Shown here piece after piece: positions 1 to 33,590 of a DNA stretch of 33,590 nt. Each line of letters opens with the position of its first letter. Positions within the stretch are counted from its first letter, which is position 1. Under the pieces are notes generated by a model, which made no database searches, had not been told where the DNA came from, and saw only the letters and a program-made list of their open reading frames with translations. Source of the DNA: Candidatus Dojkabacteria bacterium (lineage in GTDB: Bacteria > Patescibacteriota > Dojkabacteria > SC72 > JAFGCJ01); contig JAFGIK010000002.1 in assembly GCA_016929645.1 (NCBI GenBank), positions 1 to 33,590 of the forward strand. Reading direction: 5' to 3'. Position numbers and translations under genes: made by a program.

Positions 1-25
1 ATTATGACTTAGCTCACCATTTTTG

Positions 26-79
26 GGTATCATTTCCCTTTGGATCTAATTATTCATTTCGGTATCATTTCCCATTGGA
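26..79. repeat. 19-nt near-exact direct repeat at the 3' end of the giant gene
   Basis: GGTATCATTTCCCNTTGGA occurs at 26-44 and 61-79, differing at one base, 35 bp apart. The inner copy encodes the last residues of the giant protein (WEMIP). The outer copy lies past its stop in another frame and would read EMIPKNGELS. It looks like a local duplication or a gene-end rearrangement. Confidence 0.7.
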
Positions 80-3000
80 CAAGACTAAGAGGAACAACAT
101 CTTCTACTGTTTCTCCAAGATCGAGTAGTAGATCTAATTTTCCTAGATCAAGATTTAGCATCATCTGGGCTTGTGATTCATACATATTTCTCCTGTTAGT
201 ATAAGATGGATCGAAGTATGTATCTTTTGGTTCTTTGCCTTTCCATATTAATCCTGATACTGAAGTGTTTCCTGCCATTTTTTGTGTGTCTGCAAACCTT
301 CTTATAAGACTGTCCTTTTTACCTTCCGCATTTGTTTGTTCAATATACATCATCACTAGTATAAATACTGGTATACTTCCGGATTTTGTATTTAAAAAAT
401 CAAGTTCTTGCGTGCTCAAAATTTCATTTTTGTTTATCTTTTCTGCAATTTCTTGTGCCTCTATTGCCTGATCTGATCCTATTACTCTTGTGTAATTAGG
501 GTTTGAATAAATATCATCAGATATCATATTTCTGATTCTTCCATATACTCCTCTATGGTCTTCCCTTAGAATCGCGTATGTTGCAAGTTTTATTGATTCT
601 GCTGCGTTACAAGCTTGAATGTACGGAAGATATTTTTTTTCTTCAGATATTCTGCTCCTGTCCTTTATTAATGGTATTTCATTTGATAGTACGACGCTTA
701 CCTGTTCTTGAATTAAGACTTTCTTCAGATCTTCTGGTGTTCCATGAAGGTAATCTACTGTAGCTGAGGAAAGACCTGACATTGTTAAACCTACGCTTGT
801 CATAGAGGCTGGTAATGGTGATGAGTAGAAATCGATTTTTTCTCCGTTTCCAAAATCATAAGTCGTATGGTGTTGGACTGGTAGCTTAAGCAATTCTCTT
901 TGTCCATCATTATCTCTAAAGTACCATTTCAGTTCCTGGCCAAGAATATTACGGGAAGTTGTCAATCCTGCCATTGAAATGTATGTTTGTTTTGAAATCA
1001 TTGCATCAAGTTCAGGTATTGTGCCATTTGGATCTCTGTATATCTGAATTCTTGTTGTTGTTGTTGAAAATTCTGTGATTTCTGTGTAACTAACTTCCGC
1101 AATTATTTTGCCTGTTACTGTGGCCGTAGTTTCTCCTTCTCTTTTTGACTTAACGGGTTCCTCAATTATTCGTTTTTTATATTTTTTCCCATCGATCTCT
1201 ACTACTGATGTTGTTATTACTTTTACTACACTTGGATCTTCAAAAATCTTTTGCCTGCCACTTCCAAAGTGTCCAAATCCCTTGATGCCGTCTGCGTCTT
1301 TTTCTTCGAATCCTGCCGTTGTATATCCTAATGTGCTTTCTATTCCTGTACCGTTATCTATTATCTCTTCAACATATAGTTCATCCTGATAGTAAAAATC
1401 AATGTCTAGTTCGCCTTCTGTTATCCTGTTTTGTCGAAGTAACTTGAGTATTGCATAAATGGAATTTTGAACTAACTCTCGTTTATCTATGCCTGGTGCA
1501 GCTGCTTGAGCAAGTATTGCACTTCGAACTCTGTTTCTTGCAAGTGTCAGGTCAAGACTTTCCATTGCAGCCTCTACTCCATTAAGCTCTTCTATTCTTC
1601 TGTTAATAGCATCAATAGTCCGATGTCCTTCTGTTAATGTTAGATATACAAGTAGCTCTGCGGGAATATTTGCTGGAAGTAAAGGAACCATTGGAGTTTC
1701 TGTTTCGGATTCTCTTACTCGTATGATCTGAGCTTCATTTGTAAGGAACAGTAAGAATGGTCTTATTGGATCAGTAATATCAAGCTTCGTTGCATTTCTG
1801 ATATCGTCTCCAAGAGAGCCACTATTGGTAATCAGTCTTTGCAACCTAATTGAATATGTTGGATTTGAGTATAATCTTACTAATTGTTTATAGAATAATT
1901 CTTTATCTTGTATATTTGCAAGCATTTCGCAGCATAATTTGATGACTGCGCTTCTATCTGAAATCTGGTCATACTGGTTAAATATACCCATAATTACTTC
2001 AATATTTTCTGGCGTCTCCTCCAGTAATGTATATGCTTTTTTTGAATAAAGAAATGACTCTATAAGATCTTCTGTCAGCTCTGCATTTGGGTAATCTGCA
2101 AGGTGGCTTATATTTGAGAAAAAATTGTATCTTAATATTTCTCTTTTATATTGTTCTTCTTGCTTTTCTTTAATTTTATTCCATACTCTTGATGCCAATG
2201 ATTGAAATTTATCAGATTCATATATTGCACTGAGTGTGCTTGCGGTTTCTGTTGCCTGGATAAGCTGATTTTTTGCTACAAGTTGCTCATCTTCCAATCC
2301 CTGTATTGCGTCAATTTTGATTACAGCTAATTTGTACAGGTTATATTGTTTAAAGAAGTTAGAATCGTTTTCTTTATATCCAAGATACTCACAAATTTCG
2401 TGATGAATATAATGGGAGAGAAGCGAAATTTCATCAGGAAATAATCTGATTGGTCCAGAAGTATCTATTGTTGATCCAACAAGTTTTCTATATTCAATGA
2501 TCTGTAAAGTACTCCATCTTGATGTATCAACTGTTGTTAGGTCGAATTTGTTAAATGCTTCGGAGTATAGACTTGGATGGACACCATGTTTTTCTGCAAT
2601 AGTGTTAGCTTTAATCTCAAATTTGTCCTGGTCATGTGGGGATAGCTGATCAAATAAATTATGAAGATATTCTGCAACACTATCGTTAGTTAGTTGTGTC
2701 GGTCTTGTTTCTTCAAGACCCATATGTTCGAGATCGAAGGTTTCTTTCAACGTTTCATATAATTCTTTCATAAAATCTGTATCCCAGGTATGCTTTAATT
2801 CCAGAAATTCGGAAAAGGGTGTTCTTCTGTTGATAATATCACCTGGCAATAGTTTGGGTCTTTCGTGACCCATTGATTCGATATCCTGAAGTGTTATTTT
2901 ATAGTAATTCCAGAAATTTTTAATAGTATCTGGACAGTCTTCTGCCATACCTAGGTTTCTTAAGAATGCTCGTTTATCTCTAATGCTCCAAAGTCCAGGT

Positions 3001-6000
3001 TCTTGTTTCTCTTGAAAGGTCCGTGCGAATTGTTTATCGTCTCTAAGTCGTATTGCGGCTGCATCTTCCTGATCATCTGACCCTTTTGCTGGTCGAATTA
3101 TGGCTGATACATATCTACGTCTTTGTGCTAATGACCATTTTGAAGTGTCTATATCAGAAGGTTCAGGGAATTGTCCTCTTGTTAATTGTGGATGTTGACC
3201 ATGTATGAAAAAAATTGTAGATAATTTAGCTTTGTAGATTTCAAATAATTTTTCGGGACTTGTATTATTTGGTAATCCTTGTAGAACTAGAAAATTGTTA
3301 AAATATCGATTGCTTGAATCTGGTAGAAGATCTTTGTCAGAAAACAGAGTGTAAATTTCAGCGTACATCTCGTTAATCTCTTCTTGGGAAAGAACCATAT
3401 TAGAGCCTCGGAACATGTTTATATATTCCAGTTTTATTTGAGGATTAACTTTGTCAGGATCAGGATACTCAGATGGATCCAACTCTTCTATTTGCAAGTA
3501 AGACGATTCTGTAAGAGCGTCAATTTGAAAATTATGACATCCGTGTCTTACTGTTATTTCTCTAAGTTTTTCTTTATATATATCGTAAACCCGGTAACGA
3601 TTGTCTTCAGTTACTTGAAGTCCCCAGTCTTGCAGAAAAGGGTCTGCTGTGCCTTCTGTGAGGATCTTTATTTTCATAGCAAATTTTCTATATTCTTCAA
3701 AAAAACGCATGTATTTTTCTGCATCCATAAAAGTTAAAGAATATGATGATGTTAAAAAAGTTTCTTTTGGGATGCCATCTTTTGTCCAGCCCATTTGTTC
3801 TAATTTTCTTTCTGTGCTTCCGTACCATTCTGTCGGATACCATAATTTAGCAATTTCTATCATCACTTCATCAGGAAAATCTCGGTAGTAATAGTCTGTT
3901 GGGTCAAGTAACTCAACATTTTCATAGTTACGTGATGTTTCTTGTGGTAACTGAATTGCTAAATCTTCTATGCTGCCTATCATTGCACCTGCTTTTACTT
4001 GTCTGCTGATTAAGACAGCCTCCTGTGCTAAATCTTCTCCTTCATTCTCTGTAAATATTTCTCTTAACGGATGTAGTACTTTGCCAGTAAGTCTTAAAAC
4101 ATCACTTGTCGTAGGGTTAATTACTGTTGTTGGTTGAAACCTCATTGAATCTTTTGTCCCCTCTGGTCTTAGCTCGTAAAGAGTTGAGTTTATTCTTATA
4201 ACAGATGAGCCTTGGGATTCGCTTGAAATCACATATGGATGCTCATCGTTTATTCGGGCAATAGGTATCATTTTAGATTCCGGATTGTTAGCATCCAGTA
4301 ATGCTAAGCCAGTATTATCTTTGAGCTCTACTAGAATATATGGATCTCCATTTAGACAAATTGTATCAAGAAATTTTGAAATAGTTTTATCTCCAATATA
4401 TTCCTGTATAATATCAATTGAATCCCGCTCAAGTGATGCTACTGAGAAATGATATCCCTCTTTATCTATCCAATATACCTTATTTTCAATGCATACGATA
4501 TTGTTCTCGGAATTTTTAGAAAGTTCGGGCATGTTACGTTCGGATGTGTTTCCAAAATCTTTTACCATAGAGTCTCTATAACGAACTTGTTGTTGTCTTA
4601 TATCTGCTTTATATAAAATATTTCCTGATGTGTCATATATTGCCCATATATTAGGGCTTGCAAATAAAACATTACCCTCCCTTGTTAAAATTATTTTGCA
4701 TTTGTTCTCCTCCTGTTCTCCTATCAACTCTTTTATGGTTTGGTCTGTTGATTTATATTCTACTTTTCCATCTGGCTTTATTATTAATCTTTCACCATTA
4801 TTAGCAAGTATATTCATACCTTCATCAGTTTGGGCGAAATTTCTAAACATGGTCTGACTAAATTGTTGTTGTGTTTCCACATGTATATAATTACCAGATA
4901 GATTATCGGTAATGTTTTTTCTAAATATTTGTTTCCCATCTTTGTCGTAAATTTCCAATATTCCATATCTATCAAAGTAATATGTGATATCTTTAATTGA
5001 CCAGATAATTGGGATATCTGTATTTGTTGATATCCGTTCATATTCTTTTGGTGTGAGTGTATTTTCCTGCTGGGTACTTTCATTTTCTTGTTCATCTTCT
5101 TGGGTACGATCTTTGTTTTTTAAATCGTGTTCAGCTTGTTTTTTCTCTGTTGAATTTGGTTTTTCTGTTGCAATGAATACTGATCTTTCATCTCTGGGAT
5201 TATATGATGTATAAAATATGTAGTTCATTAATACTTCCAGAGCTTCTTTCATCATTGCTCTACTTATCGGGTCCTGCTCGTCCTGGACAGATTTCCAAAT
5301 TTTCTGATCTACAATGACAATTTTTTTGGACTCATCAATAATTACAGGTAATACTTCGCTCATTGTTTGCCTCAGCAGTGATAAGCTTGCACCAGTTCTC
5401 ATTGCTATCATGAACTCATCTGGACTAATGTCTGATTCGATGTCTGCAGAAAGTGCTTTCCAACCATTTTTGAGCGTTACTCCATCTTTTATTCCAAGGC
5501 CAGCAAGTCCTTGACTTTCGAGAAGTTTATTTATGGTATCAAATCCGGTTACTCTTAGAAGATACGGATCCAAGTAATAGTTTATAGAATCAGCGCCGGT
5601 GATCCTTCCGTAAATACTTAGATTAGGAAAAAACATAATGCCTTTACTTTTTAATTGCCTGATATAATCTGCGCTAGCTTCTCTAACCTTGTGTCTTGAC
5701 CTATCTATAAGATTATTGAGCATATCAGCTCCATTTATTATGTTGTTGAATTCGACAACAATGCCATCCCCTCTGTCTTTTTCTTTTATAGCTGTTCCAA
5801 GTTGTTCTAATCCAAAAACCAAGCTGTTTAAAAATGCAGTTTTTTCCTGATCATCTATTTCTGTTGAGTTTAATACTTTCTGGACAATTATTGGCAAGCT
5901 TTCAACAAAATTTTCATCAATAACAAAACCTTCTCTGCCTTCTGATACTTTTATTATTCGTCCCATTTCAATTCCGATTGTGCTTAAGCAAAGATTTAGT

Positions 6001-7307
6001 CGGTCTTGAGGAATTGGTATTGAGAGTATCGATTCTCTATTTCGAGTAAAAACGATCCTTGAAACTTCTTCCTTCCTGAAGAGTACATCAGACTGTTCCG
6101 TGGCTATTTTCCTTGCCTCATCGAGAGATACGGCTTCAACACCTTTCCCGTAGTTTGGTATCAGAAGTTTTAGCATTGTTTCCCTATTCATCCCTTGCCC
6201 GTTATCTGAAATTTCTACACTGTCAGATGATATTGAAATATCAATGTTACCTTTTTGATCGATGGGCTTTTCTCTTCCAACTATTTTCATATCAGCAAAT
6301 CCATTTATTCTTTCGCCGTTAAGGTTTATATCTACTTCTGGTACGTAACGGAATTGATCTTTGATTCCTGTCAGAATTTCTGCAATTTCTTCTGGTGGAA
6401 TATTTATGCCTGAAACAGTGACACTTGTTCCCTGAGTATGTTCTCTTGGTTTTGTCTCTGGCGGATCAAATTTTATATATATTTTATCGTCATAACCTTT
6501 TCTTGCGCGCAATATATTACCTTGTGAACTGAATACGACTTCTCCTTGACCTGGCTGTAGCCATGTAAATAATTGTTTTACTCCAAGACCAAATTGTCCT
6601 ATTTTTTCCCTATCTGACAGTGAATCTATTGAATTAGAAATTGCTTCTTTTATTCCCTGGTGTCTTGGGTTGGCATTTTGTCGAAATAGTACATCTTCTA
6701 TGCGTTTTCTTGGGTATCCGTGTGAAAAAACTTCTCTAGCATTTTCAATTATTGTATCTCCGCTTGTAATTTTTTCGATTTGAGAAATTTTCTGAGTGCC
6801 TTGTTTTTGCGCCATTATTACTTCACCATAAGCTATTGCCATCTCCCATGGTACCCAGTTATACATGTGTGGATGTTCTTCTATTAAATCTCTGGGCTCA
6901 GGAGTTATTTCATGAAGACGGCCTATCACTGATCTGATATTCGTGTTTCCTATCATTGTATTTGCACCTTTATTGAGTGATTCTTGAAATTCTGGGAATG
7001 TTGGTGTGGATGCAATCTGTTGAATGTTACATAAGTACGATCCTAGTGTGATAACTCTGTTTGTTGTCGGATCAATAAAGTTTTCATTTTTTTCTGGATC
7101 ACAAAGATCCTGATATTCTGGTAGATTTTCTAGTCCTGGTATCAATATTCGCGTGTCGCTGCCTTCTTGCTCAGGAATGTATAGTTCCTCAAGGCTTTTA
7201 TCCCAATTCAGTGCTAGAAAATTTTTTCTTGCAAGACTCTCTTCTTTGGGCACGGATATTCGTTCTCTTGTTGTAATTTTTTCTGTTGTTGTTTGCTCAG
7301 TTATCAA
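54..7307 (-). CDS. Giant two-module GHKL ATPase-like protein (2417 aa)
   Basis: Cytoplasmic-looking, with no signal peptide or membrane segment. The N-terminal module has an N-box (E221-xxx-N225-xx-D228), a glycine-rich G2-like motif GQFGLG (237-242) and a GT motif (293-294). The DNGQGM G1-like motif (368-373) comes only after these. The C-terminal module has the normal order: E1944-xxx-N1948 (Asp of the N-box is Tyr1951), DNGTGI (1984-1989), GFGHFGSG (2010-2017), then a GT-rich strand near 2065. Between them are a charged low-complexity linker (about 710-755), a beta-strand-rich stretch that could be a propeller (about 760-1080), and four degenerate repeats centred on HG at 1255, 1369, 1481 and 1574. 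GHKL proteins use ATP binding to drive dimerisation or clamp closure (Hsp90, MutL, MORC, topoisomerases); the target here is unknown. The start is a TTG with no Shine-Dalgarno; no in-frame ATG lies upstream. Same strand as the next gene upstream, 120 bp apart. ATPase-like identity is fairly sure, function is not. Confidence 0.85.
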   Translation of the reverse strand: MITEQTTTEKITTRERISVPKEESLARKNFLALNWDKSLEELYIPEQEGSDTRILIPGLENLPEYQDLCDPEKNENFIDPTTNRVITLGSYLCNIQQIASTPTFPEFQESLNKGANTMIGNTNIRSVIGRLHEITPEPRDLIEEHPHMYNWVPWEMAIAYGEVIMAQKQGTQKISQIEKITSGDTIIENAREVFSHGYPRKRIEDVLFRQNANPRHQGIKEAISNSIDSLSDREKIGQFGLGVKQLFTWLQPGQGEVVFSSQGNILRARKGYDDKIYIKFDPPETKPREHTQGTSVTVSGINIPPEEIAEILTGIKDQFRYVPEVDINLNGERINGFADMKIVGREKPIDQKGNIDISISSDSVEISDNGQGMNRETMLKLLIPNYGKGVEAVSLDEARKIATEQSDVLFRKEEVSRIVFTRNRESILSIPIPQDRLNLCLSTIGIEMGRIIKVSEGREGFVIDENFVESLPIIVQKVLNSTEIDDQEKTAFLNSLVFGLEQLGTAIKEKDRGDGIVVEFNNIINGADMLNNLIDRSRHKVREASADYIRQLKSKGIMFFPNLSIYGRITGADSINYYLDPYLLRVTGFDTINKLLESQGLAGLGIKDGVTLKNGWKALSADIESDISPDEFMIAMRTGASLSLLRQTMSEVLPVIIDESKKIVIVDQKIWKSVQDEQDPISRAMMKEALEVLMNYIFYTSYNPRDERSVFIATEKPNSTEKKQAEHDLKNKDRTQEDEQENESTQQENTLTPKEYERISTNTDIPIIWSIKDITYYFDRYGILEIYDKDGKQIFRKNITDNLSGNYIHVETQQQFSQTMFRNFAQTDEGMNILANNGERLIIKPDGKVEYKSTDQTIKELIGEQEENKCKIILTREGNVLFASPNIWAIYDTSGNILYKADIRQQQVRYRDSMVKDFGNTSERNMPELSKNSENNIVCIENKVYWIDKEGYHFSVASLERDSIDIIQEYIGDKTISKFLDTICLNGDPYILVELKDNTGLALLDANNPESKMIPIARINDEHPYVISSESQGSSVIRINSTLYELRPEGTKDSMRFQPTTVINPTTSDVLRLTGKVLHPLREIFTENEGEDLAQEAVLISRQVKAGAMIGSIEDLAIQLPQETSRNYENVELLDPTDYYYRDFPDEVMIEIAKLWYPTEWYGSTERKLEQMGWTKDGIPKETFLTSSYSLTFMDAEKYMRFFEEYRKFAMKIKILTEGTADPFLQDWGLQVTEDNRYRVYDIYKEKLREITVRHGCHNFQIDALTESSYLQIEELDPSEYPDPDKVNPQIKLEYINMFRGSNMVLSQEEINEMYAEIYTLFSDKDLLPDSSNRYFNNFLVLQGLPNNTSPEKLFEIYKAKLSTIFFIHGQHPQLTRGQFPEPSDIDTSKWSLAQRRRYVSAIIRPAKGSDDQEDAAAIRLRDDKQFARTFQEKQEPGLWSIRDKRAFLRNLGMAEDCPDTIKNFWNYYKITLQDIESMGHERPKLLPGDIINRRTPFSEFLELKHTWDTDFMKELYETLKETFDLEHMGLEETRPTQLTNDSVAEYLHNLFDQLSPHDQDKFEIKANTIAEKHGVHPSLYSEAFNKFDLTTVDTSRWSTLQIIEYRKLVGSTIDTSGPIRLFPDEISLLSHYIHHEICEYLGYKENDSNFFKQYNLYKLAVIKIDAIQGLEDEQLVAKNQLIQATETASTLSAIYESDKFQSLASRVWNKIKEKQEEQYKREILRYNFFSNISHLADYPNAELTEDLIESFLYSKKAYTLLEETPENIEVIMGIFNQYDQISDRSAVIKLCCEMLANIQDKELFYKQLVRLYSNPTYSIRLQRLITNSGSLGDDIRNATKLDITDPIRPFLLFLTNEAQIIRVRESETETPMVPLLPANIPAELLVYLTLTEGHRTIDAINRRIEELNGVEAAMESLDLTLARNRVRSAILAQAAAPGIDKRELVQNSIYAILKLLRQNRITEGELDIDFYYQDELYVEEIIDNGTGIESTLGYTTAGFEEKDADGIKGFGHFGSGRQKIFEDPSVVKVITTSVVEIDGKKYKKRIIEEPVKSKREGETTATVTGKIIAEVSYTEITEFSTTTTRIQIYRDPNGTIPELDAMISKQTYISMAGLTTSRNILGQELKWYFRDNDGQRELLKLPVQHHTTYDFGNGEKIDFYSSPLPASMTSVGLTMSGLSSATVDYLHGTPEDLKKVLIQEQVSVVLSNEIPLIKDRSRISEEKKYLPYIQACNAAESIKLATYAILREDHRGVYGRIRNMISDDIYSNPNYTRVIGSDQAIEAQEIAEKINKNEILSTQELDFLNTKSGSIPVFILVMMYIEQTNAEGKKDSLIRRFADTQKMAGNTSVSGLIWKGKEPKDTYFDPSYTNRRNMYESQAQMMLNLDLGKLDLLLDLGETVEDVVPLSLVQWEMIPK

Positions 7308-7427
7308 GGCAGTAATGTGTTTTTTATTGTTTCTTAATCAATTAAGTATTTCATAAAGTTGGGGAAAAATCCATCTAGGTAAATACGATTGTTGTTAATA
7401 TTGTTATGTTATAATGATACGTTTTAT

Positions 7428-8027
7428 TTACTTTCCTAAATATTTTTGAAACTTGTTGTCTTTGTCTATCACCTCTCTTAATGAATCCTTAATAATCTTT
7501 GTTCTGCTCTTTTTGTATTTGTGTTGTGCCCAGTCGAGATATGATCGCTCAAGATTGTTAAGTACCAGATGGAATCGATTTTTCTCGCTAATGTTTTTGT
7601 ATTTATTTAGAAATATTGTAATCACTTTTTCAATATCTGCTGTATTGTATTCGACAACGTCAAGAATTTCCGAATCAATTCCATGAATAAACATCTGATT
7701 AAATTGTCTATACTTTTGCCCCTGCCAAAGTACAAGTGTCGGTTTTTTCATTTGCAGTGCTTTTGTGATCTGGTGGCCTGTACTGAAATTTGATACTGTG
7801 TCCTCGATTATAACGATATCTGCTTCTTTTATTGCTTTAATACAGGATTTATATATTTGCTTTATATCCCTAATCTCTTTGTGACCGGTTTTTAATCTTG
7901 CTTGTGTGTGTGGAAGCCAGTCCCTTGTAAGGGTATGATTTTCTGCAATCAAAAAATTACGTATTGCAAAATAAAGATCTTGGTATTTATTGAATTCTGC
8001 TGTTGAGCATGTGAAGTATATTTTCAT
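7428..8027 (-). CDS. Nucleoside 2-deoxyribosyltransferase-like protein with C-terminal RHH-like domain
   Basis: 199 residues. The first ~140 look like the Rossmann-like nucleoside 2-deoxyribosyltransferase/DRHyd fold: strand IYFTCS (3-8), an ADIVIIE strand (69-75), and STGHQITKA (82-90) where the family normally has a Gly-rich loop followed by a catalytic Glu. Here that position is Gln86, so base-sugar cleavage may be lost or altered. Residues 151-185 read as a ribbon-helix-helix: a short strand RFHLVLN, a helix, then KSRTKIIKDSLREVI. That would make it a DNA-binding, possibly ligand-sensing, protein. The ATG starts six bases after a good -10 box, suggesting leaderless translation. It precedes the giant GHKL gene on the same strand. 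The fold call is fairly confident; the RHH call is moderate. Confidence 0.72.
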   Translation of the reverse strand: MKIYFTCSTAEFNKYQDLYFAIRNFLIAENHTLTRDWLPHTQARLKTGHKEIRDIKQIYKSCIKAIKEADIVIIEDTVSNFSTGHQITKALQMKKPTLVLWQGQKYRQFNQMFIHGIDSEILDVVEYNTADIEKVITIFLNKYKNISEKNRFHLVLNNLERSYLDWAQHKYKKSRTKIIKDSLREVIDKDNKFQKYLGK

Positions 8028-8033
8028 GTTTAA

Positions 8034-8070
8034 ATTTTAGAGGATGTGCAACTTATGTGCAATATGTGCA
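8034..8070 (-). promoter_or_regulatory. Promoter with three ATGTGCA operator-like repeats
   Basis: On the minus strand TTGCAC (8057-8062), a 17-nt spacer and TAAAAT (8034-8039) form a good sigma-70-type promoter only six bases before the ATG at 8027. ATGTGCA occurs three times (8044-8050, 8055-8061, 8064-8070), covering the spacer, the -35 box and the bases just upstream. Protein bound there would block this promoter and could also affect the divergent Nudix gene. The RHH-like tail of the adjacent protein is the obvious candidate binder; that link is inference. Confidence 0.6.
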
Positions 8071-8137
8071 TATACATGATTAATTTGAGGTGTTAGCATA
8101 ATTATTGTCTAAAAATAACTTTATGTTTTACATTATT

Positions 8138-8671
8138 ATGACTGAGATTGAACGTTATCTGGCAACTAACCCTGCCGTAAAGCCATCTGTGGTTGGATAT
8201 TTGATGACTGATGATGGACATGTATTTTTAGGTCTTCGCAAAAAGGTATCTCTTGGTTTAGGCCTTAATCTTATTGCTGGTATTGGTGGCAAAGTCGGAG
8301 ATGAAGAAGAATTTGAAAATGAAACGAACGAGGAAGCTTTAAGTCGCGAGATAAATGAGGAGATCGGTGTTAAGATTTTACATTTCAAAAAAGTTGCAGA
8401 AGTAACATTTCTTTTCCCTGAAAATCCACAGTGGAATCAATTCACAACTGCCTATATTATTGATAAATGGGAAGGAACTCCTCAAGAAAAGGAAAAAATT
8501 CAGCCTGTTTGCTATCCAATCCGTAAGTTGCCTGTTGAGAAAATGTGGGAAGATAATAAATATTGGTTGCCTGATTTATTAGCAGGCAAAATTTTAAAAG
8601 CTAAATTCTTATACAATAATGACGGTAAAACTTTAGATGAATATTATAAACAGTTTGTTAAAACTTTCTAA
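8138..8671 (+). CDS. Nudix hydrolase (MTH1-like)
   Basis: About 177 residues from the ATG at 8138. The same frame is open from a TTG at 8105 and an ATG at 8123, and a GAGGTG at 8087-8092 could serve the TTG, so the start is uncertain. The core is GIGGKVG, an acidic stretch, then SREINEEIGV: the Nudix box with its REUxEExGU helix, but with about five extra residues in the loop before it. GGKV is shared with MTH1/MutT-type 8-oxo-dGTPases and other NTP-cleaning Nudix enzymes, which hydrolyse nucleoside diphosphate linkages using Mg2+. The C-terminal half (LPVEKMW) also recalls MTH1-like proteins. It diverges from the deoxyribosyltransferase-like gene, so two nucleotide-handling proteins share one control region. 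Its stop is two bases from the convergent gene. Confidence 0.85.
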   Translation: MTEIERYLATNPAVKPSVVGYLMTDDGHVFLGLRKKVSLGLGLNLIAGIGGKVGDEEEFENETNEEALSREINEEIGVKILHFKKVAEVTFLFPENPQWNQFTTAYIIDKWEGTPQEKEKIQPVCYPIRKLPVEKMWEDNKYWLPDLLAGKILKAKFLYNNDGKTLDEYYKQFVKTF

Positions 8672-8673
8672 GA

Positions 8674-9945
8674 TCACTGTTCTACTAAATCAAGTATTTG
8701 AGTTTTGATTTCATTGTTGAATCCGGAAAACGACTCTCCTCCAACAAATATGAATGGATAATATTCGTAACTTGTTGATACTCCCTGACTTGTTGGATTA
8801 TTGGCCTTATACTTTTGTAATTCAGTTGAATAATCTGAGTCAGTATTTAAATGTTCCTCGTAAGCAATGCTGTTATCTTTGAAAAACTGTAGTGCATCTA
8901 GACACATAGTTCCTGTATTGTTATGGAAGATAACAACTGAATTATCTATGGAATCATCTTGACTTGGACTTTCACTTGATTCTCCATCATTTAAATTTTC
9001 CACCTTGCAAGGATTTATGACATTTTCCTCATCCTCGTAAGGGATTGCAGGTCGAATTTTCTCTGGAGTATACGGTGCATTTTTGTTTATTGGAATTTGC
9101 CATAATGGCATTGTTATATCTATAGTTCCCAAAGTATCAAGATCGACCCAGTCCACATCGTAATCCTCCCAAAAGGTGTGCCACATATCATTCCATCTTT
9201 CTTTATATCCACCAATATAAGTATGGGAAACTCCAATAAACTTCTCTTCTTGGATTGCTTGTTCAAATTCTTTTGTCATGTCTTCTGGGCTGCCACCTCT
9301 TTCGTAAAAACTATAGTCGCAAAAACTCCCATATTTAAATTCTGGAACATCGATATTTGACACTGATATTATTTTTACGTCGTATTCTTCCGGTTTATAT
9401 ACAGTCGTTGCAAGTTCTGTTGTACCTCTTGCTGTGATGTATTCAATTCCAAGTTCATCTGCAATTTTGACTGTATTCATATCTGATGCCATATATCTTG
9501 AAGAAATTATTCTGACATCAATATCTAAGGCATTCTCGATTCTTGATTTCATGTCTGATATGGTCTCGTATTGTTCGTCATAAGACATTTCCCAGTACGG
9601 TTGTTTGTCATAAGATGCAGCAATTTCAATGTTTCCTGTCTTAAGTATTTCCTTAATGGTATCTTTATTTGCTTCCACAAAATCTGCATTTACCATTAGA
9701 ATTCCGTATACGTTGTGTTCTTTCATGTCATTAACCATGTTTACCAGACCTTCAGTATTATTAAATTCAATTAGTAACATCATTGCTTTTGGTTTTGTCT
9801 CTGTCTCTATTCCTGATTCTTCTGTTAGGATATCATCTTTTGTATTGGGGCAGACAAGTTGTCTTACCAGGAAAAATTCTGCTAAAAGAAGAATGATTAC
9901 TCCTGTAATAATACCAATAGTTGCCGGCAGTTTTTTATTCATCAT
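8674..9945 (-). CDS. Membrane-anchored NodB-like domain fused to a glutaredoxin-like domain
   Basis: 423 residues. One membrane segment (about 8-27) anchors an outside-facing protein. Residues ~54-290 resemble the polysaccharide deacetylase (NodB) barrel, including SYDEQYETISDMKSRIENAL and the IADELGIEYIT strand-helix. The metal-binding residues are absent, though: the usual FDD is EFNN (60-63), the His pair is replaced around SYDKQ (111-115), and the RPPYG loop is SSRYM. It is probably not a deacetylase. After an acidic, Ser-rich linker, residues ~335-423 form a glutaredoxin-like domain: VVIFHNN, then GTMC (345-348) in the CPxC position, a YYPFIFVGG strand with cis-Pro397, and FSGFN. Only the second Cys (C348) remains. 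It is the last gene of a leftward run after an ArsR-type regulator. Fold calls are moderate; activity is unknown. Confidence 0.7.
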   Translation of the reverse strand: MMNKKLPATIGIITGVIILLLAEFFLVRQLVCPNTKDDILTEESGIETETKPKAMMLLIEFNNTEGLVNMVNDMKEHNVYGILMVNADFVEANKDTIKEILKTGNIEIAASYDKQPYWEMSYDEQYETISDMKSRIENALDIDVRIISSRYMASDMNTVKIADELGIEYITARGTTELATTVYKPEEYDVKIISVSNIDVPEFKYGSFCDYSFYERGGSPEDMTKEFEQAIQEEKFIGVSHTYIGGYKERWNDMWHTFWEDYDVDWVDLDTLGTIDITMPLWQIPINKNAPYTPEKIRPAIPYEDEENVINPCKVENLNDGESSESPSQDDSIDNSVVIFHNNTGTMCLDALQFFKDNSIAYEEHLNTDSDYSTELQKYKANNPTSQGVSTSYEYYPFIFVGGESFSGFNNEIKTQILDLVEQ

Positions 9946-9980
9946 TTAGAATAGTTAAAATTTAATTAATTTTTTTTACA

Positions 9981-10256
9981 TTAATTATTAATAAAACTTA
10001 GTAAAGATAAAATTCCCTTTTTCTGAGAGTTTACTAAACGATAAATTATATGTTGTCCATTGCGTTTACTCTCGATGTATTTCATATCGACCAGTGTTTT
10101 GAGATGATGTGAAATTAGATTATGTTTAAGTTTGAGTTGTTTGACAATTTGACATACGCATGTGTCTTTTTGGGCTAGTAGAGAGAGTATTTTAATTCTA
10201 TTTGTTACGAGTAGTTTCTGGAGATTTTTTATTCTTTCTGTTGTGGATACTTTCAT
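9981..10256 (-). CDS. ArsR-family transcriptional regulator
   Basis: 91 residues with a winged helix-turn-helix: RIKILSLLAQ, then DTCVCQIVKQL (the ELCVCDL metal-sensing helix of ArsR/SmtB proteins, Cys in CVC kept), the recognition helix KHNLISHHLKTL, and the wing IESKRNGQHIIYRL. Members usually repress their own operon and release DNA when metal(loid) or a thiol oxidant binds the Cys pair. The ATG is four bases from a perfect 54-bp palindrome, a natural operator. The gene lies between the UPF0251 gene and the NodB/glutaredoxin-like gene, both on the same strand, so its target may be that redox protein rather than an arsenic pump; no arsenic gene is present. Confidence 0.88.
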   Translation of the reverse strand: MKVSTTERIKNLQKLLVTNRIKILSLLAQKDTCVCQIVKQLKLKHNLISHHLKTLVDMKYIESKRNGQHIIYRLVNSQKKGILSLLSFINN

Positions 10257-10260
10257 CGGT

Positions 10261-10314
10261 ATGTGCCTGAGTGATATATTTCAATATATATTGAAATATA
10301 TCACTCAGGCACAT
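10261..10314. promoter_or_regulatory. Perfect 54-bp palindrome upstream of arsR-type gene
   Basis: The two 27-base arms (10261-10287 and 10288-10314) are exact reverse complements with no spacer. The core ATTTCAATATATATTGAAAT resembles ArsR/SmtB-family operators; the outer arms are ATGTGCCTGAGTGATAT and its complement. It lies between the stop of the UPF0251 gene (10334) and the regulator's ATG (10256). In RNA it would be a long hairpin just before the start codon. No U-tract follows on either strand, so it does not look like a simple terminator. Confidence 0.85.
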
Positions 10315-10333
10315 TTCAGTCAATACTGAGATG

Positions 10334-10615
10334 TTAATCATTTGATTTTCGTATATTTATTGCATAACCTTCTATTAGTGCTTTTGTAATTTTTTCAAGA
10401 GCTGCTGATAGATCTCTTTGATACTGGCTTTGTGAGATTCCCATTTTTTTTGATGCTTCGTTTTGCTCCTCCTTCTCTATGTATCTTAATCTCAATGTCT
10501 CGATTTCGTCATATGATATTGATATTTCATTAAGATTCTTTAATGGTATACCTCTTGGTTTAAAGTATATTTCATTAAAATTGAAACCTAATCTTCTTCT
10601 GCATCTTTGTCTCAT
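10334..10615 (-). CDS. UPF0251/DUF134 DNA-binding protein
   Basis: 93 residues matching the UPF0251 (DUF134) pattern: an RCRRR start, YFKPRGIPLKNLNEI, DEIETLRLRYIE, then a helix-turn-helix like sigma region 4 (NEASKKMGISQSQYQRDLSAALEKITKAL) and a closing EGYAINI strand. Family members are predicted DNA-binding regulators often found beside small Cys-rich or NifX/NifB-like proteins. Here it follows a Cys-rich zinc-ribbon protein, after a 15-bp hairpin, and precedes the ArsR-type regulator. Family call firm; target unknown. Confidence 0.88.
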   Translation of the reverse strand: MRQRCRRRLGFNFNEIYFKPRGIPLKNLNEISISYDEIETLRLRYIEKEEQNEASKKMGISQSQYQRDLSAALEKITKALIEGYAINIRKSND

Positions 10616-10640
10616 AATGAATTTAAAATGAAATTAACAT

Positions 10641-10674
10641 AAAAGAGTAGAAATAGTATTATTTCTACTCTTTT
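10641..10674 (-). terminator. Hairpin terminator between zinc-ribbon and UPF0251 genes
   Basis: AAAAGAGTAGAAATA (10641-10655) pairs perfectly with 10660-10674 around the loop GTAT. The arms end in A4 and T4, so the hairpin could terminate in either direction, though no long T run follows it. It sits 13 bp past the stop of the zinc-ribbon gene and 26 bp before the UPF0251 start. Confidence 0.6.
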
Positions 10675-10687
10675 GACAGGGTGTGAT

Positions 10688-10912
10688 TTAAGCACAAAAG
10701 ATTCCATTCATCATTGTACCGCATTTAGGACACTTTTTTTCTGTACAGGGTATGCCTCTCGTATGCGCTTCTTTATATCCACATTTAGGGCAAGTGCAAA
10801 ATTTGGTTCCGCCTTGTCTTCTTCCTGGTGTTTGTTTTTGTAATCGCCTATTAACCTGTCTTCTTCCTATTATTTCCGGTCTATTAGGTCCTGTTCCATC
10901 AAATCTTGGCAT
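10688..10912 (-). CDS. Small zinc-ribbon protein with MPRFDGTGP start
   Basis: 74 residues from the ATG at 10912. An upstream in-frame extension to 10984 is open, but MPRFDGTGP matches the conserved start of a family of small proteins (DUF5320-like, MPxFDGTGPxGxGPxTG) found near UPF0251 genes. The C-terminal half has CTCPKCGY and EKKCPKCGTMM, two CPxCG knuckles for one zinc site, plus further Cys. The basic middle (RRQVNRRLQ, PGRRQGG) could touch nucleic acid. The role of the family is unknown; neighbours point to metal/Fe-S or redox handling. Confidence 0.75.
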   Translation of the reverse strand: MPRFDGTGPNRPEIIGRRQVNRRLQKQTPGRRQGGTKFCTCPKCGYKEAHTRGIPCTEKKCPKCGTMMNGIFCA

Positions 10913-11032
10913 AATATAACTAATTAAATTTATATACGGGTATGTACCCGTGCGTATATTACCTGATCTGTTGCTGTGGGTCAATACCCATTTTGACTTG
11001 AAAATCTTTTGAATTAATTTGTAAAAGATATT

Positions 11033-11041
11033 TGCTATAAT
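11033..11041 (+). promoter_or_regulatory. Extended -10 promoter for the carotenoid operon
   Basis: TGCTATAAT is an extended -10 element. The best -35 (TTGAAT, 11009-11014) is 21 bp away, too far, so the TG may compensate. A transcript from here would have a leader of about 140 nt before the ATG at 11190, containing a four-codon reading frame (11152-11166) behind GTGAGG. Confidence 0.4.
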
Positions 11042-11189
11042 TCAATTATATTATTGTAATTTTGGATTAATAATAAGTTTATTTGTTACGTTATATATTT
11101 TTGCTTTTATATAAACAACGAAATTTTTGGCTTTGTGAGGTAATATTGTAATGTCATCGAAGTAGTTAATTTTAAATTTGTACTATATT

Positions 11190-11948
11190 ATGAAACTTAT
11201 AAAAGTTGACGCATCAAATGTTGATAAGTATGGATTCTTTTGCAGGATGAGCAAAATGAAAACTAAAGGAAATCAGGACAAAATGAACTGGCTTACTGAT
11301 AGATTTAAAGAAGGACTGGTCATGCAGCTTCTTGATTTAAAAGACGGTGGACGTGGCTATATTGAATATATTCCTGGAGAATATTGTTGGAGAGCTATAA
11401 ACGCAGATGGATATATGGTTATTCATTGCTTGTGGGTTGTTGGTAAAAGTCAGAATAAGGGCTATGGTAAGCTTCTGATTGAAAAATGTATTGCTGACGC
11501 CAAACAACAAAAGATGAAGGGTGTTGCAATGTTGACTAGTGAGAAGACATGGCTTGCTAAAAAAGGATTTCTGGAGAAAATGGGTTTTGAATCTGTCTCT
11601 GAGTCTGATGACAAAGTTTTCAATATTATGGTTTTGCCATTTGATAAATCTGATAAACCAACATTTTCTGGCAATTTTGAAAAGAAAGCAGCTGCTTATA
11701 AAGATGGATTTACTGTATTTATGACTCATCAGTGTCCCTATATTGATGATGCTGCCAAGGTTGTAGAAGAATATGCTAGAAAAAAGGGATTACCTTTCAA
11801 AACCGTAGAGCTGACTTCTGCAAAAGAAGTTAGAGAATTATGTCCTTCCCCTTATGGAACTTTTAGTATTGTGTACAATGGTAAACTATTAAGTTATACC
11901 TACTTGTTGGAAAAGGATCTTGATGAGCTTGTTTCTGGAGGTCGATAA
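11190..11948 (+). CDS. YoaP-like GNAT acetyltransferase with thioredoxin-fold tail
   Basis: 252 residues from the ATG at 11190 (a TTG at 11178 is also in frame). Residues ~1-150 are a GNAT domain; QNKGYGKLL (88-96) is the acetyl-CoA pyrophosphate loop, followed by the MLTSEKTWLAKKGFLEKMGF helix-strand. Residues ~170-252 match the YoaP C-terminal domain: a thioredoxin-like fold with FMTHQCPYI, where the second Cys of CxxC is Ile, and SPYGTFSIVYNG in the cis-Pro region. The substrate of YoaP proteins is not established. It is the first gene of a rightward run with the two carotenoid genes (23-bp gap), although no biochemical link between GNAT and carotenoid steps is evident. Confidence 0.82.
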   Translation: MKLIKVDASNVDKYGFFCRMSKMKTKGNQDKMNWLTDRFKEGLVMQLLDLKDGGRGYIEYIPGEYCWRAINADGYMVIHCLWVVGKSQNKGYGKLLIEKCIADAKQQKMKGVAMLTSEKTWLAKKGFLEKMGFESVSESDDKVFNIMVLPFDKSDKPTFSGNFEKKAAAYKDGFTVFMTHQCPYIDDAAKVVEEYARKKGLPFKTVELTSAKEVRELCPSPYGTFSIVYNGKLLSYTYLLEKDLDELVSGGR

Positions 11949-11971
11949 TCTGACATTATATAGTTATTATT

Positions 11972-12610
11972 ATGGAGAAATCTTCTGCTAATTTTCTTAA
12001 AAACATTATAGTTATAATATTCTTTATTATCGGTGCAATTGGAGTGATGTTGCCTTATACCAAAGCTTTTTTTCTTTTTTGTACACCGTTTGCTTTGCTC
12101 TCCATCAATATATATGTTTTATTTTTGGTTTTGAAAGAGAAGCGAAACCTATTTTGGATTATTCTTTTCTCTGTTGTTACACTGATTATTGAAATTATTG
12201 GTGTGAAGACTGGACTTGTATTTGGAGAATATTCTTATGGTCCGACATTGGGTGTTAAAATATTTGATGTTCCTTTGGTGATTGGTTTAAACTGGGTATT
12301 ATTAATTTTGTCTTCAGTTTATATTACTTGTCGTTTTTATCGCGGAAATTTGATTTTTAGCTCTTTGCTATCTTCGATTATTGTAACCTTGCTCGATGTT
12401 TTAATTGAACCTGTTGCAATTAAATTGGATTATTGGGCCTGGAAAGATATTGTGGTTCCTATTCAAAATTATTTAGCTTGGTTTATTATTTCTTTTTTGG
12501 TTTCAATATTTTTCCATAAAGTTATTGATTTTAATGGAAAAAATAATAGAGTTTTGAACTTTTATTTTGTTGGTCAGATTCTTTTTTTTATAATTTGTAA
12601 TTTATTATAA
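11972..12610 (+). CDS. CruF-like carotenoid biosynthesis membrane protein (DUF422)
   Basis: 212 residues, about six or seven hydrophobic helices. The motif FGEYSYGPTLGVKIFDVPLVIGLNW (from about residue 85) is typical of the COG2324/DUF422 family, which includes CruF (carotenoid 1',2'-hydratase in bacteria and bisanhydrobacterioruberin hydratase in haloarchaea). A later LDVLIEPVAIKLDYWAW segment fits the same family, whose conserved acidic residues are thought to act at the lipid face. It would act in the cytoplasmic membrane on the linear end of a carotenoid. The next gene, a CrtI-type desaturase, begins five bases after its stop, supporting a shared pathway. Family is confident; hydratase activity is inferred. 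Confidence 0.82.
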   Translation: MEKSSANFLKNIIVIIFFIIGAIGVMLPYTKAFFLFCTPFALLSINIYVLFLVLKEKRNLFWIILFSVVTLIIEIIGVKTGLVFGEYSYGPTLGVKIFDVPLVIGLNWVLLILSSVYITCRFYRGNLIFSSLLSSIIVTLLDVLIEPVAIKLDYWAWKDIVVPIQNYLAWFIISFLVSIFFHKVIDFNGKNNRVLNFYFVGQILFFIICNLL

Positions 12611-12615
12611 TCAAT

Positions 12616-14097
12616 ATGTCTAAAAAAATTGTAGTTATCGGTGGAGGAATAAGTGGGCTTTCTTCTGCGGCTTTATTAAAGAATTCCGGTTATGAAGTAA
12701 TTCTTCTTGAGAAAAATAATGAGCTTGGTGGCAGAGGTCGAATATGGAAAGATAAAGGATTTACTTTTGATATGGGACCCTCCTGGTACATGATGCCTGA
12801 AGTTTTTGAAAACTTTTTCGGTTTGTTTGGAAAAAAAGTATCTGATTATTATAACCTGTTAAGACTGGATTCTCATTATAAGGTGTTTTTCCCAGATGGA
12901 AATGTTTTCAATATAAGTAAAGATCTTGATATAAATGTTGAACTTTTCGAATCTGTAGAAAAAGGTGCTGGCGATAAATTAAAAAAGTATCTCGCGAAAA
13001 GTCGACATACTTATGAAACGGCTATGCAGGATCTTGTTATGCTTGATTATAAGAATATTTTTAAATATATAAATGTAGGTTTTATCAATTCGCTGTTAAA
13101 GCTTGATCCAATTACCAGTTTTTCAAAGTCTTTTCATGGTTATGTCAGTAAGTATTTCAGAAATCCAGAGCTTCAAAAGATTATTGAATTTACTACGGTT
13201 TTTCTTGGTGGATCTCCTTATAATACACCAGCTTTTTACAATCTTATAACCCATGCTGATTTTAATCTTGGAATCTATTACCCAGATGGTGGTATTAATA
13301 AATTTATTCAAGCGCTTAGTAAACTTTGCAGTGAAGTCGGTGTAGAAGTTCATACTGGAGAAGAGGTCCAACATATTACTGTAAAAGATCGAAAAGCTAT
13401 CAGTATAGAAACCAAGAATAAATCTTATCCTGCTGATATCGTATTGAGCAGTGCAGATTATCATTTTACTGAAACTAAACTTATTGATAAAAATTTCAGA
13501 ACGTATGACGATAATTATTGGAGTAATAAAATAATGTCTCCCTCTGCTTTTAATATCTATCTAGGATTAAACCAAAAAGTTTCAAAACTTGAACATCATA
13601 ATCTATATTTTGATGATTCGTGGGAGAAAAGCTTTAAGGAAGTGTATAACGTTCACAAATGGCCCGATAATCCATCTTATTATGTTCATGTACCTTCCAA
13701 GACTGATCCTTCTGTTGCTCCAGATGGTTCTGAGGCTGTTTTTATATTAGTTCCTGTTGCTGCTGGTCTTGAAGATGATGATACGATTCGTGAAATAATG
13801 TATGAAAAGGTCTTATCTCATTTTGAGGGTTTGGTTGGTCAATCTATCAGGGATTCTATTGTTACCAAAAGAATTTTCTCTCATCGGGATTTTAATTCTT
13901 CGTATAATGCCTTCAAGGGGGCTGCTTTTGGTTTGGCACATACATTAGGTCAAACAGCATTATTCCGGCCTAAGAATTTTAGCAGAAAAATCAAAAATCT
14001 TTATTATGCGGGACAATACACGAATCCTGGAGTTGGCATGCCTGTATGTCTTTTGTCTTCACAAATAACTGCAAATTTGATAAAAGCTGAAAATTAA
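12616..14097 (+). CDS. crtI: CrtI/CrtN-family phytoene desaturase-type oxidoreductase
   Basis: 493 residues. An FAD-binding Rossmann start, VVIGGGISGLSSAALL (about 6-21), is followed by the ELGGRGRIW motif and FDMGPSWYMMPE, as in CrtI phytoene desaturases, and the protein ends with the family C-terminal signature NLYYAGQYTNPGVGMPV. Full length for the family. It would oxidise phytoene or another acyclic C30/C40 carotenoid at the membrane; CrtI, CrtN, CrtD and CrtO relatives are hard to tell apart by motif. It is the third gene of the YoaP-like/CruF-like operon. No phytoene or squalene synthase (CrtB/CrtM) is in this window, so the substrate must come from elsewhere. Its stop is three bases from the convergent next gene. 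Confidence 0.9.
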   Translation: MSKKIVVIGGGISGLSSAALLKNSGYEVILLEKNNELGGRGRIWKDKGFTFDMGPSWYMMPEVFENFFGLFGKKVSDYYNLLRLDSHYKVFFPDGNVFNISKDLDINVELFESVEKGAGDKLKKYLAKSRHTYETAMQDLVMLDYKNIFKYINVGFINSLLKLDPITSFSKSFHGYVSKYFRNPELQKIIEFTTVFLGGSPYNTPAFYNLITHADFNLGIYYPDGGINKFIQALSKLCSEVGVEVHTGEEVQHITVKDRKAISIETKNKSYPADIVLSSADYHFTETKLIDKNFRTYDDNYWSNKIMSPSAFNIYLGLNQKVSKLEHHNLYFDDSWEKSFKEVYNVHKWPDNPSYYVHVPSKTDPSVAPDGSEAVFILVPVAAGLEDDDTIREIMYEKVLSHFEGLVGQSIRDSIVTKRIFSHRDFNSSYNAFKGAAFGLAHTLGQTALFRPKNFSRKIKNLYYAGQYTNPGVGMPVCLLSSQITANLIKAEN

Positions 14098-14100
14098 ATC

Positions 14101-14913
14101 CTATTTTGCAAGAAGTTTTAATGAGAATCCTTTAATTCCCTTATAGACAATAGTTGCTCTAAATCTTTTGCCTTCAAATAATTTTGCATCTTCCCTCTCT
14201 CCTATTGAGTAAAATGGTTTACTGTAAAAAAAAGGACCTGATGTTGGTCCTAATAATACTGAGTATCGTTCTTGATTATCAAGATTTTCTATGCTAAGTC
14301 GTAATGATTCTTCAAATGAGATCTTCCGCTTACTAATTTTTTTAAAATTCAACTGATTAAGGAGAGCTGTTGTCTCTGTGAAATTTTGCGATCTTGCACC
14401 TGGTTTCCACAATGGTTGATATTTCCATTCCGGATATACGGATTTAATATACTTGATGACATCTTTGGGTGGTAAACCAGCAATGGCATCTTTTTGGTTT
14501 TGAGGCGAAGCTTTTAATGTGTACTCAAACATGAATCTCTTTGGGTTTTCCAATGAAAATTCTTTTTTTGTAAGAAAGTTTTTACTATTTTTCAAATATA
14601 ATATAGTTTTGCTGCCGAAGATGTTTATAAATCTTGCCATATAAAATGTTAACCAAACGAGTAATCCTAATGAAATGGAAAAATTAATAAGGAGGCTCAA
14701 ATCTTGATGTAATCCTTGAACAGGTAACTGCAGGATATCGAATATGTGATTAGTAAATTTATTCAGTGTTGAACAACATATGTGCACAAGAAATATTGAT
14801 GATGGAAGTAAAACAATAACAATCAGCACCATAAATAAAGCGTAAGGGAAAGCTTTCAGTATACCTGAAAAAGAGATTGCCGGGTTTTCTTTTTTCATTT
14901 TTTTATAAGGCAT
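14101..14913 (-). CDS. Membrane protein of unknown function
   Basis: About 270 residues from the ATG at 14913 (the frame is open from a GTG at 14964). Not recognised. Two strong hydrophobic segments occur: FPYALFMVLIVIVLLPSSIFLV and LINFSISLGLLVWLTFYMARFI. They are separated by about 30 residues carrying two adjacent Cys, so hairpin insertion is likely. The remaining ~170 residues are soluble and basic, with an FEESLRLSIENLDNQERYSVLLG stretch. It is convergent with the carotenoid operon and has no obvious operon partner. Confidence 0.65.
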   Translation of the reverse strand: MPYKKMKKENPAISFSGILKAFPYALFMVLIVIVLLPSSIFLVHICCSTLNKFTNHIFDILQLPVQGLHQDLSLLINFSISLGLLVWLTFYMARFINIFGSKTILYLKNSKNFLTKKEFSLENPKRFMFEYTLKASPQNQKDAIAGLPPKDVIKYIKSVYPEWKYQPLWKPGARSQNFTETTALLNQLNFKKISKRKISFEESLRLSIENLDNQERYSVLLGPTSGPFFYSKPFYSIGEREDAKLFEGKRFRATIVYKGIKGFSLKLLAK

Positions 14914-15141
14914 ATAAAAAATATATAATCCAGCTATTTCTGAATCATATACAAGTTGTCGCACTTATATAATATTTCATAACATTATATTTTAATATGC
15001 AAGAAAGGTATACAGGTAACCTTTTGTCTTGGCCCTGACCTGATAAACTAGCGGTATCTGTTTTTCTGGTGTTATAGATAATGCTTGAATTATATTGTTG
15101 TCCTGAAGCCAAATATATATGTTGTGGACTTCTACACTGCG

Positions 15142-15170
15142 TTGAATGATCAGCGTATTTGAGATATAAT
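15142..15170 (+). promoter_or_regulatory. Sigma-70-type promoter TTGAAT-17-TATAAT
   Basis: TTGAAT at 15142-15147 and a consensus TATAAT at 15165-15170 are exactly 17 bp apart. Transcription would start near 15177 and run rightward, where the only nearby gene is on the opposite strand, so the product is likely a non-coding RNA. Confidence 0.55.
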
Positions 15171-15176
15171 ATATAT

Positions 15177-15240
15177 ATCACGATGACCAAGTAAGTAGCC
15201 TAAGGTTTCGACCGAACGCTAATCTTGGTCATTTTTATTA
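15177..15240 (+). ncRNA. Putative small RNA with nested hairpin and U-rich end
   Basis: ATGACCAAG (15183-15191) pairs with CTTGGTCAT (15224-15232). Inside it TAGC (15196-15199) pairs with GCTA (15218-15221), and the tip is GGU-UUCG-ACC (15204-15213), a UUCG tetraloop. TTTTTATTA follows the outer stem like an intrinsic terminator. A second copy, CTTGGTCGTGATA (15258-15270), could pair with TATCACGATGACCAAG (15176-15191) instead, giving two exclusive folds. No known RNA family recognised. Confidence 0.4.
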
Positions 15241-15342
15241 TGTGAAATTGTTGGTACCTTGGTCGTGATATTTGGAGTGGAGCTGTTTTCCTTATGCTGT
15301 CCAATACATCAGAGCATAGATGAATAGATTAATAACAAAATC

Positions 15343-15888
15343 TCACGCTTTTCGGGGTTTAGGTGTTGATTTCCCATATTTCAGTTTATCCTTAAGTAAG
15401 TCCAGTCGCGCTATATATTTATGAAATTTTCTGAGCAAGCTTGAGTATTTAGAATTGGGGGTAAGCACTCGACCTAGTTTGTTATTCTCTACCAAATATT
15501 CAATTAAACAATGGAAATCACCGTCTCCTGAAGCAATATATGCTTTGTTGTAATTTGGATATTCAATCATAGCATGTAAAACTAGTTCTGCATCAACGTT
15601 TCCTTTGATAACAATGTTTTCTTTTTTCTTTATTTCAAGTGTTGGCTTGAATACAATTATGTACCCAGCCTTTTGTAAATCAGTGTAGAGCTTTTCATTG
15701 CCTGAAATGTGCCCGATAAAAAGATAAGCTTGATCTATTTTATACTTGTTCTTTAAATAAAGTCTGAATTTTTTAAAATCCAGTTTCCAACCTGCTGTTC
15801 TGATACCGAGGTTTAGATTCTGACTATCTATAAAGGCAAAATTTGATATTTTTTTCTTTTTCTCGTGTGTTTTTGTGGTGGTGTTCAA
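15343..15888 (-). CDS. NYN-domain (PIN-like) ribonuclease, LabA/DUF88 type
   Basis: 181 residues starting at a TTG; no in-frame ATG precedes the domain. A basic start leads to FAFIDSQNLNLGI, where the first catalytic Asp (FIDxxNL) of NYN nucleases lies; the second acidic site is VKGNVDAELVLHAM-like (KGNVDAELVLHAM) and the third ASGDGDFHCLIEYL. The tail is highly basic. All acidic residues needed for metal binding appear present, so RNase activity is plausible, as in LabA/NYN proteins acting in RNA turnover. Convergent with the small-RNA-like element upstream at 15177-15240, with no operon partner. Confidence 0.88.
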   Translation of the reverse strand: MNTTTKTHEKKKKISNFAFIDSQNLNLGIRTAGWKLDFKKFRLYLKNKYKIDQAYLFIGHISGNEKLYTDLQKAGYIIVFKPTLEIKKKENIVIKGNVDAELVLHAMIEYPNYNKAYIASGDGDFHCLIEYLVENNKLGRVLTPNSKYSSLLRKFHKYIARLDLLKDKLKYGKSTPKPRKA

Positions 15889-16141
15889 TGAATTATTAGA
15901 TGTGTCTTCAATTTTAACTTGTACGAGCTTGACCTTTTTTATAATTTGGTCCTAAGCCTTTGTTGCCGGTAAACTATCCCGGACATTGACACAATTATCT
16001 CATATGTAAAAGAGTTTGGGTATAAGGGAGCTTGGGCTGAGTTTCTGGCTGTAGGTTATTTACATATCAAACTTCTGTAGGGACTTATATTGATAACCCT
16101 ATTTGGGAATGGACTCTTGATCAATCCCTTCATAGAGATTG
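15889..16141. other. Intergenic region, no recognised gene
   Basis: A rightward frame ending at 16078 reads DIDTIISYVKEFGYKGAWAE and further to GYLHIKLL. It is protein-like but only about 35 codons long, and has no ATG, so it may be a gene remnant. Nothing else identified. Confidence 0.3.
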
Positions 16142-16780
16142 CTAAGACATTTTCTTGATCTTTGATTTAATCGCATCTTTTAGAGTGTTCATCTCTTCTT
16201 CATTTAAAAAACCTTCATGTCTCAAAATTTCGTTATCCATATAATATAAAAGTAATGTGGGAAAGACTTTGACACCAAGTTTTTTGGTTAGCTGTGGGAA
16301 TTTATGAGTAGCTATTTTATAAATTCCGATATCTCCATTATCCTTTGGTATTAAATCTGCTAATAATTGTGAATGCTTTCTACAATCTAAGTAATCAATA
16401 TTCCATGAATCAATCAATTTAAAATTTTCTTTTTTAATAATTTTTTCAAAGTTTTTTTCATTAATGATAAATGCAAGAGGTTTGGTTTTTCCTGGTTCAC
16501 ACCCGTATCTTTCATGCCAAAGCCACTTTGTTTTTCTTGTGTCTTTCTTTGCGACCTCTTCCAGTTCTTTTATTTCACTACTTGATCGAGCAAAAAGAAT
16601 GCATCCGACAGGACAGACATCAGGCAGTGTACAATGAAGGCATTTTGTACATTTTTCTTCATCTATTTCAACCTTCTTATTTTTTAAATTATAGCGAAAA
16701 GCACCAGAAGGACATACCTGTATTCCACCGCATTCGGGAGCCTCGTCACAAAAATTATGGTTAATGATAACTTTCTGCAT
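16142..16780 (-). CDS. Ferredoxin-thioredoxin-like fusion protein
   Basis: 212 residues. The N-terminal ~65 form a dicluster ferredoxin: Cys 11, 17, 23 (CP) and Cys 44, 47, 50, 56 (CP), 60 make eight ligands for two [4Fe-4S] clusters, with unusual Cx5C spacing in the first half. Residues ~115-208 are a thioredoxin-like domain: LIDSWNIDYLDCRK, in which Tyr130 replaces the first Cys of WCxxC and Cys133 is kept, and a VFPTLLLYY strand with cis-Pro174. The design suggests electrons moving between Fe-S clusters and a one-cysteine thiol site, but normal dithiol exchange cannot occur. AGAGGA lies eight bases before the ATG, one of the clearer Shine-Dalgarno sites here. Cytoplasmic. The partner is unknown. 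Confidence 0.82.
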   Translation of the reverse strand: MQKVIINHNFCDEAPECGGIQVCPSGAFRYNLKNKKVEIDEEKCTKCLHCTLPDVCPVGCILFARSSSEIKELEEVAKKDTRKTKWLWHERYGCEPGKTKPLAFIINEKNFEKIIKKENFKLIDSWNIDYLDCRKHSQLLADLIPKDNGDIGIYKIATHKFPQLTKKLGVKVFPTLLLYYMDNEILRHEGFLNEEEMNTLKDAIKSKIKKMS

Positions 16781-16820
16781 ATTAAAATCCTCTAATTAAG
16801 AAATAATTGAGTTATGGTTA

Positions 16821-16849
16821 ATTATAATTATAACTATAACATCAAACAA
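16821..16849 (-). promoter_or_regulatory. Promoter TTGTTT-17-TATAAT for the ferredoxin-thioredoxin gene
   Basis: On the minus strand TTGTTT (16844-16849) and TATAAT (16821-16826) are 17 bp apart, giving a leader of about 35 nt before the ATG at 16780 that contains AGAGGA. Confidence 0.55.
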
Positions 16850-16974
16850 TATGTCTCCTCTACTCATTCAGTAGCGTTACAATTAAACTAGGGTCTTTCG
16901 TGTAATGTACAAAAGAGATATCATAATAGGTAAGAAATTTCGCCATTAACTTATCACTATTCACGTAAAACCCT

Positions 16975-19900
16975 ATGAGGGACTTTTATAACCGAGATTG
17001 GAGCAAAAAAAGAAAAACTTTTAGATCAATTGAGCATGCCTATTCACTACCCTATGCAAAGTCCATTGCGTTAACTATAGTTGGTAATCACTGCTTCTTG
17101 CTTTTTTCGCCAAACAAGCTTTTCAGCTTCAGTGCTGAGAATCTGCAGGAGAGTATAGAATTTTCTTTGCCTGAAGGCGTTGAGTTTAAACATCTCTTTG
17201 CAGAAAAAGAAAAAATATATCTTCTAGGCTTTTGTCTTAACAATTGTGAAGTGTATTGTTACAACTCAGAAACCACAGAAATCTTGTGGAATAGCTCTTT
17301 TTCTCTGGATTCTGAAGACTGGAAAGAATCTAAAACATATATTAACTCCAATGCGGATGAGCTATATGTGTTTATTGGCAAGAGTGTCTACAAGCTTGAT
17401 ACTCAAAATGGCGATATGGTATCTAAAACAGAATTACCGTTTGAACCAGAAAAGAAACCTGCATCTTACAATAAAGGGCTCCTTTTGAATAACAAAGAAG
17501 AACTACATCTTTTGGAGAGTAGTCTTAGTTCAAAGCGTATTTGCAATAAAGTACAAGAATTTGCTATTACTAATCAAAAGCTGTTTGTGCTTGAAGAGAA
17601 TCAGGATATTGTTCTGTATGAAGGCAAAAAAGAGAAATCACGGATACTAAGGTCTACGCTAAAAGAACTCTCTGGAGTTATTACTAATATTGTTACTACA
17701 CCACGAGATCCCAACCTCTTGTTTTTGCAGCTGGATGATAAGCCAAGTAATAGTCAGTGGGCTGCTCTTCTGGATATAGAAAAACAAAAAAATCTTTGGA
17801 TTATTCATAATGATTTGTCGAATATTCATTCTCACAAATATAAGCTCCAGGAAATTATTACTGGTGATGAAGCTTTTATACTACAGCTATTTCCAAAAGA
17901 GGAAAATGACAATCTTTCCATTTACTTTTTCTATGATGATCTTGACTATACGACTTGTGATTATAATAGCGGGGATGCCGGTTACTACAAGTTTTTGGGA
18001 AAATATTGTCTGAATTTCTTGGAATATCGTGTAGATGTTTTGCAAGCAAGTGAGCAAGAAAACTTCATTTATGCAAATACATGGATTGAATATTTGGATT
18101 TGCCAAAAGAGAGTGTCGTGTTCGACGATGTTGATTTAAGCATTGATCTTGAGGAAAAGGTAATCGAACATTTAAGGACAGGCTGTTATTCTCAGAAATT
18201 TGACTCAGGTCCTAGTGATTGGTTTGAGAGGATTATTAATAGAGAAACAATTGCACCCTCAATAAAGTGTAAACTTCGTGAGATTATAAACAATGCTCTT
18301 GTCAACCCTGACTCTGAAGTTCGAGCTTTTGCTTTAAGTACATTAGATGTGTGTCGTGCCTTACAAATTGAGCCTTTGATGGTGAGATTGATTATTAATA
18401 ACTGGCATATTTTCACAGGACTTCGAAAAAAGGATGATCCTGATGATCGAGATAGAGGCTCTGATGCATTAAGACTTCTGACATCTATTTCCAGTTTTAT
18501 GGATGAAGGTTTCTATTTTGCAAAAAAATTAGCCATTGATAAAGTTTATGGTTCAAGTGTTCTTGCTGGGCTTGCTCACTACAAACCAGATTGGGTCATT
18601 GACAATATTGATAAGATAATTACGGATGATCTTGATCCTGAAGGGAAAAGTCTCGATATCATTTTCTTTAACCTTGATAACAACGTAGATAGGTTAAAAG
18701 CAATTGTAAAAAAGTTGAAAGGCAAACTTAAAGATGAAAGCTTAAAGTTTGCGATAAAAGAGATTCCAGACAAAAAAATCTCCGACTTGTTAATGGATGA
18801 GTATTGGAGTACGGACAGAAAGAAGCCAGGGACGGAAGTATCCTCAAAAGAAGCTGGAGCTTCTAAAGAAAGAACGTATGAAACAATTCTTGATATTACT
18901 GATTTGCGAGAAGAATATCCCGATATAGGTTACTCTGATGATATGGGACTAATCAATAGGTATAATAAAAGATATCCTGATAGTCCGGGCGGGTACTTTT
19001 TCTACGGTTTGATGAAGCTGGCGAGATTAGAGCTTAATGGAACAGAAGGACTATTCAGCAAATATATTGAATTAAGACCGACTGACCCAAGAGGGTACTA
19101 TCAAAGAGGGTTGGTTCATAAAGAATTAAGTGAATGGAAAAAAGCGCTTGTTGATTTTCAGAAAGTTCTAAAGTTTGGAGAATTTGCCTGCACTTATGAA
19201 AATATTGGTTTCTGTTTTTATAAGCAAAAAGAGTATGAAAAAGCAGTCGAATCGTACAAAAAGGCATGCAAAATTAATCCGCAAGTTTTAGATAGTTGTA
19301 TTGTCGAAAAGTCAAAAAGTTTATTAAAAACCGGAGAATATGATGAAGTCATTAACGATTGCAACACAATATTAAAAAGTCAACCCGATAACCCTGAGCC
19401 GATTCTTCTAAGAGGATTAGCTTATCTTGAGCTTGGAAATCTTGATCTTGCACAGAACGACTTTGCGAAGGTTGAGGAGCTCAGTCAACAGCGTCCAATG
19501 AGTTCTGAAGCTTTGATAGGTCAAGGGCGAGTTTTTCTAAAAAGAAAAGACTATGAAAAAGCTTTGGAGAAACTGAAAGAATCGTTATCTGGATATAGCG
19601 CAAACATTGAAGTTTATAAATATTTGGCCGAATGTTATAAGTTTTTGAAGAATTCTGCCGATGAAGAGAAAGCATTGGAAAATGCAAAGCGTGCAGAAAA
19701 AATTATTGTTATTGATGAAAAACTGGATGCAGATCCCAAAAACATTGATTTGCTCTTAGAAAAAGGCAAATTACTCCTGGAATTACTTCTTCCAGGACTG
19801 GCAAGACAGTGCTTTAATGTGTGCATAAATATTGACGAAGACTGTTCAGAAGCTTATCTTTACAGGGCTAAATCGTATGCTATGCATGCGGATTACAGTG

Positions 19901-21462
19901 CAGCTCTTAATGATTTTGACTCGGCAATAAAGTTAAAGCCTGATTTTTCTGATTACATTGTTGAAAGAGGTCGATTTTACTTTGCACAAAACAAATTTTC
20001 TGAAGCGGAGAAAGATTTCTCAGAAGTTATAAAACTAGATCCTTTAAATCCCCAAGCTTACCTTTCACTTGGATTAGGCTATTACCAACAAAGTAATCTT
20101 GATGATGCAATAAAGAACTTTGATAAAGCATTGGAATTAGATCCTGATAATGCGAAGGCAAGATCTGTAAGAGGTACTATAAATGTTCAAAACGGTAATT
20201 ATGAGCAGGCAGTAGAAGATCTTACAAGAGCAATAGCGGCTGGGGTTTACTATGGCACAGAATATCTTGATAGAGCGACCGCATATAAAAACCTTGGGAA
20301 CGAAGAAAAAGAGCTCAAAGATGTCGAAAACTACATTAAGTATATTCCACGTGATGGTTTTGTTGACTATTATGTGGCAAGAAGAAGAGGAGAAATTCTT
20401 TATAAAAAAGGTAAATATGTTAAAGCTGAAAAGGACTTTGAATATTTTTGCGAAGGGTATCCTGATGATTTGGAGGTGAAACTTTTGTGGGGTGTTTGTC
20501 TTGCAAAAAATGGGAAAAATGAAAAAGCTCTTGAGCTACTTACTGACGTAGCAAAAAATTATCTTGAGCCGACTGCTAGGTACAATTGTTACATTAACAA
20601 AGCGGGTGTTTTAGTTAAACTTAAACGCTTTAAAGAAGCTGTTGAAGATTTGCAAACATTGATAAATGATTTTCCCGAAGCTTCAGAGGTATATTTCTTG
20701 CTTCAAAAATGTTACACAGTCCTTAAGGACAAGGAAAATGCTTATAAGTTCAAGCATTTAGGGAAAGTGATCTCGACGCAAGAAGAAAAAATAAAGCCAC
20801 TGTCTGAACAAGTCAGGGCATATAGTTCTGATGCAAAGGTTTACATTGAAAGAGGGAATATATTTTATGACATTGGCTTTTATGATATTGCTATGAAAGA
20901 TTTTCTTAAGGCGATAGATGCTGACTTTTACAAACAAGATCCCGAGCTTCCAAAGATTGCTGAAAAACTCGGACTGATGTTTAAAGATTTAGGCGACAAA
21001 GAAAAGTCTAAAAAGTATTTAGACTTGGGAAAGTTTTATTCGGCAAAGTTTAAAGAGATTGAAGAGTTAAGTGAAAGGATCGAAAAAAAGAAAGATGATT
21101 ATGAAGCTTATGCTGCTCGCGGGAAAGTAAATCTCGACTTAACAAGATTTTATCCTGCTATTGAAGATTTTGAAAAATATTTTTCGAAAAAGGGTCCTGA
21201 AGATCTGGAACTACAATATTTATACGGAAAGGCTCTTCTCGGGAATGTATCATATCCGAAAGCATTGGAGGTTTTTGATAAATTAATTGCGACTGATGGT
21301 AAGAATCCTGATTACTATTATCAGAGAGGTATAGTTTTTATGAAAACCAAAGTCTATGACAAAGCTCAGGAGGATCTTGAAAAAGCCCAAAAGTTGGGGT
21401 TAAAGAAAGATTCCGAGTTCAAAGAGAATCAAGAGAAAATAAAAGAAGCGTTAGGGGAATAA
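16975..21462 (+). CDS. Large beta-propeller/TPR scaffold protein (1495 aa)
   Basis: No signal peptide, so cytoplasmic. Residues ~30-330 consist of short beta-strand units such as DELYVFIGKSVYKLDTQNG and EKIYLLGFCLNNCEVYCYNS, resembling a PQQ/WD-type propeller. Residues ~420-600 are helical and HEAT-like (NPDSEVRAFALSTLDVC). From ~665 to the end come many tetratricopeptide repeats; good examples are YYQRGLVHKELSEWKKALVDF, AYLSLGLGYYQQSNLDDAIKNF and YYYQRGIVFMKTKVYDKAQEDL. Such proteins assemble partners rather than catalyse. The ATG has no Shine-Dalgarno. The frame stays open for 59 codons past the TAA. No functional partner is evident among its neighbours, the ferredoxin fusion (divergent) and the Fic gene (convergent). 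Confidence 0.85.
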   Translation: MRDFYNRDWSKKRKTFRSIEHAYSLPYAKSIALTIVGNHCFLLFSPNKLFSFSAENLQESIEFSLPEGVEFKHLFAEKEKIYLLGFCLNNCEVYCYNSETTEILWNSSFSLDSEDWKESKTYINSNADELYVFIGKSVYKLDTQNGDMVSKTELPFEPEKKPASYNKGLLLNNKEELHLLESSLSSKRICNKVQEFAITNQKLFVLEENQDIVLYEGKKEKSRILRSTLKELSGVITNIVTTPRDPNLLFLQLDDKPSNSQWAALLDIEKQKNLWIIHNDLSNIHSHKYKLQEIITGDEAFILQLFPKEENDNLSIYFFYDDLDYTTCDYNSGDAGYYKFLGKYCLNFLEYRVDVLQASEQENFIYANTWIEYLDLPKESVVFDDVDLSIDLEEKVIEHLRTGCYSQKFDSGPSDWFERIINRETIAPSIKCKLREIINNALVNPDSEVRAFALSTLDVCRALQIEPLMVRLIINNWHIFTGLRKKDDPDDRDRGSDALRLLTSISSFMDEGFYFAKKLAIDKVYGSSVLAGLAHYKPDWVIDNIDKIITDDLDPEGKSLDIIFFNLDNNVDRLKAIVKKLKGKLKDESLKFAIKEIPDKKISDLLMDEYWSTDRKKPGTEVSSKEAGASKERTYETILDITDLREEYPDIGYSDDMGLINRYNKRYPDSPGGYFFYGLMKLARLELNGTEGLFSKYIELRPTDPRGYYQRGLVHKELSEWKKALVDFQKVLKFGEFACTYENIGFCFYKQKEYEKAVESYKKACKINPQVLDSCIVEKSKSLLKTGEYDEVINDCNTILKSQPDNPEPILLRGLAYLELGNLDLAQNDFAKVEELSQQRPMSSEALIGQGRVFLKRKDYEKALEKLKESLSGYSANIEVYKYLAECYKFLKNSADEEKALENAKRAEKIIVIDEKLDADPKNIDLLLEKGKLLLELLLPGLARQCFNVCINIDEDCSEAYLYRAKSYAMHADYSAALNDFDSAIKLKPDFSDYIVERGRFYFAQNKFSEAEKDFSEVIKLDPLNPQAYLSLGLGYYQQSNLDDAIKNFDKALELDPDNAKARSVRGTINVQNGNYEQAVEDLTRAIAAGVYYGTEYLDRATAYKNLGNEEKELKDVENYIKYIPRDGFVDYYVARRRGEILYKKGKYVKAEKDFEYFCEGYPDDLEVKLLWGVCLAKNGKNEKALELLTDVAKNYLEPTARYNCYINKAGVLVKLKRFKEAVEDLQTLINDFPEASEVYFLLQKCYTVLKDKENAYKFKHLGKVISTQEEKIKPLSEQVRAYSSDAKVYIERGNIFYDIGFYDIAMKDFLKAIDADFYKQDPELPKIAEKLGLMFKDLGDKEKSKKYLDLGKFYSAKFKEIEELSERIEKKKDDYEAYAARGKVNLDLTRFYPAIEDFEKYFSKKGPEDLELQYLYGKALLGNVSYPKALEVFDKLIATDGKNPDYYYQRGIVFMKTKVYDKAQEDLEKAQKLGLKKDSEFKENQEKIKEALGE

Positions 21463-21779
21463 TCGGCTTCAAGGAAAGAAATATCAACAGAGCCTTTCCT
21501 CATATTTATAAGTATTGTTGGAGGGGCATGTCTTGAATGGTCGGGCTTGATGGACGTAGTTACGAACTTTGAGTTTATGGAGGTTGTTGAACAGCTTAGG
21601 CTTTATGAGAAGGCTTTTAAAGGATTTGGTAGTATATGACTTTCTTAGTAGACGGTAAAATTCTAATTTTTGTTCACAAAATTCTAGCAGACATTCTACT
21701 GTTGTTTAAAAAGCTATTGGCCGGCGCGTATGCATTTCACCGACTGCAAGATTTCTGGTGGTCGGTGAAGTATGTACAA
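21463..21779. other. Intergenic boundary between housekeeping-like and defence-like regions
   Basis: From 21463 to 21639 the TPR frame continues after its stop for 58 codons before a TGA. The reading (IFISIVGGACLEWSGLMDVV, then FEFMEVVEQLRLYEKAFKG) is protein-like but unrecognised. A hairpin lies at 21734-21771. GGCCGGCGCG at 21719-21728 is a locally GC-rich patch. No gene is called. Confidence 0.4.
21734..21771. other. Nine-bp inverted repeat beside the Fic gene
   Basis: TTCACCGAC (21736-21744) and GTCGGTGAA (21761-21769) are perfect complements around a 16-nt loop, ending nine bases before the 3' end of the Fic gene. No T-run follows on either strand, so termination is doubtful. It could be a stabilising 3' hairpin or an end mark of the adjacent island. 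Confidence 0.45.
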
Positions 21780-22871
21780 CTAACTTTCTGTAATTGACAG
21801 TAATTCAGGAAACAAATAGATATTAGCTCTTTTCCCTGAACCTTTTTGAACTAGTTTAATTATTTTATTTTTCTCTATCTTTTTAATTAAATCTTTGGCA
21901 GTAGTACCTTTTATTCTAGTGATTTTGTAGAATTGTGAGCTATTAAATATAGGATAGGAAAAAATAAAATCCAAAACTTTGAAAGAGTATTTAGATTTAG
22001 TTGTTTGAGATATTTCTTCTTTCTTCTTATTATATAAATTGTGAATCAATTTCGCTTTTTGGCTATTTATTTCAGATTGAATAGCTACTGCATTTAAAAA
22101 ATATATAATCCAGCTATCCCAATCATTCTTTTTAGATATTCCTTTCAGCTTCGCATAATACTCTGTTCGATTCAACTCAAAATGTTCACTTAAATAAAAC
22201 ATTGGAGTCGTTAGAACTTTTTTGTAAAACAAGAATAAAGGCATTAAAATTCTTCCAACTCTTCCATTTCCATCCCAAAACGGATGTATTATCTCGAATT
22301 GTGCATGAATGATCGCTAACTGTATAAGTGGATCTTTTTCATCGTAATGTAGATATTTCTCAAATTCTTTAAAGTATTTGGGGATGTCTGTAGCCTTTGG
22401 AGGCACAAATGAAGCTGCTTCAATAGTTGTTCCGTCTTTTCCGATAAAAACCTGCCCATCTCTAAATTCTCCTAATATCCCCGTATTTGAGCGGACATCC
22501 TTAAGAAGTATTTTATGAACTTCTTTGATTAACCTTTCACTCAATGGACGTTTATCAAGACAATCAATTGCATACATTAATGCTTGTCGATAGTTAAGTA
22601 CCTCCTTAATGTCCTCAGTTTTTTCTTGGCTTGCAGAATGATTCGCTTCATATTTCAAAACTTCTTCAAGAGTTGCTTGAGTTCCTTCAATTTTTGAAGA
22701 CAATACAGCTTCTTTTGTTGTTAACGGTGACAATAAAACTCTTGGGTTTGGGATTCCTTGTAATAACCCGTCAAACTTGGCTAGTCGATCTCTTGCGTTA
22801 CCTAAATAAGGGATAAATTCAACCCAATTTAGTTCTTTTATTGGTAATTTGTGTGGTTTGAATGGTTGCAT
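21780..22871 (-). CDS. Fic-family protein adenylyltransferase
   Basis: 363 residues. The Fic core motif is intact, HPFWDGNGRVGR (196-207), with the catalytic His196 and the ATP-phosphate-binding GNGR. The N-terminal inhibitory helix SSKIEG (58-63) fits [S/T]xxxE[G/N], so it is an auto-inhibited class II Fic protein. FIGKDG (142-147) is the target-docking flap region. The C-terminal ~80 residues look like a winged helix. Fic proteins transfer AMP to Ser/Thr/Tyr of target proteins; targets here are unknown. It starts 11 bp after the PD-(D/E)XK-like gene on the same strand, so the two are probably co-transcribed, which suggests a role in the defence island. Confidence 0.93.
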   Translation of the reverse strand: MQPFKPHKLPIKELNWVEFIPYLGNARDRLAKFDGLLQGIPNPRVLLSPLTTKEAVLSSKIEGTQATLEEVLKYEANHSASQEKTEDIKEVLNYRQALMYAIDCLDKRPLSERLIKEVHKILLKDVRSNTGILGEFRDGQVFIGKDGTTIEAASFVPPKATDIPKYFKEFEKYLHYDEKDPLIQLAIIHAQFEIIHPFWDGNGRVGRILMPLFLFYKKVLTTPMFYLSEHFELNRTEYYAKLKGISKKNDWDSWIIYFLNAVAIQSEINSQKAKLIHNLYNKKKEEISQTTKSKYSFKVLDFIFSYPIFNSSQFYKITRIKGTTAKDLIKKIEKNKIIKLVQKGSGKRANIYLFPELLSITES

Positions 22872-22882
22872 GGTTATTGTGT

Positions 22883-23767
22883 TTATAATTTATATTCTTG
22901 AAAAACTTTCAAAGCATCAGGTTCTAATTTATTTGTTGTATTTGGATTATACACAATTCTAAGATCACTTCCTTCTTTCTCTCTAGGAGTGTTTATGACA
23001 TCCCGCTGACTGAACAAAATAGCACTGATGAAAGAATAGTCTAGGTGCATGAAAATTGCTTTCTCTATGTCTTCTTTATTATGATTTTTCAATGTACTTT
23101 CTTCTTTAAAAAAAGATTTTGAATCCAACGTATTTTTATCAATTTGAACTACTTGATTACCGATCCCAAATAAGACATTTATTATTCTGGGATGATTCCA
23201 TGATGTTGGCCAAGAATCGACAAAGGTATTAATTGCAAGTATATAAGGGATAGAGGATGTCACTTTATTATTTCCCAACCATTTTTTGTATTGTTCCTTT
23301 TTATTTCTAATTGCACTTGTTAATCGCAATTGTAAGTCCTCATTAGGGACATCGTGTACTTGACCATCTGTGTTATGCTTTTCTAAACATTCTCCTGATT
23401 CAGGGGCAACACACTCAATATTAATATCTCTATCTCCTATAGTAACTACAAAATCGGGACCGTCATTATTATGAGATTTTATTGTAATCGTTTTTTTCAA
23501 TAATACATACCCTACGTACATTTCCCAGGTACGTTGATGGAAATGCTTTTTCAAATCTTTAATAAAATTACTATCCGCATAAGGTTTGTAAGATCTCCAC
23601 ATCTTGTTGAAAAATTCTCTCATCTCTGGATCAACTCCACATCGCACATAATATGGATCGTAGCTTTTGAAAGGATCTTTATTTATATGCTCTTTCAATT
23701 CATCTTTACTCTTCAAATTAGGAAATTTATCAGTGAATATTGTATTGGTGCTATTGTTTTTATCCAT
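22883..23767 (-). CDS. PD-(D/E)XK-like nuclease protein
   Basis: 294 residues from the ATG at 23767, chosen because GAGGAGGG lies at ideal spacing; the frame is open to 23785. RTWEMYVGYVLL, then NNDGPDFVVTIGDRDINIECVAPE, match a restriction-endonuclease-like core: a helix Glu (E82), GPDF with Asp105, a hairpin, and Glu118 in IECVAP. The Lys usual two residues after the Glu is Val, a change that also occurs in relatives with GPDF...IEAV motifs. No named family recalled. The start overlaps by eight bases the end of a 39-codon relic of an Eco57I/TaqI-type restriction-methylase, so the gene was probably once its downstream partner. It is followed by Fic. Fold moderately sure; nuclease activity inferred. 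Confidence 0.65.
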   Translation of the reverse strand: MDKNNSTNTIFTDKFPNLKSKDELKEHINKDPFKSYDPYYVRCGVDPEMREFFNKMWRSYKPYADSNFIKDLKKHFHQRTWEMYVGYVLLKKTITIKSHNNDGPDFVVTIGDRDINIECVAPESGECLEKHNTDGQVHDVPNEDLQLRLTSAIRNKKEQYKKWLGNNKVTSSIPYILAINTFVDSWPTSWNHPRIINVLFGIGNQVVQIDKNTLDSKSFFKEESTLKNHNKEDIEKAIFMHLDYSFISAILFSQRDVINTPREKEGSDLRIVYNPNTTNKLEPDALKVFQEYKL

Positions 23768-23879
23768 TAAATCCCTCCTCAACAATCTTAATCTCCTCTT
23801 TCGTCAATCCATACAACTTGTAATCCTCTGTATCAATCCTATTATCTAAATCGTCTATTTTATCTTGAAGATCCTGCAT
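23760..23879 (-). pseudogene. C-terminal tail fragment of an Eco57I/TaqI-like restriction-methylase
   Basis: The 39 codons read as LQDKIDDLDNRIDTEDYKLYG, then LTKEEIKIVEEG. In many Eco57I/TaqI-type methylase and combined restriction-methylase proteins the last ~40 residues follow this pattern (KIDxLDxxID...LYGLTxEEIxIVE). The rest of that protein is absent: the sequence upstream belongs to another broken methyltransferase. It overlaps the PD-(D/E)XK-like start by eight bases. Confidence 0.6.
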
Positions 23880-24165
23880 TATGAATATTCCTATTGGATA
23901 ACTGGACGATTTCAGGATCTAATTCGATCCTATACAATTTATCAAAACTTTCTTACAGAAAGATTAAGCCCACACCAATGCCCGCACATAATTCAAGGAG
24001 TATAGAATATCTATTACTCAATCTTTCTTTTAAATGGTTTAAAAACACAGGATAAGACGAAATTTTCAATGATAACTGATCTCCGTTTATATATTCGGGC
24101 AATTTTCTATTGTTCTTAATATTGTTCATATATTTAATTATATGATTATTCGGAATCCTAAACAA
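23860..24165 (-). pseudogene. Broken TGS1-like class I methyltransferase
   Basis: The frame reads RIPNNHIIKYMNNIKNNRKLPEY at the start, then LLELCAGIGVGLIFL (SAM-binding motif I), a single TAA at 23953-23955, then continues in the same frame with ESFDKLYRIELDPEIVQLSN, where IELDP is motif II. It ends at a TAA at 23860. The motif I to motif II spacing is right, so one nonsense mutation broke it. The catalytic C-terminal part is missing, replaced by the restriction-methylase tail. The N-terminal pattern resembles TGS1-like RNA cap guanine-N2 methyltransferase family proteins of bacteria. Confidence 0.6.
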
Positions 24166-24187
24166 TATTCAATGCAGGATAATATGA

Positions 24188-24439
24188 TTTAAGTTTACAG
24201 TCTTTTTTATTCTTCTTATACTACCAATATATAGGAATAAAGATTTCAAAAAAGGTTTTGTTTGGATTGGCTATTCAATTTTATTGGCATTCCTAAGCTA
24301 TATTTTTCATTTTCGATTACCTTGCATTGCAAATGTTCTGTCTTTTTCTCTGTTTATCATTGTCGGTGTGGTACTAATTGTTATCGGTGGAATTCTTTCA
24401 ATACTAAAGAAGCAACTTGTCCCACTTGTTTTTATATGA
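24188..24439 (+). pseudogene. Start-less membrane-protein fragment
   Basis: An 84-codon open frame with no ATG, GTG or TTG near its 5' end. It reads as three hydrophobic segments (VFFILLILPIY, YSILLAFLSYIF, LFIIVGVVLIVIGGILSIL) with a basic loop YRNKDFKKG, and ends at TGA 24437-24439. It is most simply the remnant of a small membrane protein. Confidence 0.4.
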
Positions 24440-24560
24440 CTAATAACAATTATAGAACCAATTTTTCTTTTACTAATGTTCTTTCGGATTGCTGCTTTGA
24501 CATAAATGCATCCTAGAGATATATATACAAGAGCTACAGAAAGACATCTTCAAAAATCGT

Positions 24561-24881
24561 TTGAAAGTAAAAAAAACAGATCTCAATTACCAGGGTATTG
24601 CATTTGTGTATGATCCAAAAAAATTGAATGCATATTACGTGTTTAAGAAAGTTTTAAGTACTTTTGAGGAAACTTTTATGTTTTTGACCTATTAGATGTA
24701 TCACGCTGATAATGCCTATTTATCAGCACTTTATGTGGATTTCGTCAAAACTGGTCGGGGCGATCGTACTATGTACGAACGACTCATTCCTTATATTGAT
24801 ACGATTATCTCATGTTTTAAGGAGTTTGAGTATAAGTGGAAGTTCTTATTTGAGCTTCCTAATTTAGATTTAAGTTCTTAG
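24561..24881 (+). pseudogene. Hypothetical gene interrupted by an in-frame TAG
   Basis: From a TTG at 24561 (the frame is open further upstream) the reading runs NYQGIAFVYDPKKLNAYYVF to LTY, hits TAG at 24693-24695, and continues at once in the same frame with ATG and MYHADNAYLSALYVDFVKTG, ending at 24881. Either one gene was broken by a nonsense mutation, or a second short gene of 61 codons starts at 24696. Not recognised. Confidence 0.45.
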
Positions 24882-24891
24882 GGCGATTGTT

Positions 24892-25038
24892 ATGATTTAC
24901 AAAAGAGGAAAAGGGGCAAAGATTTATAGAAGCTCTGGTTTTAAGAACTATGGTTGCCTTGTAAGTTTGCTATTCTTCCCTTTGCAGGTCATTGCAATAG
25001 CAATAGGAACAATTATTAGTAAAATCCGTAAAGGATAA
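24892..25038 (+). CDS. Possible 48-aa membrane peptide
   Basis: ATG to TAA, 48 residues: a basic start (MIYKRGKGAKIYRSS), one hydrophobic span (CLVSLLFFPLQVIAIAIGTII) and a basic end (SKIRKG). The pattern of a positively charged single-span peptide is common for small membrane proteins, including toxin peptides. Its stop abuts the stop of the convergent 171-residue gene. No clear Shine-Dalgarno, so it may be fortuitous. Confidence 0.4.
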   Translation: MIYKRGKGAKIYRSSGFKNYGCLVSLLFFPLQVIAIAIGTIISKIRKG

Positions 25039-25554
25039 CTATTTTGCTTGAGAATCTTCTGGTATTTTTTCAACCCAATCTTCAAGGCTGAATGCCACTC
25101 CACCGCTTCTCATATCTTCCCAAGCAGAGTCGGTATCCTTTCTTGCCTGTGCAGTTAGTTCTTTTACTGCTGAGTTTTTCCCAAGAGTCGAGGAATAACC
25201 ATATTCAAGCGAAACTTGAACATTTTGAAGTCTATCAAAATCAATTTCATCATAACTAATTTCTGTAGGAAATAAGACCGTATAATCTCTACCAGGTAAT
25301 TTCCCCTCATCAAAACGTCTAACAACAAAATCACAATATGCAGAGCGATATGCAAATTCCGTAGGACGATATTGTTCTGGGTGTCTTAAATAATCGAGAA
25401 TAAATGAAGCATGAGGACTATAATAGTCTTTACCTTCATGTGGAGACATATAGTCTTTGACAATATTGACCTGTTCAGGGCTCAATCCTGCTAAATCAAG
25501 CCCACGAAAAGTATTTGCTGTTTCTGTTGGTTGAAAACCTGTTTCTCTTTGCAT
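25039..25554 (-). CDS. Unknown soluble protein, last gene of the type III RM operon
   Basis: 171 residues from the ATG at 25554 (a TTG two codons earlier is in frame). Not recognised. Acidic and soluble, with a proline/serine-rich start (GFQPTETANTFRGLDLAGLS), a middle rich in Tyr, His and Arg (HASFILDYLRHPEQYRPTEF) and a helical end (SAVKELTAQARKDTDSAWED). No membrane segment or metal-site pattern is evident. It is the sixth gene in a leftward series after regulator, Mod, Res and two other unknown proteins, separated from the fifth by 94 bp containing TA repeats. It resembles the two preceding unknown proteins in being poorer in Lys and richer in Arg and Asp/Glu than Mod and Res. Confidence 0.7.
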   Translation of the reverse strand: MQRETGFQPTETANTFRGLDLAGLSPEQVNIVKDYMSPHEGKDYYSPHASFILDYLRHPEQYRPTEFAYRSAYCDFVVRRFDEGKLPGRDYTVLFPTEISYDEIDFDRLQNVQVSLEYGYSSTLGKNSAVKELTAQARKDTDSAWEDMRSGGVAFSLEDWVEKIPEDSQAK

Positions 25555-25648
25555 ATCCAATAGTTAATAATTTAACTACTGGATTTTCTCATATATATAT
25601 ATATTGCAAGTTTCAATAGGTTTAACAAACTGTCTGATAGTATAAAAT

Positions 25649-26065
25649 CTAGCTTCTTTCATATCTAACAACACCGTCCACTCTTATTCCTTCTCCTCCA
25701 TCTAAGGCGTTGGGTCTTGCAAGTAAAAAAGTAGAATTTGAGGCATCTATAGTAAAGAAAGATTCTTTCGTCTCAGTCTCAATCGGTGTTGGTCCATAAC
25801 CCTCAGGACTAAATGAAAATGCTGAAACTTTTTTTCCAGATTCTCTTACAACCTTTATTCTTGCTATCGTGTCCTCTCGAATACTGCTTGGATCGGTTTT
25901 CGTTTGAAGCGTATACTTATCTCTGTATCCCTCAGGAGTAATATCAATCGAATAATCAGCAGGAATATCCCTAGCAGTTGCAAAGAGTAGACTGGATTCT
26001 AAATCTATTTGAGAAGCATCTCCAACATGTACAGGTGTTTTAAATTTATAATATATTATTGCCAT
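25649..26065 (-). CDS. Unknown small beta-rich protein
   Basis: 138 residues. Not recognised. Alternating hydrophobic/polar stretches (MAIIYYKFKTPVHVGD, SIDITPEGYRDKYTLQTK, ESFFTIDASNSTFLLARP) suggest a mostly beta fold. The motif SPEGYGP echoes the earlier TPEGYRD, perhaps an internal duplication of a beta-hairpin unit. It starts 12 bp after the 919-residue gene, so the two are almost certainly co-transcribed and perhaps form a complex. No Shine-Dalgarno visible. Confidence 0.7.
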   Translation of the reverse strand: MAIIYYKFKTPVHVGDASQIDLESSLLFATARDIPADYSIDITPEGYRDKYTLQTKTDPSSIREDTIARIKVVRESGKKVSAFSFSPEGYGPTPIETETKESFFTIDASNSTFLLARPNALDGGEGIRVDGVVRYERS

Positions 26066-26077
26066 AGTTATTAATTA

Positions 26078-28837
26078 TTATGAAATTATATCGTCTTTAG
26101 GTTCTGTCCATCTTCCTCGTTCTTTTTCAATATACCTCGCAAAATCTGTATTAGGATACTGCTCTTGAATTTGTCGTAAGACTGTCTCTGGCATATATGC
26201 TATCGCATTGTGCATAAAAGTTAAGCCTTCTCTCCAAACAGTACCATTGTATTTTATGTCATGTGGTACGACCATTTGGGTATACATTTCGTATAAAAAT
26301 GCTCCGATTTGCCCTTGTGCATTAGCATCGAAGTCATCTGGATATTCATCTTGAATTACAAACCTTCCTTTTACATAGTCAGCAATAGTGCCATGCAATC
26401 TTTGAATATCTCTGCCAGGTCTATTTCCAGGACCCACTTCCCATTGCATTTTCTGCCAAAAAGGAACTAATTTTCCTAAAACCCAAGGATAATACTCACT
26501 TGGTTTTACTTTTACTGCCTCAATATGTAAATATTCTTCGTATTGTGAATCAATTGATTTTAACTCTCGTGCAATACTTTCTAAATTGTACAAAGCATCT
26601 TTACGCCACTCTTGGGCTTGTTGCGTATTTGCTCGAACAACATCAGGCAATATTCGATTTTCTGCAACTTGTACGGCATAATCCCTAATTCTTTCTGAAT
26701 AAGATGCTAAAACCTGTAAATCTTCTATACTTGCAGATCGGAACATTTTTCTTCCATGCTCTCTGACTAGTCCAGATGCAGAACCAAGAATATGAGAGGT
26801 TTCCCCAGTAGGGAATCTAACTTCATCAACGGAACCTAAAGCTATTTCATAGATATCCAGTACAGTAGGAATCATTAAATGAGCTGCGTTTTCATCAACA
26901 TATTTAAAAGATTCATAAACTTGCCAAGCTATTGTTCCGACTTGTCTTTCTGTTAAATCTCCTGATTTCGCTAAATCCATCATCCTATGATACTCAGCTG
27001 GCAATGCTGTCATATGATAATCACCAAGCTTGATTCGTTTAATTACTCCACCAAAGAGTGTTTCTTCTCCATCCGTTAGCTCTCTTTCTCTTTGTGTTGT
27101 AGCTAATGCTTCTGCTTGATCTAAAAAGAAATTTTGTTGATCAATTTTAAGTGCTTCTGCCAATTCATCACTATAACGAGTTAGTGCATCATAACGAGCT
27201 TCTGCTTCAAGATATTCAGGTGTTTTATCTCCTCCAAAATTACTATGTGATAAGCTTCGTCTTTCATCAAAAGCTTGTAAAACCTCAGGCCTACTTCTTT
27301 CTGCTACAATTCTCATTTTTGTTTCCGCAAATCTCCTAAGTTGTTCACCGATTTGTCGATCTCCAAAAATTTGTGTTCCGAGAGATTCAAATACTTGTAA
27401 ATTTGACCCTTCTGCTACAAAGTCAATTGCATCTATTAATGCTAAGCCCATCTGCTCTCTACCTAAAATAAGAGGATCTTGGCCAAAAGCAATCGCTCTT
27501 TCATGTTGAGGAATAAAATCCTCTACAATACTGGAAGCTCTGGCTGAGACCTCTGGATCTGGTGATGCTAAAGCTACTGTTAGAGCATCTAAGACTATTC
27601 CATTTACTTGACTTGCTTCTGATCGTGCCCAACTTTCTTTTGTACCTCTTGCGATTTGTTTATGATAATCTTCTCTTACGGTTGAAGCAATTTCTCCATC
27701 CATTGTAAAAGCATCGAGAACCTGAATTAGATCATCTCTCAATAAAACTCTTCTGTCTGGGTTTTCGGCTCTTCTATATTCCCTAAGAAGGTCAACAACT
27801 CTACCTCTTTTAAATTGGAATTCGTCAGGTCCATCAGAAACTCTTCTTGCACCTTCTGGCAAGCGTGTTGTTATAGCCCTCACTAGTGCTTCGTGTGCTG
27901 GAACACTATCTGAATCGAGGATAATCCCTGCTAACTCACTCGGTCCGAAAGAATATTTTGGTTGAGGTCTATCTAATGACATCTCATCAATAACGAGTGC
28001 CTCGATTACTGGATGTGAACTTAAAGGTATTGCAGGTTCAGGAACTATTTCACCAAAATTATTTACTACTGGCTCGTGATTTTTCTGTCTTCTTGCTAAG
28101 ATTTCACCTGAAAGATGCTTATATGCTCTTAATAATGTTTGACCTTCTTCTGATTCTCTGAACTGCTCATCATTTAATCTACGATAATCTAACTCTGGAA
28201 ATTCTGATAAGATATCATCGATGGAAAGATCATGCCAATCTCGTCTTTGATCGTAGCTAATATTCGCATCAAGTTCATAAACCAAACTACTTAGATCTCC
28301 GCCACTTAAGTTTTGGTCAAGAAAATCTGAGTCAAATTCTGTACCATTCCTAAATAGCGTACGAACAAAACGCTCCTGATCGCTACCCCAACGCAAACCT
28401 CCATAATATTCTGAAAATGCTTCAAGGACTTCTGGCTCACCTGTTACCGTCTGCAACATCTCTTGTGCTGTAGCATAAGCTGTTTCATCATCAATCGGTT
28501 GACCTTCAAGTCGTCTTCGAGTTGCTTCAATTACCCCAAGACATAAAGCACCTTCTGACATTTGCTGTTTTCTTTCTGCACTAGCGGATTTAATTACAAC
28601 CGCTTGTCCAGATCTATCCGTATCTTTTCTATCAACTGCTATTTCAAATCCTGCTCCCTGCATTGCTGAAACAGTAGCGGAAACTAGTCCCTTATCCGCC
28701 TCATTTAAACTTTGATGTCCGTATATTACTGTTTTATACCTTGCTTTGTCTGTTTCAGATAAAGGAATAATTCCTGATTGTTCTGGTCTGCCTGTTGGCT
28801 GACCTGTTGGTTCAAAACTTTTTGGTGCCTCTGCCAT
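26078..28837 (-). CDS. Unknown 919-aa helical protein downstream of Res
   Basis: Not recognised. The first ~25 residues are Pro/Gly/Ser-rich and probably disordered; the rest is mainly helical, with a HEAT-like look in places (ALTVALASPDPEVSARASSIVEDFI, ENAAHLMIPTVLDIYEIALG). No Walker, nuclease or helicase motif stands out. It is rich in Arg, Glu and Asp, unlike the Lys-rich Mod and Res proteins, which may mean a separate origin. It lies 92 bp after Res on the same strand and 12 bp before the 138-residue gene. Position in the operon suggests an RM-associated defence or regulatory partner; that is inference. Confidence 0.75.
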   Translation of the reverse strand: MAEAPKSFEPTGQPTGRPEQSGIIPLSETDKARYKTVIYGHQSLNEADKGLVSATVSAMQGAGFEIAVDRKDTDRSGQAVVIKSASAERKQQMSEGALCLGVIEATRRRLEGQPIDDETAYATAQEMLQTVTGEPEVLEAFSEYYGGLRWGSDQERFVRTLFRNGTEFDSDFLDQNLSGGDLSSLVYELDANISYDQRRDWHDLSIDDILSEFPELDYRRLNDEQFRESEEGQTLLRAYKHLSGEILARRQKNHEPVVNNFGEIVPEPAIPLSSHPVIEALVIDEMSLDRPQPKYSFGPSELAGIILDSDSVPAHEALVRAITTRLPEGARRVSDGPDEFQFKRGRVVDLLREYRRAENPDRRVLLRDDLIQVLDAFTMDGEIASTVREDYHKQIARGTKESWARSEASQVNGIVLDALTVALASPDPEVSARASSIVEDFIPQHERAIAFGQDPLILGREQMGLALIDAIDFVAEGSNLQVFESLGTQIFGDRQIGEQLRRFAETKMRIVAERSRPEVLQAFDERRSLSHSNFGGDKTPEYLEAEARYDALTRYSDELAEALKIDQQNFFLDQAEALATTQRERELTDGEETLFGGVIKRIKLGDYHMTALPAEYHRMMDLAKSGDLTERQVGTIAWQVYESFKYVDENAAHLMIPTVLDIYEIALGSVDEVRFPTGETSHILGSASGLVREHGRKMFRSASIEDLQVLASYSERIRDYAVQVAENRILPDVVRANTQQAQEWRKDALYNLESIARELKSIDSQYEEYLHIEAVKVKPSEYYPWVLGKLVPFWQKMQWEVGPGNRPGRDIQRLHGTIADYVKGRFVIQDEYPDDFDANAQGQIGAFLYEMYTQMVVPHDIKYNGTVWREGLTFMHNAIAYMPETVLRQIQEQYPNTDFARYIEKERGRWTEPKDDIIS

Positions 28838-28929
28838 ATTAATATTACTTTAATAATTTATTTTTTTTATAACTCATTTTCTTAAGCTATTTTATCTCAT
28901 TTCAAGTTTATTTGCATTTTCGTTTTTGT

Positions 28930-31302
28930 TTATGCAAATATATCCTCCATCTTCTTCCAACCATCCAAATTTCCAAGGGTGTACTTATAATCTTCATTAT
29001 CGTTGTAATACCATGTACCATTCTCAAATATTGCTATACCACCAATATAGTCTTTACCAAGCTCCTTCAATTTTTTAGCTAGCGACTCAGCTCGTCCTTC
29101 TGTATCAGTAGCCGTTCTTCCTGCTTTAGTATCGAATATTCCGATTCTGCCATCTTTAAACCTAACTATCCAATCTGGATAAAACAACGCATCTTCTTGT
29201 TTAGAGGTATTGAAATATTTAACTGCGAAATAGTCTTTTCCGCTGTCTCCATTCTTAAACCACCACTCAAGATAATCCATTTTCGTATCAAGGTATTTCA
29301 TAAACTTTTCTTCATTCTCTCTACCGTCATAATCCTTTCTGATATAGTACTTGTCTAATACGCAAAGCATTTGTTCCAGTTCCTCGTAGTCTTCTGTATA
29401 AGCATATTCATCTTGAACAGAAAATACTGGGGTTTCATCTTTCTCTACCTTAGCTATCTTTTCTTTTAACAATTCTTGAAGTATAGGGCGATACTCCTTT
29501 AATGCTTGTGTGATTGCTTGTTTGAAAATACTACTTTCACGCTTTAATACATCATAAATAAATACTTTGTAGTAGTATGAGCTATCTTCATTAAAAATAC
29601 CTTTAAACCAAACCCTTATTGCTGATTTTAATGGACTCCAAGACCTTGCAATATTAGTTATTTTGGCTTCTTTCTCTGTTTGCTCCTTCAAAATTTCAAA
29701 GCATAAATAGTTGAATGTTTTTTCTACATCTTGATGAGACATTTCAAGATCAACATCTTCACCTGCATTAGCAAATTCAAGGTTAATTTGGTCGAAATCT
29801 GTAAATTCAGCATTGACTATGATCTTACTTGTCAGTATTGGGTTTAGTTCAACACCTTTTTGCTGTAACTTATCCTTCGCTTTCCCTAAAATATCGTCAT
29901 TAGTGATTCCAAAATAATTATTCATCGAACCAAGAAAACTAATTTGGAACTTTGATGAATTACTCAAATCTCCATAATCAACCCTCGTAACAAAAGCAGA
30001 TTGAATTTCGACATTTGTAATATTTCCCTTCCTTTTAGCGATATAAATGAGTGGCTTATTAAATCTTGATTGATCTGGAATAGTAACCTCAGTTCTCTTA
30101 TAGTTTGTGTATAGATATCCTGTTCTTAGATCAGAATAGTCCTTGTAATCCTCGTTATTTTCAGGATCAGGCATCCTTAGTATTCTTCCGATTGTTTGAG
30201 TATAAAATGTAGGAGAAGTAATTTCTCTAAACATCACTAAAATGTGTGCCCTCGGACAGTCCCAACCTGTTCCTGCGGCTTGTTTAAAAAGCATAAAATC
30301 CACATCACTATCATTCTCAGTAATGAATTCCATGTTTTTCTGCTTTCCATCAAACCACATTGCAACTCGATCGTCTTTAATCCCTTTTTTGTTGAGAGTT
30401 TCTAATACAACCTGTTCCTTAGTTTTTTGTCCGATTTCAATTAGTTTTTTGTCGTCATTGGGAAGTTGGATTAGTATGAGAGGATTGATTTCTTTATTAA
30501 TCTTTTTATATTGTTCAACAATTTCGTCTCTTTTGCTAATTGCTAAATCAATAAGTACCTCATCTAAGTCTTGTCCTGTAAACTTTTGTAAGTCTTCATC
30601 CGTTTGAACAACTATCTTTTCTTTAATTAGACCTTCCTCAACCACTTTTTGTCTTGGGACTTCAACATATCCTGCTTCATTGTTCTTAACTTGAGAAAAT
30701 GAGGGCTCCTCTTCTGGTGTTGCTGATACTTTAACTATTACCTTCGGATTAATATAATCAATTATTTCCTGTGCTAAATTTGTTCTACTATTTTTATGTG
30801 ATTCATCAACTATAAGGATGATTTCTCTGTTGGCTTCGTGAGTCGCATCTATCATATCTTCAAAATATTTACCACTTTCTTTCTGCATTAACTCATCTTC
30901 TGGTCTTCTTAAAATTCTATTTTCTGCACTTTTTGATACAACTTTCTGCCAGTTTATGAATAGGATGTCGTTTTTCAAAAGCACACCTCTGGAATCAATA
31001 TCCTGAACAGTTAATAATTCATTTTCGAGAGTATTTTCAAAATATTTGAAAAACTTCTCTTTGCTTTGCATTGCCAACTCATCACTAAATGTGATCCAGA
31101 TGAAAGCTTTATCAGCATCCCAATTTGGTAGATGGTTCAATCCCTTAATACAGTGTGCCATCATAAAAGTTTTTCCACTTCCTGTTGGTGACTTGAATAC
31201 CAATGGGATTTGTCTCTTAGAGGTTCTCCATATCGTTGACAGAGAAGTTAGGAGTTCTTCTACTGCGGATTTCTGAAATTCTAATAAATTGAATTGTGCC
31301 AT
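28930..31302 (-). CDS. res: Type III restriction enzyme Res subunit (helicase-nuclease)
   Basis: 790 residues. An SF2 helicase core: SPTGSGKT (Walker A, 38-45), VDESH (Walker B, 165-169), VSATP (192-196), and QTIGRILRMPDPE (motif VI). Near the C-terminus, YPDWIVRFKDGRIGIFDTKAG is the PD-(D/E)XK nuclease (PD, then DTK). With Mod it would cut DNA after ATP-driven communication between two unmethylated sites. All key residues are present. It starts two bases after the Mod stop, the usual mod-res order. Somewhat shorter than the classical ~970-residue Res proteins, but the domain set is complete. Confidence 0.93.
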   Translation of the reverse strand: MAQFNLLEFQKSAVEELLTSLSTIWRTSKRQIPLVFKSPTGSGKTFMMAHCIKGLNHLPNWDADKAFIWITFSDELAMQSKEKFFKYFENTLENELLTVQDIDSRGVLLKNDILFINWQKVVSKSAENRILRRPEDELMQKESGKYFEDMIDATHEANREIILIVDESHKNSRTNLAQEIIDYINPKVIVKVSATPEEEPSFSQVKNNEAGYVEVPRQKVVEEGLIKEKIVVQTDEDLQKFTGQDLDEVLIDLAISKRDEIVEQYKKINKEINPLILIQLPNDDKKLIEIGQKTKEQVVLETLNKKGIKDDRVAMWFDGKQKNMEFITENDSDVDFMLFKQAAGTGWDCPRAHILVMFREITSPTFYTQTIGRILRMPDPENNEDYKDYSDLRTGYLYTNYKRTEVTIPDQSRFNKPLIYIAKRKGNITNVEIQSAFVTRVDYGDLSNSSKFQISFLGSMNNYFGITNDDILGKAKDKLQQKGVELNPILTSKIIVNAEFTDFDQINLEFANAGEDVDLEMSHQDVEKTFNYLCFEILKEQTEKEAKITNIARSWSPLKSAIRVWFKGIFNEDSSYYYKVFIYDVLKRESSIFKQAITQALKEYRPILQELLKEKIAKVEKDETPVFSVQDEYAYTEDYEELEQMLCVLDKYYIRKDYDGRENEEKFMKYLDTKMDYLEWWFKNGDSGKDYFAVKYFNTSKQEDALFYPDWIVRFKDGRIGIFDTKAGRTATDTEGRAESLAKKLKELGKDYIGGIAIFENGTWYYNDNEDYKYTLGNLDGWKKMEDIFA

Positions 31303-31304
31303 AG

Positions 31305-32978
31305 TTATTTCGTATTCAAGTTATAAATTTGTTTATAAATTTCGAGAATTGGAGCAGGAATTGTTTTCACCTTAGCATCCTTTATCTCTGCAAAATCATC
31401 TGGAAATTCATTATCACCCCAACTAAATACATAGATGGAGACAGGTTTATCAAGTTTTTTAACAATACTCTTAAACTTCTCAAAGTTAGTCATTTCTTCT
31501 CTGAAATAGATAGCTGTATATCTATCATTACTTTCATAAAGTTGCATCCAATCGTCTTTATTTATCAAATCCAGAGTATTTTCAGATAATGCAAGTAATT
31601 CCCCTGCATTGTGGGCTAACTCAACTTTATCTTCATCTTTTATGTTTAAGATATTTCTATTACCAACAAAGGATGTTCTATAAAACTTTAAAGAATTTCC
31701 CAAGCCCTCAATTTTGTTACTTCGTCTATTTTCGCCAATTATCTGCAATTCATTTCCTACAACCTTTTTGATAAGCTTCTCCCACTTGTTTGTTGAAGTT
31801 TCAGCTATAAGGTTAACCTCCTCATTAATTCTTTGAGCATTTGCCAAAGTTTTAAATGAAATCTTTTCTCTAAATAGAATCTTTTTAATTGTTCCTAAAT
31901 AAGTATAACCCTCAACGACTTTTTTTTGTCGTGGATAACACACATCTGTCATGATATTGTTCTCGTTATTTGTTATTAATATGCATTGTCTATTTAGTCC
32001 ATCATCTTCATTTAGTTCCATAACCGCTTGACCTGTTGTTCCAGATCCTGCAAAAAAATCAAGAATTATTTGTTTTTGTTTAGATTTCTTTTTTTTACTT
32101 GAAATGGAAAGCAAATATTTAATTAATGCAACAGACTTTGGTTGATCAAAAACCTTCCTTCCTTCAAACATATAGTTGAGTAATGAAGTTCCATCTTTAT
32201 TAAAACCGACTATATCAGATGGGAGTAAGGTATCTGGCGGTACACCTTCTTTAACATTTCTTAAATACCTTTTAGCCTTAGGTTCTTTTCCTGAAAATAT
32301 TATCAGCCCTTCTTCATACATCCTCAATAAGTTCGTTTTTGAATACCTCGGATAGTTTCCTCTCGGTGCAGACCACTTCACCCCATTCGGAAACTCTACT
32401 TCATATGGTTCATAAAAATTGCGAGCATAAATAGGGTCAAGCTTATATTTACCATTACCATCGTTATCATCAAAAGGATAGCTTGATGATTTGTCCTTAA
32501 AAAATCGTAAATAAGTGTCTGAATCGCCAGCAACGATCAACTGAGATTTGTTTTTTGCGTATACAAGGATATACTCGGTATTTTGATTGAAGTCTTTGCT
32601 TGAGTTTCTTGTTGTATGCATCCCTCTCCATATAAGATGTGCAAGAAAGTTATCCTCACCAAAGATTTCATTGCATAAAAGCTTTAATTGGGCGAACTCA
32701 TGATAGTCGATGCTAATAAAAATAATACCATCAGTGCTAAGTAGGCTTTTTGACAGTTCAAGTCTTTTGTGTAGAAAAGATAACCAATAACTATGACGAA
32801 AAGGGCTGTTAACATCAACGGTCGTTCCATCTGGATATTTGTCAATAACTCTCTTATCCTTATACTTAAAGCCATCTGATGTGGTGTTGTAAGGAGGATC
32901 GATGTATATCACGTCTACCTTCCCTTTATGAGTGTAATTCAAACAGGTAAGAGCATGATAGTTATCTCCTTCAATCAA
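31305..32978 (-). CDS. mod: Type III Mod DNA N6-adenine methyltransferase (main part)
   Basis: 557 residues from a TTG. IEGDNYHAL, then VIYIDPPYNT (DPPY catalytic motif at 27-30) and, about 280 residues later, ILDFFAGSGTTGQAVMELN (SAM-binding FxGxG): the DPPY-first order is the beta-class of Type III Mod and similar enzymes. The long insert between motifs holds target recognition. Mod methylates adenine and gives sequence specificity to Res. The real N-terminus lies in the adjacent frame (32975-33184): in the family GDNYHAL is preceded by a KPxxILIE segment and a coiled-coil, which here are split off by a shift of one or two bases. It could be made by reinitiation at the TTGA overlap, but the truncated start cuts the first beta strand. 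Confidence 0.9.
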   Translation of the reverse strand: MIEGDNYHALTCLNYTHKGKVDVIYIDPPYNTTSDGFKYKDKRVIDKYPDGTTVDVNSPFRHSYWLSFLHKRLELSKSLLSTDGIIFISIDYHEFAQLKLLCNEIFGEDNFLAHLIWRGMHTTRNSSKDFNQNTEYILVYAKNKSQLIVAGDSDTYLRFFKDKSSSYPFDDNDGNGKYKLDPIYARNFYEPYEVEFPNGVKWSAPRGNYPRYSKTNLLRMYEEGLIIFSGKEPKAKRYLRNVKEGVPPDTLLPSDIVGFNKDGTSLLNYMFEGRKVFDQPKSVALIKYLLSISSKKKKSKQKQIILDFFAGSGTTGQAVMELNEDDGLNRQCILITNNENNIMTDVCYPRQKKVVEGYTYLGTIKKILFREKISFKTLANAQRINEEVNLIAETSTNKWEKLIKKVVGNELQIIGENRRSNKIEGLGNSLKFYRTSFVGNRNILNIKDEDKVELAHNAGELLALSENTLDLINKDDWMQLYESNDRYTAIYFREEMTNFEKFKSIVKKLDKPVSIYVFSWGDNEFPDDFAEIKDAKVKTIPAPILEIYKQIYNLNTK

Positions 32979-33184
32979 AATATGAGCGGTTTTCCGTCAT
33001 CGTTTTTTATCGCTAATTCAGGTACTTCCTTAAGTGTAGGTAACTTGTTTTCAACATCATCTTCAAATGCCTCTGGAACATCCATCCATACAAGTCCATA
33101 CTTTTGTTTCTTAACAGACTTTTTAAGCCGCTCAACTTGTTTTTTTAGTTTTAAAATTTCATTTTGATAATCGTTATTATTCAT
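32975..33184 (-). CDS. mod: N-terminal fragment of the Type III Mod protein (frameshifted)
   Basis: 69 residues: an N-terminal coiled coil (NEILKLKKQVERLKKSVKK), then YGLVWMDVPEAFEDDVENKL and PTLKEVPELAIKNDDGKP, the standard N-terminus of Type III Mod proteins. The frame then leaves the family pattern and ends in LIF and TGA. Reading CAT ATT TTG ATT in the next frame restores HILIEGDNYHAL, so near 32985 two bases were gained or one lost. Together the pieces make ~626 residues, normal for Mod. It overlaps the upstream regulator by eight bases. Confidence 0.85.
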   Translation of the reverse strand: MNNNDYQNEILKLKKQVERLKKSVKKQKYGLVWMDVPEAFEDDVENKLPTLKEVPELAIKNDDGKPLIF

Positions 33185-33422
33185 TTTTATGGGTTGGGTT
33201 GTTATCTAAATTAATTTTGCCTAACAACAAATCCACCGATGCATCTAATGCATCAGCTATCCGCTTGATAGTTTTAACCGTTGGGTTTTGAACACTACCT
33301 CTTTCGATCTTAATCAATGTCGTATAAGAAACACCAGATTTTTGAGCGAGCTCTTCCTGTGTCATATCTTTCTTTTTTCTTAACTCTTGTATGATCTCAC
33401 CAATATGTTGAGACTTTTCCAT
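33177..33422 (-). CDS. XRE-family helix-turn-helix regulator, probable controller of the RM operon
   Basis: 81 residues: a single HTH_3 domain, IIQELRKKKDMTQEELAQKSGVSYTTLIKIERG, followed by PTVKTIKRIADALDASVDLLLG, as in XRE/controller (C) proteins. Such regulators time expression of restriction relative to methylation and bind palindromic sites upstream of their own gene. The gene overlaps mod by eight bases, heads the operon, and has AGGA five bases before its ATG and a good promoter with inverted repeats upstream. Confidence 0.92.
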   Translation of the reverse strand: MEKSQHIGEIIQELRKKKDMTQEELAQKSGVSYTTLIKIERGSVQNPTVKTIKRIADALDASVDLLLGKINLDNNPTHKNE

Positions 33423-33459
33423 TCTCGTATTCCTAGCAAAGTAAGGTTACAAATAATCT

Positions 33460-33488
33460 ATCATAAAGTGTAGAAGAAATAAAGCCAA
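33460..33488 (-). promoter_or_regulatory. Promoter of the RM operon, TTGGCT-17-TATGAT
   Basis: On the minus strand TTGGCT (33483-33488), 17 bp, TATGAT (33460-33465). Transcription would start near 33453, giving a ~30-nt leader with AGGA before the ATG at 33422. Confidence 0.6.
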
Positions 33489-33497
33489 CTTTCTTTG

Positions 33498-33534
33498 CTT
33501 ACTTTCTATTTCGGCTAGAGATAAAGAAAGTAAG
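33498..33534. promoter_or_regulatory. Inverted repeat, likely operator for the XRE regulator
   Basis: CTTACTTTCT (33498-33507) and AGAAAGTAAG (33525-33534) are perfect complements 17 bp apart, just upstream of the -35 box of the RM operon; CTTTCTTTG at 33490-33498 is a further partial half-site. Spaced half-sites before a controller gene fit a C-protein-style operator. Confidence 0.5.
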
Positions 33535-33550
33535 TTTAACTTGCTCAAAA

Positions 33551-33579
33551 TTTGAGGGTTTAACCTTTCAACCCTCAAA
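33551..33579 (-). terminator. Strong hairpin at the right edge, possible terminator of a gene to the right
   Basis: TTTGAGGGTT (33551-33560) pairs with AACCCTCAAA (33570-33579) around a nine-base loop. Read leftward it is followed by ATTTTG, a short U-tract. It could end a transcript entering from the right and insulate the RM operon. The gene it would serve is outside the window. Confidence 0.5.
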
Positions 33580-33590
33580 GGTCAAGAAAA

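Follow-up and report, generated by a model that had tools for sequence, protein, structure and literature searches.

The window, i.e. the whole stretch of 33,590 nucleotides analysed here, comes from a contig of a Candidatus Dojkabacteria bacterium. A repeat search of the window detected a perfect palindrome of 54 bp without a spacer at 10261-10314, the overlapping arms 10261-10288 and 10287-10314 being 100% complementary. Its end is located 4 bp before the ATG of an ArsR/SmtB-type gene on the minus strand. The neighbouring genes are all encoded on the minus strand in the order zinc-ribbon-like ORF, DUF134 gene, palindrome, arsR and deacetylase-like gene. The features of the locus are as follows.

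10688-10984, minus strand: zinc-ribbon-like ORF (ORF list)
10334..10615, minus strand: DUF134 gene (PF02001), upstream, a possible source of read-through RNA (ORF and Pfam match)
10318..10323, minus strand: predicted -35 box TTGACT (consensus scan)
10301..10314, minus strand: outer arm on the promoter side, within the 17-nt spacer between -35 and -10
10295..10300, minus strand: predicted -10 box TATATT, the left end of the 12-2-12 site (consensus scan)
10288, minus strand: predicted transcription start, 7 nt past the -10 box (from promoter spacing)
10261..10314, no strand assigned: perfect palindrome without spacer (repeat search; single place in the genome)
10275..10300, no strand assigned: proposed ArsR operator, a central 26-bp site of 12-2-12 form (pairing and relatives)
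10261..10274, minus strand: outer arm on the leader side, within the predicted 5' untranslated leader
9981..10256, minus strand: ArsR/SmtB-type repressor gene, 91 aa, with Cys33-Val-Cys35 (ORF and domain matches)
8674..9945, minus strand: polysaccharide-deacetylase-like gene (PF01522), downstream (ORF and Pfam match)

The product of the 91-aa ORF matched PF01022 with 47.4 bits (cut-off 22, E 1.8e-12) and the ArsR/SmtB metalloregulator model NF033788 with 63.2 bits (cut-off 55), and by these matches is a member of the ArsR family. The matches and the repeat search thus confirmed the original prediction of a perfect, spacerless 54-bp palindrome in front of an ArsR-type gene. Cys33 and Cys35 were invariant across 10 aligned sequences and are putative metal(loid) ligands; use of Cys residues of helix 3 is reported for E. 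coli ArsR (PMC5116461). Because the gap between arsR and the deacetylase-like gene is only 35 bp and a deacetylase-like ORF also follows arsR in L004, L006, L007 and L008 (by eye), the two genes probably form one operon. The C-terminal part of the deacetylase-like protein (8674-9945) resembled a glutaredoxin/thioredoxin fold by eye, Pfam having matched the deacetylase part only. Together with the thioredoxin-like and CcdA-like ORFs that follow arsR in L003 (by eye) this suggests a thiol-redox operon. On the other side of the palindrome a DUF134-like ORF precedes arsR codirectionally in L003, L004 and L006 as well (by eye). A terminator-like hairpin on the minus strand (10641-10674, 15-bp perfect arms, 4-nt loop) lies between the zinc-ribbon-like ORF and the DUF134 gene; because it precedes the latter, DUF134 may depend on read-through or on a promoter of its own. 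Further away, at 54-7307, the window has a minus-strand ORF of 2417 aa.

The exact 54-mer occurred at a single place in the genome (1,586,902 bases in 109 contigs). A search with the 22-bp core at up to 3 mismatches found no second place in the genome, and a repeat family or mobile element was rejected on the basis of both searches. The next longest perfect palindrome of the host genome had 28 bp (L092 4830-4857, contig C8) in a sample of 172,738 bases including 7,957 N, which consisted of the window and 20 further stretches. In 20 second-order Markov simulations of 164,781 bases the longest palindrome was 32 bp and appeared only once. At the given base composition the probability of 27 consecutive pairs by chance is 5e-16, and the expectation for the window is 1.8e-11. 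Thus a chance origin of the palindrome is excluded. In 81 loci of other genomes (306 kb, partly overlapping) the longest perfect palindrome was 34 bp, found in another genome of the phylum (L076 1895-1928). A length of around 50 bp is tolerated in palindromes. The original prediction had called palindromes of this length rare and unstable in replication; rarity was borne out by the host sample, yet the claim of instability was overstated, as the lethal example from the literature is a palindrome of 460 bp in SbcCD-containing E. coli (PMC4245961). The palindrome is real and rare, and it is built from known parts.

We searched 85 genomes of the class for arsR; 27 matched at E 0.001, the host genome included, and 13 relatives, down to E 1.3e-13, were compared. 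The ArsR alignment led to 24 named loci. Eight of them are labelled Candidatus Dojkabacteria, including seven of the best nine, and the remaining two of the nine are labelled only 'bacterium'. The set of 85 was without a genome of the same genus, and the arsR search found no match in G001, the member of the same family; the event proposed below for the arms is therefore not datable. In viral contigs 89 stretches matched a pattern, none of which was confirmed as a relative of the ArsR protein.

The centre of the palindrome has the form expected of an operator. The motif TTTCAA-N6-TTGAAA at 10279-10296, in the following referred to as the heart, was present before the ArsR gene in 10 of the 13 relatives (L003-L008, L010, L027, L029, L030). 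It had one mismatch in L009 and two in L028, and no comparable core was seen by eye before the ArsR gene of L011. The heart was kept although the surrounding genes differ among the relatives (by eye). The 12-2-12 pairing was 12/12 in the window versus 8-11/12 in the ten relatives with an exact heart. Remoter ArsR genes had other half-sites at about the same place, TATCAA..TTGATA or TATGAA..TTCATA (by eye), which would fit a site that changes along with its protein. Sites of 12-2-12 form, near or over transcription starts, are described for SmtB/ArsR proteins, and the operator-promoters of smtA, ziaA and nmtA share with the window the 26-bp site, the overlap with the promoter and the position directly before the regulator gene (PMC8790569). 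The window differs in that its 12-2-12 site is perfect and the perfection continues for 14 bp more on each side. The pairing and the conserved heart support the assignment of the core as a predicted ArsR operator, as originally proposed. A wider regulon did not emerge from a scan of the genome: the heart with at most one mismatch gave 46 places versus 34 in the reversed control, and the sole other exact heart was situated within a 309-aa ORF on contig C58. Further targets may exist among the remaining 44 places, which have one mismatch.

The core overlaps a match to a sigma70-type promoter, TTGACT-17-TATATT, at 10323..10295 of the minus strand, and the centre of the palindrome (10287.5) coincides with the predicted transcription start at 10288. 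The promoter scan overall was no better than chance with 6 sites compared with 7.2 in shuffles; hence it is the conserved position that supports the promoter, TTGAC being found at the matching distance in 9 of the 10 exact-heart relatives (by eye). The possibility that a TATA box within the palindrome belongs to an archaeal promoter was considered and dropped, in view of the TTGACT/TATATT match and because seven of the nine best named relatives are labelled Candidatus Dojkabacteria.

The outer arms behaved differently from the core. In the window all 18 positions beyond the 18-bp heart were paired, and so were all 14 of the outer arms (positions 5-18). In the ten exact-heart relatives the outer arms had 4, 4, 4, 7, 7, 2, 5, 1, 4 and 6 of 14 pairs, i.e. 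fully mirrored arms were found in none of them. Counted outward from the heart, pairing continued without a break for 7 positions at most, in L027, whose mirror symmetry reaches three positions past the 26-bp site. Among the genomes compared, long perfect arms were thus seen in the host genome only. The comparison of the locus with relatives, which had been proposed together with the original prediction, gave the outcome that was named there as speaking against it: in ten relatives the core is conserved and the arms are not. On the other hand, the notion that the outer arms exceed the need of an operator gained support from the pairing in the window and in the relatives.

For a broader view 178 distinct stretches in front of ArsR genes were surveyed with a profile from A1 at E 1e-4, after duplicates and fronts below 130 nt had been dropped. 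The perfect palindrome of the window was the longest, followed by one of 28 bp in L143. Perfect arms of at least 24 bp were present in 2 of the 178 fronts, i.e. the window and L061, compared with 0 of 175 control stretches located 190 nt further up, in which perfect palindromes did not exceed 22 bp and arm scores peaked at 16. ArsR fronts generally carried longer inverted repeats than the controls, which is expected for operators; some of these repeats are likely terminators of the preceding gene. In L061 (Pleionea sediminis) perfect 24-bp arms surround 4 bp at 2908-2959. On the right the repeat extends up to position 2959, the predicted GTG start of a further ArsR-type gene, after which a GAPDH-like ORF comes next.

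We favor, with somewhat better than even confidence, the view that an autoregulatory ArsR/SmtB operator-promoter has grown into a longer palindrome and that the outer arms are most likely a product of mutation. A repressor dimer would bind to the central 26-bp site and cover the -10 box and the transcription start. Thereby it would silence its own operon, which comprises arsR and probably also the downstream deacetylase-like gene. Release of the repressor would come from an inducer perceived by the Cys-Val-Cys motif, probably either a thiol-binding metal(loid) or a redox signal. The arms would have arisen by a template switch of replication at the hairpin-prone operator, which would copy one flank in inverted form onto the other, a process known as quasipalindrome correction. 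Template switching that renders quasipalindromes perfect by copying one arm is described for E. coli (PMC7202029) and for yeast (PMC3820800). In the window the event is deduced by comparison, and it would have altered a promoter and leader. Perfect inverted repeats are also reported from mitochondrial genes of nematomorphs, for which repeat conversion and template switching are considered by the authors; unlike the one regulatory site of the window, those repeats are coding, numerous and up to 284 bp long (PMC6649704).

The copied flank would more likely be the promoter spacer, mirrored onto the leader side. We lean towards this direction on mixed evidence from comparisons anchored at the core. 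The promoter-side arm, which is constrained by its role as a spacer, matched the spacers of all 10 exact-heart relatives at 46 of 140 positions compared with 35.1 in shuffles (p 0.024), mainly on account of L005 (9/14, p 0.004) and L004 (8/14, p 0.011). The leader-side arm showed no resemblance to the leaders of the relatives, with matches at 37 of 140 positions (p 0.34). With 9 relatives the p-value of the anchored test was 0.057, and when gaps were allowed, in a comparison with 11 relatives, neither side showed a signal (p 0.92 and 0.33). Furthermore, ACTCAG is common to L028 and the leader-side arm (p 0.057), which counts against copying from the promoter side to the leader.

Does the palindrome act at the level of RNA, as the original prediction suggested? 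If transcription begins near 10288, at the palindrome's centre, the arsR mRNA would include just one of the arms. Folding of this predicted transcript, taken as 53 or 51 nt from the centre on, gave -2.1 kcal/mol and showed no excess stability over shuffled sequences (z 0.67 and 0.73). A search of Rfam at gathering thresholds gave no match within the window, and there was no intrinsic terminator at the palindrome, the scan of 9900-11200 having listed two terminator-like sites, both elsewhere. For the predicted own transcript an RNA switch or attenuator in the arsR leader was rejected because of the single, unfolded arm and the lack of an Rfam match. RNA arriving by read-through was predicted to behave differently, with -38 kcal/mol in 54 nt and, over 101 nt, a 25-bp hairpin of -44.7 kcal/mol (z -10.15). 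Consequently, RNA-level action was not supported as a general mechanism, but is possible in read-through RNA.

These folding data are an argument for the outer arms having a function, either by binding extra repressor dimers or another protein, or by a read-through hairpin that hides the start region of arsR such that arsR is translated only from RNA of its own promoter. The 58-nt fold of the window at -39.0 kcal/mol stands out against -3.6 to -13.3 kcal/mol for the equivalents in 12 relatives; all 14 outer pairs are perfect, and the codirectional DUF134 gene is shared with three relatives. Yet the arms are unmirrored in the ten exact-heart relatives and the predicted own transcript is devoid of the hairpin. 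Moreover, the 17-bp outer sequence had no copy elsewhere in the genome at up to 2 mismatches (two places at 3, control 0). Thus we regard functional arms as unlikely; insulation of arsR from read-through translation by the hairpin is possible and was not seen in relatives. The palindrome might instead be an artefact of assembly or library preparation, the leader-side arm being a fold-back copy of the promoter side that is absent from the organism. The genome is a draft of 109 contigs, and a short inverted repeat can also give rise to fold-back copying in vitro. However, the mirror symmetry ends after 27 bp on each side and gives way to distinct unique flanks that contain, respectively, the -35 box and an intact conserved ORF. 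Rejoining of the other flank is not expected of a simple fold-back chimera, and an artefact is therefore very improbable. Least probable is a chromosome end or recombination site of the protelomerase type. Protelomerase targets are perfect palindromes of about 54 bp, so length, perfect symmetry and the single place in the genome would fit. But the host genome, which is 94.7% complete, has no match to PF16684 (0/1; controls match in 1/14), the contig continues through the palindrome, and an ArsR operator already explains the centre.

If growth of an operator by mutation is the right explanation, the locus is a natural case of an operator lengthened to a perfect palindrome with its promoter kept, from an uncultured member of the Dojkabacteria group. 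The locus and its relatives would also supply matched core-only and extended sequences for testing whether the added symmetry matters. It would also caution against reading every long palindrome in front of a gene as an RNA switch, since the transcription start can fall on its centre. DNA-protein crosslinks are said to stimulate template switching. A more far-reaching proposal is that repressor-bound operators are growth points of palindromes, where a stalled fork would mirror the spacer onto the leader and the resulting hairpin would insulate against read-through. It draws on the two ArsR fronts whose perfect arms measure at least 24 bp, compared with none of the controls, and on a 28-bp palindrome in L004 described below; we consider it speculative and rather improbable. 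Our literature search found no paper joining Dojkabacteria and ArsR, and none tying operator inverted repeats to quasipalindrome template switching, which does not imply absence from print.

Finally, inverted repeats of another type, GGGTA..TACCC-like, were observed at 10938-10949 and 10978-10989 in the minus-strand promoter of the zinc-ribbon and DUF134 genes. Similar repeats precede the zinc-ribbon-like ORF in L003, L004, L006 and L009, the four relatives compared. One repeat is located over the -35 region and the other downstream of the -10 region. The repeat of the -35 region reads GGGTATTGACCC in the window, L003 and L006, is one letter off in L009 and is absent in L004. The repeats may serve as an operator for the DUF134 protein. 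In L004 the second repeat is a perfect 28-bp palindrome (2327-2354), longer than its counterparts in the window, L003, L006 and L009, and is possibly a second operator that grew.
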